64,000 nucleotides of DNA, taken from Lacinutrix sp. C3R15. Its GTDB lineage: Bacteria > Bacteroidota > Bacteroidia > Flavobacteriales > Flavobacteriaceae. The position numbers and the translations under genes were made by a program. Positions 1 through 64,000 of this stretch are shown here, piece by piece. How positions within the stretch are numbered: the first letter of the stretch is position 1; every line of letters starts with the position of its first letter. The DNA lies in assembly GCF_018860825.1 (NCBI RefSeq), contig NZ_JAHKPZ010000023.1:62001-126000 (forward strand), read 5' to 3'. The notes under the pieces are model-generated. The model did not search any database, had not been told where the DNA came from, and saw only the letters and a program-made list of their open reading frames with translations.

Positions 1-518
1 CCAGATTTAAAGGTGTAAAGCCAAATTAAAAGAACAGTAATAGTAACAGTTTGCCAAAACTCTATACCTAACTCATCAAACAATATAATTTGTAAAACAT
101 TAGCTACTAAAAACAATCTAAAACTTGCCCCAACTATTCTAGATATTATAAAGAAAGAAGCACCTGTCTTATACGCATAATTTCCAAAACGTTCTTCTAA
201 ATAAGTATAAATAGAAGTAAGGTTTAGTTTGTAGTATAAAGGAAGCAAAACAGTACCAATTACTAAATACCCAACAATATATCCTAAAACTACTTGCATG
301 TAGCTAAATTGTGAAGCTTCAATCCAACCAGGAACAGAAATAAACGTTACGCCAGAAAGAGACGCTCCAATCATACCAAAAGCAACTACATACCAAGGCG
401 ATTGTTTGTTGCCTTTAAAAAAGGCATCGTTACCAGTTTTTTTTCCAGTAAAATAAGAGATTAAAATAAGCACACCAAAATAGGATGCAATGAGTAAAAT
501 GATTTGCGTAGCAGACAT
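1..518 (-). CDS. Sodium:solute symporter, N-terminal part (cut by window edge)
   Basis: The reverse strand from the ATG at 516-518 reads open to base 1, giving about 172 residues that begin [19 protein letters not shown]. Hydrophobic helices alternate with short loops. A stretch reading [15 protein letters not shown] followed by a long helix is typical of the SSS (solute:sodium symporter) family, inner-membrane carriers that couple sodium entry to uptake of sugars, amino acids or similar small molecules. The substrate cannot be told from this part. It is divergent from recR, with about 80 bases between the two starts. The rest of the gene lies outside the window. Confidence 0.85.
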
Positions 519-586
519 AAATAGATTTTAAAGTGGAAAAATACAAATTACTTTAAAAGTTTCTTAAACAACTAGATAATAAATAT

Positions 587-594
587 TAAATTCG
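587..594 (+). promoter_or_regulatory. Putative -7 promoter box of recR
   Basis: TAAATTCG resembles the Bacteroidota -7 element TAnnTTTG with one mismatch. It ends 5 bases before the recR ATG at 600, so transcription would begin at or next to the start codon. No clear -33 TTG is visible. Confidence 0.35.
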
Positions 595-599
595 CAGCC

Positions 600-1217
600 A
601 TGGAATTTTCTTCAAAACTATTAGAAAACGCAGTAAATGAGATGTCACAATTACCTGGAATAGGTAAGCGTACGGCTTTACGGTTGGTTTTACATCTGTT
701 AAGACAGCCAGAAGAACAGACGTTAAAACTTTCTAAAGCATTAGAGAATATGCGTTCTCAAATTAAGTTTTGTAAATCTTGCCATAATATTAGTGATGTA
801 GATTTGTGCGAAATTTGCGCAAATCCTCATAGAAATCAAGAATTAATTTGTGTAGTTGAAGATGTTAAAGACGTTATGGCTATTGAAAACACAAGTTCTT
901 TTAGAGGTTTATATCATGTGTTAGGTGGAAAAATTTCGCCTATGGATGGAATTGGACCTCATGATTTAAATGTAGTATCTTTAGTAGAAAAAGTAAAATT
1001 AGGACAAGTAAAAGAACTTATTTTTGCTCTAAGCTCCACTATGGAAGGAGATACTACCAATTTTTATATTTTTAAACAAATTAAAGACTATAATGTGCTA
1101 ACATCTACAATAGCACGAGGAATTTCTGTAGGAGATGAGTTAGAGTATGCCGATGAAATAACACTTGGTAGAAGTATTATTAACAGAATTCCGTTTGAAA
1201 CCTCTTTAAAATCGTAA
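600..1217 (+). CDS. recR: Recombination mediator RecR
   Basis: RecR works with RecO and RecF to load RecA on single-stranded DNA gaps. The 205-residue product has the family's usual size and order: an N-terminal helix-hairpin-helix around LPGIGKRTA (18-26), a zinc site CKSC...CEIC (Cys58, 61, 70, 73), then a Toprim domain (about 82-175) starting ICVVEDVKD. The ATG at 600 gives the normal N terminus. A glycosyltransferase gene follows after 8 bases and is probably co-transcribed. Confidence 0.97.
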
Positions 1218-1225
1218 CTATTTAT

Positions 1226-2323
1226 TTGAAACTCTCTATAATCATATTAAACTATAATGTTCGCTATTTTTTAGATTTATGTCTACAAAGTGTGCAGGCA
1301 GCTATCTCAGATTTAGATGCAGAAATTATTGTAGTAGACAATCATTCAACAGACGATAGTTGTGCAATGGTAAAGCAAAATTATCCAAATGTAAAACTTA
1401 TTGAAAATAAAGAAAATTCAGGTTTTTCTAAAGGAAATAATATTGGTGTTGCGCAAGCTAAAGGCGAGTATATTTGTATATTAAATCCAGATATAGTAGT
1501 AGCAGAAGATACCTTTTCAAAAATTTTAAAATTTGCAGAACAACAAGATCACATAGGAGCAATAGCATGCAGGTTAATTGATGGTAGTGGTAATTATCTT
1601 CCAGAAAGTAAACGCAATGTTCCTGTTGTTAAAGTAGCCTTTGAAAAAATGGTTGGTATTTCTAAGAATTATTATTCTAATCATTTAAAAGAAGATGCTG
1701 TTGGTGAAATAGATATTCTTGTAGGTGCCTTTATGCTTATGAAACGTTCGGTTTATAACCAAGTAAAAGGTTTTGATCAAGATTATTTTATGTATGGTGA
1801 AGATGTAGATTTATCTTATAAAATATTAAAGGCTGGATATCAAAATTTTTATTTTGGGGAAACTACAATTATACATTACAAAGGAGAGAGTACTTTAAAA
1901 GATGCTGAGTATGTAAAAAGATTTTATGGTGCCATGCAAATTTTTTACATGAAGCATTTTAAAAGTAATTTTGTTTTTGATGCTTTAGTTTGGTTAGGTA
2001 TTGAGTTTGCAATACGTTTTAGAAAAGCACCAGCTATTGAACCAAAAACAGTAAATAATTACGCTGTATTTACTTATAAAAAAGATCTTGATTTTATAAA
2101 AAAGCTACCTTTTAAAGCATATAAGGTAACTGATGTAAAAATGGTAAAACCACATGCCGAAGTTATTTTTGATGCTAATACCTTGACTTGTAAACAAATT
2201 ATAGCGTATATTTTACATTTACAAAAAAATAATACGCATACTTTTAAAATTATTCCGAAAAATTCTAATTTTATCATCGGAAGCAACGATTCTCAAAATC
2301 GTGGGGAAATTCTTCACTTTTAA
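1226..2323 (+). CDS. Family 2 glycosyltransferase (rhamnosyltransferase-like)
   Basis: A GT-A fold transferase moving a sugar from a nucleotide donor onto a glycan or lipid acceptor. The N terminus LSIIILNYNVRYFLDLCL, the IVVDNHSTDDS strand-loop, the LNPDIV motif that supplies the metal-binding Asp, and MYGEDVDLSYKI (the ED motif) are all present in the first 210 residues. The remaining C-terminal part carries no motif I can assign. The start is TTG at 1226, the only start that gives a complete first beta strand, 8 bases after recR. Donor and acceptor are unknown. Confidence 0.88.
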   Translation: MKLSIIILNYNVRYFLDLCLQSVQAAISDLDAEIIVVDNHSTDDSCAMVKQNYPNVKLIENKENSGFSKGNNIGVAQAKGEYICILNPDIVVAEDTFSKILKFAEQQDHIGAIACRLIDGSGNYLPESKRNVPVVKVAFEKMVGISKNYYSNHLKEDAVGEIDILVGAFMLMKRSVYNQVKGFDQDYFMYGEDVDLSYKILKAGYQNFYFGETTIIHYKGESTLKDAEYVKRFYGAMQIFYMKHFKSNFVFDALVWLGIEFAIRFRKAPAIEPKTVNNYAVFTYKKDLDFIKKLPFKAYKVTDVKMVKPHAEVIFDANTLTCKQIIAYILHLQKNNTHTFKIIPKNSNFIIGSNDSQNRGEILHF

Positions 2324-2356
2324 TAAAATAAAGGATTGTTAAAATTTGATAAATAT

Positions 2357-2372
2357 TGAATGAATTCATTCA
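2357..2372. promoter_or_regulatory. Perfect 16-bp palindrome in the E2 promoter, probable operator
   Basis: TGAATGAATTCATTCA is a perfect palindrome lying 8 bases upstream of the -7 box at 2381-2388, where a bound repressor would block RNA polymerase. The half-sites TGAATGA/TCATTCA look like those bound by TetR-family fatty-acid regulators such as FadR of Bacillus subtilis, but with a spacer shorter by about two bases. No regulator gene is next to it, so the binding protein is inferred. Confidence 0.55.
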
Positions 2373-2380
2373 TTTTTTAT

Positions 2381-2388
2381 TAATTTTG
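2381..2388 (+). promoter_or_regulatory. -7 promoter box of the E2 gene
   Basis: TAATTTTG followed by C matches the Bacteroidota TAnnTTTG element exactly. A possible -33 TTG at 2356-2358 is 22 bases upstream, slightly more than the usual 19, and overlaps the palindrome. The predicted start of transcription is about 30 bases before the ATG at 2426. Confidence 0.6.
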
Positions 2389-2425
2389 CAAAACATAAAT
2401 AAAAACTAAGGCTTAGATTATAAAT

Positions 2426-3748
2426 ATGGCAAAATTTGAACTAAAATTACCTAAAATGGGAGAGAGTGTTGCAGAAGCAACAATTACCTCATGGTTAAAA
2501 CAAGTTGGAGATACTATTGAAGAAGATGAAGCAATTTTAGAAATTGCAACAGATAAAGTTGATAGCGAAGTGCCTAGTGAAGTAGATGGTGTTTTAGTTG
2601 AAATACTATTTAATGTAGATGATGTAGTACAAGTAGGGCAAACTATTGCTATTATAGAAACAGAGGCAGATACGGCTACTACAGCAGCAGCTCCTAAAAA
2701 AGAAACAGTAATACAAGATGCTCCTGAGCAAGTTGCCTCAGAAGTAGCACAAACAGTTGTTGCTGCTCAAGAAACAGCTGCACCTGTAATAACTAGTGGA
2801 GAACGTTTTTATTCTCCTTTAGTTAAAAATATTGCAAAACAAGAAGGTATAGCGCAAGCAGAGCTTGATACAATTCCTGGAACAGGAAAAGAAGGACGTG
2901 TTACTAAAAATGATATATTAACGTATTTAGATAATAGAAGCTCACAGCCAGCTAAAAGCGTTGCTCCAGCAACTAATGGTGTAGCTCCCGTTAAAAATAA
3001 GGCTGTAAAAACAGAAACAGCTCCTGTTATTTCAAGTGGCGAAGATGAAATTATTGAAATGACAAGAATGGGCAAAATTATTGCGCATCATATGGTAGAG
3101 TCTGTTCAAAAAAGCGCACATGTACAAAGTTTTATAGAGGCAGATGTAACTAAAATATGGAATTGGAGAAAGAAAGTAAAAGATGCTTTTATGAAATGTG
3201 AAGGAGAGAACTTAACTTTTACGCCAATTTTTATGGAAGCTGTTGCTAAAGCACTTCGTGATTTTCCTATGCTAAATATTTCTATTCAAGGAGATACAAT
3301 TGTTAAAAAGAAAAATATTAATCTTGGTATGGCTGCAGCTTTACCAGATGGTAATTTAATTGTTCCTGTAATTAAAAATGCAGATCAGTTAAATCTGGTT
3401 GGTATGACAAAACAAGTTAATAGCTTGGCTAATAAAGCTCGTGAAAACAAATTAAAACCAGACGATATACAAGGAGGAACCTATACAGTTACCAATGTTG
3501 GTACTTTTGGAAGTATCATGGGAACACCAATAATTAATCAACCACAAGTTGGTATTCTAGCATTAGGAGCCATACGTAAAATGCCTGCAGTTATAGAAAC
3601 TCCTGAAGGAGATTTTATTGGTATACGTTACAAAATGATTATGTCACACTCTTATGACCATAGAGTTGTTAATGGAGCGTTAGGAGGGCAATTTATAAAA
3701 GCAGTTAAAGATTATCTTGAAGATTGGGATAGTAATAGAGAGATATAA
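2426..3748 (+). CDS. 2-oxo acid dehydrogenase E2 (dihydrolipoamide acyltransferase)
   Basis: E2 transfers the acyl group from a lipoyl arm to CoA and forms the core of a 2-oxo acid dehydrogenase complex. The 440 residues show one N-terminal lipoyl domain with the modified lysine in TDKVDSE (Lys44), an Ala/Thr/Pro-rich linker, an E3-binding domain (about 135-170), a second linker and the catalytic domain (about 210-437). The catalytic motif reads DHRVVNG (His412), with Asn416 where most E2 enzymes have Asp. A single lipoyl domain and the operator-like palindrome suit a branched-chain (BkdB-type) E2 better than the pyruvate enzyme, but this is inference. E1 and E3 genes are not adjacent. Confidence 0.9.
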   Translation: MAKFELKLPKMGESVAEATITSWLKQVGDTIEEDEAILEIATDKVDSEVPSEVDGVLVEILFNVDDVVQVGQTIAIIETEADTATTAAAPKKETVIQDAPEQVASEVAQTVVAAQETAAPVITSGERFYSPLVKNIAKQEGIAQAELDTIPGTGKEGRVTKNDILTYLDNRSSQPAKSVAPATNGVAPVKNKAVKTETAPVISSGEDEIIEMTRMGKIIAHHMVESVQKSAHVQSFIEADVTKIWNWRKKVKDAFMKCEGENLTFTPIFMEAVAKALRDFPMLNISIQGDTIVKKKNINLGMAAALPDGNLIVPVIKNADQLNLVGMTKQVNSLANKARENKLKPDDIQGGTYTVTNVGTFGSIMGTPIINQPQVGILALGAIRKMPAVIETPEGDFIGIRYKMIMSHSYDHRVVNGALGGQFIKAVKDYLEDWDSNREI

Positions 3749-3773
3749 AATAATTCTTTTTTAAAGCAAGTAT

Positions 3774-3810
3774 AAAAAAAGCGCAATTTAATAATTGCGC
3801 TTTTTTTTTA
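3774..3810. terminator. Bidirectional terminator
   Basis: GCGCAATT (3781-3788), a TAAT loop and AATTGCGC (3793-3800) form a perfect stem flanked by an A run on the left and a T run on the right. It lies between the convergent E2 gene and the thioredoxin-fold gene and can serve both. Confidence 0.85.
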
Positions 3811-3831
3811 TAGAGTAGCTTAACATGTAAA

Positions 3832-4455
3832 TTAAAAATGATTTTTTAAAGCTTCAATAAGTTTGTTTCTGTTTTCTAGTCTATTGTAAATAGAATCTTC
3901 AATTTCTATAATTGGTACTAGTGAGGTTTTATCGTTTTTTCTGTTTAAAAGCTCTTGTTGAATTTTTTGATAATAGTCTAAGTCTTCATCAATGTTATAA
4001 ATAGTGTGTACTATGTTATTATCGCGAAATAATTTGATTGTGTTTTCGCATAAATCGCAATAATCTTTAATAAAAAGAATAACAGGTTTGTTTTTTTTGC
4101 TTTCCTCAAAAGTAAAATCAATTGCATTAGCTAGCTTTTCTTGGTCGTGTGCAATTTCATTTACAATTAAACCAAAACTAATATTGTTCTCTTCGGAAAT
4201 TTTTAATAGCGTAAACATTTTAATTTTAGAGTTGGCAGGAACTATTTTAGTAATAGGGTTTTCTGCTATCTTTCTAAAACCTGTAGCATTAATTTTTAAA
4301 AAAACCTCATAGTCTGTACTGCTGGAGTTAACAGCATAAACCTCTACTTTTTTTCCGGATTCTTTTTTCTCAATAGAAATATATGTGTGATTGTTTTGAG
4401 CAAAACTTAATACAGATATAAAAAAAAGTAAAAAGCAAAATGTGAAATTTTTCAT
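3832..4455 (-). CDS. Exported protein with a C-terminal glutaredoxin-like domain
   Basis: The ATG at 4453-4455 begins a clear signal peptide, MKNFTFCFLLFFISVLSFAQ. An in-frame upstream start at 4515 would bury this inside a longer hydrophobic leader and is less likely. The mature protein (about 187 residues) has a beta-rich N-terminal half and a C-terminal half reading VILFIKDYCDLCENTIKLF, a thioredoxin-fold strand followed by a CxxC redox motif of glutaredoxin type, and later LVPIIEI, a probable cis-proline loop. It should act as a thiol-disulfide or thiol-sensing protein in the periplasm. It is divergent from the exonuclease gene. Confidence 0.6.
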   Translation of the reverse strand: MKNFTFCFLLFFISVLSFAQNNHTYISIEKKESGKKVEVYAVNSSSTDYEVFLKINATGFRKIAENPITKIVPANSKIKMFTLLKISEENNISFGLIVNEIAHDQEKLANAIDFTFEESKKNKPVILFIKDYCDLCENTIKLFRDNNIVHTIYNIDEDLDYYQKIQQELLNRKNDKTSLVPIIEIEDSIYNRLENRNKLIEALKNHF

Positions 4456-4497
4456 TATTTGATATGGATTAAAAAATAAGATAAATATAATAAAAAG

Positions 4498-4505
4498 TAT
4501 ATTTG
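4498..4505 (+). promoter_or_regulatory. -7 promoter box of the exonuclease gene
   Basis: TATATTTG followed by CA matches TAnnTTTG, ending 19 bases before the ATG at 4525. No obvious -33 TTG at the right spacing. Confidence 0.5.
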
Positions 4506-4524
4506 CATAAACCATATTAATGTA

Positions 4525-5301
4525 ATGAAATTAAACTTAATAAAACCAATTTGTTTTTTTGACTTAGAAACAACAGGAGTTAATATCTCAAAAGATAGAA
4601 TTGTTGAAATAGCTATTTTAAAAGTATATCCAGACGGAAAAGAAGAAAGTAAAACCTGGTTAGTGAACCCAGAAATGCCAATACCTGCTGAGGTTACAGC
4701 AATTCATGGCATATCAGACAAAGATGTAGCAGATAAGCCTACATTTAAGGAGTTGGCAAAAGAAATTAATACTGTAATTAAAGATTCAGATTTAGGCGGA
4801 TTTAATTCAAACCGTTTTGATATTCCGCTTTTAGCAGAAGAAATGCTTCGAGCAGGAGTAGATTTTGATATGAAAAATAGAGTCTCTGTAGACGTGCAAA
4901 CTATTTTTCATAAAATGGAACAACGTACACTAGTTGCTGCTTATAAATTTTATTGTGATAAAGACTTAACAGATGCGCATAGTGCAGCAGCAGATACCAA
5001 TGCTACATTTGAAGTGTTAAAAGCACAAATAGAAAAATACGATAGCTTAGAAAATGACACCAAATTTTTAGCAGATTTTAGCTCGAGAAAAAAGTTTGCA
5101 GACTTTGCAGGATTTCTTATATTTAACAAAAATGGAGAAGCATGTTTTTCCTTTGGTAAACACAAGAATAAGCGTGTTTTAGATGTGCTAAATGATGAGC
5201 CAGGATATTTTGGTTGGTTGTTAAATGCAGATTTTCCATTATATACTAAAAAAGTACTTACAGCAATTAAGTTAAGTACTTTTAATAATAAACTAGACTA
5301 G
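4525..5301 (+). CDS. DnaQ-like 3'-5' exonuclease (DEDDh family)
   Basis: The 258-residue product has the three Exo motifs of the DEDDh family: ExoI FFDLETTG (Asp13, Glu15), ExoII GFNSNRFDIPLL, and ExoIII with the His and Asp of AHSAAADT. These residues hold two metal ions that hydrolyse 3' terminal nucleotides. The extra C-terminal 80 residues, with SFGKHKNKRVLDVLNDEPGY, resemble the small DUF3820-like fold also present alone at 21670-21903. It may proofread or trim DNA or RNA ends; the substrate is not evident. Confidence 0.88.
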   Translation: MKLNLIKPICFFDLETTGVNISKDRIVEIAILKVYPDGKEESKTWLVNPEMPIPAEVTAIHGISDKDVADKPTFKELAKEINTVIKDSDLGGFNSNRFDIPLLAEEMLRAGVDFDMKNRVSVDVQTIFHKMEQRTLVAAYKFYCDKDLTDAHSAAADTNATFEVLKAQIEKYDSLENDTKFLADFSSRKKFADFAGFLIFNKNGEACFSFGKHKNKRVLDVLNDEPGYFGWLLNADFPLYTKKVLTAIKLSTFNNKLD

Positions 5302-5471
5302 AGTTTAGTTTATCTTTTTTTTATAAGTGACAGGGTTGTAGTTTGTATACATCAAAATTACAAGAAAGAGAAGTTAAAAATTAGTAATAGATAACCAAAA
5401 ATAATTCGTGTCTTAAGACTATTAATACAGAATGTTTTTGATATTCTGGATTTTAAAATAAAATAAATAAG

Positions 5472-5491
5472 ATTTCTGCTGTAGCAGAAAT
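5472..5491. repeat. Short dispersed palindrome (TTTCTGCT/AGCAGAAA)
   Basis: ATTTCTGCT and AGCAGAAAT flank a two-base centre, giving a 20-bp perfect inverted repeat 18 bases before the next gene. The GATTTCT...AGAAATGA frame also occurs in the hairpin at 63611-63636, so both look like members of a dispersed REP-like family common in flavobacteria. The rest of 5302-5509 shows nothing recognisable. Confidence 0.5.
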
Positions 5492-5509
5492 GAAAATGAA
5501 CACTTATTA

Positions 5510-6121
5510 ATGAAACTAATCTGCATAGGTAGAAACTACACAGAGCATATTAAAGAATTAGAAAACGAAAAACCAACAGACCCAGTTGTGTTTTTAAAGC
5601 CAGACACGGCTATATTGTTAAAAAAACAACCGTTTTTTATTCCAGATTTCTCAAATGATGTACATCATGAAGTAGAAATTCTTGTAAAAATCAATAAAGT
5701 AGGTAAGCATATTCAAAAAAAGTTTGCTCATAAATATTATGACCAAATAGGACTAGGAATTGACTTTACAGCAAGAGATTTACAAAAGCAATTAAAAGAT
5801 AAAGGACTTCCTTGGGAGAAAGCAAAATCTTTTGATGGCGCAGCAGTAATAGGAGATTGGTTAGATAAAACTCAGTTTCAAGATGTCGATAATTTAAATT
5901 TTTCGCTGCAAAAAAATGAAACCATAGTACAAAAAGGCAATACCAGCCATATGTTATGGAAAATTGACGAAATTATAGAATATGTATCTAAATATTTTAC
6001 TTTAAAGATAGGAGATATTATATTTACAGGAACACCAGCAGGTGTTGGTAAGGTCGATGCAAATGATAAACTTATAGGATGTATAGAAGACACACAAATG
6101 TTTTCAATAACAGTTAAATAA
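5510..6121 (+). CDS. Fumarylacetoacetate hydrolase family protein
   Basis: At 203 residues it is the short, single-domain form of the FAH fold (YcgM/FAHD1-like), which cleaves or decarboxylates acylpyruvates or oxaloacetate with Mg2+. Visible signatures are ICIGRNYTEHIKEL at the start, the metal ligands in HHEVEILVKI, GIDFTARDLQ, KSFDGAAVIG (metal Asp) and FTGTPAGVGKV near the end. The next gene starts at the base directly after its stop codon, so it leads a three-gene operon with an Hpt protein and cinA. The exact substrate cannot be told. Confidence 0.88.
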   Translation: MKLICIGRNYTEHIKELENEKPTDPVVFLKPDTAILLKKQPFFIPDFSNDVHHEVEILVKINKVGKHIQKKFAHKYYDQIGLGIDFTARDLQKQLKDKGLPWEKAKSFDGAAVIGDWLDKTQFQDVDNLNFSLQKNETIVQKGNTSHMLWKIDEIIEYVSKYFTLKIGDIIFTGTPAGVGKVDANDKLIGCIEDTQMFSITVK

Positions 6122-6463
6122 ATGGAACAACATTACAAATTATTTAGAGTTCGTGAATTAGCAGACGGAGATCAGGATTTTATTAATGTACTAGCACAGA
6201 CTTTTTTAGAAGAAGTTCCTGCCGATGCAAAAATCTTAAAAGAAGCCGTTGAAAGCAATAACCATCTGGCAACATACCAAACTGCACACAAAATGAAACC
6301 AACCATAGATATGTTTGAGTTAGGGGTGCTTCAAGATTTAATAGAAGTACAAGATTGGGGAAAATATGAAAAAAAAGAAGTTAATATAATTCCTAAACTA
6401 GAAATAGTGCTTGCAGCCATTGAACAAGCTTCTAACGAAATTCGTTCAGATTTTAATTTATAA
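6122..6463 (+). CDS. Hpt-domain (histidine phosphotransfer) protein
   Basis: A 113-residue all-helical protein. The segment TAHKMKPTIDMF matches the phospho-accepting helix of Hpt domains, with the His followed by KM/KL and a small or polar residue. Such proteins pass phosphoryl groups between hybrid kinases and response regulators. No kinase is adjacent, so its partners are unknown. It abuts the FAH gene and overlaps cinA by one base (TAATG). Confidence 0.75.
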   Translation: MEQHYKLFRVRELADGDQDFINVLAQTFLEEVPADAKILKEAVESNNHLATYQTAHKMKPTIDMFELGVLQDLIEVQDWGKYEKKEVNIIPKLEIVLAAIEQASNEIRSDFNL

Positions 6464-7713
6464 TGCAAGCAGAAATAATAACCATAGGAGATGAAATCCT
6501 AATAGGGCAGATTGTAGACTCTAATTCTGCATTTATTGCCCAACAATTAAATAAAATAGGAGTATCTGTATACCAAATTACCTCAGTACAAGATGATACA
6601 GAACATATTTTAAAATCATTAAAAGAAGCAGAAGAAAACGCAGATATCATTATCCTTACTGGAGGATTAGGCCCTACAAAAGATGATATTACAAAAAATA
6701 CCATTGCTACCTATTTTCAAGATACACTAGTACAAGATACATCGGTTTTAAAAAATATAGAAACTCTCTGGAAAAACTATATAAAACAACCACTCTCACA
6801 ACTTAATATAGATCAGGCCTTAATGCCAAGCAAGGCAACTGCATTAATGAATAAAGTGGGTAGTGCGCCAGGAATGTGGCTAGAAAAAGGTGCTAAAACA
6901 TTTATTTCGCTTCCAGGAGTGCCTTTTGAAATGAAAGCATTAATAGATGATGAGGTAATACCAAGACTTCGTAAAAAATACAAATTCCCATATATTCTGC
7001 ATAAAACGTTACTTACCTACGGAATAGGAGAAAGTAATTTAGCCGAAAAAATAGAAACTTGGGAAGATAATTTACCAAAACATATAAAATTAGCTTATTT
7101 ACCTAATTTAGGAAAAGTGCGTTTACGTCTTTCTGCAAAAGGAAATGTAAAAGAAGAAATAACAAAAGAAGTAGAACATCAAATCCATTTGCTGCTTCCT
7201 CAAATAGAAGAATATTTTACAGGTTTTGAAGACCAAGAAGAATCTATAGAAGCCTTAATAGCAAAAAAACTGAGCCATACTAACCAAACATTAGCAACAG
7301 CAGAAAGTTGTACTGGAGGAAAAATAGCAGCAAGCATAACACGGCATTCAGGTGCTTCTGCATACTTTAAAGGAAGTATAGTAAGTTATACCAAAGAAAT
7401 AAAAATAAACGTTTTAAACGTACCAGAAACACTTATAGCAAAACATTCTGTAGTAAGTCCAGAAGTAGCAGAAGCCATGGCAAGAAATGTTTTACAAATT
7501 TTTAAGACAGATTATGCTATAGCAACAACAGGAAATGCTGGACCTACAAAAGACAAAACAGAAGAAGAAGTAGGCACTGTTTTTATTGCCATAGCAACCA
7601 AAAATGCAGTTTTTTCACAAAAATTTACTTTTGGAAAACCTAGAGAAAAGGTGATAAATAGAGCCGTAAATAAGGCCTTAGAATTGTTAAAAAAAGAAAT
7701 TTTTAAAAAATAG
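6463..7713 (+). CDS. cinA: CinA family protein (nicotinamide-nucleotide amidase / competence-damage protein)
   Basis: Full-length 416-residue CinA. The N-terminal MoaB/MogA-like domain starts AEIITIGDEILIGQIVDSN and contains TGGLGPTKDD, and the C-terminal PncC-type amidase domain has ATAESCTGGKIA (catalytic Ser) and TGNAGPT. CinA hydrolyses NMN and ADP-ribose-type compounds in NAD recycling. The start codon overlaps the Hpt stop by one base, implying translational coupling. Confidence 0.95.
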   Translation: MQAEIITIGDEILIGQIVDSNSAFIAQQLNKIGVSVYQITSVQDDTEHILKSLKEAEENADIIILTGGLGPTKDDITKNTIATYFQDTLVQDTSVLKNIETLWKNYIKQPLSQLNIDQALMPSKATALMNKVGSAPGMWLEKGAKTFISLPGVPFEMKALIDDEVIPRLRKKYKFPYILHKTLLTYGIGESNLAEKIETWEDNLPKHIKLAYLPNLGKVRLRLSAKGNVKEEITKEVEHQIHLLLPQIEEYFTGFEDQEESIEALIAKKLSHTNQTLATAESCTGGKIAASITRHSGASAYFKGSIVSYTKEIKINVLNVPETLIAKHSVVSPEVAEAMARNVLQIFKTDYAIATTGNAGPTKDKTEEEVGTVFIAIATKNAVFSQKFTFGKPREKVINRAVNKALELLKKEIFKK

Positions 7714-7724
7714 ATGAAATATGA

Positions 7725-7754
7725 TTGTCTAAACATAAAGAATTTGTATATTTG
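7725..7754 (+). promoter_or_regulatory. Promoter of rpmB-rpmG-DUF4295
   Basis: TTG at 7725-7727, exactly 19 bases, then TATATTTG at 7747-7754: a textbook Bacteroidota promoter (-33 TTG, -7 TAnnTTTG). It separates the ribosomal genes from the cinA operon and gives a leader of about 30 bases. Confidence 0.8.
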
Positions 7755-7791
7755 CACCTCGTTTTGAAATAACAATAATACATTTAGAACA

Positions 7792-8028
7792 ATGTCAAGA
7801 GTTTGTGAACTTACAGGAAAGAAGGCAATGGTTGGAAACAACGTGTCTCACGCAATGAATAAAACTAAACGCACGTTTGATGCTAATTTAATCAAAAAAC
7901 GTTTCTTTATTCCTGAAGAAGATAAGTGGATTACATTAAAAATATCTACATCAGCATTAAAAACTATTAATAAAATAGGTATATCTGCTGCATTAAAAGA
8001 AGCAAGAACCAAAGGTTTTATTAAATAA
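7792..8028 (+). CDS. rpmB: Ribosomal protein bL28
   Basis: A 78-residue large-subunit protein beginning MSRVCELTGKKAMVGNNVSH, the L28 signature. It is rich in Lys/Arg as expected for rRNA binding. It is first in a cluster with rpmG and the DUF4295 gene, served by the promoter at 7725-7754. Confidence 0.98.
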   Translation: MSRVCELTGKKAMVGNNVSHAMNKTKRTFDANLIKKRFFIPEEDKWITLKISTSALKTINKIGISAALKEARTKGFIK

Positions 8029-8053
8029 TAGCCTCATTTAAAAGTTTAAGAAA

Positions 8054-8236
8054 ATGGCAAGAAAAGGCAATAGAGTACAGGTAATTTTAGAGTGTACAGA
8101 GCACAAGGAGTCTGGTAAACCAGGAACTTCTCGTTACATTACAACAAAAAATAAAAAGAACACTCCAGATAGAATGGAAATTAAAAAATTCAATCCTATC
8201 TTAAAGAAAATGACTGTTCATAAAGAGATTAAATAA
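8054..8236 (+). CDS. rpmG: Ribosomal protein bL33
   Basis: Sixty residues, [20 protein letters not shown]..., with the [21 protein letters not shown] core of L33. The Cys pairs of the zinc-binding form are absent, so this is the zinc-free version. It lies 25 bases after rpmB and 37 before the DUF4295 gene. Confidence 0.97.
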
Positions 8237-8273
8237 TTAAAGATTTTTTATAAATCTTATAAAACATTAAGTC

Positions 8274-8426
8274 ATGGCAAAGAAATCCGTAGCATCATTA
8301 CAAACAGGATCTAAAAGATTAACAAAAGCAATAAAAATGGTAAAGTCTCCAAAAACTGGAGCTTACATGTTTGTTGAGTCTGTAATGGCACCAGACCTAG
8401 TAAACGATTTTTTAGCAAAAAAATAA
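8274..8426 (+). CDS. DUF4295 small basic protein
   Basis: ATG at 8274 opens a 50-residue frame, MAKKSVASLQTGSKRLTKA... ending NDFLAKK. This short Lys-rich protein always sits behind L28 and L33 in Bacteroidota, and it is known only as DUF4295. Its location and charge suggest a ribosome-associated role, but that is inference. A terminator follows at 8449-8483. Confidence 0.92.
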   Translation: MAKKSVASLQTGSKRLTKAIKMVKSPKTGAYMFVESVMAPDLVNDFLAKK

Positions 8427-8448
8427 GTTTACTTTAAAAAGATATTTT

Positions 8449-8483
8449 AAAGCTGCTTTCCTAAAGAAAGCGGCTTTTGTTTT
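8449..8483 (+). terminator. Terminator of the ribosomal cluster
   Basis: AAGCTGCTTTC and GAAAGCGGCTT pair, with one G:T, around a short CTAA loop, followed by TTTTGTTTT. Confidence 0.8.
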
Positions 8484-8556
8484 ATATTTACATTTCATAG
8501 TTAATGACAATATTTCAGTAAGCTAAAAAAGGCGTGACTATTGTTATACAGATTAT

Positions 8557-8655
8557 GGCGTTACCCTCTTACACTAAAAGTTTCAGAGGGTCAGGCTTTC
8601 CGCTATATCTTTTTGCAGAAAAAGCAAAAAGGATGTCGCTGCAATCCTTAACGCA
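8557..8655 (+). repeat. Dispersed structured element, copy A
   Basis: Closing arms GCGTTA (8558-8563) and TAACGC (8649-8654) enclose three helices: ACCCTCT/AGAGGGT (8563-8569 with 8585-8591), CTTTTTGC/GCAAAAAG, and GGAT/ATCC. Between them is the conserved block GTCAGGCTTT. The same layout occurs at 19043-19169 (copy B) and 31744-31885 (copy C, reverse strand). Copy A ends about 50 bases before ftsY. Function unknown: a structured RNA, or a REP-like mobile repeat. Confidence 0.75.
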
Positions 8656-8707
8656 GAAATAGATGAAGTAACAACTTCATAACTAAATAACAAACAATAA
8701 AATAGGT

Positions 8708-9682
8708 ATGAGCTTTTTTAAAAAAATATTTTCTTCAGATAAAAAAGAAACTCTAGACAAAGGTTTAGAAAAATCTAGCACAAGTTTTTTAGGTAAACTA
8801 AGTAAAGCTGTAGCAGGAAAATCTAAAGTAGATGATGCTGTGTTAGATAATCTAGAAGAGGTATTAGTCTCTAGTGATGTAGGTGTAAATACTACATTAA
8901 AAGTTATTGAACGTATAGAGGAAAGAGTAGCAAAAGATAAATATTTAGGCACAGATGAGCTAAATAGAATACTTCGTGAAGAAATTGCTGCATTATTAAG
9001 TGAAACTAATTCTGGTGAAGATACAGAATACGTAATTCCGCAATTACCAAAACAAGAAGATGGTAGTAAAACACCATACGTTTTAATGGTAGTTGGTGTT
9101 AACGGAGTTGGTAAAACTACAACCATTGGTAAGTTGGCTTACCAATTTAAAAAACAAGGACTAAAAGTAGTACTTGGTGCAGCAGATACCTTTAGAGCAG
9201 CAGCAATAGACCAATTACAAGTTTGGGCAGATCGCGTAGATGTACCAATGATACGACAAGAAATGGGTAGTGATCCTGCTTCTGTGGCTTTTGATGCTTT
9301 AGAGTCTGGTGTTAATCAAGATGCAGATGTTATTATTATAGATACTGCAGGACGTTTACACAATAAGATAAATTTAATGAATGAGCTTACCAAAGTAAAA
9401 CGTGTTATGCAAAAAGTAGTAGGAGACGCTCCTCATGACGTACTTTTAGTATTAGATGGCTCTACAGGACAAAACGCATTTGAACAAGCTAAACAATTTA
9501 CAGCAGCAACAGAGGTAACAAGTTTGGCTGTAACCAAATTAGATGGTACTGCAAAAGGTGGAGTTGTAATTGGTATAAGTGACCAATTTCAAATACCTGT
9601 TAAGTATATTGGTGTTGGTGAAGGTATAGAAGATTTACAAGTATTTAATAAATTTGAATTTGTAGATTCGTTTTTCAAATAA
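8708..9682 (+). CDS. ftsY: Signal recognition particle receptor FtsY
   Basis: The SRP-type GTPase that receives ribosome-nascent chain-SRP complexes at the membrane. The 324 residues include a short basic N-terminal segment, an NG domain with P-loop GVNGVGKTTT (about 129-138), DTAGRLHN (about 212) and TKLDGTAKGG (about 275). The acidic A domain of enterobacterial FtsY is nearly absent, as usual in this phylum. It is a single-gene unit between the repeat copy A and its own terminator. Confidence 0.97.
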   Translation: MSFFKKIFSSDKKETLDKGLEKSSTSFLGKLSKAVAGKSKVDDAVLDNLEEVLVSSDVGVNTTLKVIERIEERVAKDKYLGTDELNRILREEIAALLSETNSGEDTEYVIPQLPKQEDGSKTPYVLMVVGVNGVGKTTTIGKLAYQFKKQGLKVVLGAADTFRAAAIDQLQVWADRVDVPMIRQEMGSDPASVAFDALESGVNQDADVIIIDTAGRLHNKINLMNELTKVKRVMQKVVGDAPHDVLLVLDGSTGQNAFEQAKQFTAATEVTSLAVTKLDGTAKGGVVIGISDQFQIPVKYIGVGEGIEDLQVFNKFEFVDSFFK

Positions 9683-9696
9683 AATTTATAAAACAT

Positions 9697-9734
9697 AAAA
9701 AAAAAGCCTTAGGTAATTCTTAAGGCTTTTTTTT
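9697..9734. terminator. Terminator after ftsY
   Basis: AAAAAGCCTTA and TAAGGCTTTTT pair around a nine-base loop, with A run before and T run after. It may also end the convergent surface-protein gene. Confidence 0.88.
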
Positions 9735-9805
9735 ATGTTTAGTATATACTACTATTTAACAGCAGTAGTAAATAGTGTAATCTTACCTCTGTAAAATTAT
9801 ATTTT

Positions 9806-11989
9806 TCATCTTTTTAGGGTAAAATGACCAGAATTACTTTTGCCATTAGTTCGATTTACGGTAAACCAATAATCTGAATTTGGCATGTATTGTCCGTTAA
9901 AAGTGCCATCCCAAGAAGAACTAGCATTTAGTGTTTTTAGAAGCTTTCCATACCTGTTAAATATTTTAATAATCATGCTAGGTTCCGTTTCAGAAAAAGG
10001 AATAGACCAAGTGTCATTATAGCTATCTCCATTAGGAGTGAAGAATTTAGGATAACTAAGTATATACACCAGTTCTTCTGTTATACCACAACCATTTTTG
10101 TCTCTAACATAAACGGTGTATTCTCCAGGAGTTAGCCCTGTAAATACATTACTGTCTTGATAAGTTATTGCGTCTAAAGAGTATTCATAATCTCCTAAAC
10201 TTAAATCAGATAAATTAACTGTAATAGTATTTTGGTTATCTGTCCAATCTTTTACAATTATATTAGAGATAACTGCAGTGTTAGATATTACTACTTCAAA
10301 GTTTTTTGTTGAAGAACAGGTGTAATTTGTATAATCTTGAGTAACAGTTACAGCGTATTCACCAATATTTTCAATAGCAACGGTAATTTCTTGTGCTGTA
10401 CTTCCGTTAGACCATAAATAACTATCAAAACCAGCTCCAGCATCTATTGTAATTGTGTTTTCTCCTTCACAAATACCAACAGAGTCTGCTATTGGTATGA
10501 TTGGAGATTCTTGAAAAAGAATGCTAATTTCTGCAATTTGATAACAATTGTCAGACGAGTCAATTCTTACATATACACTATATGTGTTTTCTAACCATTC
10601 AAAATCTGTTGGAGCAGAAATAAGGTCATCTTCTAAATAATTTTCAGCTGATACATAGGTTGTAAAATAACTAAATTCACAATCCAAACAATCGGTTATA
10701 TCTAATTCGTAGCTCGTTAAATCTATAATTTCAGTAGCATCATTATATGCATCACAAACAGTTGGTAATACATCATTTATAACTAAAGTTGGAAATATCA
10801 AGTGTATAGTAATAGCTAACCTGTCTTCGCTTTCACAACCGTTTGAATTAATATTTGTAGCATAGTAAATAGTATTATCAACTAAACTGGTTGTTTCGGG
10901 TAGTACATTTCCATTTGTTGGTGCATCATACCAAATAGCAGCTGCGCTTACTTCAATATCACTAACGGTTGCATTTTGTGTTGTACAGAACGTTTGTTCT
11001 GTTTCTGCGGTAGTAATTTCTGGAGTTTCAATTACTTCAACATTAAAAATATCTGATGTAATCCTGCAGGATTCTGTATTAATATTACTACCATTAGCAG
11101 CGGTTAATCGGTATAAAAACGTTCCAGCAATACTTGTGTCTGAGTAGGTGTATGTTGTGGTTGTTGCTCCAGCAATATCTATCCATGTTAATCCGTTGTC
11201 GTCTGAGTATTGCCATTGGTATTGCGGATTAGAATAGCCAGAAGAAATAGAGGCTTGAAAATTGTAGCTAATAGTTTCATTTTGGCAAACCACTAAACTT
11301 GTGTCTTCTTCTCCTGCAATACTGTTTGTTATTGTTGGTCCACAAGGCTTAAATGTAATGTCATCCAGCGCAATATCATTACCAGGATGTGCACTAGGAG
11401 CAGAGTTTAGTATGCTTATTACAGCTTCTGTTTCACTTTCTAAGGTGAAAAAAAAACCATATTGTAACCAAGTACCCGAAGAGGTTTGATTAATATCTCC
11501 TGTATTATAAGAACCTAAAATATTACCAGAGGTGTCGCTTATTCTAAAGGTTACATCAGGATGGTATTCATCGGTTCCAACACTTGGATTCATTAAATTA
11601 ATAAGCCAAGCAGAAAACTCATAAGTAGTATCTGCACAAAGACCTGTTACGGTTTTGTTGTAAAAAATACCTTCATCGGCAAGTACAGCACTATTAATTA
11701 CCATCATATAACCATTTGTGTTTCCTGTATGGTCTGTAGTTGTATGCCATGCGTTTCCTTTTAAGCCGCTTGTTGTGTTTGCTATTGTGTACTCTCCTTC
11801 GTCTAATTCACCAACAGAACTATACGTAAAAGCAGTAATGTTGCTGCCTAAAGCACTTCCGGTTCCTGATCCAGAGCCAAAATCTATTTCTACAACGGGA
11901 TCTCCTAAGCTACCTTCGCATAATTGTGCCTGGATTTGTAGTGTAAAACAAAAAAGAATAACGAAAACTAGTTGGTATTTACTATTCAA
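9806..11989 (-). CDS. Secreted surface protein with T9SS type B sorting domain
   Basis: A 727-residue exported protein. Signal peptide MNSKYQLVFVILFCFTLQIQAQ is followed by a jelly-roll-like domain (about 25-215; EGIFYNKTVTGLCADTTYEFS, DIALDDITF), then Ig-like/PKD-like beta domains. The last 85 residues, with KFFTPNGDSYNDTWSIP and IFNRYGKLLKTL, are the gliding-motility-associated type B C-terminal domain that sends proteins through the type IX secretion system to the outer surface. Function is probably adhesive or structural; no catalytic motif is visible. Confidence 0.85.
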   Translation of the reverse strand: MNSKYQLVFVILFCFTLQIQAQLCEGSLGDPVVEIDFGSGSGTGSALGSNITAFTYSSVGELDEGEYTIANTTSGLKGNAWHTTTDHTGNTNGYMMVINSAVLADEGIFYNKTVTGLCADTTYEFSAWLINLMNPSVGTDEYHPDVTFRISDTSGNILGSYNTGDINQTSSGTWLQYGFFFTLESETEAVISILNSAPSAHPGNDIALDDITFKPCGPTITNSIAGEEDTSLVVCQNETISYNFQASISSGYSNPQYQWQYSDDNGLTWIDIAGATTTTYTYSDTSIAGTFLYRLTAANGSNINTESCRITSDIFNVEVIETPEITTAETEQTFCTTQNATVSDIEVSAAAIWYDAPTNGNVLPETTSLVDNTIYYATNINSNGCESEDRLAITIHLIFPTLVINDVLPTVCDAYNDATEIIDLTSYELDITDCLDCEFSYFTTYVSAENYLEDDLISAPTDFEWLENTYSVYVRIDSSDNCYQIAEISILFQESPIIPIADSVGICEGENTITIDAGAGFDSYLWSNGSTAQEITVAIENIGEYAVTVTQDYTNYTCSSTKNFEVVISNTAVISNIIVKDWTDNQNTITVNLSDLSLGDYEYSLDAITYQDSNVFTGLTPGEYTVYVRDKNGCGITEELVYILSYPKFFTPNGDSYNDTWSIPFSETEPSMIIKIFNRYGKLLKTLNASSSWDGTFNGQYMPNSDYWFTVNRTNGKSNSGHFTLKR

Positions 11990-12189
11990 ACTATCATTTT
12001 TTTTGAGTATCTCTAAAAAATGAAAACGCTTTTTAGAGTATTGTTGTAACTTTAAGATGCGTTCTTTGTATAAAACTTGCGCTATTTAGCACAAGTTGTT
12101 AAAGTAATAAATGAAAATTTGGGTAAATAGATATTAAAAGAAGAAGTAAAGGTTTTGTTTTGCCAATTTTGGTGTTAGAAGTAGTTGTT
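11990..12189. other. Intergenic region with two hairpins
   Basis: CTCTAAAAA (12011-12019) pairs with TTTTTAGAG (12030-12038), and AACTTG...CAAGTT form a second imperfect hairpin around 12078-12101. Neither has a T run in the sense of the upstream serine hydrolase, so terminator function is doubtful. No promoter box stands out. Confidence 0.35.
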
Positions 12190-13266
12190 TTAATTTATTA
12201 CAAGATTTATTTTTTCCCATAAATCATTATCAAATGTAGAAAGCGCAAAATTAGAATCGTCTGCAGCTTCACCCATTCTAATAACTACTAGGTTTTTACT
12301 AGGTACTACATAAATTTTTTGATCGTTTTTACCTAAAGCAGCAAACATATCATTTGGCGCATTAGGTATTAAGGAGCCTGTAAACTCTAATTGAGTAGCA
12401 GGTAAATGGTAACTGGTTTTTCCGTTTAACCACCATAAATAGCCATAAGCTTTATTGATGTTTTGTGATGTGTTAGTAGCTGCTTGTAAAAAGTTTTGTG
12501 ATACTATTTGAGTGTCATCCCATTTTCCGTTGGCAGAAACAAGTAAACCAAAACGTGCCATACTTCTTGTATTGCTCCAGTACACGCTTAAGTCTCCTAG
12601 AGGTAACCAGCTTCCAGACATGCCAATTCTGTCTTTTAATTTTTCATTAAAATAAGTAGACCATGTTTGGTTGCTTGCTTGCGCAACAATATCTTGTAAT
12701 TTTACATATACATTATGGTACGCCCAACGTTGTCCAGCATCTGCAATGTATTGTAGGTTTTCTGGTGCAACATTGTCTCCTAGACTATCGTCTAAACCAG
12801 AACTCATAGACAATAGATGTTTGCTTGTAATTAAGTTTTCTTTTTCTGTAGTAGCGCTGGTCCATCCAGTTTCTAAATAATCAGATACTTTATTATTAAT
12901 ATCTAGTAAGCCTTCATCTTCTGCAATACCTGTTAATGTTGCTGTTAGTGTTTTTCCTGCACTAGCCCAATACCAAGAGGAAGTAGCTGTGTGGTCATTC
13001 ATATATTCTTCTACAACAATTCTTCCGTTGTAAAGCATGATAAAGCTTTTGGTGTTTTTTTCTTCTAAAAAATCCAATAGAGATTGTAGGTTGTTTTCGT
13101 TCCAGCCAATTTCAGAAATAGAAGTTGTTTCCCAGGTATTAGATGCTATTGGTGGAAAGTAAATTGAATCAACTGCATTGTCCTCTTCAACGATTTCGTT
13201 ATCTGAAGTAGCACAACTAAAAAGGCCAAATAGTGTAAATAATAATAAATATCCTTTATTTTTCAT
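12190..13266 (-). CDS. Serine hydrolase lipoprotein (class C beta-lactamase fold)
   Basis: A 358-residue lipoprotein: MKNKGYLLLFTLFGLFSCAT ends in a lipobox with the Cys to be lipidated. The catalytic domain shows the SxxK of penicillin-binding proteins in YWASAGKTLTATL and the YxN motif in WAYHNVYVK. Such proteins act as esterases, D-aminopeptidases or transpeptidase-like enzymes in the periplasm. Genes for this family often sit between ftsY and rimO in flavobacteria, as here. The substrate is unknown. Confidence 0.85.
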   Translation of the reverse strand: MKNKGYLLLFTLFGLFSCATSDNEIVEEDNAVDSIYFPPIASNTWETTSISEIGWNENNLQSLLDFLEEKNTKSFIMLYNGRIVVEEYMNDHTATSSWYWASAGKTLTATLTGIAEDEGLLDINNKVSDYLETGWTSATTEKENLITSKHLLSMSSGLDDSLGDNVAPENLQYIADAGQRWAYHNVYVKLQDIVAQASNQTWSTYFNEKLKDRIGMSGSWLPLGDLSVYWSNTRSMARFGLLVSANGKWDDTQIVSQNFLQAATNTSQNINKAYGYLWWLNGKTSYHLPATQLEFTGSLIPNAPNDMFAALGKNDQKIYVVPSKNLVVIRMGEAADDSNFALSTFDNDLWEKINLVIN

Positions 13267-13319
13267 GTGGTTGTTTTAATTTAAGATGGTTAAATATATA
13301 AAAGGTTTAATTAAGGTTG

Positions 13320-13327
13320 TATCTTTG
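13320..13327 (+). promoter_or_regulatory. -7 promoter box of rimO
   Basis: TATCTTTG followed by CAG fits TAnnTTTG, about 68 bases before the preferred start at 13396. No good -33 TTG. Confidence 0.5.
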
Positions 13328-13395
13328 CAGCCTGAATTTTAGAAGAAGTATAATTAATGATTCCATAAATTGGGAACATTTTTTTGAATGTATAT

Positions 13396-14697
13396 ATGAG
13401 AACAAAGTCACTTAAAAAAAATAAAATCAACGTTGTTACTTTAGGATGTAGTAAAAATGTGTATGATAGCGAAGTGCTAATGGGACAACTTAAAGCTAGT
13501 GGCAAAGAGGTTGTACATGAAGAAGAAGGTAATGTTGTTGTAATAAATACTTGTGGTTTTATTAATAATGCAAAAGAAGAAAGTGTTAATACTATTCTAG
13601 ATTTCATGCAGAAAAAAGAGGCAGGAGAAGTAGATAAAGTATTTGTTACTGGTTGTCTTTCTGAAAGATATAAACCAGACTTACAAAAAGAAATTCCTAA
13701 TGTAGATGCCTATTTTGGTACTACAGAGTTACCTCAATTATTAAAGGCCTTAGGTGCAGATTATAAGCATGAACTTATTGGAGAGCGTTTAACAACCACT
13801 CCAAAAAACTATGCGTATTTAAAAATAGCCGAAGGTTGCGACAGACCTTGTAGTTTTTGTGCCATCCCGTTAATGCGTGGAAAACATAAAAGTACACCTA
13901 TTGAAGAATTGGTTGTTGAAGCAGAAAAATTAGCAGCAAATGGCGTTAAAGAGCTTATTCTTATTGCACAGGATTTAACCTATTATGGTTTAGATTTATA
14001 TAAAAAACGAAACTTAGCAGAATTACTTGAAGCTTTAGTAAAAGTAGAAGGTGTAGAATGGATTCGTTTGCATTATGCATTTCCAACAGGGTTTCCGTTA
14101 GACGTGTTAGATGTTATGAATAGAGAACCAAAAATTTGTAACTATTTAGATATTCCGTTACAACATATTTCAGATAATATTCTAAAAAGTATGCGTCGTG
14201 GTACCACAAAAGCAAAAACCACAAAGCTAATAGGGCAGTTTAGAGAAGCTGTACCAAATATGACAATAAGGACCACCTTAATTGTTGGTTATCCTGGTGA
14301 AACCGAAGAAAATTTTCAAGAATTAAAACAATGGGTTCAAGATATGCGTTTTGAGCGTTTAGGTTGTTTTACGTATTCTCATGAAGAAAACACCCATGCT
14401 TTTAACTTAGAAGATGATGTGCCAGAAGAAGTAAAAATAGATCGTGCTAATCAAATCATGGAAATTCAATCACAAATTTCTTGGGAATTGAATCAGCAAA
14501 AAATAGGTGAAGAGTTTAAAGTAGTTATAGATAGAAAAGAAGGTAATTATTTTGTTGGTAGAACGGAGTTTGATAGTCCAGATGTAGATAACGAAGTACT
14601 TATAGATGCTAGTAAAACCTATTTAAAAACAGCAGAGTTTGTAACTGTAAAAATTACAGAGGCAGAAGATTTTGACCTGTATGGTGAAGTGATATAA
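13396..14697 (+). CDS. rimO: Ribosomal protein uS12 methylthiotransferase RimO
   Basis: A radical SAM enzyme that adds a methylthio group to the conserved Asp of ribosomal protein S12. Order of domains: UPF0004 with VVTLGCSKNVYDSE and CGFINNAKEES, the radical SAM core with the cluster motif CDRPCSFC, and a C-terminal TRAM domain. A TTG start at 13384 would add four residues; the ATG at 13396 gives MRTKSLKKNKIN, the usual flavobacterial N terminus, and was chosen. It ends 1 base before the convergent SGNH gene. Confidence 0.95.
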   Translation: MRTKSLKKNKINVVTLGCSKNVYDSEVLMGQLKASGKEVVHEEEGNVVVINTCGFINNAKEESVNTILDFMQKKEAGEVDKVFVTGCLSERYKPDLQKEIPNVDAYFGTTELPQLLKALGADYKHELIGERLTTTPKNYAYLKIAEGCDRPCSFCAIPLMRGKHKSTPIEELVVEAEKLAANGVKELILIAQDLTYYGLDLYKKRNLAELLEALVKVEGVEWIRLHYAFPTGFPLDVLDVMNREPKICNYLDIPLQHISDNILKSMRRGTTKAKTTKLIGQFREAVPNMTIRTTLIVGYPGETEENFQELKQWVQDMRFERLGCFTYSHEENTHAFNLEDDVPEEVKIDRANQIMEIQSQISWELNQQKIGEEFKVVIDRKEGNYFVGRTEFDSPDVDNEVLIDASKTYLKTAEFVTVKITEAEDFDLYGEVI

Positions 14698-14698
14698 G

Positions 14699-15454
14699 TT
14701 ATTTGTTTAAATTTTCAATAATAGCTTCATAATACCTGTCTGCTATTTCTTTTGCGCCTAATTGGTTGTAGTGCAAATTATCTGCCATATAAGCATCGGT
14801 CCAATTGCTAGCCATATCTACAAGAATAATTTTAGAGGTTTCATTGGTTTGTTCTAAAGATAAAACGGCAAGGTTTTCTAAAAATACATTGTAGGTTTCT
14901 GTAGTTTCATTTGTCATAACATTAGATCTTCCAGGAGCAATACGTTCTAAAAATATAGTAACGTTGGTATTGTCGTTCTGTAAAATATCTATAATTTGAT
15001 TAAGGTTATCTATTATTTCTGTAACAGGAATATTTCTAACTAAATCATTTCCGCCAATACCCAATAACACAACATCAGGAGTTCCTGAGCTTTCAAGAAC
15101 TTCATTTATGTTTTCTAGTATGTCTTCGGTTTCAGAACCTCCTATGCCTTCGTGGTCAGGATCAAAAGATTTTCCTAAAAGTAAAGGGTACACAGTATTG
15201 TCATTTTGAGTACCTATATAATCAAAATTCCATTGGTTAGATGTTAGGTTTTTCCATAAATCATACCTGTAGCTTACAGAGTTACTGGTAGCACCTTCCA
15301 CTCTAGAATCACCTAAAGGTAATATGGTTATTGTGTTAGTATTAACATTATTTTGTATAAAAGTATTAGATTTTTCATCACTTTTGTTACAATCTTGTAA
15401 CGCTAATACTGTTGTTAAAAAAAGAAACGGGAAAAGAATAGCTGTTTTTTTCAT
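14699..15454 (-). CDS. SGNH/GDSL hydrolase lipoprotein
   Basis: A 251-residue product with a signal peptide ending LALQDC, a likely lipobox. Block I LPLGDSRVEG contains the nucleophile Ser, block III reads GIGGNDLV (Asn of the oxyanion hole), and block V DNLHYNQLGAKEIAD holds the Asp-His pair. These enzymes remove acyl or acetyl groups from lipids or glycans. The likely site is the cell envelope; the substrate is unknown. Confidence 0.85.
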   Translation of the reverse strand: MKKTAILFPFLFLTTVLALQDCNKSDEKSNTFIQNNVNTNTITILPLGDSRVEGATSNSVSYRYDLWKNLTSNQWNFDYIGTQNDNTVYPLLLGKSFDPDHEGIGGSETEDILENINEVLESSGTPDVVLLGIGGNDLVRNIPVTEIIDNLNQIIDILQNDNTNVTIFLERIAPGRSNVMTNETTETYNVFLENLAVLSLEQTNETSKIILVDMASNWTDAYMADNLHYNQLGAKEIADRYYEAIIENLNK

Positions 15455-15609
15455 GAAAATATTTACTATAACAGTTTTAGGGTTTATAAAACACTAAAGA
15501 TAAGGTATTTACTTTTTAATTTAAATAAAAAAATATAAAAGTGAAGATAGAATACCTATAAACAAATAATTAATCACTGTATCTTTACAAAAAAATATTG
15601 AAGGTAACT

Positions 15610-17217
15610 ATGCCAACAGAATGTATTACTTTTAAAAAAACTAATTATTTTTCAACGTTAATCTGCGATTATTTAGAAGAAAAAAAAGAACTGCAGCCGT
15701 TTTATAATAATTTTCCTAAGCTTGAAAATTTTAAAGCACAGATAGAAGAAAAACGTCAATCAGAAATGGTTTCTGTACATAACCGAAACATTTTAGCAAA
15801 AGCCATAAAAGAACAATATAAAAACATAGAAGCTTCTACAAAAACGCTTCAAAATATTGAAAATTTAAAGCTAGAAAATACCTTTACTATAACAACAGGG
15901 CATCAACTAAACCTATTTACAGGTCCTTTGTATTTTTTATATAAAATTGTTTCTACGATCAATTTAGCTTCGCAATTAAAACAAAAATACCCAGATTGTA
16001 ATTTTGTGCCAATCTATTGGATGGCAACCGAAGATCATGATTTTGATGAAATTAACTATTTCAACTTTAAAGGTAAAAAAGTACAATGGAATAGAGAAGC
16101 TTCAGGAGCTGTTGGTGAACTTTCAACCCAAGGTTTAGATAAGGTGTTTGATGTTTTTACTAAAGAATTAGGTGCAGGAAAAAATGCAGATACGCTAAGA
16201 GATTTATTTCAATCTGCCTATTTAAAACACAATACGCTTGCCGATGCTACATTGTATTTAGCAAATGCTTTGTTTTCAGCATACGGTTTGGTTGTTGTAG
16301 AAGCAAATAACAAAAGCTTAAAACAACTATTTGTTCCTTATATAGAAGAAGAACTTTTAAAACAAACCTCCTTTAATGTTGTATCTAAAACAAATGAAAA
16401 GTTAAGCCAGTTGCCAAATGTTAACAAAATACAAGTTAACCCAAGAGAGATAAATTTATTTTATTTAACCAAAAATCTTCGCGAACGTATTGTTTATGAA
16501 GACCAAGAATATAAAGTGCTTAATAGTAATATTTCTTTTAGTAAAGAAGAAATATTACAAGAGGTAAAAGAAAATCCGCAAAGATTTTCTCCAAATGTGA
16601 TTATGCGACCATTATATCAAGAAGTTATTTTACCAAACCTTTGTTATATAGGTGGTGGTGGTGAGTTGGCCTATTGGTTGCAATTAAAAGATAATTTTAA
16701 AGCTTTACAGGTTCCTTTTCCTATGCTGTTATTGCGTAATTCTGTTTTAATAAAAACACAAAAACAAGCAGATAAATTAACAAAACTACATATTACCAAT
16801 GAAGATCTTTTTTTAAAGCGTGATGCATTTATAAACAAAAAAGTAAGACAAATATCTAATATAGATATTGATTTTTCTGAGCAATTAAAGCAATTACAAC
16901 AACAGTTTAAAGACTTATATGCATTAGCCCAAAAAACAGATAAATCTTTTATTGGCGCAGTTGCAGCACAAGAAAAAAAGCAGTTAAACGGTTTACAACA
17001 TCTAGAAAAAAGATTACTTACAGCCCAAAAGCGCAAATTAAAAGACCAGGTAGCACGCATGACAGAGCTACAAAACCAGCTGTTTCCTAATGCGAGCTTG
17101 CAAGAACGTAATACTAATTTTTCTGAGTTATACTTAGAATTTGGAGAGCAACTAGTACCAAAATTAATAGAAGAATTAAAACCATTACAAGGCAATTTCA
17201 CCATATTAACCATGTAA
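15610..17217 (+). CDS. bshC: Bacillithiol biosynthesis cysteine-adding enzyme BshC
   Basis: BshC is the last step of bacillithiol synthesis, joining cysteine to glucosaminyl-malate. The product begins MPTECITFKKTNYFS and contains TTGHQLNLFTGPLYFLYKI, PIYWMATEDHDFDEI and GGGGELAYWLQLK, hallmarks of the family, with a C-terminal coiled coil. A TTG at 15598 would add four residues; the ATG at 15610 matches the family N terminus. A weak -7-like TATCTTTA is at 15580-15587. BshA and BshB are not in the window. Confidence 0.95.
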   Translation: MPTECITFKKTNYFSTLICDYLEEKKELQPFYNNFPKLENFKAQIEEKRQSEMVSVHNRNILAKAIKEQYKNIEASTKTLQNIENLKLENTFTITTGHQLNLFTGPLYFLYKIVSTINLASQLKQKYPDCNFVPIYWMATEDHDFDEINYFNFKGKKVQWNREASGAVGELSTQGLDKVFDVFTKELGAGKNADTLRDLFQSAYLKHNTLADATLYLANALFSAYGLVVVEANNKSLKQLFVPYIEEELLKQTSFNVVSKTNEKLSQLPNVNKIQVNPREINLFYLTKNLRERIVYEDQEYKVLNSNISFSKEEILQEVKENPQRFSPNVIMRPLYQEVILPNLCYIGGGGELAYWLQLKDNFKALQVPFPMLLLRNSVLIKTQKQADKLTKLHITNEDLFLKRDAFINKKVRQISNIDIDFSEQLKQLQQQFKDLYALAQKTDKSFIGAVAAQEKKQLNGLQHLEKRLLTAQKRKLKDQVARMTELQNQLFPNASLQERNTNFSELYLEFGEQLVPKLIEELKPLQGNFTILTM

Positions 17218-17416
17218 AGTTGTTGTTAGTAACAAAACTATTTTACTGTAACTCAATAAAAATATAGGACAATAGTTGGTGTTTTATTAGCAACATAACT
17301 ATTAGAAAAAGTTGATGCAGTTTGTAAAAGCATCTCTTTCATTTTCTAGAAAGTAAATTTTTAAAAAATTTTTTAAAAAATACTAAATGGTAATTCGTCA
17401 TTCAAAAATCAATTGC

Positions 17417-17424
17417 TATTTTTG
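17417..17424 (+). promoter_or_regulatory. -7 promoter box of guaA
   Basis: TATTTTTG followed by C ends only 3 bases before the ATG at 17428. This predicts a transcript with almost no leader. Confidence 0.5.
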
Positions 17425-17427
17425 CGC

Positions 17428-18963
17428 ATGCAACACAACAAGGTACTTATATTAGATTTCGGATCGCAATACACACAGCTAATTGCGCGAAGAGTTAGAG
17501 AACTTAACATCTTATCCGAAATACATCCATTCAACAAAATTCCGTCAAACATAGAAGATTACAAAGCAGTAATTCTTTCTGGTAGCCCTAACTCTGTTCG
17601 TGGAGAAGACGTTTTACATCCAGATTTATCTAAAATAAGAGGCAAAAAACCATTACTAGCAGTATGCTATGGTGCGCAATATTTAGCTCACTTCTCAGGA
17701 GGTGAAGTAGCACCTTCAAATACTAGAGAGTATGGTAGAGCTAATTTAAGCTATGTAAAAGAAAATGATCCTTTTTTCGGAACCATTTCAAAAGGCAGTC
17801 AAGTTTGGATGAGTCATAGTGATACTATAAAAACATTACCAACAAACGCTGTACTTTTAGCAAGTACACATGATGTAGAAAATGCTGCCTATAAAATAGA
17901 AGGAGAGCAAACCTACGCCATACAATTTCACCCAGAAGTATATCACTCTACAGACGGAAAACAATTATTAGAAAATTTCTTAGTAAATATAGCTAATCTA
18001 GAACAAGACTGGACACCAGATTCTTTTGTAGAAGAAACCGTTCAAGATTTAAAAGATCAATTAAAAGACGATAAAGTAGTTTTAGGTTTATCTGGAGGCG
18101 TAGACTCCTCTGTAGCAGCAATGTTACTTCATAAAGCAATAGGTAAAAACCTATACTGTATCTTTGTTAATAATGGTTTATTACGTAAAAACGAATACCA
18201 AAGTGTATTAGACCAATACCAAGGTATGGGCTTAAATGTAAAAGGTGTTGACGCTTCGGCACGCTTTTTGGATGCACTTGCAGGAGAAAGCGATCCAGAA
18301 AAAAAGCGTAAAGCAATTGGTCGCGTGTTCATTGAGGTTTTTGATGATGAAGCACACCAAATAGAAGACGTAAAATGGCTAGCACAAGGTACTATTTATC
18401 CAGATGTTATTGAGAGTGTATCAGCAACAGGAGGTCCTAGTGCAACCATAAAAAGTCATCATAATGTAGGTGGTTTACCAGATTTTATGAAACTTAAAAT
18501 TGTAGAACCTCTTAAAGCATTATTCAAAGATGAGGTGCGTCGTGTAGGTGCATCAATGCATATGGACAAAGCCTTATTAGGTCGTCATCCATTTCCAGGA
18601 CCAGGACTAGCAATACGTATTTTAGGAGATATCACTCCAGAAAAAGTGCGTATTTTACAAGAAGTAGATGCTGTTTTTATAAACAACTTAAAAAAATGGA
18701 ATCTATATGATAGCGTTTGGCAAGCAGGAGCAATCTTACTACCAGTAAATAGTGTAGGAGTAATGGGAGACGAGCGTACGTATGAAAAATGTGTAGCGCT
18801 TCGTGCAGTAGAAAGTACAGATGGTATGACCGCAGATTGGGTAAATTTACCGTATGATTTTTTACAAAAAACCTCAAACGAGATAATAAACAAAGTAAAA
18901 GGCGTTAATAGAGTAGTGTACGATATTAGCAGCAAGCCACCAGCAACCATTGAGTGGGAATAA
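17428..18963 (+). CDS. guaA: GMP synthase (glutamine-hydrolysing)
   Basis: Converts XMP to GMP with glutamine as ammonia donor. The 511-residue product has the class I glutaminase triad (Cys80 in AVCYGAQ, His168 and Glu170 in FHPEVYHS), the ATP pyrophosphatase P-loop [10 protein letters not shown], and the dimerisation domain ending in [13 protein letters not shown] at 17413 in frame would add five residues; the ATG at 17428 gives [17 protein letters not shown], the normal start. No guaB in the window. Confidence 0.97.
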
Positions 18964-19042
18964 AAAAGAAACACTTCGGGTGATTTATTAAGGAACAAAA
19001 AATGTATCTTTAATTAGCCATGTTCAATAAGTTATACTTATT

Positions 19043-19169
19043 TGGGCGTTCCTTTTTGTGCTCCTACAAGGTTAAAAAAAAACCTTGCAGAAGCACAAAA
19101 AGTCAGGCTTTACGTTGCAATCTTTTTTAAGAAAAATAAAAAAGGATTTACACTGCAATCCTTAACGCA
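19043..19169 (+). repeat. Dispersed structured element, copy B
   Basis: Closing arms GCGTT (19046-19050) and AACGC (19164-19168). First hairpin CTTTTTGTGCT (19052-19062) with AGCACAAAAAG (19092-19102), extended by AAGGTT/AACCTT. Then the conserved GTCAGGCTTTACGTTGCAA, a T6/A6 hairpin, and GGATT...AATCC. It ends 22 bases before the LysM gene start. The rest of 18964-19191 shows nothing else. Confidence 0.78.
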
Positions 19170-19191
19170 ATTAAGAACGTATAAATAATAT

Positions 19192-21129
19192 ATGAAAAAT
19201 TTAATATACATATTTAGTTTAGTTTTAGTATTCAGTTGTGCAACTAAAGCACAAGCACAAAACTATAATACGCATCGAGTAAAATCAGGAGAAACTATTG
19301 AGAGCATTGCAAAGCAATACAGTGTAACTCCTTATGATATTTATAGTTTAAATCCAGATGCTAAAAAAGAACTAAAAGAAAATGCGGTTCTTATTATTCC
19401 TGCGTCTAAAATTGCAACTCCTAAAACTACAAGTACAACTGTTAAAGAGTTTCAGCATTTTATAGAGCATAAAGTAAAACGTAAAGAAACCCTTTATAGC
19501 TTAGCAAAAAAGTATAATGTAACCCAAGACGAAATAAAAAAACACAATCCATCCTTATACGCAAATAACTTACGCAAAGGAGATAAAATTAAAATCCCAG
19601 TTTATAAAACAAAAACCGTTGTAGAAACCGTAAAAACAACAAAAGACTATACGGTTTTACCAAAAGAAGGAAAGTGGAGAATAGCCTATAAGTATGGCAT
19701 TACTGTAGAAGAGCTTGACGCTTTAAACCCAAATATGCCAGCAATACTTAATGTAGGGCAGGTAATTCAAGTACCTAATCTTGAAACTACAGAAGTAAAA
19801 CAAATAGATGATAGGTATTCGTATTATACAGTATTACCAAAAGAAGGGTTTTATCGTTTAAAATTAAAATTACAACTAGAACAAGAAGAATTAGAGGCTC
19901 TAAACCCAACACTTAAAGAAACCGGATTAAAATCAGGTATGGTTTTAAAAATACCATATTCTAATACCATAGCAGAAACAGGAGAAGTAACCAATACTAC
20001 AATTGCAACTACTGTAGCTACTACTAGTTTAATAAATAATATTAGAAACTTTGAAAGCAAGAACATTGCTATACTATTGCCTTTTAGATTAAACAGAGTA
20101 AATGCCGATTCTGTTTTTGATGCTAAAAATCAAATACAAAGCGATCGTTTTTTAAGTACTTCATTAGATTTTTATTCCGGAGTTTTATTAGCTGTAGATT
20201 CTTTAAAAAAACTAGGTATTTCTTTAAAGGTAGATGTGTATGACACAAAAAATCAATTAAGCGAAGTTTCTAACTTAGTACGTTCTAAAAATTTAGAAAA
20301 TGCAGATGCTGTTATAGGTCCATTAATGCCTAAAAATTTTGAATATGTAGCTTCCCATTTAAAAGAAAATAATGTTCCTGTAATTTCTCCTAATTTAAAG
20401 GATTTAAAATTATCAGAAAACGTATTTCAGTCTATGCCTTCTTCTGCATTATTAAAAACAAAAATGATTAATTTTGTAAAGGCAGATAGTACAAAAAGTC
20501 ATGTAATTATTATTGCAGATGCTAAAAATGCCGCAACAAGTAATGGTTTAAAAAGAGAGTTTAGTACAGCATCACAAATACATTCTAGAAAAGATAAAGA
20601 AGGAAAAGATTCTTATTATGTTTTAAAAGATGATATTGTAGGTAAATTAAAGCCTGGAAAGAATATCATATTTTTAGAAACCCAAAACTACACTTTTGTG
20701 TCTAACGTTACTAGTATTTTAAACTCCTTAAACAATGAGGAGAATAAAATTGTGTTGGCCACAACAGATATGAATAGTGCTTTTGAGAATGATGAAATTT
20801 CAAACTACCACTTGTCTAATCTAAATTTTCATTTTCCTAGTGTTTCAAAAACCTACACAGAAGAGAACACAAACGGTTTTGTTCAAGAATACAAGAAAAA
20901 ATATGGCGATACACCAAACAAAACAGCTGTTAGAGGTTTTGATTTAATGCTAGATGTTGTTTTACGTCTTTCAGCTTCAGAAAGTATTTATAATTCGGTA
21001 AACCAATTTCCGTTAACCGAGTATTTAGAGAACAAATTTGCTTACCATAAAAATTTATTTGGAGGTTATTATAATAATACTGTTTACGTTGTAAAATATA
21101 ACGATTTACAAATTGTAGACGCGCAATAA
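19192..21129 (+). CDS. LysM-repeat lipoprotein with PBP1-type ligand-binding domain
   Basis: A 645-residue exported protein. The signal peptide ends LVLVFSCATKAQAQ, compatible with lipidation at Cys16 or cleavage after AQA. Four LysM-like units follow to about residue 255 (for example HRVKSGETIESIAKQYSVTP and HKVKRKETLYSLAKKYNVT), which bind peptidoglycan. The remainder (about 285-640), from NIAILLPFRLNRV, resembles type 1 periplasmic-binding proteins, as in LpoA-like regulators. It starts a three-gene operon with gaps of 1 and 2 bases. A role in cell-wall monitoring is inferred. Confidence 0.85.
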   Translation: MKNLIYIFSLVLVFSCATKAQAQNYNTHRVKSGETIESIAKQYSVTPYDIYSLNPDAKKELKENAVLIIPASKIATPKTTSTTVKEFQHFIEHKVKRKETLYSLAKKYNVTQDEIKKHNPSLYANNLRKGDKIKIPVYKTKTVVETVKTTKDYTVLPKEGKWRIAYKYGITVEELDALNPNMPAILNVGQVIQVPNLETTEVKQIDDRYSYYTVLPKEGFYRLKLKLQLEQEELEALNPTLKETGLKSGMVLKIPYSNTIAETGEVTNTTIATTVATTSLINNIRNFESKNIAILLPFRLNRVNADSVFDAKNQIQSDRFLSTSLDFYSGVLLAVDSLKKLGISLKVDVYDTKNQLSEVSNLVRSKNLENADAVIGPLMPKNFEYVASHLKENNVPVISPNLKDLKLSENVFQSMPSSALLKTKMINFVKADSTKSHVIIIADAKNAATSNGLKREFSTASQIHSRKDKEGKDSYYVLKDDIVGKLKPGKNIIFLETQNYTFVSNVTSILNSLNNEENKIVLATTDMNSAFENDEISNYHLSNLNFHFPSVSKTYTEENTNGFVQEYKKKYGDTPNKTAVRGFDLMLDVVLRLSASESIYNSVNQFPLTEYLENKFAYHKNLFGGYYNNTVYVVKYNDLQIVDAQ

Positions 21130-21130
21130 A

Positions 21131-21667
21131 ATGTTTTTAAGAATCTTTCTTATTTGCATAAGCATTCTCACTTTTCAACAAAAGGAGCTAAGCATAAATT
21201 GGAGTGCGTCTAATACACTTTCTTGGGCAGATTTTAAAGCAGCAGCAGAATCAGATTCAAAAGCTGTAGCAATTACAGCTTCTGGTATTACTTTTGGTTA
21301 TTCTATAAAAAAAAGGAATAATGATATTGTAGGCTTCAATACTAAAATTGAAGCACATTTTTATCCTAATAAATCTTGGGTTAAAATAAAACAAGCAGAC
21401 AACCATATATTAGCACATGAGCAATTTCATTTTAATATTACAGAATTGTTTGCAAGAAAGTTTAGACAAAGAGTAGCACAATTACAGGTGTCGCAAGATG
21501 TAAATGTAGTACTAGATAAAATACATCAAGAAATAAATCAAGAGCTTGCCAATTTTCAAGAACTGTATGATACAGAAACAGATTTTTCAAGAAATTATGA
21601 ACTTCAATCGCATTGGCAAAATCATATAGAAATAGAATTAGCCAAGCTAGATAAATACAAGTTATAA
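21131..21667 (+). CDS. DUF922 putative zinc protease, exported
   Basis: A 178-residue protein with a hydrophobic N-terminal segment (MFLRIFLICISILTF). INWSASNTLSWADFKA is typical of DUF922, and the HExxH zinc motif is visible in LAHEQFHFNI. It is the middle gene of the LysM operon. Substrate unknown; an envelope protease is the best guess. Confidence 0.75.
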   Translation: MFLRIFLICISILTFQQKELSINWSASNTLSWADFKAAAESDSKAVAITASGITFGYSIKKRNNDIVGFNTKIEAHFYPNKSWVKIKQADNHILAHEQFHFNITELFARKFRQRVAQLQVSQDVNVVLDKIHQEINQELANFQELYDTETDFSRNYELQSHWQNHIEIELAKLDKYKL

Positions 21668-21669
21668 GT

Positions 21670-21903
21670 ATGTTGCAGCCAGATAAAGAGTTTCTTATAA
21701 AATTAGCACATACAAAAATGCCGTTTGGTAAGTATGAAGGTAGGTATTTAATTGAGTTGCCAGAATACTATGTGGTATGGTATCATAATAAAGGATTTCC
21801 AAAAGGAAAACTTGGCGAAATGCTAGAAACGGTTTATATGTTAAAACTAAATGGTTTAGAAAACTTAATACGAAACATACAAAAGAATTTTCCTAAAAAA
21901 TAG
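21670..21903 (+). CDS. DUF3820 family protein
   Basis: Seventy-seven residues, with KMPFGKYEGRYLIELPEYYVVWYHNKGFP, the DUF3820 signature (the fold labelled quorum-sensing-regulated virulence factor in Pseudomonas). It is the last gene of the LysM operon, 2 bases after DUF922. A related domain seems to sit at the C terminus of the exonuclease at 4525-5301, suggesting a nucleic-acid link, but the function is unknown. Confidence 0.8.
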   Translation: MLQPDKEFLIKLAHTKMPFGKYEGRYLIELPEYYVVWYHNKGFPKGKLGEMLETVYMLKLNGLENLIRNIQKNFPKK

Positions 21904-22222
21904 TGTTATTCTGGTTGGTTTGTAATTATATTTATAGTTGTTAAGCTTTTTGTGTATAACCTTTGTGTTTATGGTTATTTAAGTTAAGGTGTTTTAAAAA
22001 TTGTAAAATACAATTTTGTATAATTCAAAGGCCTTTTTTTAGAATACAAAATTTGATTTATAATTTTTATTGCTCTATCCTGTAGGTCTGTTGTGTTTAT
22101 TGCAACCGTTAACCTAATTTAGTTTGTTTTTTTATAATTACAGTCTAATTATTAACAAAAACGAGGTGTTAATTCCTCTAAAAATAAACTCCCAAACGCT
22201 TAAACTTTCAAACTTAAAATTG
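21904..22222. other. Intergenic leader before pyrG
   Basis: About 320 AT-rich bases. ATAACC...GGTTAT and ATTGT...ACAAT form small weak hairpins; there is no T-rich classical terminator, ORF or RNA gene that I recognise. Confidence 0.3.
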
Positions 22223-22230
22223 TAAATTTG
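22223..22230 (+). promoter_or_regulatory. -7 promoter box of pyrG
   Basis: TAAATTTG followed by C matches TAnnTTTG and ends 20 bases before the ATG at 22251. No clear -33 TTG. Confidence 0.5.
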
Positions 22231-22241
22231 CTCGCGTTTAA

Positions 22242-23867
<1,626 letters not shown>

Positions 23868-23967
23868 AGTGTCACTATGGCATAAAAGTAAGATTGGATT
23901 GCTTTTTGAGTAATCTGCTTTCTAGTCTAGAAAAGTTTTAACACATTCTGGGCTTAATTAATTAAAT

Positions 23968-25866
23968 ATGGAAGAAAAAAAACTAGACCTTAATTCAATA
24001 ATAGGATTCATCCTAATATTCGGAATTTTAGTGTACATGATGTACACCAACCAACCAACACCAGAAGAGCTTGAAGCGCAAGAAAAAGCAAAACAAGAAC
24101 AAGTTGAAGCTGCTAAAGAAGTAGAAAACCAAGAAAGTACTTTGGTAACAACAGCAGAAGACTATTCGGTAACTTCTACAACAGATTCTCTACAATTAGT
24201 AGCTTTAAAAAATAAATTAGGTGCTTTTGCTTATGCATCTACATTACCTTCTGCAACAGATAAAGAAACAGTAGTAGAAACCGAAAAATTTGCTTTAAAA
24301 TTTAGTAATAAAGGTGGTTACCTTAGTGAGGTTAAGTTAAAAGAGTTTGTAGATTATGATTCTATTCCTATTTACTTAATTAAAGAAGGAAACACAAACT
24401 TTAATATTAGTTTTAATACAACAGATAACAGAAACTTAAATACTCAAGATCTGTTTTTTGAGCCTAATGTTACTAAAAACGGTGAAAACACAATAGTTTC
24501 TATGAAACTTAAAGTTTCTCCTACACAATTTTTAGAATACAGATATGAATTAAAACCAAACGATTATATGGTAGGTTTTACCATAAAATCACAAGGATTA
24601 AGCAGTGTTGTTAATGGTTCGCAACAAATTAATTTAGACTGGAAACTAAAAACGTTTAGACATGATAAAAGTATTTCTTATGAAAACAGGTATACTAGAT
24701 TAACCTACCAACATGAAGAAGATAAAATTGATAAATTAAGTCCTACAGGTGATGATGATGAAATTTTAGAAGATGTAAGCTGGCTTTCGTATAGACAGCA
24801 CTTTTTTAGCTCTATATTAGTTGCAGATGACCCTTTGAAAAAAGTAGACATTACATCTAAAAATTTAGTTTTAGATGAAGAAATAGATACGGTTTCTACA
24901 AAAATATTTACCTCAAGAATACCGTTAGAACTTCAAGCAGGAGAGTTTAGCCAACCTTTAAAATTTTATTTTGGACCAACAGATAATAATACATTAAAAA
25001 AATACGATATTGGTTTAGAAGACAGTATTCCTTTTGGATGGGGGATTTTTGGGTGGATAAATCGTTTCTTATTTATCCCGTTATTCTCTATGCTAAGTTC
25101 CTTTTTACCATACGGAATAGCAATTGTAGTAATGACTATATTCATTAAGTTATTATTATCCTTTGTACAATACAAGCAATTTTTATCGCAAGCAAAGCTT
25201 AAAATTATTAAGCCTGAGTTAGATGCTATAAAAGAAAAGTACAAAGACAATAAAATGAAAATTCAGCAAGAAACGATGGCCTTGCAAACTAAAGCAGGAG
25301 CAAGTCCGTTAAGTGGATGTTTACCAGCTTTAATACAGCTACCTGTGTTTTATGCATTGTTTCAATTTTTCCCTTCGGCTTTTGATTTAAGACAAAAAAG
25401 TTTCCTTTGGGCAGATGATTTATCGTCTTATGATGTTGTAGCAGAACTTCCTTTTCATATTCCTTTTTATGGAGACCACGTTAGCTTATTTCCCATATTA
25501 GCATCTATAGCAATTTTCTTCTATATGAAAATGACTACAGGACAACAAGTAGCTACACAACCTACCCAAGAAGGGATGCCTGATATGGCAAAAATGATGA
25601 AGTATATGATATACTTTTCCCCATTAATGATGTTGTTTTTCTTTAATAACTATGCCTCTGGATTAAGTTTGTATTACTTTATTTCTAATGTGATTAGTAT
25701 TGGTATCATGATAGTTATTAAAAACTATATCCTTGATGAAGACAAAATACATGCTAAAATTCAAGAAAATAAAAAGAAGCCTAAGAAAGAAAATAAGTTT
25801 CAAAAGAAAATGGCTGAAATGATGGAGCAGGCAGAAAAACAAAAGCAAGCACAAAAAAAGAAGTAA
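23968..25866 (+). CDS. yidC: Membrane protein insertase YidC
   Basis: Inserts and folds inner-membrane proteins, alone or with SecYEG. The 632 residues comprise an N-terminal transmembrane helix (about 12-25), a large periplasmic beta domain, and the conserved five-helix core (about 365-590) with GIAIVVMTIFIKLLLSFVQ and SGCLPALIQLPVFYALFQF. The C terminus is a long Lys-rich tail that may contact ribosomes. Confidence 0.96.
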   Translation: MEEKKLDLNSIIGFILIFGILVYMMYTNQPTPEELEAQEKAKQEQVEAAKEVENQESTLVTTAEDYSVTSTTDSLQLVALKNKLGAFAYASTLPSATDKETVVETEKFALKFSNKGGYLSEVKLKEFVDYDSIPIYLIKEGNTNFNISFNTTDNRNLNTQDLFFEPNVTKNGENTIVSMKLKVSPTQFLEYRYELKPNDYMVGFTIKSQGLSSVVNGSQQINLDWKLKTFRHDKSISYENRYTRLTYQHEEDKIDKLSPTGDDDEILEDVSWLSYRQHFFSSILVADDPLKKVDITSKNLVLDEEIDTVSTKIFTSRIPLELQAGEFSQPLKFYFGPTDNNTLKKYDIGLEDSIPFGWGIFGWINRFLFIPLFSMLSSFLPYGIAIVVMTIFIKLLLSFVQYKQFLSQAKLKIIKPELDAIKEKYKDNKMKIQQETMALQTKAGASPLSGCLPALIQLPVFYALFQFFPSAFDLRQKSFLWADDLSSYDVVAELPFHIPFYGDHVSLFPILASIAIFFYMKMTTGQQVATQPTQEGMPDMAKMMKYMIYFSPLMMLFFFNNYASGLSLYYFISNVISIGIMIVIKNYILDEDKIHAKIQENKKKPKKENKFQKKMAEMMEQAEKQKQAQKKK

Positions 25867-25888
25867 ATTAACTTCTAATAAAATAATC

Positions 25889-25926
25889 AAGCTGCTATTT
25901 GTTTTTTAAACTTTGGCAGCTTTTTT
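25889..25926 (+). terminator. Terminator after yidC
   Basis: AAGCTGC and GCAGCTT pair around a 20-base loop that itself has a short AAA/TTT pairing, followed by TTTTTTG. Confidence 0.75.
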
Positions 25927-25965
25927 GTTATTACAATTATGGTTAATTAATTACGTTATTAAATT

Positions 25966-26664
25966 ATGAAAAATATACTATTCCTTTTTATTTTAATATT
26001 ACCATTTTTTACTTCTGCACAAGAGGTTAATCAATTTGATGCAGAAGGTAAACGTCATGGTGTTTGGAAAAAGAATTATGAAAATACAGATGTTTTACGT
26101 TACCAAGGAGAATTTTTTCACGGTAAAGAAATAGGTGTTTTTAAATTTTATAAAAATGTAAATGGTAAAGCTGTTTTAGCAGCCAATAAGCAATTCAATA
26201 AAGAAAATAATATTGCTCAAGTTTCTTTTTACGCATCTACAGGAAAGTTAATTAGCGAAGGGCAAATGAATGGTAAATTATACATTGGCACTTGGGTTTA
26301 TTACCAGAACAAAACCAAAAACATATTAAGTAAAGATACTTACAATGACCAAGGTGAACTGCATGGCGAACGCTTAGTGTATTATGATGATGGTGTTTTG
26401 GCACAAACCGAAACTTATGTAAACGGAAAGCTTCATGGTCCTTCTGTTTGGTATACTCAAAAGAGTGTTGTGGTAAAAGAGTATGTATATAATCAAGGCG
26501 AGTTACATGGTCCAGCAACATTTTACGATCAAAATGGAGTTGTAATTTTACAAGGACAATATAAAAACGATAAAAAACATGGTGTCTGGAAATACTATGA
26601 AAACGGAAAGCTTGTAAAAGAAACAGACTTTACCAGAAAGAGTAAAAATCCATACAAAAATTAA
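25966..26664 (+). CDS. Exported MORN/YwqK-repeat protein
   Basis: A 232-residue protein with signal peptide MKNILFLFILILPFFTSAQ and repeated W/Y-x-x-x-G motifs (GKRHGVWKKNYEN, GELHGERLVYYDDG, KLHGPSVWY, KKHGVWKYYENGK) that fold as MORN-type beta hairpins. Database names call such proteins YwqK antitoxins, but nothing here suggests a toxin partner. It is probably an envelope scaffold. It is a single gene after the yidC terminator. Confidence 0.75.
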   Translation: MKNILFLFILILPFFTSAQEVNQFDAEGKRHGVWKKNYENTDVLRYQGEFFHGKEIGVFKFYKNVNGKAVLAANKQFNKENNIAQVSFYASTGKLISEGQMNGKLYIGTWVYYQNKTKNILSKDTYNDQGELHGERLVYYDDGVLAQTETYVNGKLHGPSVWYTQKSVVVKEYVYNQGELHGPATFYDQNGVVILQGQYKNDKKHGVWKYYENGKLVKETDFTRKSKNPYKN

Positions 26665-26687
26665 TTACAAACCGCTTTAAAATATAA

Positions 26688-26713
26688 AACTCCTTACCAA
26701 AGTAAGGAGTTTG
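26688..26713 (+). terminator. Possible terminator hairpin
   Basis: AAACTCCTTAC and GTAAGGAGTTT form an 11-bp perfect stem with a short loop. No strong T run follows at once, so efficiency is uncertain. Confidence 0.5.
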
Positions 26714-26746
26714 CTTTAGGTAATCATTTTTTTTATGAATAAGCTA

Positions 26747-26817
26747 TTAATCAATCTAAATGAAAGGGGTACCTAAATATGTCCTGCTAAAGTAAAATAA
26801 ATTTGAAGATTGATTAA
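26747..26817. repeat. Inverted repeat in the mnmA upstream region
   Basis: TTAATCAATCT (26747-26757) and AGATTGATTAA (26807-26817) are perfect 11-bp arms 49 bases apart. The rest of 26665-26998 is AT-rich and holds only this, the hairpin at 26688 and the promoter at 26901. No ORF is credible. Confidence 0.4.
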
Positions 26818-26900
26818 GTAATAAATACTTTATTCGATAAAGTGCATGTTTTTTTAACAAAGCATTATATTTTTAAGACTAATCCATTTTTTTTTATTTG

Positions 26901-26908
26901 TAATTTTG
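26901..26908 (+). promoter_or_regulatory. -7 promoter box of mnmA
   Basis: TAATTTTG followed by CA matches TAnnTTTG. It predicts a leader of about 85 bases to the ATG at 26999. Confidence 0.5.
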
Positions 26909-26998
26909 CAGCACATAAAAAACACCTAAAAGCATATATTTTAATGCGTTTTTTTAAAAATAATCACTTCTGTCCCCAAAATAAAAACATATAAATAG

Positions 26999-28186
26999 AT
27001 GAAAAGAGTAATAGTAGGACTTTCAGGAGGAGTAGACTCAAGCGTTGCAGCATATTTATTAAAAGAGCAAGGTTATGAAGTTATAGGCCTATTCATGAAA
27101 AATTGGCATGATGATACGGTAACAATCTCTAATGAATGCCCTTGGTTAGATGATAGTAATGATGCAATGTTGGTAGCAGATAAACTAGGTATTCCTTTTC
27201 AAACCGTAGATTTAAGTGAGCAATATAAAGAACGTATTGTAGACTATATGTTTAATGAATATGAGAAAGGAAGAACACCAAATCCAGATGTGCTTTGTAA
27301 TAGAGAAATAAAGTTTGATGTATTCATGAAAATAGCATTAGAGCTGGGTGCAGATTATGTTGCAACAGGGCACTATTGCAGAAAAGGAACTATTGAAAAT
27401 AACGGAAAAGAAACCTACCAATTACTTGCAGGTGCAGATGATAATAAAGACCAATCTTATTTTTTATGCCAATTATCACAAGAGCAATTGGCAAAAGCAT
27501 TATTTCCTGTAGGCGAATTACAAAAACCAGAAGTTAGAAAAATAGCTGCAGAACAAGATTTAATTACTGCAGATAAAAAAGACTCTCAAGGTTTATGCTT
27601 TATTGGTAAAGTACGTCTTCCAGATTTTTTACAACAACAATTAAAGCCTAAAGAAGGTGTTATTGTAGAAGTACCAGAAAATAATCAAGCGTATCATAAA
27701 ACAACACCTGTTTTTTCTAATAAAAAAGAAGAATTAGCATACCTGGCAGAAAAATCAAATTATACTTTAACAGATGGTAAAGTAGTAGGAAAACACCAGG
27801 GAGCACATTATTTTACAAAAGGACAGCGTAAAGGACTAGCAGTAGGAGGTACTGTAGAACCATTATTTGTTATAGATACTGATGTTACAGAAAATGTAAT
27901 TTATACAGGACAAGGTAAAAACCATCCTGGTTTATATAAAAAAGCACTTTTTGTAGCTAATGAAGAAGTGCATTGGATTCGTGAAGACTTAGCCCTTCAA
28001 GTAGACCAAAGTATGGAAGTCTTGGCAAGAATAAGATATCGTCAAGAACTACAAAAAGCAACATTACATCAAGTTGATTCTGGAATGTATGTGGAATTTG
28101 AAAAACCACAATCTGCAATACAAGAAGGACAATTTGTAGCCTGGTATCAAGACGATGAACTTTTAGGTTCTGGAGTAATTTCATAG
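26999..28186 (+). CDS. mnmA: tRNA-specific 2-thiouridylase MnmA
   Basis: Adds sulfur to U34 of Lys, Glu and Gln tRNAs. The 395-residue protein has the PP-loop GLSGGVDSS (7-15), the catalytic cysteines Cys100 ([10 protein letters not shown]) and Cys200 (GLCFIGK), and the C-terminal beta domains with [10 protein letters not shown]-like text ([16 protein letters not shown]). Full length. Confidence 0.97.
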
Positions 28187-28207
28187 ATGAAAATTAGTAG
28201 TATAAGT

Positions 28208-28243
28208 AAAGCCTTTTTTGCAACAGAAAAAGGCTTTTTTTAT
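28208..28243 (+). terminator. Terminator after mnmA
   Basis: AAAGCCTTTTT and AAAAAGGCTTT pair around GCAACAG, followed by more T. Confidence 0.85.
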
Positions 28244-28337
28244 TTTTAAAAGTTTATAATAACATCTTTTATCTCATCTCTAAGGTTTCTATTGGTAGTG
28301 TGTAATCAAATTCTTAAATTACCATCTTTAAATTTAT

Positions 28338-28364
28338 TGTCATGCTGAGTGTAGTTGAAGCATG
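28338..28364. repeat. Short dispersed palindrome (TGTCATGCT...AGCATG)
   Basis: CATGCT (28341-28346) pairs with AGCATG (28359-28364) around GAGTGTAGTTGA, preceded by TGT. This looks like the TGTCA...REP-like hairpin found scattered in flavobacterial genomes. It supplies an in-frame ATG (28362) to the next gene that is probably not its real start. Confidence 0.6.
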
Positions 28365-28382
28365 TTACACAAATACAGAAAA

Positions 28383-29324
28383 ATGCAAAATAGAATCACA
28401 CAATTATTCAATATTAAACACCCAATAATTCAAGCAGGAATGATATGGAATTCTGGTTGGAAACTAGCATCTGCTGCAAGTAATGCAGGAGTTTTAGGGC
28501 TTATTGGCGCAGGAAGTATGTATCCAGATGTTTTACGGGAACACATACAGAAATGTAAACAAGCAACCAATAAACCCTTTGGTGTAAACGTACCAATGTT
28601 ATACCCTAACATTGAAGAAATCATGAATATTATTGTAGAAGAAGGTGTGAAAATTGTATTCACTTCTGCGGGAAACCCAAAAACATGGACCAAATGGTTA
28701 CAAGAAAAAGGAATTACTGTAGTGCATGTAGTTAGCAGTGTAAAGTTTGCCTTAAAAGCCCAAGAGGCTGGGGTAGATGCCATTGTTGCAGAAGGTTTTG
28801 AGGCAGGAGGACACAATGGTAGAGACGAAACCACAACGCTTACCTTAATACCAATGGTAAAAGAAAATTTACAAATACCATTAATTGCTGCAGGTGGTAT
28901 TGCAACTGGGCAAGCTATGTTAGCTGCTATGGTTTTAGGAGCAGATGCTGTACAAGTAGGTAGTAGGTTTGTGGCCAGTGAAGAAAGCTCAGCACATCAA
29001 GCATTTAAAAAAGTAGTAGTAGATGCAAAGGAAGGCGATACACAACTTACCTTAAAAGAATTAGCGCCTGTAAGATTGATAAAAAACAAGTTTTATAACC
29101 AATTGCAAGAGTTATATAAAACGTCTCCAACTACAGAGCAATTAAAAGAATTACTAGGTAGAGCAAGAGCAAAACGAGGTATGTTTGAAGGCGATTTAGA
29201 AGATGGCGAATTAGAAATTGGGCAAATAGCAGGGTTAATTCATGACATTAAACCAACAGCGCAAATTGTAGAAGATATGATACAAGAGTTTAATGATGCT
29301 AAGCAGATTATTCATAAAATGTAG
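28383..29324 (+). CDS. Nitronate monooxygenase family (NPD/FabK-like) flavoprotein
   Basis: An FMN-dependent TIM-barrel enzyme that oxidises nitronates, or reduces enoyl thioesters in FabK relatives. The motifs HPIIQAGMIW at the start, GVNVPML, EGFEAGGHNGRDE (catalytic His region) and AAGGIATGQAMLAAMVLGADAVQVGSRF (phosphate binding) are all visible. The ATG at 28383 (MQNRITQLFNIKHP) is chosen because the upstream ATG at 28362 is part of a dispersed repeat. About 313 residues. Confidence 0.85.
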   Translation: MQNRITQLFNIKHPIIQAGMIWNSGWKLASAASNAGVLGLIGAGSMYPDVLREHIQKCKQATNKPFGVNVPMLYPNIEEIMNIIVEEGVKIVFTSAGNPKTWTKWLQEKGITVVHVVSSVKFALKAQEAGVDAIVAEGFEAGGHNGRDETTTLTLIPMVKENLQIPLIAAGGIATGQAMLAAMVLGADAVQVGSRFVASEESSAHQAFKKVVVDAKEGDTQLTLKELAPVRLIKNKFYNQLQELYKTSPTTEQLKELLGRARAKRGMFEGDLEDGELEIGQIAGLIHDIKPTAQIVEDMIQEFNDAKQIIHKM

Positions 29325-29328
29325 TCTA

Positions 29329-30084
29329 GTGAAAAAAATAGTAAGCATTTTAATTTTATTGTTTTTCGTTTCTGTTCAAGCACAGAAAGTGAAAAAAATA
29401 ACAGAAGTGAATTCCTTATTAGAAACAGAGACGTATTATGTATTAAAAGCTAATAAAGATTTAAAACATGGTACGTATACAAAAGTAGGTTATTATCCTA
29501 AAACGGTAATATCTACAGGAGAATATGCTTATGGAAAAAAAAAGGGAGTTTGGGTCTATTATCATGCAGGATGTAGTATTGTTAAAAGTAAAGGAAGCTA
29601 TGAAAACAATAAAAAAGTAGGTGAATGGTTTTTCTATGATAATACAGGAAAACAGAATCAACTATATAATTATACTACTAAAGATTTAATATGGTCTAAA
29701 GAGAATAATCAAGTGCAAGAAGTATTTGTTGGTGGCGTTTTAAAAAGTATACCCCTAGAAAAATCGGCTTCTATTATTGGGGGTGTTTTTAATTTTGAGT
29801 TAAAACTTTCTACTGATTTTCATGCTTTTTATAAAGCATATCATAAAAAAGAAAAACCTCTTAATCTTAGCCTAGTAGATATATCTATTTTAATAAAAAA
29901 GGATGGGACTGTGGGTGAAATAAAATATAATAAGCCGATTTCAAATGAAGTGATGATAGCGTATATTACCAAAGAAATAGATGCAAGAAAAGGGAAATGG
30001 TTGGTTGCAGAATATCACGGAAAAAAAGTAGCTGCTTACCTAAATGTAAGGTTTGGTGTTTCTATTAAAAAGTATGAAAACTAA
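29329..30084 (+). CDS. Exported MORN-type protein with a TonB-C-like end
   Basis: GTG at 29329, 4 bases after the preceding stop, opens a clean signal peptide (KKIVSILILLFFVSVQAQ); the longer frame from 29293 overlaps the upstream gene and is unlikely. Residues 50-115 hold MORN-like hairpins (GEYAYGKKKGVWVYYHAG, KKVGEWFFYDNTGK). The last 75 residues (SLVDISILIKKDGTVGEIKY ... YHGKKVAAYLNVRFGVSI) resemble the fold of TonB C-terminal domains. About 251 residues. Function unknown; an envelope location is likely. Confidence 0.65.
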   Translation: MKKIVSILILLFFVSVQAQKVKKITEVNSLLETETYYVLKANKDLKHGTYTKVGYYPKTVISTGEYAYGKKKGVWVYYHAGCSIVKSKGSYENNKKVGEWFFYDNTGKQNQLYNYTTKDLIWSKENNQVQEVFVGGVLKSIPLEKSASIIGGVFNFELKLSTDFHAFYKAYHKKEKPLNLSLVDISILIKKDGTVGEIKYNKPISNEVMIAYITKEIDARKGKWLVAEYHGKKVAAYLNVRFGVSIKKYEN

Positions 30085-30129
30085 GATGCTTTACTTAAAA
30101 TAAAATTCGCACACTTCAATTCGAAGAAC

Positions 30130-30137
30130 TACTTTTG
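30130..30137 (+). promoter_or_regulatory. -7 promoter box of the MATE gene
   Basis: TACTTTTG followed by CAAA matches TAnnTTTG and ends 4 bases before the ATG at 30142, again predicting little or no leader. Confidence 0.5.
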
Positions 30138-30141
30138 CAAA

Positions 30142-31527
30142 ATGATTTTATCTGATTACACAAAAGAATTTAAATATAACTGGAGACTAGCAGCACCTGT
30201 AATACTAGGTATGCTTGGTCATACCTTTGTACAGTTTATAGATAATATTATGGTTGGCCAATTAGGAACCGCAGAATTAGCTGCTGTTTCTCTTGGTAAC
30301 AGTTTTATTTTTATAGCCATGTCTTTAGGTATTGGTTTTTCTACTGCAATTACACCTTTAGTAGCAGAGGCTGATGCTGCTAACGATTTTAAACAAGGGA
30401 AATCGGCATTTAAACACGGTTTGTTTTTATGTACCGTTTTAGGAATTTCACTTTTCTTTATGGTGTATTTTGCTAAACCCCTTATGTACTTAATGCAACA
30501 GCCAGAAGAAGTGGTTGCCTATGCTATTCCGTATTTAGATTTAGTGGCTTTTTCTTTAATTCCGTTAATTATTTTTCAGGCTTTTAAGCAGTTTAGTGAT
30601 GGTTTATCTATGACTAAATACCCAATGTACGCCACCATTTTAGCTAATGTTATAAACGTGGTGTTAAACTACTTGTTAATTTTTGGAAAGTTTGGTTTTC
30701 CAGAACTAGGTATTATTGGTGCTGCTTATGGTACTTTAGCTTCTCGTGTAGTTATGGTACTTTATATTTGGTGGTTATTAAAAGGAAAAGAAAAATCTAA
30801 AAACTATGTAACCAATATTAAGATTTTTGTGTTAGAGCGTAGCATGTTAAAAAAACTAATAGGTTTAGGTGCGCCAAGTGCTATGCAAATGTTTTTTGAA
30901 GTAGCCATTTTTACTGCCGCAATATGGCTAAGTGGTTTGTTAGGTAAAAATCCGCAAGCAGCAAACCAAATAGCTTTAAACTTAAGCTCTATGACTTTTA
31001 TGGTTGCAATGGGTATAAGTGTGGCATCTATGGTACGTGTTGGTAACCAAAAAGGATTACAAAATTATGTAGAGCTACGCAGAATTGCTTTTTCGTTGTT
31101 TTTATTAGGTACTCTTTTTGCAACTTGTTTTGCATTGCTATTTTTTGCATTTCACGATCAGTTGCCAAAATTATATGTAGATTTTGATGATACTAAAAAT
31201 CTTATAGACAATACAGAAGTAGTTGCTATAGCTTCAAAATTAATGCTTGCTGCAGCAGTTTTTCAAATAAGTGATAGTATTCAAGTAGTTGTTCTTGGTG
31301 CTTTACGTGGCTTACAAGATGTAAAAATACCAACAATAATTACTTTTGTTTCTTATTGGTTAGTAGGTTTTCCAGTAAGCTGGTTTTTAGGTAAAGAATC
31401 TGCTTATGCTAGTTTTGGTATTTGGTTAGGACTACTTGCAGGACTAACAACAGCTGCTATTTTATTGTATATTCGCTTTAATTATTTGACTAAAAAACTA
31501 ATTCATTCAACACATGACGCTACCTAA
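30142..31527 (+). CDS. MATE family efflux transporter
   Basis: A 461-residue, twelve-helix sodium- or proton-driven exporter of drugs or metabolites. RLAAPVILGMLGHTFVQFIDNIMVGQLG at the N terminus is the NorM/MATE signature, and its internal repeat begins KKLIGLGAPSAMQMFFEVA in the second half. It overlaps the next small gene by 14 bases. The substrate is unknown. Confidence 0.92.
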   Translation: MILSDYTKEFKYNWRLAAPVILGMLGHTFVQFIDNIMVGQLGTAELAAVSLGNSFIFIAMSLGIGFSTAITPLVAEADAANDFKQGKSAFKHGLFLCTVLGISLFFMVYFAKPLMYLMQQPEEVVAYAIPYLDLVAFSLIPLIIFQAFKQFSDGLSMTKYPMYATILANVINVVLNYLLIFGKFGFPELGIIGAAYGTLASRVVMVLYIWWLLKGKEKSKNYVTNIKIFVLERSMLKKLIGLGAPSAMQMFFEVAIFTAAIWLSGLLGKNPQAANQIALNLSSMTFMVAMGISVASMVRVGNQKGLQNYVELRRIAFSLFLLGTLFATCFALLFFAFHDQLPKLYVDFDDTKNLIDNTEVVAIASKLMLAAAVFQISDSIQVVVLGALRGLQDVKIPTIITFVSYWLVGFPVSWFLGKESAYASFGIWLGLLAGLTTAAILLYIRFNYLTKKLIHSTHDAT

Positions 31528-31741
31528 ATTTATTCTTGGTGATAATACAGATCATCCTAATGCTATTTTTGTAATACATACAGATTTTCCTAGATTTATT
31601 ATTAATCTGGAAGATGATGAAGTAGAATGGTTTGAAGATTTTGACCAACATGACCAAAAGGAATTAGAACTAGAAACCGAAAATTTAATTAAAGAAGCGA
31701 CTGCTTTCTATGATAGAGAAGTAGCTCGTTATGAAGATTAA
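31514..31741 (+). CDS. Conserved small acidic protein
   Basis: A 75-residue acidic protein (MTLPKFILGDNTDHPNAIFVIH..., with many Asp/Glu in the second half). Overlap with the MATE gene by 14 bases and normal codon use support translation. I recognise it only as a type of hypothetical protein seen in flavobacteria. No membrane segment, cysteine or catalytic motif. Confidence 0.7.
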   Translation: MTLPKFILGDNTDHPNAIFVIHTDFPRFIINLEDDEVEWFEDFDQHDQKELELETENLIKEATAFYDREVARYED

Positions 31742-31743
31742 TT

Positions 31744-31885
31744 GTGTTAAGGATTGCAATGAAAATCCTTTTTTATTTTTTATAAAAAAGATTGTAATGT
31801 AAAGCCTGACTTTTTGCTATTCTACATGCTTTGTGCCCAACTTGTTTGGGTACCTAAATTATACAATAAGCAAAAAGTAACACCC
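31744..31885 (-). repeat. Dispersed structured element, copy C
   Basis: On the reverse strand: closing arms GTGTTA and TAACAC (plus-strand 31878-31883 and 31744-31749), first hairpin ACTTTTTGCT/AGCAAAAAGT (31869-31878 with 31809-31818), conserved GTCAGGCTTTACATTACAA, a second T6/A6 hairpin, and GGATT...AATCC. The C:G pair of copy A's closing stem is here T:A. It ends 12 bases before the PAP2 gene, in the opposite orientation. Confidence 0.78.
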
Positions 31886-31897
31886 AAAAAATAGAAA

Positions 31898-32476
31898 ATG
31901 ATAGACCAACTTATACAAAATGATCAGGAACTTTTCTTGTTTTTAAATAATTTAGGAACACCAACTTGGGATGCTTTCTGGTTGATAATAACCAATAAGC
32001 TTACTTTTATTCCTTTATATGCCTTGTTGTTATTTTTTATTTATAAGAAATTCGGACTTAAAACTCTTGGGTTTTCTATCTTGTTAATTGTGCTTATGGT
32101 GACTTTTACAGACCAAATTACTAATCTTTTTAAAGATGGTTTTCAACGAGCAAGACCTTGTAGGCAAGAGGGGGTAATGGAAAGAATGCGTTTTATTGCA
32201 GTACGTTGTGGTAAGTATGGGTTCTTTTCTGGGCATGCTTCTAACACTATGGCAGCTGCAGTTTTTGCAGGTTTATTACTAAAACCCTATTACAAAAATC
32301 TTATTTTTATGTTACTTTTTTGGAGTGTTACTGTAGCATATAGCAGGATTTATGTTGGTGTACATTACCCTTTAGATGTTATTTGCGGTATGAGTTTTGG
32401 AGCTCTTTCTGGCTTTATGTTTTATAAAATATTACAGTATGTAATTAAGCGTTTTGTTTTAGAAAAAAACAATTAA
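31898..32476 (+). CDS. PAP2-family membrane phosphatase
   Basis: A 192-residue integral membrane protein with the three PAP2 motifs: KDGFQRARP, the FFSGHAS block, and SRIYVGVHYPLD. These form the active site that removes phosphate from lipid phosphates such as undecaprenyl or phosphatidylglycerol phosphate. Five or six helices. It is alone, next to repeat copy C. The exact lipid is not known. Confidence 0.9.
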   Translation: MIDQLIQNDQELFLFLNNLGTPTWDAFWLIITNKLTFIPLYALLLFFIYKKFGLKTLGFSILLIVLMVTFTDQITNLFKDGFQRARPCRQEGVMERMRFIAVRCGKYGFFSGHASNTMAAAVFAGLLLKPYYKNLIFMLLFWSVTVAYSRIYVGVHYPLDVICGMSFGALSGFMFYKILQYVIKRFVLEKNN

Positions 32477-32804
32477 CTTACTTGAATTGATTATACTTTA
32501 TAATTTAAAATAGATGTAAAAGCCTAATGTAATAACGGTACTTGTATTGTAGAACTTCTACCTTTTTTTTGCAACACACTTTTTTACTTAAGCAACTGTT
32601 TTTTTGTGATAAAAATCTAGAATTATAATTACTTAGTATTAAGTAAAGTATAATAGAAAGAGGTGTTTGTTGCTGATATTGTTGTTTTTTTAATGCATAA
32701 GTTCTAAAAAGTTTATTAAAATTAAATTAACTTAGCATTATAGCTAACACTTCTTTTAAGATTTTTATTGCTATAAAAGCAAATGTGTTTATTATTTGAG
32801 TCTT
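32477..32804. other. Long AT-rich intergenic region with a 7-bp-arm palindrome
   Basis: It contains TTACTTA-GTAT-TAAGTAA at 32629-32646, an inverted repeat of operator size, upstream of the histidine kinase. I see no clear TAnnTTTG box or terminator and no ORF worth calling. Confidence 0.4.
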
Positions 32805-34673
32805 ATGAAAGCGAATTTAAATCCTGAAACTATAGCTATAATAGCAATAAATAATGATGATATTATTTATCAGTTTAATGATGGTGCCGAAGAGCTATTA
32901 GGTTATTCTGCTTCGGAATTAATAGGACAAAAAAAAACTAATTTTTTTATACTCGATGAGGAGTATGAAAAATTTAAAAAAGATATTGCTTCTAAATATA
33001 AAATAAAAACTTCCCATTTTAATCCATATACCATTTTAGCTCAAAATGATGATTATGATGCTCGTGAATGGACCGTTGTTAAAAAAGATGGTACTAGATT
33101 TATAGCGCACTCCACATTAATCCCTTTAAAAAGTGATAAAGGAGAAAATGTTGGTTTTATGCGAATATTAAAAAACATAACCAATCAAAAAAATATAGAA
33201 AACGACTTGCTAAGAAAAAACCAAGTCTTAAACGCAGCAGAGAAAATTACCATGATGGGTAATTGGCAATGGGATACAGTAATAAACAAGGTAGAATGGT
33301 CTAGTAATTTATTTAATATTTTTGAAGTTAACCCTAAAGAAAAATTAAACTTCGAGACCTACTTTAGCTTTGTGCATCCCGAAGATAAAGATATTGTTAG
33401 TGCGTCTTTTGATAAATCTATAGAAGATAAAAAGTTTTATGATCTTCTGCATCGTATTAAACTTAAAAATGGTAAAATAAAAACAATACAATTACTGGGT
33501 GAAGTTGTTTTAGATGAAAATACAGGAGAAGTAATAGAACTAATAGGAACCTGTCAAGATGTTACAGAACAAAGAATGGCAGAGATTAAGTTTAGAGGTT
33601 TGCTAGAGTCTGCACCAGATGCTATGGTTATTGTAAATGAGCTTGGTGTTATACAACTAATAAATAAGCAAGCCGAAAAATTATTTGGTTACGCATCTAA
33701 AGAACTAATTAATAAGCCAGTAGAGTTATTGATACCCAATAGGTTTAAAAGTAAGCATAGCTCACATCGAGGTTTGTTTTTTAACGCTCCCAAAACTAGA
33801 AAAATGGGTGAAGGAAGAGAGCTTTTTGGTGTTAATAAATTTGGAAAAGAAATACCTATACAAATAAGTTTAAGTCCGCTTAAAACAGAAGAAGGCTTAC
33901 TAGTGTCTGCTGCAATTAGAGATATAACTGTTCAAAAAAAGGCAGAAAATAAAATATTAGAAGCTAATGAGAGGTTAGAAGTTTTAGCAAATAAACTTAC
34001 AGCACAAAATACACAATTAGCAGATTTTGCGCAGATAACCTCACATAATTTGCGTGCTCCTGTGAGTAATTTAAATTCTTTATTAGGCTTTTATAACATA
34101 GCTGAAACAGAAGAAGAGAAAATAATTGCTTTTCAAAAATTTGAAATTGTTATACACCATCTTACAGAGACACTAAATACTTTAATTGAAGCCTTAAAGA
34201 CAAAAAATAGAACTTCAATACCTATTGAAAAACTTGATTTTAAAGAAGTTTTAGATAAAACTATACAGATTCTTTCTGGTCAAATAATAAGTACAAACAC
34301 AAAAATTAGTAGTAATTTTGAGGATGTCTCAAATATTAACTATAATAAATCGTATTTAGAGAGTATTTTTCTTAATTTGTTGAGTAATGCTATAAAGTAT
34401 AAGTCTGAAGATAGAACACCAGAAATTTATATTTATTCTGTTATTGAAGATGGAGTTATAAAACTTAAGTTTAAAGATAACGGTCTAGGTATTGACTTAA
34501 AAAGACATGGCCATAAACTATTTGGCTTAAATAAAGTTTTTCATAGACATCCTGATGCTAATGGAGTAGGTTTGTTTATGACTAAAGTGCAAATTGAATC
34601 TCTAGGAGGTACAATATCTGTTGAAAGTGAAGTGAATGTAGGCTCTACTTTTAGTGTTAATTTTAAAGAATAA
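32805..34673 (+). CDS. Multi-PAS sensor histidine kinase
   Basis: About 622 residues from the ATG at 32805; a TTG three codons upstream is possible. No transmembrane segment, so a cytoplasmic sensor. Three PAS modules: about 5-115 (YQFNDGAEELLGYSASELIG), 130-250 (GNWQWDTVINKVEW with a PAC tail) and 255-375 (APDAMVIVNELGVIQLINKQ). Then the HisKA helix with ITSHNLRAPVSNL (the phospho-accepting His) and an ATPase domain with NLLSNAIKYK, DNGLGIDL and GVGLFMTK. It is followed after 2 bases by a response regulator, its likely partner. PAS ligands are unknown. Confidence 0.9.
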   Translation: MKANLNPETIAIIAINNDDIIYQFNDGAEELLGYSASELIGQKKTNFFILDEEYEKFKKDIASKYKIKTSHFNPYTILAQNDDYDAREWTVVKKDGTRFIAHSTLIPLKSDKGENVGFMRILKNITNQKNIENDLLRKNQVLNAAEKITMMGNWQWDTVINKVEWSSNLFNIFEVNPKEKLNFETYFSFVHPEDKDIVSASFDKSIEDKKFYDLLHRIKLKNGKIKTIQLLGEVVLDENTGEVIELIGTCQDVTEQRMAEIKFRGLLESAPDAMVIVNELGVIQLINKQAEKLFGYASKELINKPVELLIPNRFKSKHSSHRGLFFNAPKTRKMGEGRELFGVNKFGKEIPIQISLSPLKTEEGLLVSAAIRDITVQKKAENKILEANERLEVLANKLTAQNTQLADFAQITSHNLRAPVSNLNSLLGFYNIAETEEEKIIAFQKFEIVIHHLTETLNTLIEALKTKNRTSIPIEKLDFKEVLDKTIQILSGQIISTNTKISSNFEDVSNINYNKSYLESIFLNLLSNAIKYKSEDRTPEIYIYSVIEDGVIKLKFKDNGLGIDLKRHGHKLFGLNKVFHRHPDANGVGLFMTKVQIESLGGTISVESEVNVGSTFSVNFKE

Positions 34674-34675
34674 TA

Positions 34676-35101
34676 ATGAATAAAAATTTTAATTTTTGTA
34701 TTGTTGATGATGATGATATCTATCAATTTACTATAAAAAAAACCATACAAGCTTTAAATTACTCCAAAAGTATTATTGCCTTTTCAGATGGAGAAGAAGC
34801 GCTGCATTTTATGCTGGATAATCTTACTAATGAAGAAGAGCTTCCTGATATTATTCTACTAGATATAAACATGCCTATAATGGATGGGTTTCAGTTTATG
34901 GAAGAATTTATAAAAATTAAACCTAAATTAAGTAAAAAAATAACCATTTATATGGCATCTTCTTCTGTAGATGAGACAGATATTAAAAAAGCACATGAAA
35001 TAAGTGAAATTTCAGATTATATTATTAAACCTATTAAACAGGGTAAAATAAAATCTATTATTGAAATATTTCTGAAGGAAAAAAATACAGAGACAAAATA
35101 A
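34676..35101 (+). CDS. Single-domain response regulator
   Basis: A 141-residue receiver domain with no output domain. The acidic pocket is in FCIVDDDDIYQF, the phospho-accepting Asp in ILLDINMPIMDG, the switch Ser/Thr in YMASSSVDE, and the Lys in YIIKPIKQGK. It starts 2 bases after the PAS kinase and ends 7 bases before the convergent GT39 gene. It may act by protein contact, as CheY does. Confidence 0.92.
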   Translation: MNKNFNFCIVDDDDIYQFTIKKTIQALNYSKSIIAFSDGEEALHFMLDNLTNEEELPDIILLDINMPIMDGFQFMEEFIKIKPKLSKKITIYMASSSVDETDIKKAHEISEISDYIIKPIKQGKIKSIIEIFLKEKNTETK

Positions 35102-35108
35102 AAAACTA

Positions 35109-36740
35109 TTATTTTTTAGTAAGCATATAATAATCACACATTAATCTTCCGTTATACTTTCTAGAATCTTTTGAAGCTGTATTTAAATCATAGGTAGCAA
35201 CTTTTTCAATAGTATATAAAGTATTTAATATAGCTTGATCTTCTGGGCTTATGCCATTTGCTAACATGCCAAAAGTATTTTCTTTTGGAAAATGAAAAGT
35301 ATTGTCTTTTTTAATTTCAGGAATTTTATTGCCAAACTGCCATATCATTTCTGGAGCAACATAATTAAAACCATATACTTGTATTTTCTTGGCAGAAGCC
35401 TCTTCTTTTAAATTAAAAATAGGTTTGTAATTTGTGCTTGTTAATGCATTGCTTAATGGCGAAACTGTTAGTAAAACCGAAACAAAGAAAAGTACAGTAT
35501 ATATATAAACCTGTTCTATGTTTTTCCTTTTTAATTGTATTAAAATAGAAATACCAAGTGTTACTAAAAGAACAGAGGCTACCAGATACCAAAACCAGTA
35601 ACCAGATAAGTTTTCTTTTAAAAACAGATATGCTACTACAGGAAATATAATTCCTATACAAGCAATTAAACCAAAGTTGAAATATACAGGAATGGTTTCT
35701 TTTTTATCTTTTAAGTCTTTAAATTTTCTAATGATGTATTCTATATAAAAACCAATATTTATAGATAACGGAATTAATATAGGCATTAAGTAACGCGATT
35801 TCTTTTCAGGAATTATAGATAGTAAAACAACCGCAAGAATTGTCCATAAAAAAGAAAAAGTATACGCTTTTTTATTGCTTACTTTATTTTTTAAATACGG
35901 ATATAACAAACTAATAAAAGCAGGAATTGTCCATAAACCACTTTGAGTAAAAAAGCTCCAATAGTAGTAGAAAGGTCTTACGTTATAGCTAGACCAATTA
36001 CCTGTTTCTCTTTTAGTAATAGCTTCAAACGTAGCAGGATCTTGTAGTCTTACATATATAAACCACCAAGCACCAATACATAAAGTAAGTAGTAAAATAC
36101 TAAAGTATGAAAAAGCTTTTCTTTTAAAATTACTGTATTTAAAAGTTATACCAAAAGCAATTAAAAAAGGAAGTAACAAAGCATACATAGATACTGGCCC
36201 TTTGCACATAAAAGATAAACCTATAAATACACCTGCAAGTAGTGTGTTTTTCCAATAGTTTTTTTCTTTAATAAACAGTAAGAATAAATGGTAGATTGCA
36301 ACTAGCATAAAACCATGTGTAAAAATATCCCAAGGAGCTTCAATAATAATTCCTATTACATAAAAGGAGCTAATTGTAATTAGTGCATTAATAAAACTAT
36401 GGGTATTGTTTTTAAGTATTAACAGAGAGAGTTTATAAATAAAACTACCAATAAGCATCACCATAAGTACTGCAGGAAGACGTAAGCCAAAAACACTTTT
36501 AATTCCAAAAATAAAACTAGAAATAGCAGCTAGCCATGTAGGTAAAGGTGGTTTTTCATAGCGCGCTTCTCCATTCATGGTAGTTAGTAACCAATGGTTG
36601 TCTTGAACCATTTCACGCGCAGTTATAAAATTACGCGCTTCCATAATAGAAACAGGAATAGCATCTAAATTGGGTAAAAGCATGAAAGCAACCAAAATAC
36701 AAATGCTAATTATTGGGTGTTTTTCAAGTGTTTTTAACAT
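35109..36740 (-). CDS. GT39-type membrane glycosyltransferase (ArnT/PMT-like)
   Basis: A 543-residue integral membrane protein with about 12 helices. The first periplasmic loop has EARNFITAREMVQDNHWLL and ARYEKPPLPTWL, the ArnT/PMT signature that includes the catalytic acidic residue. It moves a sugar from a polyprenyl-phosphate carrier onto lipid A or another acceptor outside the membrane. It overlaps the LAB_N gene by 17 bases, downstream of it. Confidence 0.88.
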   Translation of the reverse strand: MLKTLEKHPIISICILVAFMLLPNLDAIPVSIMEARNFITAREMVQDNHWLLTTMNGEARYEKPPLPTWLAAISSFIFGIKSVFGLRLPAVLMVMLIGSFIYKLSLLILKNNTHSFINALITISSFYVIGIIIEAPWDIFTHGFMLVAIYHLFLLFIKEKNYWKNTLLAGVFIGLSFMCKGPVSMYALLLPFLIAFGITFKYSNFKRKAFSYFSILLLTLCIGAWWFIYVRLQDPATFEAITKRETGNWSSYNVRPFYYYWSFFTQSGLWTIPAFISLLYPYLKNKVSNKKAYTFSFLWTILAVVLLSIIPEKKSRYLMPILIPLSINIGFYIEYIIRKFKDLKDKKETIPVYFNFGLIACIGIIFPVVAYLFLKENLSGYWFWYLVASVLLVTLGISILIQLKRKNIEQVYIYTVLFFVSVLLTVSPLSNALTSTNYKPIFNLKEEASAKKIQVYGFNYVAPEMIWQFGNKIPEIKKDNTFHFPKENTFGMLANGISPEDQAILNTLYTIEKVATYDLNTASKDSRKYNGRLMCDYYMLTKK

Positions 36741-37356
36741 GATCTTTTTTTAATAATATTAAATTTCGGCTGTAAATAATAGCACCTAAAACATGACCAA
36801 TAAATAAAACAGGATCTTTTCTAATGATAGCGTAGATTAAAATTAACGAAGAACCAATTAAGCTTAAAAGCCAAAAACCAAAAGGTAAAGACGATTCTTT
36901 TTGTTTTTCAGAATATAACCATTGAAATACAAATCGTAAGGTGAAAACTATTTGCGAAACAATACCCAAAAGCAATAACCAAAACGGAATAGCTTCATTT
37001 TTAAACAAGCGTTCTACATCTATGGTATTATTATTAAAATAAAAGATAGAAATAAAAACAGGAACAAAAAGTAAAAACCAACGAAAAACTTTCGGAAATT
37101 TTTGCCATTGGTTTTGTAGTTGTAAATTTCTTATATAAATAAAATAGGTAAGTCCTTGACCCAGCATAATAGCAAAATCATCACGTAAATAGCCATATAC
37201 AAAAAGTAAAAAAGAGGCAAATAAGCTAAGGGTCCAAAATAAGGTTGGTGTAATAACCTTTTTTTGTTTTTCACTAGTTATCCATTGTATAATTAGTCTG
37301 GAAGAGAATAATATTTGTGCAGCAAACCCAATGCTATATACTAGCCAGTTACTCAT
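36724..37356 (-). CDS. Membrane protein with two LAB_N domains
   Basis: 210 residues, six helices, made of two similar halves: IGFAAQILFSSRLIIQWI with SEKQKKV (first) and GIVSQIVFTLRFVFQWL with SEKQKES (second), each ending near YSRN/IYIRN. The unit is the LAB_N domain, otherwise seen at the front of lipid-A-disaccharide synthase genes. It sits between a polyprenyl-phosphate GT2 and a GT39, and overlaps both genes, so a role as carrier-lipid flippase (like ArnE/F) is a reasonable inference. Confidence 0.82.
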   Translation of the reverse strand: MSNWLVYSIGFAAQILFSSRLIIQWITSEKQKKVITPTLFWTLSLFASFLLFVYGYLRDDFAIMLGQGLTYFIYIRNLQLQNQWQKFPKVFRWFLLFVPVFISIFYFNNNTIDVERLFKNEAIPFWLLLLGIVSQIVFTLRFVFQWLYSEKQKESSLPFGFWLLSLIGSSLILIYAIIRKDPVLFIGHVLGAIIYSRNLILLKKDHVKNT

Positions 37357-38069
37357 TATCCTTGTTTTGAAACGGTGTAATTAATGTATTTTTTCTTCAT
37401 CCATAAATAGGCAAAACAATCTGCTAAAGGACCAAGTAATCTATTCCAAACACCAAATTTTGCTTGACCAGCAATTCTAGGAAAATGTTGTACAGGAATT
37501 TGTGTAATTTTACCATCTTGCAACAATATCATGGCTGGTAAAAATCTATGTAAACCTTTAAACATTGGTATGCGTTTGGCATATTCGGTTTTTATAACTT
37601 TTAAAGGGCAACCAGTATCATCCATACCATCATGCGTAAAACTTCTTCTAATTCCGTTTGCTATTTTAGAAGACATGTTTTTTACAAAACTATCTTTTCG
37701 TTTAGCACGAACTCCTGTAACTAAATCATAAGTGTCAATATGCTCTAACAGCAAATTAAAATCTTCAGGAGCAGTTTGTAAATCACTATCAATATAACCC
37801 ACAAGTGCTGTGGTAGTATGATCAAATCCAGCTTTAATAGCAGCGCTTAAGCCTCTGTTTTCTTTAAAAGAAATAAAGGAAAACACTGTGTTTCTGTTGC
37901 AAATAGTTTCAATAATTTCCTGACTTTTGTCTTTAGAGCCATCATTAACAAATAGAATTTTTGTAGGTTTTGTGGCTATTTTTGTATAGGAGAGTAATTC
38001 TTTTTCAACACGTAATAAATTATCTTCTTCATTATAAACAGGTACAACTATGGTAAAAGCAAAATTCAT
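37356..38069 (-). CDS. GT2 polyprenyl-phosphate glycosyltransferase (DPM/ArnC-like)
   Basis: Starts at ATG 38067-38069 (MNFAFTIVVPVYNEEDNLL); the longer frame from 38177 has an unlikely leader. About 237 residues. Motifs: VPVYNEE, NDGSKDKS, YIDSDLQTAPED (the DxD-type metal site), and GVRAKRKDSFVKN. Members attach a sugar to dolichyl- or undecaprenyl-phosphate at the membrane. No C-terminal helices are obvious. The overlap with LAB_N and GT39 suggests one pathway. A TACATTTG promoter box lies on the reverse strand at 38090-38097. Confidence 0.88.
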   Translation of the reverse strand: MNFAFTIVVPVYNEEDNLLRVEKELLSYTKIATKPTKILFVNDGSKDKSQEIIETICNRNTVFSFISFKENRGLSAAIKAGFDHTTTALVGYIDSDLQTAPEDFNLLLEHIDTYDLVTGVRAKRKDSFVKNMSSKIANGIRRSFTHDGMDDTGCPLKVIKTEYAKRIPMFKGLHRFLPAMILLQDGKITQIPVQHFPRIAGQAKFGVWNRLLGPLADCFAYLWMKKKYINYTVSKQG

Positions 38070-38254
38070 ATCATGTAAACTTATTAATGCAAATGTATTC
38101 TTTTTTTGGCAATAGAAATTCTTTGTAAAAAAAAATATGTTTCTTTGTAGTATAATACTTTTATATGAACCTTCCATAAAGATCTTTTGATAAAAAAAGA
38201 CCTGACTACATATGGGAGCACCATGTGACCGTTAAAAAAAAATAGAATAGACAC

Positions 38255-39196
38255 ATGAAAATTTTAATAACAGGAGCAGCAGGTTTTATTGGCTCACATA
38301 CAGCAGAACGTTTAAAAGACTTAGGGCATGAAGTTGTTGGTGTAGATAATTTTTCACCATATTATAGTATAGAACTAAAAAAGTTAAATGAAAAAGCCCT
38401 TGCAGAAAAAGGTATTACCATTATAAATAAAGATTTGCGTGATACTGATTTAGCTGAAGTTTTACCAAAAGACATAAACTATATCTTTCATTACGCTGCA
38501 CAGCCAGGAATATCTAAAACATCTACGTTTGAAGATTATTTTAGTAACAATATAATTGCTACTAAAAACCTGATAGATTATGCGCTTACTTTAAGTGATT
38601 TAGAATTGTTTGTAAATATAGGAACTTCTTCTATTTACGGATTAGAGGCTACTTTTCCTGAAAATGTAGCTCCAAAACCAGCTTCGCATTATGGCGTTAC
38701 TAAATTAGCAGCAGAGCAGTTAGTGCTTCAAAAAAGTAGAGAAAAAGTCTTTAAAGCATGTTCTTTGCGCTTATACTCGGTAATTGGACCTCGTGAAAGA
38801 CCAGAGAAAATGTACACCAAGTTAATTGCCTGTGCATATAATAAAGATGCTTTTCCTTTATATAGTGGTAGTGCAACACACTTGCGTAGCTTTACCTATG
38901 TAGGTGATATTGTAGATGGCGTTGTGGCTGTTGTTACTAATGAAGAAAAAGTAGATGGTGAAATTATTAATCTTGGTACAGAGGTAGAACATACTACACA
39001 AGAAGGTATTGAGGCTGTTGAAAAAGTAATAGGAAAATCTATTACTATAGATCATGTAGAAGCTAGAGTAGGAGACCAATTACGTACAAAAGCAAATATT
39101 GATAAGGCTAAAAAGTTACTAAATTACAATCCGAAAACTACCTTGTTAGAAGGTGTAGAATCTCAGGTGAATTGGTATAAAGAGAATTTTTTATAG
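38255..39196 (+). CDS. NAD-dependent epimerase/dehydratase (UDP-sugar epimerase-like)
   Basis: A 313-residue short-chain dehydrogenase-type protein. NAD-binding ILITGAAGFIGSHTAERL, the active-site Ser in GTSSIYG and the Tyr/Lys pair in HYGVTKLAAEQL are present. It resembles UDP-glucuronate 4-epimerases and GalE. It diverges from the GT2-LAB_N-GT39 operon and may supply its sugar; the product is not proven. Confidence 0.9.
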   Translation: MKILITGAAGFIGSHTAERLKDLGHEVVGVDNFSPYYSIELKKLNEKALAEKGITIINKDLRDTDLAEVLPKDINYIFHYAAQPGISKTSTFEDYFSNNIIATKNLIDYALTLSDLELFVNIGTSSIYGLEATFPENVAPKPASHYGVTKLAAEQLVLQKSREKVFKACSLRLYSVIGPRERPEKMYTKLIACAYNKDAFPLYSGSATHLRSFTYVGDIVDGVVAVVTNEEKVDGEIINLGTEVEHTTQEGIEAVEKVIGKSITIDHVEARVGDQLRTKANIDKAKKLLNYNPKTTLLEGVESQVNWYKENFL

Positions 39197-39245
39197 AATT
39201 TTGTTTTAGAGCTATTTCTATGTAAATCGTTCTATATTTTATTAT

Positions 39246-39281
39246 AAAAAAAAGCACTGTTTTTAAAACAGTGCTTTTTTG
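39246..39281. terminator. Bidirectional terminator
   Basis: GCACTGTTTT (39254-39263) and AAAACAGTGC (39265-39274), flanked by A and T runs, lie between the convergent epimerase and kinase genes. Confidence 0.88.
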
Positions 39282-39308
39282 TTTACTTAACTTTTAAAGG
39301 TTTATTTA

Positions 39309-40304
39309 TTAAGTATCTGTTTTAGTCGTGCCTTTCATTATTAATGTATATGCTAATTGTAGTAAGTTTTCTTTTTCTTTTAGAGATCGTGTAATAGGTA
39401 GTTGCGCCAAACCAATTAAGCGACGCATAATTTCTATACCTGTAACTTGTTCTAAAAGTATGGCGTTTATAGTACTTGGGTAGCTTTTTTTAATAAAAGC
39501 AAGTGCACTTTTATTCTGTAATATTAAAATAGAATGCGCTGCAAGAACACCAAGATCAAACTCTTTAAAACCTAAAAAACTAAACTCTGGATCAATACTA
39601 TATATTTGATTGTTTTTTGTCATCCAGCTTCCAGGATAAAAATCACCATGTATTAAGGTGGTGCCTTCAGATAGATATTGACTTCCAATCTCCTTAATTT
39701 TCTGTTTTAGTACTGCATCTTTTTTATAAGGTAAAGAAAGCGTTTCTAATCCTGCTTGTATTTCATTTAAAGAAAAACCATTGTTTTCTATAAATGGTAG
39801 TTCAAAAATATGTTGGTAATTTAATAAGCGTAATTCTTTATTTTCCGGATAGTCTTTAGGTGCCTTTGCGTTATGAATATTAGCAACAATTTGAACCAGT
39901 AATTCCAGTTGCTTTGTTTCTAATGTTCTAGTATTATATAAATAAGTCATGTCTTCACATGCGCCTAAATCTTCAAGAATTAGTAAATGGTTTTCGGCAT
40001 TATATTTTAAAACCTTAGGAAAATGTTTGTTTAGTAACGCATTGCTAGAAATGGTTTTGTAAAATTGATATTCCACATCAATACGCTTTATTGGTGCTTC
40101 AATATCTTTATACTTTTGTACAAACGGTCGCGATTGTTTTGCAATAAAAGAACGCATATTGGTTTCAATACGCAAAACCACATTCATATTACCTTCACCA
40201 GGTTTGGTAATATTTATTATGTATTCATTGGTAGTATTAAAAAAATTAATTTCTTGTAATAATTTTTTAATATCCTCCTTAGGAGTTTGTAGGTCAATAA
40301 ACAT
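39309..40304 (-). CDS. MTR-kinase-like phosphotransferase
   Basis: A 331-residue kinase-like protein. GEGNMNVVLRI and FIAKQSRPFVQKY in the N-lobe, the catalytic loop IHGDFYPGSWM (Asp, with Ser where aminoglycoside kinases have Asn) and SIDPEFSFLGFKEFDLG closely follow the pattern of S-methyl-5-thioribose kinase (MtnK), whose loop is also HGDxxxGS. It therefore probably phosphorylates a ribose-type sugar. Its partner 12 bases upstream is a nucleoside hydrolase, which releases such sugars. The methionine-salvage role itself is unproven. Confidence 0.75.
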   Translation of the reverse strand: MFIDLQTPKEDIKKLLQEINFFNTTNEYIINITKPGEGNMNVVLRIETNMRSFIAKQSRPFVQKYKDIEAPIKRIDVEYQFYKTISSNALLNKHFPKVLKYNAENHLLILEDLGACEDMTYLYNTRTLETKQLELLVQIVANIHNAKAPKDYPENKELRLLNYQHIFELPFIENNGFSLNEIQAGLETLSLPYKKDAVLKQKIKEIGSQYLSEGTTLIHGDFYPGSWMTKNNQIYSIDPEFSFLGFKEFDLGVLAAHSILILQNKSALAFIKKSYPSTINAILLEQVTGIEIMRRLIGLAQLPITRSLKEKENLLQLAYTLIMKGTTKTDT

Positions 40305-40316
40305 AAAAGTGTGTAA

Positions 40317-41276
40317 TTATAGGTTTTTTAAAGTATTCCAGAAATGCGTTGTCATTGCATTTACATCTATTTTAGTGTGTATACCAATGCTACGTTGTGT
40401 GTTTTCAGGTGGAGTTAAAAAATAATTTATGGTAGATAATTCTGGATGCGCTAAGGCTTCAATTATAGCAACATCCCACATAATCCATTTTTCTTTTTCA
40501 GGATCTTCTTTAGTCCACCAACGAGCGTATGTTTCCCATCTGTTTACTAAATAACTAGCTATCCCTTTTTTGTTTTTTAAATGGCTATCTACTTCTTGTT
40601 TTGTAAATACTAAATGCTGACTTGTGGTAGCTGTCATTACATTAAAATCTAACGTTTTGGTATTGAGTAAAACTTCAACAGCAATAGGGTCATTGCCAGA
40701 ATTAAATTCTTTTTTATTATATACATTGGTGTTAGGAGTGTGCCAAAAGCCTAGATAATGTACTTTTATTTTAGAAATTATCGAAGGGTCTTCTAAAATA
40801 GCAGAAGCAACATTAGTGCATGCGCCTAAAATAACCACATGTAATTTTTCATTGTGTTTCATTTTATGCGCTGTTTCTATGATAAATTGAGAAGCTTCAG
40901 AAGACATTGGTTTATCATATTCTTTTAAAGGTGTATTACTTCCTAACGGAAGTGCAATTCCTTTAACATGCATCAATTGTATGATTTCTTCATTAATTTT
41001 CTGGCTTTCTAGTACTGTGTTTTCAGAAGCTAATGGAGACGTGTGAAATTGTGCTGAGTTTATTGCTAGTAGATTAAATGCAGGTTCTAAAATAGCGCTT
41101 ACAATAGCGTATAAATCATCTACTTCATTTGCAGTATCTGCATCAATAATTAAATTTAATTTGTTGGTTTCTTGTGCTTTTACAGAAAGACAACAAAAAA
41201 GAAAAAGAACACTAAAAAAGAAAAAGCTTCCTTTTTTTAATAGTCTGCTTCGGTTTAAAAACTTGTAAAAAATCAT
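40317..41276 (-). CDS. Exported nucleoside hydrolase
   Basis: A 319-residue protein with an N-terminal signal peptide (hydrophobic SFFFFSVLFLFCCLSVKAQ) and the calcium-binding Asp cluster IIDADTANEVDDLYA of inosine-uridine-type hydrolases. It should split nucleosides into base and ribose in the periplasm. It is 12 bases upstream of the MTR-kinase-like gene. The ATG at 41276 gives the positively charged signal N terminus. Substrate preference unknown. Confidence 0.85.
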   Translation of the reverse strand: MIFYKFLNRSRLLKKGSFFFFSVLFLFCCLSVKAQETNKLNLIIDADTANEVDDLYAIVSAILEPAFNLLAINSAQFHTSPLASENTVLESQKINEEIIQLMHVKGIALPLGSNTPLKEYDKPMSSEASQFIIETAHKMKHNEKLHVVILGACTNVASAILEDPSIISKIKVHYLGFWHTPNTNVYNKKEFNSGNDPIAVEVLLNTKTLDFNVMTATTSQHLVFTKQEVDSHLKNKKGIASYLVNRWETYARWWTKEDPEKEKWIMWDVAIIEALAHPELSTINYFLTPPENTQRSIGIHTKIDVNAMTTHFWNTLKNL

Positions 41277-41289
41277 AAAAATAGTCTAA

Positions 41290-41369
41290 GTGCTTTTATG
41301 GTGTTGGTTAATTAAAGGGTATGTGTGTTTAAAATACTAGTAACGTTTATACTAGGGAAGTAAAAGCAC
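41290..41369. repeat. Nested inverted repeats upstream of the hydrolase operon
   Basis: GTGCTTTTA (41290-41298) and TAAAAGCAC (41361-41369) flank an inner CTAGTA/TACTAG pair (41337-41342 with 41350-41355). They may be a regulatory or termination structure in the 205-base gap; no T run follows. Confidence 0.35.
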
Positions 41370-41481
41370 ATGAAAAGTATGAGTCGTAAAAACTACAGTT
41401 TATTACTAATAAAGAAATGTTTTTTTATAAAGAATACTGCTTTTATAACGAATAGTAATTTTAAACCTATAGTAAACGGTT

Positions 41482-42555
41482 TTATTTTAATGCTAATAAA
41501 TAATCTGCAGCCGCAAAAGGAGTGGTTTTGTTTTCTTCAATAAGTTGCAATTGTTTTTGTAAAGCATCCTTAATTTTAGCATCATTAAAAAAGGAACTTT
41601 TTAATTGCTCTTCAATGGTTTGAATGAGCCAAAACTTATTCTGTTCGTTTCGGTTGTGGTTTAAGTAGTTGTTTTTGGTAGTAATTTTAATATAGTCTTG
41701 AATTATTTTCCAGATACTATCAATTCCTTGGTTATGTAAAGCACTGCATAAAGTTACTTTTGGTTGCCAGGAAGAATCTTTTTCAGGATAGAGGTGCAGC
41801 GCTCTGTTAAATTCTACTTTAGCAAGTTTTGCACTTTTAGCATTTTCACCATCTGCTTTATTAATAGCAATGGCATCTGCCATTTCAATAATACCTCGTT
41901 TTATACCCTGTAACTCATCTCCTGCACCTGCAAGTTTTAGCAGTAAAAAGAAATCTACCATACTGTGTACCGCAGTTTCGCTTTGGCCAACACCAACCGT
42001 TTCAATAATAATAGTATCAAAACCAGCAGCTTCACAAAGAATAATAGTTTCACGTGTTTTTCTGGCAACTCCACCAAGAGATTCTCCAGAAGGAGAGGGT
42101 CTTATAAAGGCATTTTTGTCTTTTACCAAGTCTTCCATTCTGGTTTTGTCTCCAAGAATACTTCCTTTGGTTAATGAGCTACTTGGGTCAATTGCTAATA
42201 CGGCAACTTTCTTTCCTTGAGCAGTTAAATAAGATCCAAAAGCTTCAATAAAAGTGCTTTTTCCAACTCCAGGAACTCCAGTAATACCAATGCGAATAGA
42301 TTTGTTAGCATGTGGTAAACAAGCTTTAATTATGGTGTTTGCTTTTTCTAAATGTGAGGTGTTTTTACTCTCAACTAAAGTAATAGCTCTACTTAAAGCG
42401 GTAATGTTTCCTTTTAAAATTTGCGAAACTAAATCTGCAGCACTTGGTTGTGCTTTACGTTTTTGTTTAATTTTATTTATAGAACTAGCATTGGTGATTT
42501 CACTTTGTGAAACCCCTTCTTGTTCTTGTAATGCAGATTTTTTTTGTTTTGCCAA
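41482..42555 (-). CDS. meaB: Methylmalonyl-CoA mutase-associated GTPase MeaB
   Basis: The G-protein chaperone (ArgK family) that loads and protects the B12 cofactor of methylmalonyl-CoA mutase. The 357 residues contain the P-loop GITGVPGVGKSTF, DPSSSLTKGSILGDKTRM, ETVGVGQSE (switch) and NKADG. An N-terminal Lys/Gln-rich tail of about 40 residues is unusual but not disruptive. The mutase genes are outside the window; the cobalamin adenosyltransferase at 60173 is in the same pathway. Confidence 0.93.
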   Translation of the reverse strand: MAKQKKSALQEQEGVSQSEITNASSINKIKQKRKAQPSAADLVSQILKGNITALSRAITLVESKNTSHLEKANTIIKACLPHANKSIRIGITGVPGVGKSTFIEAFGSYLTAQGKKVAVLAIDPSSSLTKGSILGDKTRMEDLVKDKNAFIRPSPSGESLGGVARKTRETIILCEAAGFDTIIIETVGVGQSETAVHSMVDFFLLLKLAGAGDELQGIKRGIIEMADAIAINKADGENAKSAKLAKVEFNRALHLYPEKDSSWQPKVTLCSALHNQGIDSIWKIIQDYIKITTKNNYLNHNRNEQNKFWLIQTIEEQLKSSFFNDAKIKDALQKQLQLIEENKTTPFAAADYLLALK

Positions 42556-42659
42556 TATTGTTTTTTTTAATTGCTAAAATAAAATGTTTTTGGCTTTTGT
42601 ATCAATTTATAACTAATTATTTCAATGGTAGCTGCGCAGTTGTATACTGTGAAGTAAAC

Positions 42660-43214
42660 TTATTTCAATGGCACCACAACCATTGTGTCATCCCAAGCCA
42701 TTGTTAAAGACAGGTTGTCTGTAGAATTGTCAAAACCAATAGTAAATTGCTCTACATTAGTATCAATTTTTTTAACAGGTACGCTAATGTTTACAACATC
42801 AAATTCTGGAACACGCATAGGTTTCATCTCCATGTCTACTCCCCAAGGATATTGTTTTGAGTTAAACATTACATTCCACGCTGTATCATTAGGTATGGTC
42901 CAAATAGTATATTTTCCTGCAGGAAGCGAATCTTTGCCTATTTTTAAGGATTTATTAGTTTCAAAAGTAGTCGCTTCATTTGCTCCTGTACGCCAAACTT
43001 GATTATAAGGTACTAGTGCTCCAAAAATTTCACGATTTCTTTTAGATGGTCTGTTGTAAAAAACACGTAGCTTAATATCTTCTACCTGAAAACTCACTGT
43101 TTTTTCAGGGCTTAATTTTTTGCTAAATAAACCATCGTTTTTATATGAATATATAGAAACTGCAACCAATGCAATAGCTAATATGCCTATAAGCCACTTT
43201 AAAAACCTATTCAT
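42660..43214 (-). CDS. DUF2911 membrane-anchored protein
   Basis: A 184-residue protein with one N-terminal transmembrane helix (about 7-23) and a DUF2911 domain: ALVPYNQVWRTGANEATTF, LPAGKYTIWTIPNDTAWNVMF, and a beta-rich end. The domain is an immunoglobulin-like envelope protein of unknown role. It is the closest local comparison for the FPGNDW repeat protein at 54628-55353. Confidence 0.88.
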   Translation of the reverse strand: MNRFLKWLIGILAIALVAVSIYSYKNDGLFSKKLSPEKTVSFQVEDIKLRVFYNRPSKRNREIFGALVPYNQVWRTGANEATTFETNKSLKIGKDSLPAGKYTIWTIPNDTAWNVMFNSKQYPWGVDMEMKPMRVPEFDVVNISVPVKKIDTNVEQFTIGFDNSTDNLSLTMAWDDTMVVVPLK

Positions 43215-43388
43215 TTTTATTTGTTTGTTTTAAATAAATTAACCGTGTAAAGATACTTTAAAGTAAGCATCTTTAAAAAGCTAAGGCGGTTTTCTTAACA
43301 TATTTTTAAAAAAATAGTATCTTTTTTGCAACACAATCATTTTTTAATCGTCTTTAAATTAAACCAACCTAAAACAAAAGATAAAAGC

Positions 43389-43940
43389 GTGTTTCAAACA
43401 GAAATCATTGAAAAATGCAAACAGAACAATCGGCTAGCACAAATGCAGTTGTACAACCAGTATTGCAATGGTATGTATATTGTTGCGCATCGATTTGTAA
43501 AGGATGCAGCAGCGGCAGAAGATGTAGTGCAAGAGGCTTTTATTAAAGCGTTTGCTAAACTACATCAATACAAGGCAGAAGTTACTTTTGGAGCTTGGTT
43601 AAAACGCATTGTTGTTAATAAGAGTATTGATTATATAAAATCTAAAAAGCAACAAATTATTGCTTTAGAAGAAGTGCACTTAAAAGTAATTGATACTCCA
43701 AACGACGACAAATGGTTAGTAGATGATGCAATTACCATTACAGAAGTTAAAAACGCTATTAATACTTTATCCGATAAATATAGATATGTAGTAATGCTTT
43801 TTTTAATGGAAGGTTATGATCATCAGGAAATTTCTGAAATATTAAACATATCACAAGTTGCATCTAGAACGCAATTATCTAGAGGAAAACAAAAATTGCA
43901 AGAATTATTAAAACACAAAAAAGATGGCACAAGATATTAG
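43389..43940 (+). CDS. ECF-type RNA polymerase sigma factor
   Basis: A sigma-70 family regulator of about 183 residues from GTG 43389 (VFQTEIIEKCKQNNRLAQ); a TTG at 43326 would add 21 residues. Region 2 is QMQLYNQYCNGMYIVAHRF with DVVQEAFIKAFAKL; region 4 is NTLSDKYRYVVMLFLMEGYDHQEIS with helix-turn-helix SQVASRTQLSRGKQKL. The next gene, a probable anti-sigma factor, overlaps by 17 bases. Start choice is uncertain. Confidence 0.88.
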   Translation: MFQTEIIEKCKQNNRLAQMQLYNQYCNGMYIVAHRFVKDAAAAEDVVQEAFIKAFAKLHQYKAEVTFGAWLKRIVVNKSIDYIKSKKQQIIALEEVHLKVIDTPNDDKWLVDDAITITEVKNAINTLSDKYRYVVMLFLMEGYDHQEISEILNISQVASRTQLSRGKQKLQELLKHKKDGTRY

Positions 43941-44487
43941 AGATTTATTAAAGCAAGATTTGCAAGAGCAAAACACTAAAATGCCAGAAAATCATGAAGC
44001 CAGATTTCTAGATAAACTAAACAAGGCTTTACCAGAAAAGCAAAAACCAAACTATTATTGGTTGCAAATAGCAGCAAGTGTTGCTGTGTTTGTTGGTTTA
44101 AGTTTTGGTGTCTATACGTATTTTAATACTCCTTTGGTACAAGTACCAACTACTACAAAAACGGTAGTTGCTACTAAAACTTTAGGAGATGTCTCGCCAG
44201 ATTTAAAAAAGGTAGAAGATTATTATTTAGCAAATATAAATCTTGAACTATCAAAAGTAAAATTAACACCAGAAAACAAAGAAATGTTTGATGGCTACGT
44301 ACAGCGATTAGAAGATTTAAAAAAAGAATACAACAAATTATCTGTAGAGTTAACCCAAGATGGGCCAACAGAGCAAACCATTAATGCGCTTATTGATAAT
44401 TTAAAATTTAGATTAAACTTATTACACAGATTAAAAGAACAATTAAAAACATTAAGTACGCTAGATACCAATCAAGACGTAATTTAA
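43924..44487 (+). CDS. Putative anti-sigma factor (single-pass membrane protein)
   Basis: A 187-residue protein with a soluble N-terminal helical part (1-40), a transmembrane segment (about 47-66, LQIAASVAVFVGLSFGVYTYF) and a periplasmic coiled-coil tail rich in Leu/Lys/Glu. It overlaps the ECF sigma gene by 17 bases, the usual arrangement for a cognate anti-sigma factor. No specific anti-sigma motif such as a zinc HxxxCxxC is seen, so this call rests on context. Confidence 0.65.
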   Translation: MAQDIRDLLKQDLQEQNTKMPENHEARFLDKLNKALPEKQKPNYYWLQIAASVAVFVGLSFGVYTYFNTPLVQVPTTTKTVVATKTLGDVSPDLKKVEDYYLANINLELSKVKLTPENKEMFDGYVQRLEDLKKEYNKLSVELTQDGPTEQTINALIDNLKFRLNLLHRLKEQLKTLSTLDTNQDVI

Positions 44488-44499
44488 AAACATATAAAA

Positions 44500-46005
44500 A
44501 TGAACACTATAAAAATAACAATACTTCTGTTTTTTGTAACTATAAGTAGTACAGCACAACAAAAACTAGAAAAAACAGCAAAGTCTATACATGTAGATAA
44601 AAATGCTACAATAGCTATAAATACAAGCCATACCAATGTTGAAATAGAAACATGGAATAAAGATATTATTGAAATAGAAGCTTATATAGAAAGCGATCAG
44701 TTATCTAAAGAAGCATTGCAAAAAGTTTATGACGCTTGGCAAGTACAAGTAGATGGTACTAAGCAATTGGTAACTATAAATACAGAGGAGTCTTTAAACT
44801 CTTGGTCTAATGAAGGTATTGCTCTTTTTGATGATAACTCCTTAGAGGCGCTTAAAGAATTAGAATTTAAATTAGCAGACTTGCCAGTAATGCCTTTGGT
44901 TGAAGGGATTATGGAATCTTTAAATATTAAGGATATGCCAAAAATGCCAAACCTTCCAGAATTGCCAGAAGGAATGACTAACTTTAATTTTGATTATGAA
45001 AAGTACCAGGAAGAAGGGGAGGATTATTTAGAAAAATGGAGCCAGGAATACGAAGACAAATACGGAAAATCATATTCTAATAAAATGGAAAATTGGGCTA
45101 AAAATTTTGATGAAGAAGATTGGAAAGATTATGAAAAGAAAATGGAAGCTTGGGGAGAAAAATTTGGTAACAATTTTGAAGAACAGTTTGGCGATGAATT
45201 GGAACAACGAATGGAAGAATGGGGAGAAGCCTTTGGTGAAAGTTTTGAAAAAAAGATGGAAGCTTGGGCCGAAAACCTTGAAAAATCTATAGAAGAAAGT
45301 GACTTTGAAGAAAATGTAGAAGCTTGGGGAGAAGCATTAGGAAGGCGTATTGAAGAATCTTTAGAGCGCTCTTTAGGTGAAGAATCAAACCATGAGAATG
45401 CTACAGAAGATGCGTTTTCTGCTTATAGAACATCAAACTTAAAAGTAAAAAAGATTATTAAAATTAAAATGCCTAAAAATGCCAAACTAAAAATGAATGT
45501 AAGACATGGTGCACTTATTCTTACATCTTCAATACACAATGCCAAGGCAGATATTTCACACTCTAAAGTAGTAATGCAAAGTATTGATGGAAGCCAGTCT
45601 TCCATCAATATTTCTTATTCACCGGTAACAATTGTTAACTGGAATGCAGGCGAATTAAAACTAAATTATGTAGATCAGGCAAAAATAGAAAAAGCAAATA
45701 GCTTAGTGTTAAGTGCAAACTCTTCAAATGTTACTATAAATACTGTTTCTAGTACGGCAGTTATTGATGGTAGTTTTGGTGATTTGGTTATTGGTAATAT
45801 CTCTAATGATTTTAAAAATATTAGTCTCATGTTAGAAAACAGCGAAGCTAATGTAAAACTGCCTCAAGCAGATTATAACTTGTTTTATAAAGGCACAAAA
45901 TCTTTATTTAATAACAAAAGTACTTCTAGTAAAACAGTAAATAGTGATAGTAACAAAACCATAGTGATTAATGCAAAATATAGTAATGTGGTAATAAAAA
46001 AATAA
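44500..46005 (+). CDS. Exported protein with acidic Trp-rich repeats and beta-helix-like end
   Basis: A 501-residue protein with signal peptide MNTIKITILLFFVTISSTAQ. Residues about 25-100 and 300-501 look like the DUF4097-type beta-helix adhesins that follow ECF sigma/anti-sigma pairs in flavobacteria (many short strands with I/V-x-I and N-rich turns). In between (about 165-290) is a strongly acidic stretch with repeated ME-[NAE]-W-[GA] units (MENWAKNF, MEAWGEKF, MEEWGEAF, MEAWAENL, VEAWGEAL). It starts 12 bases after the anti-sigma gene and is probably the regulated surface product. Confidence 0.6.
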   Translation: MNTIKITILLFFVTISSTAQQKLEKTAKSIHVDKNATIAINTSHTNVEIETWNKDIIEIEAYIESDQLSKEALQKVYDAWQVQVDGTKQLVTINTEESLNSWSNEGIALFDDNSLEALKELEFKLADLPVMPLVEGIMESLNIKDMPKMPNLPELPEGMTNFNFDYEKYQEEGEDYLEKWSQEYEDKYGKSYSNKMENWAKNFDEEDWKDYEKKMEAWGEKFGNNFEEQFGDELEQRMEEWGEAFGESFEKKMEAWAENLEKSIEESDFEENVEAWGEALGRRIEESLERSLGEESNHENATEDAFSAYRTSNLKVKKIIKIKMPKNAKLKMNVRHGALILTSSIHNAKADISHSKVVMQSIDGSQSSINISYSPVTIVNWNAGELKLNYVDQAKIEKANSLVLSANSSNVTINTVSSTAVIDGSFGDLVIGNISNDFKNISLMLENSEANVKLPQADYNLFYKGTKSLFNNKSTSSKTVNSDSNKTIVINAKYSNVVIKK

Positions 46006-46085
46006 GTGTATTTATGCTAAAGACAAACAGTATAGATTTCAAGTTTTATACATTTATGCTTACTTTTGAAAGAAACTAATTTCTA

Positions 46086-46781
46086 ATGAAATCTAAAGAT
46101 TTTTTCGCTCTCTTAAATAATATCTCTACGCTGCCAATTCATGTAATAGATGCAACTATTCCCATATCGCAATATATTGCTATCAATGTATCTGAAAACA
46201 ATATAGATCTAAATACTTTTAATGTTTCTTCTTCTCTTGCTTGGCAGGAATATATAGATCGCTATCTTCAAAAACATCATAAAAAAATAGCCTTTGGTGG
46301 CTATTTAGAACAACGTAATATCTATAAGCGTAGTACCTATTTTAACCAAGAAAATAATGAGGAGGAACGCAATATACATCTAGGTGTAGATTTATGGGTT
46401 GCTGCAGGAACCAAAATACTAACTCCTTTAGATGCCACTGTACATAGTTTTAAAAATAATACCCATTATGGAGATTATGGGCCAACCATAATTTTAAAAC
46501 ACATTATTAATGAGGAAGAATTCTTCACTCTGTATGGACATTTAAGTGTAGCATCCATTCAAGGTTTAAAAGTTGGGCAATATTTTAAAGCTGGAGAGTG
46601 TATTGCAACTTTAGGAGATGCTTCTGTTAATGGAGATTATGCACCACATCTACACTTTCAAATTATTAAAGATTTAGAAAATAACGTAGGCGATTATCCT
46701 GGTGTTTGCAGCAAAAAAAATCTGGACAGATTTAAAATAAACTGCCCAGATCCTAACACATTACTTAAACTTAATTATTGA
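46086..46781 (+). CDS. M23 family peptidase (no signal peptide)
   Basis: A 231-residue protein whose C-terminal half is a LytM-type zinc endopeptidase domain: HLGVDLWVAAGTKI (His, Asp ligands), LYGHLSV and PHLHFQI (HxH). Such enzymes cut peptide crosslinks of peptidoglycan. There is no N-terminal hydrophobic stretch, so export by Sec is not evident. It overlaps the end of the convergent cohesin-like gene by 11 bases. Confidence 0.82.
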   Translation: MKSKDFFALLNNISTLPIHVIDATIPISQYIAINVSENNIDLNTFNVSSSLAWQEYIDRYLQKHHKKIAFGGYLEQRNIYKRSTYFNQENNEEERNIHLGVDLWVAAGTKILTPLDATVHSFKNNTHYGDYGPTIILKHIINEEEFFTLYGHLSVASIQGLKVGQYFKAGECIATLGDASVNGDYAPHLHFQIIKDLENNVGDYPGVCSKKNLDRFKINCPDPNTLLKLNY

Positions 46782-47544
46782 TTAATATTTTAAATGTAGC
46801 AATTGCATCATCTACAGAGGTGATTGTTACAAAATATAAGGCTTCCTCTAAATGTTTTATAGGAATAGCAATAGAATTACCATTCATATTCTTATTTTTA
46901 ATTTGTTGTATAAGTTTACCGTCTAGTGTATGTATTTTTATGTTTTTAATATTTGAAACGGTATTTGTTTTTATATACATCACATCGCTTACAGGGTTTG
47001 GAAATACCGAAATACTAGAAGTAAAGTTATTTTCTTCAGTAGTAAGTGTAGCTAATATTATGTCGTTTGCTGTTCCTAAAATATCTATACCGCTAGTGTT
47101 TGCTACTCCACTGCCATTAGGGTTTCCATTAGATGCTATGTCATGAGTAATCAATATGTTTTCAGAAGTGGCAACTACTTCAAAAACAGCAGTAAATACA
47201 GTTGAGGTTCCGGTTACGTCGTTAAATAAATTACCAGCAGAGTATTTTATCAATCCAGATTCTGAGGTAATCGTTTGTATTGCATCTAAATACGTATTGT
47301 CAGGAGTAAAGCTATTTAATTGTATAGCAGAATCATTGTAGTTTAAATAAATTTGTACCACTCTGTATGGTGTCGTTCCTGCAACAGCTTCAAGTGTATA
47401 GGTAAAGGTTTCTCCAACCTCTAAAGGAGGAGTAGCATCTACACTTGCGACTAAGTCAACGGTTTGTGCAAATGAGCTTAAAGAGCAAATTAATAATCCT
47501 AGTATGAATACTATTTTTTGTCTGAGTTTTTGCATGTTTTTCAT
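46771..47544 (-). CDS. Cohesin-like protein with T9SS type A sorting domain
   Basis: A 257-residue exported protein: signal peptide ending LICSLSSFAQ, then a beta-sandwich of about 140 residues (VDLVASVDATPPLEVGETF, RVVQIYLNYNDSAIQLNSF, VFTAVFEVVAT), whose order resembles a cohesin. The last 75 residues, with VFPNPVSDVMYIK and IKIHTLDGKLIQQI, are a type A T9SS C-terminal domain. It is 11 bases behind a 2039-residue gene that ends in a dockerin-like module. Cohesin assignment is by pattern only. Confidence 0.7.
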   Translation of the reverse strand: MKNMQKLRQKIVFILGLLICSLSSFAQTVDLVASVDATPPLEVGETFTYTLEAVAGTTPYRVVQIYLNYNDSAIQLNSFTPDNTYLDAIQTITSESGLIKYSAGNLFNDVTGTSTVFTAVFEVVATSENILITHDIASNGNPNGSGVANTSGIDILGTANDIILATLTTEENNFTSSISVFPNPVSDVMYIKTNTVSNIKNIKIHTLDGKLIQQIKNKNMNGNSIAIPIKHLEEALYFVTITSVDDAIATFKILINN

Positions 47545-47555
47545 AATTATAATTT

Positions 47556-50500
47556 TTAATCGTTTTGTGTTTCTCCAGTTAGGCTATAGTTTCCAGTAAT
47601 TATGGCGTAGTCTAAAAAGTTTATGGTTTGGTTATTGTCAAAATCTACGCGACTATCATAACCAATCTGTGTAGAATTTAAACCGTAGGTACTAGATAAT
47701 ATACCATAGTCTAAAAAAGAGACCGTGTTATCATTATTAGCATCACCTGCTAATAATGGGCTTACTGTTTCTGTTTGATTTCCTGTTAAACTAACATTTA
47801 AAAGACGTTGTAAATACATTGGGTGTTTTACTAATACTTTATAATTTCCTGGCAGAATTTCTGTGCTTAAAATTAATGCTCCAACAGGGTTGGCAGTTGC
47901 ATTTAAACTGTAAGCAGGATTTACTAAGTCATTTTCATCATAAATAATAACTGTATAATTACCAGTATAATCGGTTCTTGCTTGTAGCGAAACATTTAAG
48001 TGTAATATATAAGTTGATTTTACAGTTATAGTTTGATTACATGAAGTAGATACGTTTCCGTAAGCATCTGTTGCTGTCCAGGTTATAATGGTATCTCCTA
48101 GAGGATATGGATCTGAAAGTAATAAAGCATCGTCTCGTATGCCAGTATACGTAATTGCTCCTGTGCAATTTTCTGTAACTGTAGGTTCTATAATTGTTAT
48201 AGATGCCTCTGTTGTACCATTAGGGATAGTTTCAACAATATCAGCAGGACATGTAATTACAGGTATTTCATCATCTGTAATTGTAATAGTCTGTTCACAA
48301 GTACTTGAGTCGTTACCTGTAGTATCTGTAGCTGTCCAGGTAATAGTTGTATCACCTACAGGATAAGGATCTGTTAGTAAAAGGGCGTCACTTCGTACTC
48401 CTGTGTAGGTAATATTTGCAGAACAATTATCGGTTGCTGTAGGTTCTATAATTGTTACGTTAGCATCACAATATCCAGTGTCTGCAGTTTGTGTTATGTT
48501 CTCCATACAGGTAATTACAGGTACTTCATCTTCTGTAATGCTTATTGTTTGCTCACAAGTTATAGATTCATTACCAGAAGCATCTGTTGCAGTCCAGGTA
48601 ATGGTTGTGTCACCAACAGGGTAAGGATCTGTTAGCAATAAGGCGTCATCACGAACACCAGAATATGTAATGCTAGTAGCGCAATTATCGGTTGCAGTAG
48701 GCTCTGTAATCGTTAGCGTAGCTTCGCAAAGTCCTGTGTCTGCGGCTTGTGTTATATCTTCAGGACAAGTAATTACAGGTGCTTCATCATCTGTAATTGT
48801 AATAGTCTGTTCGCAAGTTATAGATTCATTACCAGAAGCATCTGTTGCAGTCCAGGTAATGGTTGTGTCTCCAACAGGATAAGTATCTGTTAATAATAAG
48901 GCGTCATCACGAACACCAGAATAGGTAATGCTAGTAGCGCAATTATCGGTTGCAGTAGGTTCTATAATCGTTAGCGTAGCTTCACAAAGTCCTGCGTCTG
49001 CGGCTTGTGTTATATCTTCAGGACAAGTAATTACAGGTACTTCATCATCTGTAATTGTAATAGTCTGCTCACAAGTTATAGATTCATTTCCAGAAGTATC
49101 TGTAGCTGTCCAGGTGATGGTTGTTTCTCCAACAGGATAAGCATCTGTTAACAATAAGGCATCATCACGAACACCAGAATAGGTTATGCCTGAAGAACAG
49201 TTATCGGTTGCAGTAGGTTCAATAATCGTTACTGTAGCTTCACAAAGTCCTGCGTCTGCTGTTTGTGTTATATCCTCAGGGCATACAATTACAGGTACTT
49301 CATCCTCTGTAATGGTTACTGTCTGCTCACAAGTTAAAGATTCATTTCCAGAAGCATCTGTTGCAGTCCAGGTAATGGTTGTGACACCTACAGGATAAGC
49401 ATCTGTTAGTAATAAGGCATCATCACGAACACCAGAATAGGTAATGCCTGCAGAACAATTATCGGTTGCAGTAGGTTCTATAATCGTTACTGTAGCTTCG
49501 CAAAGTCCTGTGTCTGCGGCTTGTGTTATATCTTCAGGACAAGTAATTACAGGTGCTTCATCCTCTGTAATTGTAATAGTCTGTTCGCAAGTTATAGATT
49601 CATTACCAGAAGCATCTGTTGCAGTCCAGGTAATGGTTGTAACACCAACAGGATAAGGATCGGTTAATAATAAGGCGTCATCACGAACACCAGAATAGGT
49701 AATGCTAGTAGCGCAATTATCGGTTGCAGTAGGTTCTGTAATCGTTACTGTAGCTTCACAAAGCGCTGCATCTGCTGTTTGCGTAATATTTTCAGGACAT
49801 GTAATTATAGGAACTTCAGTGTCTTCAATAACGGTCCAGATAAAAGTTTCAATAGCATCTGTACTTCCTGTTTTAGAAACAGTAACAGTTACTTGGTGTA
49901 CACCATCACTATTTAATCCTCCTGTAGTAGCACTAGAATCAATAGTACCAAAAATAAGCCCGTTAGTTGGTTCCATTTGCAGTCCGCTTGGTTGTCCACT
50001 AATAGAGTAAGTGAAGTTTTCGTTAGCATCACCACCATTTGCAATAACTGAAAAATCAGAAATTTCTGAGGCGCAACTAGTAATATCAGCAATAGGATCT
50101 ATAATAATATCAGAACCTTGTAGTGCCAATATTTCAATAGCATTTACCATTGGGTTTTCAATATTTCTGAAAAATTCAATTTCTAAAATACCATCTAATA
50201 CAAGCACATTGTGTTGAATCATACCAGCAACACGATGTCCATAGGTTGCTGAAGGGTCAAAATTTTGTAAAAAGCGTTGGTTTTCAATGTCTACACTATA
50301 AATTCTTTCACCAGGATCTGAAGTACCATTGTATAAATTAGCGACATAAAAATTAACAATATAATCTCCGTTAGGTACAGGAATAGAAAATATCATAGGA
50401 ATTGAAGTCACGCTAATGCTACGTTGTGAATTCATTACTGTTTCGTAGGTTGTTTGGTCTATATATGAAGGTATTGATGCGTCTTTAGCTGTGTAGTCAA

Positions 50501-53500
50501 GCGTAGAAATATTGTATCTAGATCCAGAAGAAACTGCATACGATGTACCAGTAAACGTTCCGTTTGTATCGTTTGCCTCCCAGTCTGGGCCAGCATCTGA
50601 TGCAGCAACTAAAGGGCCTCCTGCATTTATTCTAACTAAAGGAGAATAAGTGTCTGTAATTTCACCTGTAACACTTATGGAAATAGGAGAGTTGTTTCCA
50701 GAATGTACAATTTCTAAAGAAGCATTTTTAACACCTATATTACTATTAGAAATAAAGTGTATCGGAATATCTTCATTCGTTCCTGCATTAATAGTTAAAG
50801 GCAAAGCAATATCTGTAGCAAACATAGCAGCATCTGTACCAGTAAAATTAAGAGCAGTTATGGTTATGGCGTCATCTGTTGGACCTCCTTCATTACTAAT
50901 ATTAAGTGGTTTTGTTCTTAAAGAATTTGTGGTAGGAGTTAATCCAAAATCTAATGGATTAGGTGTAGCTGCTAATATACCGTTTTGGTTTTCGTAAACT
51001 TCAATATAATCCCAGGTAGCAGTAAAAGGGTTTGCAGAAGCGCCAGTATCTCTAGCGGTAGAAATAATACTAATTGCTAAGCCTTTATTATCTGTAGCAT
51101 CTAAAAAATTTAGCGGCAAGGTTATGGGGCTTCCTAAAACAATTAATGTTTGTCCGTCATCTATAGAGTAAAATGGTTGCGCTGTATTTGCAGAAGGATC
51201 TATACTAAAATATAGGTTTACAGAGCCAGCATCTAAAATATTAGGAACATCATAAGTGTTGTTTATGGTTACCACGCCATTATTTTCTAATAGTACTTGT
51301 AAGCCATTTACAGTATCGGCATTACTAACGCCATTCATTAAAACAAGCTTTAAATAATTATCTTGATCACCATTACCAAAACTAATACCACAGGATTGAA
51401 AATCTACGGGTTGTGTTTGTGAACCATTAATACCAAAATATGGAGATTCTATTTTAGATTGAATAGTAAAAGGATTAGAATTGCTATCTACTTGTACACC
51501 AAATTGAAACCCATTATCTTGATTATTAGTTATGGCATCACCAATAGTTACATAATCTACTGTAGCCTTACCAGCAGCACCTCCAAAGGAAAGGTCTGCT
51601 TCATCAAATTGTGTTAAGTAGTCTGTGCTTCCAGAAGGGTCTAACATCAAACCTGTAAAACCTAAGCCAAAAAAACCAGTTCCAGGATCGTTATTCCAAA
51701 AAGCAAAATGAACAGGAAGGTTCGTGTTTAAACCGTTATTAGCATCTAGAGCAAAAGCGTCATTAACGTCTAATATGCCATCATTATCATCATCAGGATC
51801 ATTTAAATCTGAAATAAAATCACCATCATTATCGTTAGGTTTGCTCCCTTGAGAACAAATGTTTGTGCCATTATCAATTTCATCTTGGTTAGAAAAACCA
51901 TCACCATCATTATCTGCAAGAGGGTCGTATTCTGGTTCTCCTGGTTGCGCACAATCTAAATCAGAAGGCTCAAAAATAGTAATGTTATTTGCTCCATAAG
52001 TAGCAGCCCAAACAGTACCAGGAAAAATATCTGTATCTCCTTGCGCTGTAATATCTAAAGGTAAAGCGCCAAAACCACTAAAAATAATTTCTTGCTCTAA
52101 AACAGTGTCTCCAGCAGCATTTAGTGCATATCTGTTAATGTCTCCATTAAAAGAAGCGGTTAAGATGTTGCCTTGCATAATACCGCTAAAATTAGATGCT
52201 TTAAACTCTAGTATACCATTGGTAGAAGAGGGTCTAACATCTAGAATGTTTACTTTAGTGCTGCCAACAGGCTCATCTACAAGGTATTCTCCAAAACGAG
52301 GGTCATCTGGGAAATCACTAATAGAAAAAGAAGTATTAAAATATCCCGAAGTTCCTGTTAATAAAGATTGTAAGGTGTTGGTACTAGTAGCAACCCAGGA
52401 ACCATTAATTTTTTCATAGGCAATTACTTCTGCTCGAGAAGGAAAGGCATTAATAGGAATTGGATGTCCTCCGTAATATGTTTTATTAGGATCGTTTATT
52501 GTACCTACAAAATGTAAAGGATCGCCAATTAAACTACTTCCAGATTCATTCATTTCATTTTTTATGTAATGATTTAAAGGATCGTAAGTAACTGTGCTTT
52601 CGTCTCCTAAAAAGGTGTCTGTTGCGCTGTCATAAATTTTAGGAACGCCTCCCCAAAGGGAGTTAGGTCCATTATCTGAAGTGTAGATTCTTCCGTTGTC
52701 GGTAACTACAACATCATAAGCATTTCTAAAACCAGGAGCAAATAATTGTATTGGGCCTCCAGCTTCTGGAAAAGCTTGGTTTAAACTGTTGTTTCCTCCA
52801 AAAGGATCGTTTATATCTATGGTTGCATCTCGTAAAGGATGCCCTACAGGATATGGAAAATCTGCATGTGTTTTATCTATATCTAATCTTGTTGGGTCAT
52901 TAAGTGTAGGTAAATCATATACGTAATCGGTATTGTTTCTTGGGTCTGTATAGGTAGGCATACCTTCTAACTGAGTTAAATCTACAATAAGCATAGAAGC
53001 AGAAAGAAAATACTCAGGAGTGCCAGCAAAATTATTACTTGGTGCTCCTTTGTTGGTATTACCACCTTGCACAATTAATAGGTATTTGTTTCCTGCGCGT
53101 TCAAAAGTGTCCATACCATTGATGGCATGATTTTCTTCGCATCGAGGTAATCCTCTTATAAGGTCTACTTTATCCCAAGAAGTACCATTCCATTCTAATT
53201 TAGATAGAATACCAGAATTGGTGTCTAGGTTAGTGTCACTACCAGCGCCACCACCACCAAATAAAAAGTCTGATGAGGTTACGTATAAAATAGGATTTGT
53301 AGGCGTTCCTGCAGTAACAATTCCTGTTATTAAACGTTGTTGTGTAGGATTAGAAATTCCAGAATCATCATGATTAACAATACCTGTTTGTATAGTGGTA
53401 ATTTCTTCTGTATTGGTAATGGTATAGGTTCCGTTTCCTGATGTAGCAGCGTCTCTACTTATAGTATACGCCAAAATTTTCCCGTCTTGTTGTGCTATAT

Positions 53501-53675
53501 ATAGCCTGTTGTCTGGTCCAAATTCTAAAGAAGTAGGGTTAAGTACAGATTCTCCTACTAGGCTGGATGATCCAAAGCTAATGGTTTGAGCATTTGTGTT
53601 TAAAGAAAAGTGTAAGGTAGAAATTAAGAGACATAGCACAAAATTTCGCTTTATTGTAAAGTAAAGCTGCATCAT
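47556..53675 (-). CDS. Giant multidomain secreted protein: beta-propeller, malectin, seven HYR, dockerin
   Basis: A 2039-residue exported protein. After a signal peptide (cleaved near NTNAQ): a PQQ/sorbosone dehydrogenase-like beta-propeller (about 32-575), thrombospondin-3-like calcium repeats (DNDGDGFSNQDEIDNG and following, about 585-640), a legume-lectin-like domain, a choice-of-anchor-type Ig domain (NPLDFGLTPTTNSLRTKPL), a malectin-like domain (about 1012-1185, VRINAGGPLVAASDAGPDW), a putative Ig domain, seven HYR repeats (about 1287-1885), and two dockerin-like calcium loops (DANNDNTVSFLD and DFDNNQTINFLD) near the C terminus. No T9SS domain follows. It is probably a large adhesin or glycan-acting surface protein. 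No frameshift is seen. Confidence 0.85.
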   Translation of the reverse strand: MMQLYFTIKRNFVLCLLISTLHFSLNTNAQTISFGSSSLVGESVLNPTSLEFGPDNRLYIAQQDGKILAYTISRDAATSGNGTYTITNTEEITTIQTGIVNHDDSGISNPTQQRLITGIVTAGTPTNPILYVTSSDFLFGGGGAGSDTNLDTNSGILSKLEWNGTSWDKVDLIRGLPRCEENHAINGMDTFERAGNKYLLIVQGGNTNKGAPSNNFAGTPEYFLSASMLIVDLTQLEGMPTYTDPRNNTDYVYDLPTLNDPTRLDIDKTHADFPYPVGHPLRDATIDINDPFGGNNSLNQAFPEAGGPIQLFAPGFRNAYDVVVTDNGRIYTSDNGPNSLWGGVPKIYDSATDTFLGDESTVTYDPLNHYIKNEMNESGSSLIGDPLHFVGTINDPNKTYYGGHPIPINAFPSRAEVIAYEKINGSWVATSTNTLQSLLTGTSGYFNTSFSISDFPDDPRFGEYLVDEPVGSTKVNILDVRPSSTNGILEFKASNFSGIMQGNILTASFNGDINRYALNAAGDTVLEQEIIFSGFGALPLDITAQGDTDIFPGTVWAATYGANNITIFEPSDLDCAQPGEPEYDPLADNDGDGFSNQDEIDNGTNICSQGSKPNDNDGDFISDLNDPDDDNDGILDVNDAFALDANNGLNTNLPVHFAFWNNDPGTGFFGLGFTGLMLDPSGSTDYLTQFDEADLSFGGAAGKATVDYVTIGDAITNNQDNGFQFGVQVDSNSNPFTIQSKIESPYFGINGSQTQPVDFQSCGISFGNGDQDNYLKLVLMNGVSNADTVNGLQVLLENNGVVTINNTYDVPNILDAGSVNLYFSIDPSANTAQPFYSIDDGQTLIVLGSPITLPLNFLDATDNKGLAISIISTARDTGASANPFTATWDYIEVYENQNGILAATPNPLDFGLTPTTNSLRTKPLNISNEGGPTDDAITITALNFTGTDAAMFATDIALPLTINAGTNEDIPIHFISNSNIGVKNASLEIVHSGNNSPISISVTGEITDTYSPLVRINAGGPLVAASDAGPDWEANDTNGTFTGTSYAVSSGSRYNISTLDYTAKDASIPSYIDQTTYETVMNSQRSISVTSIPMIFSIPVPNGDYIVNFYVANLYNGTSDPGERIYSVDIENQRFLQNFDPSATYGHRVAGMIQHNVLVLDGILEIEFFRNIENPMVNAIEILALQGSDIIIDPIADITSCASEISDFSVIANGGDANENFTYSISGQPSGLQMEPTNGLIFGTIDSSATTGGLNSDGVHQVTVTVSKTGSTDAIETFIWTVIEDTEVPIITCPENITQTADAALCEATVTITEPTATDNCATSITYSGVRDDALLLTDPYPVGVTTITWTATDASGNESITCEQTITITEDEAPVITCPEDITQAADTGLCEATVTIIEPTATDNCSAGITYSGVRDDALLLTDAYPVGVTTITWTATDASGNESLTCEQTVTITEDEVPVIVCPEDITQTADAGLCEATVTIIEPTATDNCSSGITYSGVRDDALLLTDAYPVGETTITWTATDTSGNESITCEQTITITDDEVPVITCPEDITQAADAGLCEATLTIIEPTATDNCATSITYSGVRDDALLLTDTYPVGDTTITWTATDASGNESITCEQTITITDDEAPVITCPEDITQAADTGLCEATLTITEPTATDNCATSITYSGVRDDALLLTDPYPVGDTTITWTATDASGNESITCEQTISITEDEVPVITCMENITQTADTGYCDANVTIIEPTATDNCSANITYTGVRSDALLLTDPYPVGDTTITWTATDTTGNDSSTCEQTITITDDEIPVITCPADIVETIPNGTTEASITIIEPTVTENCTGAITYTGIRDDALLLSDPYPLGDTIITWTATDAYGNVSTSCNQTITVKSTYILHLNVSLQARTDYTGNYTVIIYDENDLVNPAYSLNATANPVGALILSTEILPGNYKVLVKHPMYLQRLLNVSLTGNQTETVSPLLAGDANNDNTVSFLDYGILSSTYGLNSTQIGYDSRVDFDNNQTINFLDYAIITGNYSLTGETQND
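48020..49813 (-). repeat. Seven tandem HYR-coding repeats of 258 bp
   Basis: Units of 86 codons repeat seven times, each beginning near ITCPE-[ND]-ITQ and containing ATDNC, RDDALLLTD, YPVG-x-TTITWTATD and CEQTITIT. Units 1-6 are very similar in both protein and DNA; the last, starting ITCPADIVETIPNG, has diverged most. The frame stays open through all seven. Confidence 0.9.
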
Positions 53676-53867
53676 TTTTTTTTGTTTTTTTTGTTTATTA
53701 AGTGCTATTAATCAAAAAAAAATAAAGAGATGTAAGTTGCTTAATAGCAACATGTTAAATTTAAGTAATAATGACTAGATTTAGACGCTAGAGGTGTTTT
53801 TTTCGTTGAAATGGAAAAAAACAAGGTGTTTTGTAGAGCAAGAAATAATAAGGTAAGAAAATATGTT
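53676..53867. other. Intergenic region upstream of the giant gene
   Basis: A hairpin GTTGCT-TAAT-AGCAAC at 53736-53751 is the only structure. No clear -7 box is seen on the reverse strand. Confidence 0.3.
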
Positions 53868-54272
53868 TTATTCTTCGTTTAATTTGTTAATAGCTGCTAA
53901 TCTGCCAATAAAAAATGCTGCAATTACAGAAATTATACCGGAAATGATAGACCAAGTAGGATGAGACATAGCCAAAGAGCCACCAATAGATCCTGTAATG
54001 ATTATTGCGGATACTATATAGGCAGGGATTAATGAGTTTTCTGAAACGGCTGTAGATGCAATCATACCGCCAACAATACCAAAACAATGCGCTACAATAA
54101 CTAGAATCATTGCTCCTTTAGGTATTAAATGCATGTTTTGTTTAATAGATTCTGGCTCCATAGGATTAGCTCCTTGCGGGAAAGTAAAAAACTGAGGGCC
54201 TAAAATATATAATAAAAATACTACTAATCCAGCAACAACAAGACCAACAGTAATGGCAAACACGTTTCTCAT
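53868..54272 (-). CDS. Small four-helix membrane protein
   Basis: A 134-residue protein with four hydrophobic helices (NVFAITVGLVVAGLVVFLL, AMILVIVAHCFGIVGGMIA, PAYIVSAIIITGSIGGSL, WSIISGIISVIAAFFIG). No motif recognised. It stands alone, bounded by the terminator at 54373 on its upstream side. Function unknown. Confidence 0.75.
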   Translation of the reverse strand: MRNVFAITVGLVVAGLVVFLLYILGPQFFTFPQGANPMEPESIKQNMHLIPKGAMILVIVAHCFGIVGGMIASTAVSENSLIPAYIVSAIIITGSIGGSLAMSHPTWSIISGIISVIAAFFIGRLAAINKLNEE

Positions 54273-54372
54273 ATCTTTAATTTTGGTTAGGTATTTTTAA
54301 AGATACAAAAAAATATTAGTTAAAAAATTTAGAATATGTGTTGTTTTGGTTTTTGTTGTACCATATTGTAAA

Positions 54373-54404
54373 AAAAGACTTGAAGTATATACTTCAAGTC
54401 TTTT
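54373..54404. terminator. Perfect 32-bp palindrome, probable terminator
   Basis: AAAAGACTTGAAGTAT is followed at once by its exact complement. The ends are A and T runs on both strands, so it can act bidirectionally. It lies just downstream of the secA remnant and could end transcription of the exported-protein pair above it. Confidence 0.8.
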
Positions 54405-54451
54405 AATTAATATAATTGTTTTGCTAGGTGTATTAAGTTGTTTTTTTTCTA

Positions 54452-54608
54452 CCAAAAACCATTCTCCTTTGGCTATTAGCTTTGCTTGTTTGTGTTGGTG
54501 ATGCTCCTTTAAATAAGAAAGAAATTACGTCTTTATTTATCTGATCTATTGTAGGTTTAAACAACTCAAAAGCTTCAAACTTATAGATTAATAAAGGATT
54601 TTTTTGCT
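54452..54608 (-). pseudogene. Decayed duplicate of the secA 3' end
   Basis: Bases 54506-54608 match secA 56400-56502 at 100 of 103 positions (about residues 984-1017 of SecA, LLIYKFEAFELF to SFLFKG). Bases 54452-54478 match the end of secA (56110-56136) at about 22 of 27. The stretch of some 240 bases between them in secA is missing, and the second block is out of frame with stop codons, so no functional product remains. It is on the same strand as secA but separated from it by two other genes. Confidence 0.9.
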
Positions 54609-54627
54609 TATTAACTATTATCGAATT

Positions 54628-55353
54628 TTATCTGATATGTATTGGAATGGAAATAAGTGTTTTATCCAAAGAGAGTGTTAGTTCAATATGATTAGGGGCT
54701 AAATAAATAAAATTAGCAGTTAAATTTTTAGTAGGTAAAATTAATTTTTTTGAATCTACAGTTAGTTCTGCGGCTATTAGATTCTTATCTAATTTATTGC
54801 TATTTGTAATGCGATAAAAAACCACTAGCCAATCGTTACCAGGGAAAGATTCCATTAATTTATTTACAGGTTTCCAATCGTTACCTGGAAATTTTATGCT
54901 GTTCTCTCTTGGTTTCCAGTCATTTCCTGGAAATTTTAGTTTAGAATTTTTAGGGTTCCAATCGTTGCCAGGAAAGCGAATAAGAGAATTGTTTTTTGGT
55001 TTCCAGTCGTTTCCCGGAAAAGCAGCAATAGAATCCTTGTTAGGTTGCCAGTCATTACCTGGAAAAAATAAAATATAGTACTTACCTGCTTTTAGTTTTA
55101 TGTTATTTACTAGTATGTCATTATTGAATTCTATTACTGTTTTACCGTTAGCGTTTTGCTTCCATTGATTTTTATAATTTTTTAATCCTTTGTTGTGATT
55201 TAGTGTCTGCTTTTTAGGCAGGTTGATGCTTGTTTTTAATTCTGTTTCACCAATTTTTTGGATAGTGATATTGGTAACTGTTTGTTCTTGTGCTCTTGAA
55301 ACAGCGGTAGTACATAGCACAAAAAGGGTGTAATATAGTAAGTGAATTTTCAT
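54628..55353 (-). CDS. Exported protein with six FPGNDW repeats (DUF2911-like)
   Basis: A 241-residue protein with signal peptide ending TAVSRAQ. The edges resemble DUF2911: LKAGKYYILFFPGNDW then, after the repeats, LVVFYRITN and a beta-rich end similar to the 42660 gene. Between them the hexapeptide FPGNDW occurs six times at about 11-16-residue spacing (FPGNDWQPNKDS, FPGNDWKPKNNS, FPGNDWNPKN, FPGNDWKPRENS, FPGNDWKPVN, FPGNDWLVV). The codons differ between copies, so the repeats are old or under selection. Function unknown. Confidence 0.7.
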   Translation of the reverse strand: MKIHLLYYTLFVLCTTAVSRAQEQTVTNITIQKIGETELKTSINLPKKQTLNHNKGLKNYKNQWKQNANGKTVIEFNNDILVNNIKLKAGKYYILFFPGNDWQPNKDSIAAFPGNDWKPKNNSLIRFPGNDWNPKNSKLKFPGNDWKPRENSIKFPGNDWKPVNKLMESFPGNDWLVVFYRITNSNKLDKNLIAAELTVDSKKLILPTKNLTANFIYLAPNHIELTLSLDKTLISIPIHIR

Positions 55354-55363
55354 AATAATGTTT

Positions 55364-55897
55364 TTAGTTATGTATGTATTCTATGATATCGTTTTGAATA
55401 GGAAATATTGGTTGTTCATTTTGTCTTCCAGGTGAAGGATTTGCGATGTTTTCTATTACCACATTTACAGCGTCTTGAGGATTTACTTGTGATCTTGATA
55501 AAATAAGTTTTCCTTTTCTATCATAATTTTCTAATAAAGATGTAGTCGCTAAAAAAGCTTCTAGGTTTGTAAACTTAAAGTCAAAATAGACCTCTCTAAT
55601 TCCATTACTTATATGCGTGCCGCTTATCTTAATTGTGTAAAGCGGAATGCTTTTTTCGTGTGGTCTTAAATTTGAATAGTCTAGTAATACAGTGGTATAT
55701 TCTTGTTCTAACTGGTTTACTTTAAAAGGTTCTATTTTATAATCATCTATTCTAATATAAAAACTTAAATAGTTTGGGTTAAATAGAATATTTCTTTCTG
55801 TGATTTCGATAGATCCTGGATTAGGATTGTTAATTGTAATTTGGGCAGATGCATTATAGCTTAAAAATATAGCAATAATTAAGAATAAATTTTTCAT
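55364..55897 (-). CDS. Exported hypothetical protein
   Basis: ATG at 55895-55897 begins a good signal peptide, MKNLFLIIAIFLSYNASAQ; the longer frame from 55981 has no such feature. The mature part (about 158 residues) is beta-rich with no motif I recognise. It is 10 bases upstream of the FPGNDW gene in the same direction, so they probably form an operon. Confidence 0.65.
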   Translation of the reverse strand: MKNLFLIIAIFLSYNASAQITINNPNPGSIEITERNILFNPNYLSFYIRIDDYKIEPFKVNQLEQEYTTVLLDYSNLRPHEKSIPLYTIKISGTHISNGIREVYFDFKFTNLEAFLATTSLLENYDRKGKLILSRSQVNPQDAVNVVIENIANPSPGRQNEQPIFPIQNDIIEYIHN

Positions 55898-55999
55898 GGG
55901 ATACCTAGTTTTAAGTTTATAGATTTTGTAGCATTGGTTAACCCTATAATAATTGGTTTTAAAGGGAAACAAAAAGTCCAATGCTCACTATTTAATATA

Positions 56000-56034
56000 A
56001 AAAATCCTGATAGGTTAACATCAGGATTTTTTTT
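56000..56034 (-). terminator. Terminator of secA
   Basis: AAAAATCCTGAT and ATCAGGATTTTT pair around AGGTTAAC and are flanked by A and T runs; it can work in both directions. Confidence 0.85.
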
Positions 56035-56098
56035 GTGTATTTAAAAGTCTATAGACTAATAATAACTATGTATTTGGTTTCTATTTTTAAAACATTAT

Positions 56099-59000
56099 TT
56101 ATTCTTCAATTAAAACCCATTCGCCTTTAGCTATTAAAGGTTCTGCTTGTTTGTATTTTACGGTTTTGTTTTCACCACTCATAACGTGTTTGATAGTAAC
56201 CTTGTCGTTACGTCCTATTTTTGGCTTGTCACGTACTATTGTTTCTACTACTTCTGGTTGACGTTGCGTATTACTAGCAGCTCTGTTTTGAGCAGAACGT
56301 TCGTCTAGGTTAGGAATCTCTTCTTTTTGCGTTTGTAAGTTTTCTTTTTTACGCGTTTCTTTCGCTTCTTGAATAGTAGATTCTTGGGTTGGTAATTCAC
56401 CTTTAAATAAGAAAGAAATTACGTCTTTATTTACCTGATCTATTGTAGATTTAAACAACTCAAAAGCTTCAAACTTATAGATTAATAAAGGATCTTTTTG
56501 CTCATGTACAGCTAATTGTACCGATTGTTTTAACTCATCCATTTTACGAAGATGTGTTTTCCAAGCGTCATCAATAATAGCTAGTGTGATGTTTTTTTCA
56601 AAATCTGTTATTAATTGTTTTCCTTGAGACTCATACGCTTTTTCAAGGTCTGTAACTACTTGTAAAGATTTTACACCATCTGTAAATGGAACAACAATTC
56701 TTTTAAATTTATCGCGTTGTGTTTCGTATACATTTTTAATAATAGGAAATGCAACTTCTGCATTGCGTTCCATTTTAGCTTTGTAATGTTCAAAAGCTGC
56801 TTTATATACGCGTTGCGCAATTTCTTGAACAGAAAGTTTGGCAAATTCGGCTTCTGTAATTGGCGAGCTCATAGAGAAATAACGAATTAACTCAAATTCG
56901 AAATTTTTATAATCGCTAGCAGCTTTATTTGTGTCTGCAATGATTTCTGAAGTATCATAAACCATATTGGCAATATCTACACGAAGACGTTCACCAAATA
57001 ATGCATGGTGTCTACGTTTGTAAACTACCTCACGTTGTGAGTTCATAACATCATCATACTCTAATAAACGTTTACGTACACCAAAGTTGTTTTCTTCTAC
57101 TTTTTTCTGTGCTCTTTCAATAGATTTAGAAATCATAGAGTGCTGAATAACTTCTCCTTCTTCTAATCCCATTCTATCCATCATTTTGGCAATACGTTCA
57201 CTACCAAAAAGACGCATTAAATTATCTTCTAAAGACACATAAAATTGTGAACTACCAACATCTCCTTGTCTACCAGCACGACCACGTAACTGTCTGTCTA
57301 CACGACGCGAATCATGACGTTCTGTACCAATAATTGCTAAACCGCCAGCAGCTTTTACCTCGTCTGTTAATTTAATATCTGTACCACGACCAGCCATATT
57401 GGTTGCAATAGTTACTTGTCCGCTTCTACCTGCTTCATCTACAATTTCTGCTTCCTTTTTATGTTGTTTAGCATTTAAAACATTGTGAGGTACTTTTCGT
57501 ATAGAAAGCATTTTTCCTAATAACTCAGAAATTTCAACATTAGTAGTACCAATTAAAACAGGTCTTCCTGCTTCTGATAGTTTGGTTACCTCATCAATAA
57601 CCGCATTGTATTTTTCACGTTTGGTTTTGTATACTAAATCTTGTTTGTCATCACGTGCAATAGGTTTGTTGGTTGGTATTTCAACAACATCTAATTTGTA
57701 AATCTCCCAGAACTCACCTGCTTCTGTTACAGCAGTACCTGTCATACCAGAAAGCTTTCTGTACATTCTAAAGTAATTTTGAAGGGTTACTGTAGCAAAA
57801 GTTTGGGTAGCATCTTCAATTTTTACATTTTCTTTAGCTTCAATCGCTTGGTGTAAACCGTCAGAATAACGACGACCATCCATAATACGACCAGTTTGCT
57901 CGTCTACAATCATTACTTTGTTATCCATTACCACATACTGCACATCTTTTTCAAAAAGGGCATATGCTTTTAGTAATTGATTAAGGGTATGTATACGTTC
58001 TGATTTGATTCCGAAATCACGAAATAAATCTTCTTTTTGTTCTGCTTCTTCTTCTTTGCTTAATCCTTTGGCTTCAATTTTTGCAATTTCAACACCAATT
58101 TCAGGCATGATAAAAAAGTCAGGATTGTCTTTTCCAGAAAGGTATTCAATACCTTTATCTGTAAGTTCTATTTGGTTGTTTTTTTCTTCAATTACATAGT
58201 ACAGTTCTGCATCAATCTTAGGCATTTCCCTGTTGTTGTCTTGCATGTAATAGTTCTCGGTTTTTTGAAGTAGTTGTTTAACACCTTCTTCACTTAAAAA
58301 CTTAATTAATGCTTTGTTTTTAGGAATACCTCTGTATACACGAAGTAATTGAAAACCACCTTCTTTTTCATCGCCAGAAGCAATTAGTTTTTTAGCTTCT
58401 GCTAATACACCTGTTAGGTATTTACGTTGTACCGAAACAATATCATCTACCTTAGGTTTTAAGGCATCAAACTCATGTTGATCTCCTTTAGGTATTGGAC
58501 CAGAAATAATTAATGGCGTTCTTGCATCATCTACTAAAACAGAATCTACCTCATCCACAATAGCGTAGTGATGTGGACGTTGCACTAAATCATTAGGGTT
58601 ATGTGCCATATTATCACGTAGGTAATCAAAACCAAACTCGTTATTGGTACCATAGGTAATATCTGCATTGTATGCTTTTTTACGTGCTGCAGAATTAGGT
58701 TGGTGATAGTCAATACAGTCTACGCTTAAGCCGTGAAATTCAAAAAGAGGAGCCATCCATGCGCTATCTCTTTTTGCTAGATAGTCATTTACGGTTACTA
58801 AGTGTACACCACGACCAGCTAAAGCATTAAGGTACACAGGTAGCGTTGCTACTAATGTTTTACCTTCACCTGTTTGCATTTCGGCAATTTTACCTTGGTG
58901 CATAGCAATACCACCAATTAATTGCACGTCATAATGAATCATGTCCCAAGTAATAGGTTTTCCTGCAGCATCCCAGGAGTTTGCCCAGGTTGCTTGATCT

Positions 59001-59452
59001 CCTTCAAGGGTTACATAGTCATGCGCTCCAGAAATTACTCTATCAAACTCATTTGCAGTAACTGTAATAGAAGTGTTATTAGTAAAACGTTTTGCTGTTT
59101 CTTTTACTACAGCAAAGGCTTCTGGTAAGATATCGTTTAAAACCTCTTCGGTTATTTTATAGACTTCGTCTTTAATAGCATCAATTTCTAGATAAATATC
59201 TTCTCGTTTATCAATATCTTCTTCGTTATCAGCATCTAGTAAAAGGGCGTCTATTTTATCTTGAAGTGGTTTGCGTGCCTCTGCTATTTTTTCTTTAAAG
59301 AAAGCTGTTTTTGCTCTTAGTTCATCGTGCGATAAAGCTTCTAGAGCAGCTTCAAAGGATTTAATTTTATTTACTAAAGGTGTTATGGCTTTTACGTCTT
59401 GTTTAGACTTGTCGCCAACAAATACTTTTAGTACAGAATCTAAAAAACTCAT
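56099..59452 (-). CDS. secA: Preprotein translocase ATPase SecA
   Basis: The motor that drives secreted proteins through SecYEG. The 1117-residue product has Walker A MQTGEGKTLVATLPVYL, VNDYLAKRD, the DEVDSVLVDDARTP motif, GLAIIGTERHDSRRVD and GRAGRQGD. It is longer than the E. coli protein, with acidic insertions near the N terminus, and ends in WVLIEE without the zinc-binding Cys tail, which is usual in Bacteroidota. Confidence 0.97.
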   Translation of the reverse strand: MSFLDSVLKVFVGDKSKQDVKAITPLVNKIKSFEAALEALSHDELRAKTAFFKEKIAEARKPLQDKIDALLLDADNEEDIDKREDIYLEIDAIKDEVYKITEEVLNDILPEAFAVVKETAKRFTNNTSITVTANEFDRVISGAHDYVTLEGDQATWANSWDAAGKPITWDMIHYDVQLIGGIAMHQGKIAEMQTGEGKTLVATLPVYLNALAGRGVHLVTVNDYLAKRDSAWMAPLFEFHGLSVDCIDYHQPNSAARKKAYNADITYGTNNEFGFDYLRDNMAHNPNDLVQRPHHYAIVDEVDSVLVDDARTPLIISGPIPKGDQHEFDALKPKVDDIVSVQRKYLTGVLAEAKKLIASGDEKEGGFQLLRVYRGIPKNKALIKFLSEEGVKQLLQKTENYYMQDNNREMPKIDAELYYVIEEKNNQIELTDKGIEYLSGKDNPDFFIMPEIGVEIAKIEAKGLSKEEEAEQKEDLFRDFGIKSERIHTLNQLLKAYALFEKDVQYVVMDNKVMIVDEQTGRIMDGRRYSDGLHQAIEAKENVKIEDATQTFATVTLQNYFRMYRKLSGMTGTAVTEAGEFWEIYKLDVVEIPTNKPIARDDKQDLVYKTKREKYNAVIDEVTKLSEAGRPVLIGTTNVEISELLGKMLSIRKVPHNVLNAKQHKKEAEIVDEAGRSGQVTIATNMAGRGTDIKLTDEVKAAGGLAIIGTERHDSRRVDRQLRGRAGRQGDVGSSQFYVSLEDNLMRLFGSERIAKMMDRMGLEEGEVIQHSMISKSIERAQKKVEENNFGVRKRLLEYDDVMNSQREVVYKRRHHALFGERLRVDIANMVYDTSEIIADTNKAASDYKNFEFELIRYFSMSSPITEAEFAKLSVQEIAQRVYKAAFEHYKAKMERNAEVAFPIIKNVYETQRDKFKRIVVPFTDGVKSLQVVTDLEKAYESQGKQLITDFEKNITLAIIDDAWKTHLRKMDELKQSVQLAVHEQKDPLLIYKFEAFELFKSTIDQVNKDVISFLFKGELPTQESTIQEAKETRKKENLQTQKEEIPNLDERSAQNRAASNTQRQPEVVETIVRDKPKIGRNDKVTIKHVMSGENKTVKYKQAEPLIAKGEWVLIEE

Positions 59453-59661
59453 GTGTATATGTTTTTGGTTGCTTGGTTTTTTAAATGGTGTTTTTACTTT
59501 GTTTATAGTAAAACACTTGGGTAAAACAAGCTTTTAATTGTTATTGTGTATGTAATGAAAATAAAATAGAAATTTACAAGGTTCCTGTTTTGAGGAGATT
59601 GCTAATTTCAACAGATACTTCAAGGCAAGCCTTTTAGTATCTTTTATTCATTTCAAAGATA
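59453..59661 (-). promoter_or_regulatory. secA promoter and long leader
   Basis: On the reverse strand TATCTTTG (plus-strand 59654-59661) matches the -7 element. It implies a leader of about 195 bases, unusually long here. It includes a tiny frame MNKRY and a hairpin AAGGC/GCCTT. No -33 TTG is clear. Confidence 0.45.
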
Positions 59662-59746
59662 CGTTATGTTGTTATGTTATTTAAAAATATTATAAAATAA
59701 GGTGATGATTTTCCTTAATTTACAAAATGTTATTATTTGTGTCAAC

Positions 59747-59776
59747 AAAAAAAGCCTCGAAATGAGACTTTTTTAT
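59747..59776 (-). terminator. Terminator after the DUF2795 gene
   Basis: AAAAAAG-x-CTC and GAG-x-CTTTTTT pair around GAAAT, flanked by A/T runs. It closes the DUF2795 gene on the reverse strand. Confidence 0.75.
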
Positions 59777-59794
59777 TGGTAATTTTATTTGATA

Positions 59795-60016
59795 TTAATA
59801 TTCGTCCTCATTCCAGAGGTAATCTTCGTCTGTTGGATAATCCGGCCAGATTTCTTCAATGGAGTCATAAGAATCTCCTTCATCTTCAATTGATTGTAAG
59901 TTTTCAACAACTTCTAAAGGTGCTCCTGTTCTAATTGCGTAATCAATAAGTTCGTCCTTTGTTGCTGGCCAAGGTGCATCACTTAAATAAGATGCTAATT
60001 CTAAAGTCCAATACAT
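59795..60016 (-). CDS. DUF2795 family protein
   Basis: A 73-residue acidic protein (MYWTLELASYLSDAPWPATKDELIDYAIRTGAP..., then a tail rich in Asp/Glu/Tyr). The DUF2795 domain is a short helical module. It lies 156 bases downstream of the cobalamin adenosyltransferase, on the same strand. No known function. Confidence 0.85.
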   Translation of the reverse strand: MYWTLELASYLSDAPWPATKDELIDYAIRTGAPLEVVENLQSIEDEGDSYDSIEEIWPDYPTDEDYLWNEDEY

Positions 60017-60172
60017 TTCTAAATGATTTTATTTTTTGCAAAAATAAATTTTTAGTTTAAATAGTCAAGAAAAAAGTGCATTATTTTTTCAATAATTAAA
60101 AGAACGTCTTCTTTACTGAAACTACTTGATACTAAAGTATTTTGCAGTGTTACTAATTACAGACGAAACGTA

Positions 60173-60745
60173 TTAGTGCTTTTCAGGAATCCATTTTACC
60201 TCGTCTGCCTTTAAATCATAAGACAACTTTCGTGCCAAGACAAAAAGGTAGTCAGATAATCTGTTTAAGTACATTAAAGTGTTTGGTTCTATAGTTTCTA
60301 TTTCATTTAAGGCAGTAGCTAAACGCTCTGCACGCCTACAAACACAGCGTGCAATGTGACAGAATGACACGGTTTGATGTCCGCCAGGAAGCACAAAGTG
60401 TGTCATTTGTGGCAAGGCTTCATTCATAGTGTCCATTTCTTTTTCGAGTAGTTCTATGTTTTCAGACGAAATTTTTGGAATGTTTAAACGTTCTTTTCCA
60501 TTTTTAAGCATGGCCTTTTCTGGGTCTGTGGCTAAAACAGCTCCTACGGTAAAAAGTCTGTCTTGAATATGAATAAGTGTTTCTTTGTACTTGCTGTTTA
60601 TATCTTGGTCTCTAATTAAACCTATATGCGAGTTTAGCTCGTCTACAGTGCCATAGCTATCTATACGAATATGATGTTTAGGTACTCTTGTGCCTCCAAA
60701 AAGTGCCGTGGTACCTTTATCTCCTGTTTTTGTGTATACTTTCAT
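60173..60745 (-). CDS. Cob(I)yrinic acid a,c-diamide adenosyltransferase (PduO type)
   Basis: A 190-residue enzyme that makes adenosylcobalamin from ATP and cob(I)alamin. KTGDKGTTALFGGTRVPK is the ATP-binding N terminus, DELNSHIGL and RCVCRRAERLAT the remaining PduO motifs. It belongs to the same B12 pathway as MeaB at 41482. Confidence 0.94.
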   Translation of the reverse strand: MKVYTKTGDKGTTALFGGTRVPKHHIRIDSYGTVDELNSHIGLIRDQDINSKYKETLIHIQDRLFTVGAVLATDPEKAMLKNGKERLNIPKISSENIELLEKEMDTMNEALPQMTHFVLPGGHQTVSFCHIARCVCRRAERLATALNEIETIEPNTLMYLNRLSDYLFVLARKLSYDLKADEVKWIPEKH

Positions 60746-60952
60746 TTGTTTGTTGTTATCGTTTTGAGCTTAAGGGTATCATGTGTTTTACTAAGTAACA
60801 CCTGTTTAATATGCTCACTTCCTGTTAAAAGTTTAAAGTTAAATGTAATCAAGGAAAAGACAAAAGGATTGCTCGTTAAAAGTTTTGGAAGAGGGATGAG
60901 GTAGTAGGGATGAGGTTTGAGGTATTAGGTGTCTGCGGATAGTTTTATCTAA

Positions 60953-61061
60953 CATATCAAAAAGACCCTCTATTTCAGCTCCTTCCTTTAGCTAAAGGAA
61001 GGTGATTTTTTGTTTTAACAAAAATCCGGAAGGTTTGCCTTAAAAGGCGAAGCCCTTTTTT
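60953..61061 (+). repeat. TA-flanking repeat, copy 1
   Basis: Reads ACATATCAAAAAGACCCTC then TATTTCAGC, a perfect 22-bp palindrome at 60981-61002 (CTTCCTTTAG...CTAAAGGAAG), and CCGGAAGGTTTGCC followed by a GCC/GGC hairpin and AGCCC plus a T run. Copies 2 (61111-61230) and 3 (61924-62030) share the same order. Confidence 0.7.
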
Positions 61062-61110
61062 TAGGTATGATAAATAAAAAAAAGTTTCTTCTGAGTAATT
61101 TTATTCTAGA

Positions 61111-61230
61111 ACATCAAAAAAGACCCTCTATTTCAGCGCTTTCCTTTAGCAAAAGAAAGGGCCTTTTTCGGTTTGCTGTAAAATCGGAAGGTTTGCCCTA
61201 AAAGACGAAGCGTTTTTATATAAAAAAGAA
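61111..61230 (+). repeat. TA-flanking repeat, copy 2
   Basis: Shares with copy 1 the lead AAAAAAGACCCTCTATTTCA, the TTTCCTTTAGC hairpin, and GGAAGGTTTGCCCTAAAA; and with copy 3 the ending AAGCG-TTTTATATAAAAAAG. It lies immediately downstream of the toxin gene (about 47 bases from its stop). Confidence 0.7.
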
Positions 61231-61276
61231 GAGGAGAAGCTATTGTTTTTTAGAAGAAGACAAGGTTGTTCAACTG

Positions 61277-61594
61277 TTATTTTTTTCGTTCTATTTTTAT
61301 TGGGTTTTGTCGGGTATCAAAAACATCACTGATTTCAATTCTGTTCTCTTTATCATTTATCCAATAAATAACTTTGTAATTTTTATAGATTAAATATCTA
61401 AATTCTTGTTTTCTACTCTTAAGAAGTTCTTCGGTTTGCCCAATTTTTGGTTGCCTTTGTAGTTTTAAAGTCTCGTTATAAATTCCAATAACGATTTTTT
61501 TTGCTATTCTAGATCCTGCTTTTTCTCTATAATATTTATAAATTTTTTCTATTTCTTTTTGAGAAAAATTAGTCCAAAATAGTTTTAATTCCAT
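61277..61594 (-). CDS. RelE/ParE family toxin
   Basis: A 105-residue toxin of type II toxin-antitoxin systems. WTNFSQKEIEKIYKYYREKAG, the Arg/Tyr-rich middle EFRYLIYKNYKVIYWI and a terminal beta strand ISDVFDTRQNP are typical of ParE (DNA gyrase poison) or RelE (ribosome-dependent mRNA endonuclease). The antitoxin gene overlaps it by 10 bases upstream, and repeat copies flank the pair. ParE is slightly favoured. Confidence 0.88.
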   Translation of the reverse strand: MELKLFWTNFSQKEIEKIYKYYREKAGSRIAKKIVIGIYNETLKLQRQPKIGQTEELLKSRKQEFRYLIYKNYKVIYWINDKENRIEISDVFDTRQNPIKIERKK

Positions 61595-61827
61595 TTATCA
61601 ATCTTGGCTTTTAATTTGCTTGACTCTATAAGTTGACCATTTGTTGAATCTTCCATAGATTTATCAATTCGAGAATTAAATTCTTCTATTGTCATTGGTT
61701 TAAAATCTTCATTATTAAGATTTTTGTTTTCTTTTTTAAGGATTTTTTCAATTCGTGAAATAACATCTTCACTTTGAATTTTTAAAAACTCTTGAATAAG
61801 TTCCAATTTTCTTGTTTGTAAATCCAT
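61585..61827 (-). CDS. Antitoxin of the RelE/ParE pair
   Basis: An 80-residue, Lys/Glu-rich protein with a helical N terminus (MDLQTRKLELIQEFLKIQSEDVISRIEKILK) and a likely toxin-wrapping C terminus (MTIEEFNSRIDKSM...KAKIDKW). No clear DNA-binding motif such as HTH or RHH is visible, but the 10-base overlap and order fit the antitoxin role. Confidence 0.82.
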   Translation of the reverse strand: MDLQTRKLELIQEFLKIQSEDVISRIEKILKKENKNLNNEDFKPMTIEEFNSRIDKSMEDSTNGQLIESSKLKAKIDKWN

Positions 61828-61862
61828 TTTATTCGCTTTTTATCAAAGATACAAAATTATCA

Positions 61863-61909
61863 ATTTAAGCCTCTAATTTTCTTAGATTGAAGAATTTTAC
61901 GGCTTAAAG
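61863..61909. repeat. Inverted repeat upstream of the antitoxin
   Basis: TTTAAGCC (61863-61870) and GGCTTAAA (61902-61909) flank a TCTAA/TTAGA pair, in the antitoxin promoter region. It could be an autoregulatory operator. Confidence 0.4.
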
Positions 61910-61923
61910 CGAACAAAAAATAC

Positions 61924-62030
61924 CAGATTAAAGCGCTTTCCTTTAGCAAAAGGAAGGGGCTTTTTTGGTTTACCTAAAAATCCGAAGGTTTGCCCTAAAA
62001 GGCGAAGCGCTTTTATATAAAAAAGAAGAA
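61924..62030 (+). repeat. TA-flanking repeat, copy 3
   Basis: Contains AAGCGCTTTCCTTTAGCAAA, GGAAGGGGCTTTTTT, TCCGAAGGTTTGCCCTAAAA, GGCGAAGCGCTTTTATATAA and a final AAAAAAGAAG. Same orientation as copies 1 and 2; it lies on the upstream side of the antitoxin and ends 24 bases before the end of the ABC gene. Confidence 0.7.
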
Positions 62031-62054
62031 GGAAAGTTTTTTAACTACTAACAA

Positions 62055-62741
62055 TTATCTATTTCTAGTATCACTTTCAATAAGTCCATCACGTAAACGA
62101 ATAACTCGGTGTGCATGATCAGCAATTTCTTCTTCATGTGTTACCATAATAACCGTGTTTCCAGCTTTATGAATAGTATCAAACAAACCCATAATTTCTT
62201 CTCCGGTTTTAGAATCTAGATTTCCTGTAGGTTCATCGGCCAGAATAATAGAAGGCTTGTTAACTAAGGCTCTACCTACCGCAACACGTTGGCGTTGCCC
62301 TCCAGAAAGCTGGTTTGGTCTGTGGTCCATTCTGTCTGCAAGGCCTACATCTTCTAGTACTTCAGCAGCGCGAGCATGGCGTGCTGTTTTTGAAATTCCT
62401 GCGTATACCATTGGTAATGCAACATTATCTAGAGCTGTAGTACGAGGTAAGAGATTAAAGGTTTGAAAAACAAAACCAATTTCTTTATTGCGAATATCTG
62501 CAAGCTGATCGTCAGACATTTTGCTAACATCTTGACCGTTTAACAGGTAGTTACCATCTGTAGGAGTGTCTAAACAACCTAAAAGATTCATAAGAGTAGA
62601 TTTACCAGAACCAGAAGGCCCCATAATTGCTACATAATCGCCACGTTCTATATTTAAATCTATTCCTTTTAAAACATGTACTGTTTCTGTACCTAGTTTA
62701 AAATCGCGAATAATATTTTTAATTTCAATAACGTTATTCAT
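62055..62741 (-). CDS. LolD/MacB-type ABC transporter ATPase
   Basis: A 228-residue ATP-binding subunit: Walker [16 protein letters not shown], signature [15 protein letters not shown], Walker [14 protein letters not shown], His switch VTHEEE. The family powers lipoprotein release or macrolide/peptide efflux together with an FtsX-type permease. No permease gene is next to it here, so the partner must lie elsewhere. Confidence 0.92.
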
Positions 62742-62807
62742 CTTTTATTTTTTGTTGCTACAAGTTAAAATATATTTATAAAGTAAGACGCTTTTTAGTA
62801 AAAGTTG

Positions 62808-63581
62808 TTACACTCTAATGGTGAAATGTTCTTTTTCTTGTTCTTTACGGAAAAATGCAAATCCCCAAAAAAAGGTGTCAATAGTTACGGTAACTTTTGG
62901 GTGTTTCATAATTTCTTGCCAAGCTTCTGTCATGGAAGCAGACCAATGGATGTCATCAAAAATAATCAAAGAATCATTATGAATGTTATGTAGTAAAGAC
63001 TCAAAGTAGTGTAGTGTAGCTTCTTTCTGGTGGTTTCCGTCTATATAAATAAGGTCGAAAACGCTAGTATTTAATTGGTGTAATTCGGTATTAAAATTAC
63101 TGGTTTTTAGCGTTGTGTTTTTGCAATGAAAAGCCTCTAATTGTTGTTTTGCTATTTGTGCTGTTTCTGGGCAACCTTCAATGCTTGTTACGTTTCCGTT
63201 TTTGTTTGCCAAACTTAAAGCTACAGTAGCTAAACCTAGAGATGTACCTAGTTCTAGCGTGTTTTTGGCTTGTAAGTAGTTGGTGATTCTATAGAGTAAT
63301 TGCGCTCTTTTTTTTGTTATTCCTGCGGTTTTTGCAATTTTAGATACTTGTCTTTGGTTGGTTTTAAAAATACGACTTCCTGCGCCAAAATCGGTTACAG
63401 AAATGGTAGTATTGTTTTTGTATAAGCTTTCTCTGTACTGTTTTAAGGTGGTGTAATCTTTATATTTTGTTTTGTTATAAAAACATTGGGTTACCAGATT
63501 GTAAACAAAAGGGGAATGTACACCATGTTGGTTAGTAGATTTTTTTAAGAATTTTAAGTATTGTTTGGCTTGGTATAACAT
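62808..63581 (-). CDS. Class I SAM-dependent methyltransferase
   Basis: ATG at 63579-63581 gives MLYQAKQYLKFLKKSTNQHG; the frame from 63644 runs into a dispersed repeat and is not used. About 257 residues. After a helical front, LELGTSLGLATVALSLA is the SAM-binding motif I, followed by VTSIEGCPE and DLIYIDGNHQKE, as in O-methyltransferases and SAM methyltransferases of the DUF family. The substrate is unknown. A heptamer tandem repeat lies 60 bases upstream. Confidence 0.82.
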   Translation of the reverse strand: MLYQAKQYLKFLKKSTNQHGVHSPFVYNLVTQCFYNKTKYKDYTTLKQYRESLYKNNTTISVTDFGAGSRIFKTNQRQVSKIAKTAGITKKRAQLLYRITNYLQAKNTLELGTSLGLATVALSLANKNGNVTSIEGCPETAQIAKQQLEAFHCKNTTLKTSNFNTELHQLNTSVFDLIYIDGNHQKEATLHYFESLLHNIHNDSLIIFDDIHWSASMTEAWQEIMKHPKVTVTIDTFFWGFAFFRKEQEKEHFTIRV

Positions 63582-63610
63582 GATTAATTTTAAAAAGGCA
63601 AAAGTTAAAA

Positions 63611-63641
63611 AGATTTCTCGACAAGCTCGAAATGACAATTT
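63611..63641. repeat. Short dispersed hairpin (TTTCTCGA...TCGAAATGACA)
   Basis: TTTC-TCGA...TCGA-AATGACA is the familiar flavobacterial REP-like hairpin ending TGTCA on the other strand. Related to 5472-5491. Confidence 0.65.
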
Positions 63642-63697
63642 CAACTAGCAACTAGCAACTAGCAACTAGCAACTAGCAACTAGCAACTAGTAACTAG
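63642..63697. repeat. Heptamer tandem repeat (CAACTAG)7
   Basis: Seven exact CAACTAG units (63642-63690) and one variant TAACTAG (63691-63697). A simple sequence repeat between the methyltransferase start (63581) and the end of the ABC-F gene (63711). Confidence 0.95.
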
Positions 63698-63710
63698 TAA
63701 TCTGAAAAAT

Positions 63711-64000
63711 CTATTCTTCCATTTTTTCCATGAGTTCAAACCAGCGTTCTTCTTTGGTTTCCATTTCTGTGATAATGCTTTGCAGTTGGTCTGAAAGTGC
63801 TGTGATTTTTTCTTGGGTTAGTGTTTCGTCTAGAAACTTTGCTTCTAATTCCTTTTTATCAAATTCTAAAGATTTTAGTTTGCTTTCAATGTTTTTATAT
63901 TCTTTTTGTTCGTTGTAAGATAGTTTTGTGTTGCTGTCTTTTTTCCAGGATTTCTTTTCTTTCTTATTGTCGTTGTCTTCGGTTAAGACGGGTTGACTAT
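63711..64000 (-). CDS. ABC-F protein, C-terminal part (cut by window edge)
   Basis: The reverse frame open from base 64000 to the stop at 63711-63713 gives about 95 residues: a basic linker (NDNKKEKKSWKKDSNT) followed by LSYNEQKEYKNIESKLKSLE and a long coiled coil ending ELMEKMEE. This is the C-terminal coiled-coil domain of Uup/EttA-type ABC-F translation factors. The ATPase domains are outside the window. Confidence 0.8.
   Translation of the reverse strand, partial: SQPVLTEDNDNKKEKKSWKKDSNTKLSYNEQKEYKNIESKLKSLEFDKKELEAKFLDETLTQEKITALSDQLQSIITEMETKEERWFELMEKMEE

Follow-up and report, generated by a model that had tools for sequence, protein, structure and literature searches.

The window, i.e., the whole 64,000-nucleotide stretch of Lacinutrix sp. 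C3R15 DNA analysed here, contains three copies (A, B, and C) of a structured intergenic element, all of them flanked by core genes. Copy A has rpmB/rpmG-like ORFs on one side and ftsY on the other, copy B is neighboured by guaA and a LysM-domain gene, and copy C by a small acidic ORF and a PAP2 gene. The elements were delimited on the sequence from closing stem to closing stem; the orientation in which the first-pass annotation had read them is called the reader strand, and that of the match to Rfam family Flavo-1 the Rfam strand:

8558-8654, reader strand plus, Rfam strand minus: copy A, Flavo-1 element
8558-8563, plus: 5' arm of the closing stem of copy A (GCGTTA), which pairs with 8649-8654; columns 1-5/130-134 of alignment A2 covary
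8563-8590, plus: hairpin H1 of copy A (ACCCTCT...AGAGGGT), read from the sequence and outside the Rfam model, since the cmscan alignment stops short of its far arm
8649-8654, plus: 3' arm of the closing stem of copy A (TAACGC), read from the sequence
19046-19168, reader strand plus, Rfam strand minus: copy B, Flavo-1 element
31744-31883, reader strand minus, Rfam strand plus: copy C, Flavo-1 element

According to direct reading, the coordinates in the first-pass annotation were off by only a few bases for all three elements, and the pattern it described holds. The blocks GTCAGGCTTT, AAAGGAT...ATCC, and CCTTAACGC are common to the three copies, with CCTTAACAC instead of CCTTAACGC in copy C. The closing stem is GCGTTA/TAACGC in copy A and GTGTTA/TAACAC in copy C, a double change that keeps the pairing; in copy B it consists of five pairs (GCGTT/AACGC). 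The arms of H1 differ between copies yet pair perfectly in each (ACCCTCT/AGAGGGT in A, CTTTTTGTGCT/AGCACAAAAAG in B, and ACTTTTTGCT/AGCAAAAAGT in C). All three copies share one layout: in addition to the closing stem P1, H1, and the block GTCAGGCTTT, it comprises a long hairpin rich in A/T, with ATC and GGAT as its borders, and a terminal CCTTAACGC or CCTTAACAC. A separate terminator-like hairpin is present just upstream of copy A. A second flavobacterial repeat (CACTTCGAGTGATTT...AAATTGTATCGAGAAG) adjoins copy B at 18970-19010 of the window, and the same repeat lies wholly or partly within the central loop of Flavo-1 in relatives (L290, L255, L266, L302, L304).

The three elements are Flavo-1, a motif that Rfam lists without function. 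A cmscan search of Rfam 15 matched RF01705 (Flavo-1) with 56.9 bits for copy A (8585-8664), 59.3 bits for copy B (19097-19176), and 61.1 bits for copy C (31742-31815), all above the gathering score of 42, with E = 7e-11 to 1e-9 and over the full length of the model (1-76); each match is on the strand opposite to that chosen in the first-pass annotation. The earlier note had implied that the element was new, while itself pointing to Rfam and naming Flavo-1; since all three copies match this already described family, the novelty falls away. Previous studies described Flavo-1 without a function (PMC2864571, Weinberg et al. 2010; also PMC9723704) and ranked it among the most abundant sRNA families (PMC9029176).

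The number of copies ranges from 0 to more than 100 per genome. The genome of the window has 25 matches, four genomes of the same genus have 41-45 copies (41 in G001 and 45 in G002), 26 of 40 relatives have any, and one genome of the same order carries 106 elements; a full-element model, which is stricter than that of Rfam, finds matches in 35 of 247 genomes from across the phylum, most of them members of the same family. The same element is found at the ends of two contigs of the window's own genome (L019 at the end of C1 and L020 at the start of C7), in versions differing in the H1 loop, and seems to have broken the assembly there. No match to copy A was found among plasmids and phages. Seven loci in contigs filed as viral (L200, L201, L203, L208, L212, L214, and L218) contain complete or near-complete Flavo-1-like elements, and are either phage or misfiled bacterial DNA.

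The Rfam model of 76 positions stops before the far arm of H1 and overruns the element at the other end; it is truncated, omitting both H1 and P1. A full-element model (R1), built on 41 sequences that include copy A itself, scores copy A at 79 bits over 8558-8654. With a structure fixed at 19 pairs, P1 and H1 included, 99.5% of the paired cells in 41 elements from many genera can pair, compared to 91.5% after shuffling and 35-68% when the partners are slid; compensatory double changes occur in 58 cells against a shuffled mean of 13.1, a count reached in none of 500 shuffles. Together with the cmscan E-values, these statistics mean that the resemblance of the three elements is not due to chance. 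In the same 41 elements, P1 covaries with CG/UA, GC/AU, and UA/GC/AU exchanges, P2 among GC, AU, and CG, and H1 between CG and GC, and the two-pair RY stem has 9-10 double changes per pair. Conserved pairing with covariation is thus also found in the part that defines the family, i.e., in the P2 and RY pairs. The RY stem of 137 parsed elements is GC/GC in 67, AC/GT in 26, GT/AC in 26, and AT/AT in 7; variants of P1 include GCGTG/CACGC, GCATT/AATGC, GTGTT/AACAC, and GTAAT/ATTAC. The selection on structure suggested by the first-pass annotation is therefore strongly supported by covariation in the closing stem, the AGG/CCT stem, the RY stem, and H1. On the Rfam strand the element is a closed three-way junction of P1 (GCGTT/AACGC), a long hairpin, and the short and variable H1, in which the long hairpin has two conserved internal loops around the 2-bp RY/RY stem; the whole is best understood as about 75-150 nt long.

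Non-Watson-Crick pairs indicate which strand is folded. Over all helices, 69 cells are A.C on the reader strand (G.U on the Rfam strand) and 13 are G.T; 40 of the 43 informative elements lean to the Rfam strand and three the other way (p = 3e-9, an optimistic value because the counted elements are related). Strand-symmetric mutation would give G.T and A.C equally, so the one-sided excess means that the fold is selected in a single-stranded Rfam strand, be it RNA or ssDNA. With a cruciform in duplex DNA, the wobbles would be symmetric. A strand-biased mutational process, such as deamination of an exposed strand, could also be a source of the polarity.

Two subtypes were distinguished. Type I, to which the window copies belong, has GCGTT/AACGC feet with TTTGG preceding them; type II has AGC/GCT feet, a T-rich sequence plus AGGAGC before the element, and GGGGCTA at its end, and is dominant in G028, G036, and G291, and one copy of the window's own genome (L001) resembles it. 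A terminator-like hairpin with a T-tract is located directly upstream of type II in 12 of 20 cases in G028 and G036 (1 of 20 in controls), and terminator-like sequence lies upstream of type I in 10 of 119 (two controls gave 2 and 5). For 114 elements with both neighbours identified, the gene pairs are tandem in 82, convergent in 21, and divergent in 11. The constant orientation upstream of genes expected of a cis-regulatory 5' UTR RNA was not found, the Rfam strand being antisense in 49 and sense in 33 of the 82 tandem cases; no partner gene recurs beside the elements in 182 loci. Nor was a promoter of their own detected in 129 elements: the motif TAnnTTTG has no consistent enrichment at a fixed distance, with a slight excess at most (five motifs some 10-20 nt upstream of the 5' end on the Rfam strand). 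The missing promoter, terminator, and fixed gene orientation argue against a free-standing sRNA, and such a gene, offered in the first-pass annotation as a structured RNA, fits the element poorly. Transcriptomics of Flavobacterium psychrophilum agree that Flavo-1 is not an ordinary transcription unit, because its matches lie sense or antisense without preference and many are outside transcribed regions, while several structured 5' transcribed regions do coincide with matches (PMC9723704).

In most genomes of the genus, the sites of copies A, B, and C are occupied by corresponding elements. Mean identity over 39 orthologous pairs is 95% in the core and 71% in the 60-base 3' flank, which is coding sequence at some sites; the core of copy B is 98% identical to its orthologues in G001, G002, and G005, whose 3' flanks are 17-42% identical. 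H1 changes fast in both length and sequence, as in ACCCTCT...AGAGGGT of copy A versus ACC-TAA-AGGT of its orthologues. Copy C is present in G001, G002, G003, and G005 and absent from G006, in which several sites are without an element; G002 keeps a remnant at one site. The cleanest empty site (L258 in G006) can equally be read as a deletion at 2-nt microhomology, and no clear target duplication was seen at the examined empty sites of G006, G002, and the high-copy pair G291/G319, where flanks do not align cleanly. In that pair, 7 of 11 sites have a similar element, one a different element, and three none. Behind guaA, where its close relatives G001 and G005 retain the usual copy B element, G003 carries a different and degenerate one (L067), its central hairpin replaced. 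One intergenic site in two species of one genus is occupied by clearly different Flavo-1 elements (L441 in G319 and L384 in G291), which suggests replacement at a preferred site. Non-orthologous copies within one genus share loop sequence (GCCATATATGGCAGC in L005, with variants in L002 and L003), and this sharing points to copying since the pairing does not require it.

A mobilising enzyme was searched for in several ways. No Y1_Tnp transposase was found in the window's own genome, nor in G001, G002, and G006, although G001 and G002 carry 41 and 45 elements; no Flavo-1 lies within 1.5 kb of any of 30 Y1-transposase loci in relatives, whereas the same search pattern recovers 23 elements in 25 loci of the window's own genome. 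The feet (GCGTT/AACGC or AGC/GCT) also lack the GT[AG]G tetranucleotide of RAYT-associated REPs. Mobilisation by RAYT was rejected on these tests of the own genome, 40 relatives, and 30 Y1 loci. The palindrome flanking the RAYT-like genes of G003 and G005 is another one, GCACGGATTTGCAATCCGTG; these genes (L033 and L034, about 190 codons) lie amid many copies of it and are likely to form a REP/RAYT pair with it. A link to reverse transcriptase was rejected as well, because RVT_1 is absent from the window's own genome and its presence elsewhere has no clear relation to copy number. For lagging-strand insertion, i.e., the bias towards one replication strand expected of single-strand (HUH-type) transposition, the genomes differ: G001 (15-25 of its 41 elements for any origin) and G309 have no bias, and G291 has one (75 of 106, permutation P 0.002) that could be explained by gene orientation. 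In G036, a genome of the same order, different accessory genes (RhuM-like, HNH-like, and unknowns; L330-L336) have their start immediately at the right-hand end of a Flavo-1 element, and several of these genes lie in arrays whose spacers are repeated; about 300 nt of additional sequence is common to several of the elements there, and on contig C23 a stretch of about 16 kb is enclosed by two inverted elements.

We tentatively regard Flavo-1, with somewhat less than even confidence, as a dispersed, non-autonomous repeat that spread in the past and is now mostly fixed and constrained. The copy number, from none to over a hundred, and the loop sequence shared by non-orthologous elements suggest that it has copied itself. 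It would have spread into A/T-rich sites, often behind gene ends, type II landing frequently directly after the T-tract of intrinsic terminators, and what moved was probably the Rfam strand in its folded, single-stranded form, as ssDNA or RNA. In the genus of the window it would now be almost immobile, vertically inherited, and deleted now and then, and purifying selection would maintain it for a cis role of the junction, most likely as a site recognised by a host protein. The hairpin-borne mobile repeat, the other alternative of the first-pass annotation, describes the element better than an RNA gene, with the reservation that no mobilising enzyme was found and that in this genus most copies are fixed at orthologous sites. 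Against the repeat reading it also counts that no insertion was cleanly seen with a target duplication, that conservation in place is stronger than an idle mobile repeat would show, and that G.U tolerance suits a true RNA too.

A functional RNA as filed in Rfam, that is, an sRNA or UTR element made from the Rfam strand whose three-way junction is read by a protein or small molecule, is possible but on the whole unlikely. Covariation, one-sided G.U tolerance, conserved internal loops, strong constraint in place, and the structured 5' regions of F. psychrophilum favour it, but 25-106 copies per genome, the mixed gene orientation, the lack of a fixed-place promoter or noted terminator, and matches that are indiscriminately sense or antisense and often untranscribed (PMC9723704) do not. 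An element acting on transcription at gene ends, as a bidirectional insulator, a 3'-end stabiliser, or a stop for antisense transcripts, would explain why so few elements (11 of 114) lie between divergent genes and why type II abuts terminators; it is nonetheless improbable, considering that the element has no U-tract of its own, that copy A has a separate terminator-like hairpin upstream, and that wobble polarity favours one strand despite mixed gene orientation.

That Flavo-1 is a folded attachment site for a recombinase, like integron attC, is very improbable. The accessory genes of G036, mostly in cassette-like arrays starting at the right end of elements, and the inverted pair around about 16 kb would fit, but were seen in G036 only; the window copies lie between core genes, and the end motifs are oriented opposite to those of attC sites. 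Just slightly less remote than a RAYT-mobilised repeat is a bacterial SINE-like retroposon: a borrowed reverse transcriptase, primed by T-tracts such as those of terminators, would copy structured RNA of the Rfam strand back into DNA. The end of that RNA would be its A-rich side, opposite the T-tract of the target, in agreement with the wobble polarity and with the T-tract found at the 5' edge on the reader strand. We give the least credence to a REP/REPIN mobilised by RAYT (TnpA_REP), e.g., the Bacteroidetes subclass 2.6, for which flanking atypical secondary structures have been reported (PMC6006769). Besides this precedent, the multiple intergenic copies and the single-strand fold agree with it, against which stand the absence of Y1_Tnp from the four genomes named above, the 30 Y1 loci without a nearby element, and the other palindrome beside the RAYTs of the genus.

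Since the Rfam model is truncated, one folded strand is under selection, the element does not behave as a transcription unit, and it is not a RAYT repeat, the question is narrowed to two options, a domesticated mobile repeat or an unusual RNA. The results suggest that Flavo-1 is larger than annotated, a dispersed repeat folding on one strand and not an ordinary small-RNA gene. New here are the full structure, the strand polarity, the lack of a gene signature, the exclusion of RAYT, the conserved core against its flanks, and the second subtype; the full-length model can be used to clean Flavo-1 annotations, which are filed as an RNA gene.

Integron attC sites are imperfect hairpins of variable loop length, with structure conserved over sequence and a strand-specific fold. 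Flavo-1 shares these traits and differs in its end motifs (GTT...AAC, not AAC...GTT) and in the absence of an array around the window copies. REP/REPIN elements with RAYT are likewise short, dispersed, intergenic, folded as a single strand, and present in many copies; Flavo-1 is without a GTAG-type foot or a linked RAYT, and the RAYT of the genus is accompanied by a distinct REP of its own. With intrinsic terminators, which type II abuts, it has in common a hairpin at gene ends, but no U-tract follows its own helices. Like MITEs and other small bacterial mobile sequences (PMC2229807), it is non-autonomous, about 100 bp long, structured, and present in many copies, unlike them in having a covarying strand-polar structure with no target duplication seen and no recognised terminal inverted repeats of a known IS. 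With Flavo-1 as described in Rfam (PMC2864571) the agreement is that all three copies exceed the threshold on the same strand and have the central hairpin, the AGG/CCT and RY/RY pairs, and the conserved internal loops; whereas the Rfam model has 76 positions without H1 and P1 and is typed as an sRNA gene, the element found here gives no hint of a gene of its own, is longer and closed, and occurs in two subtypes.
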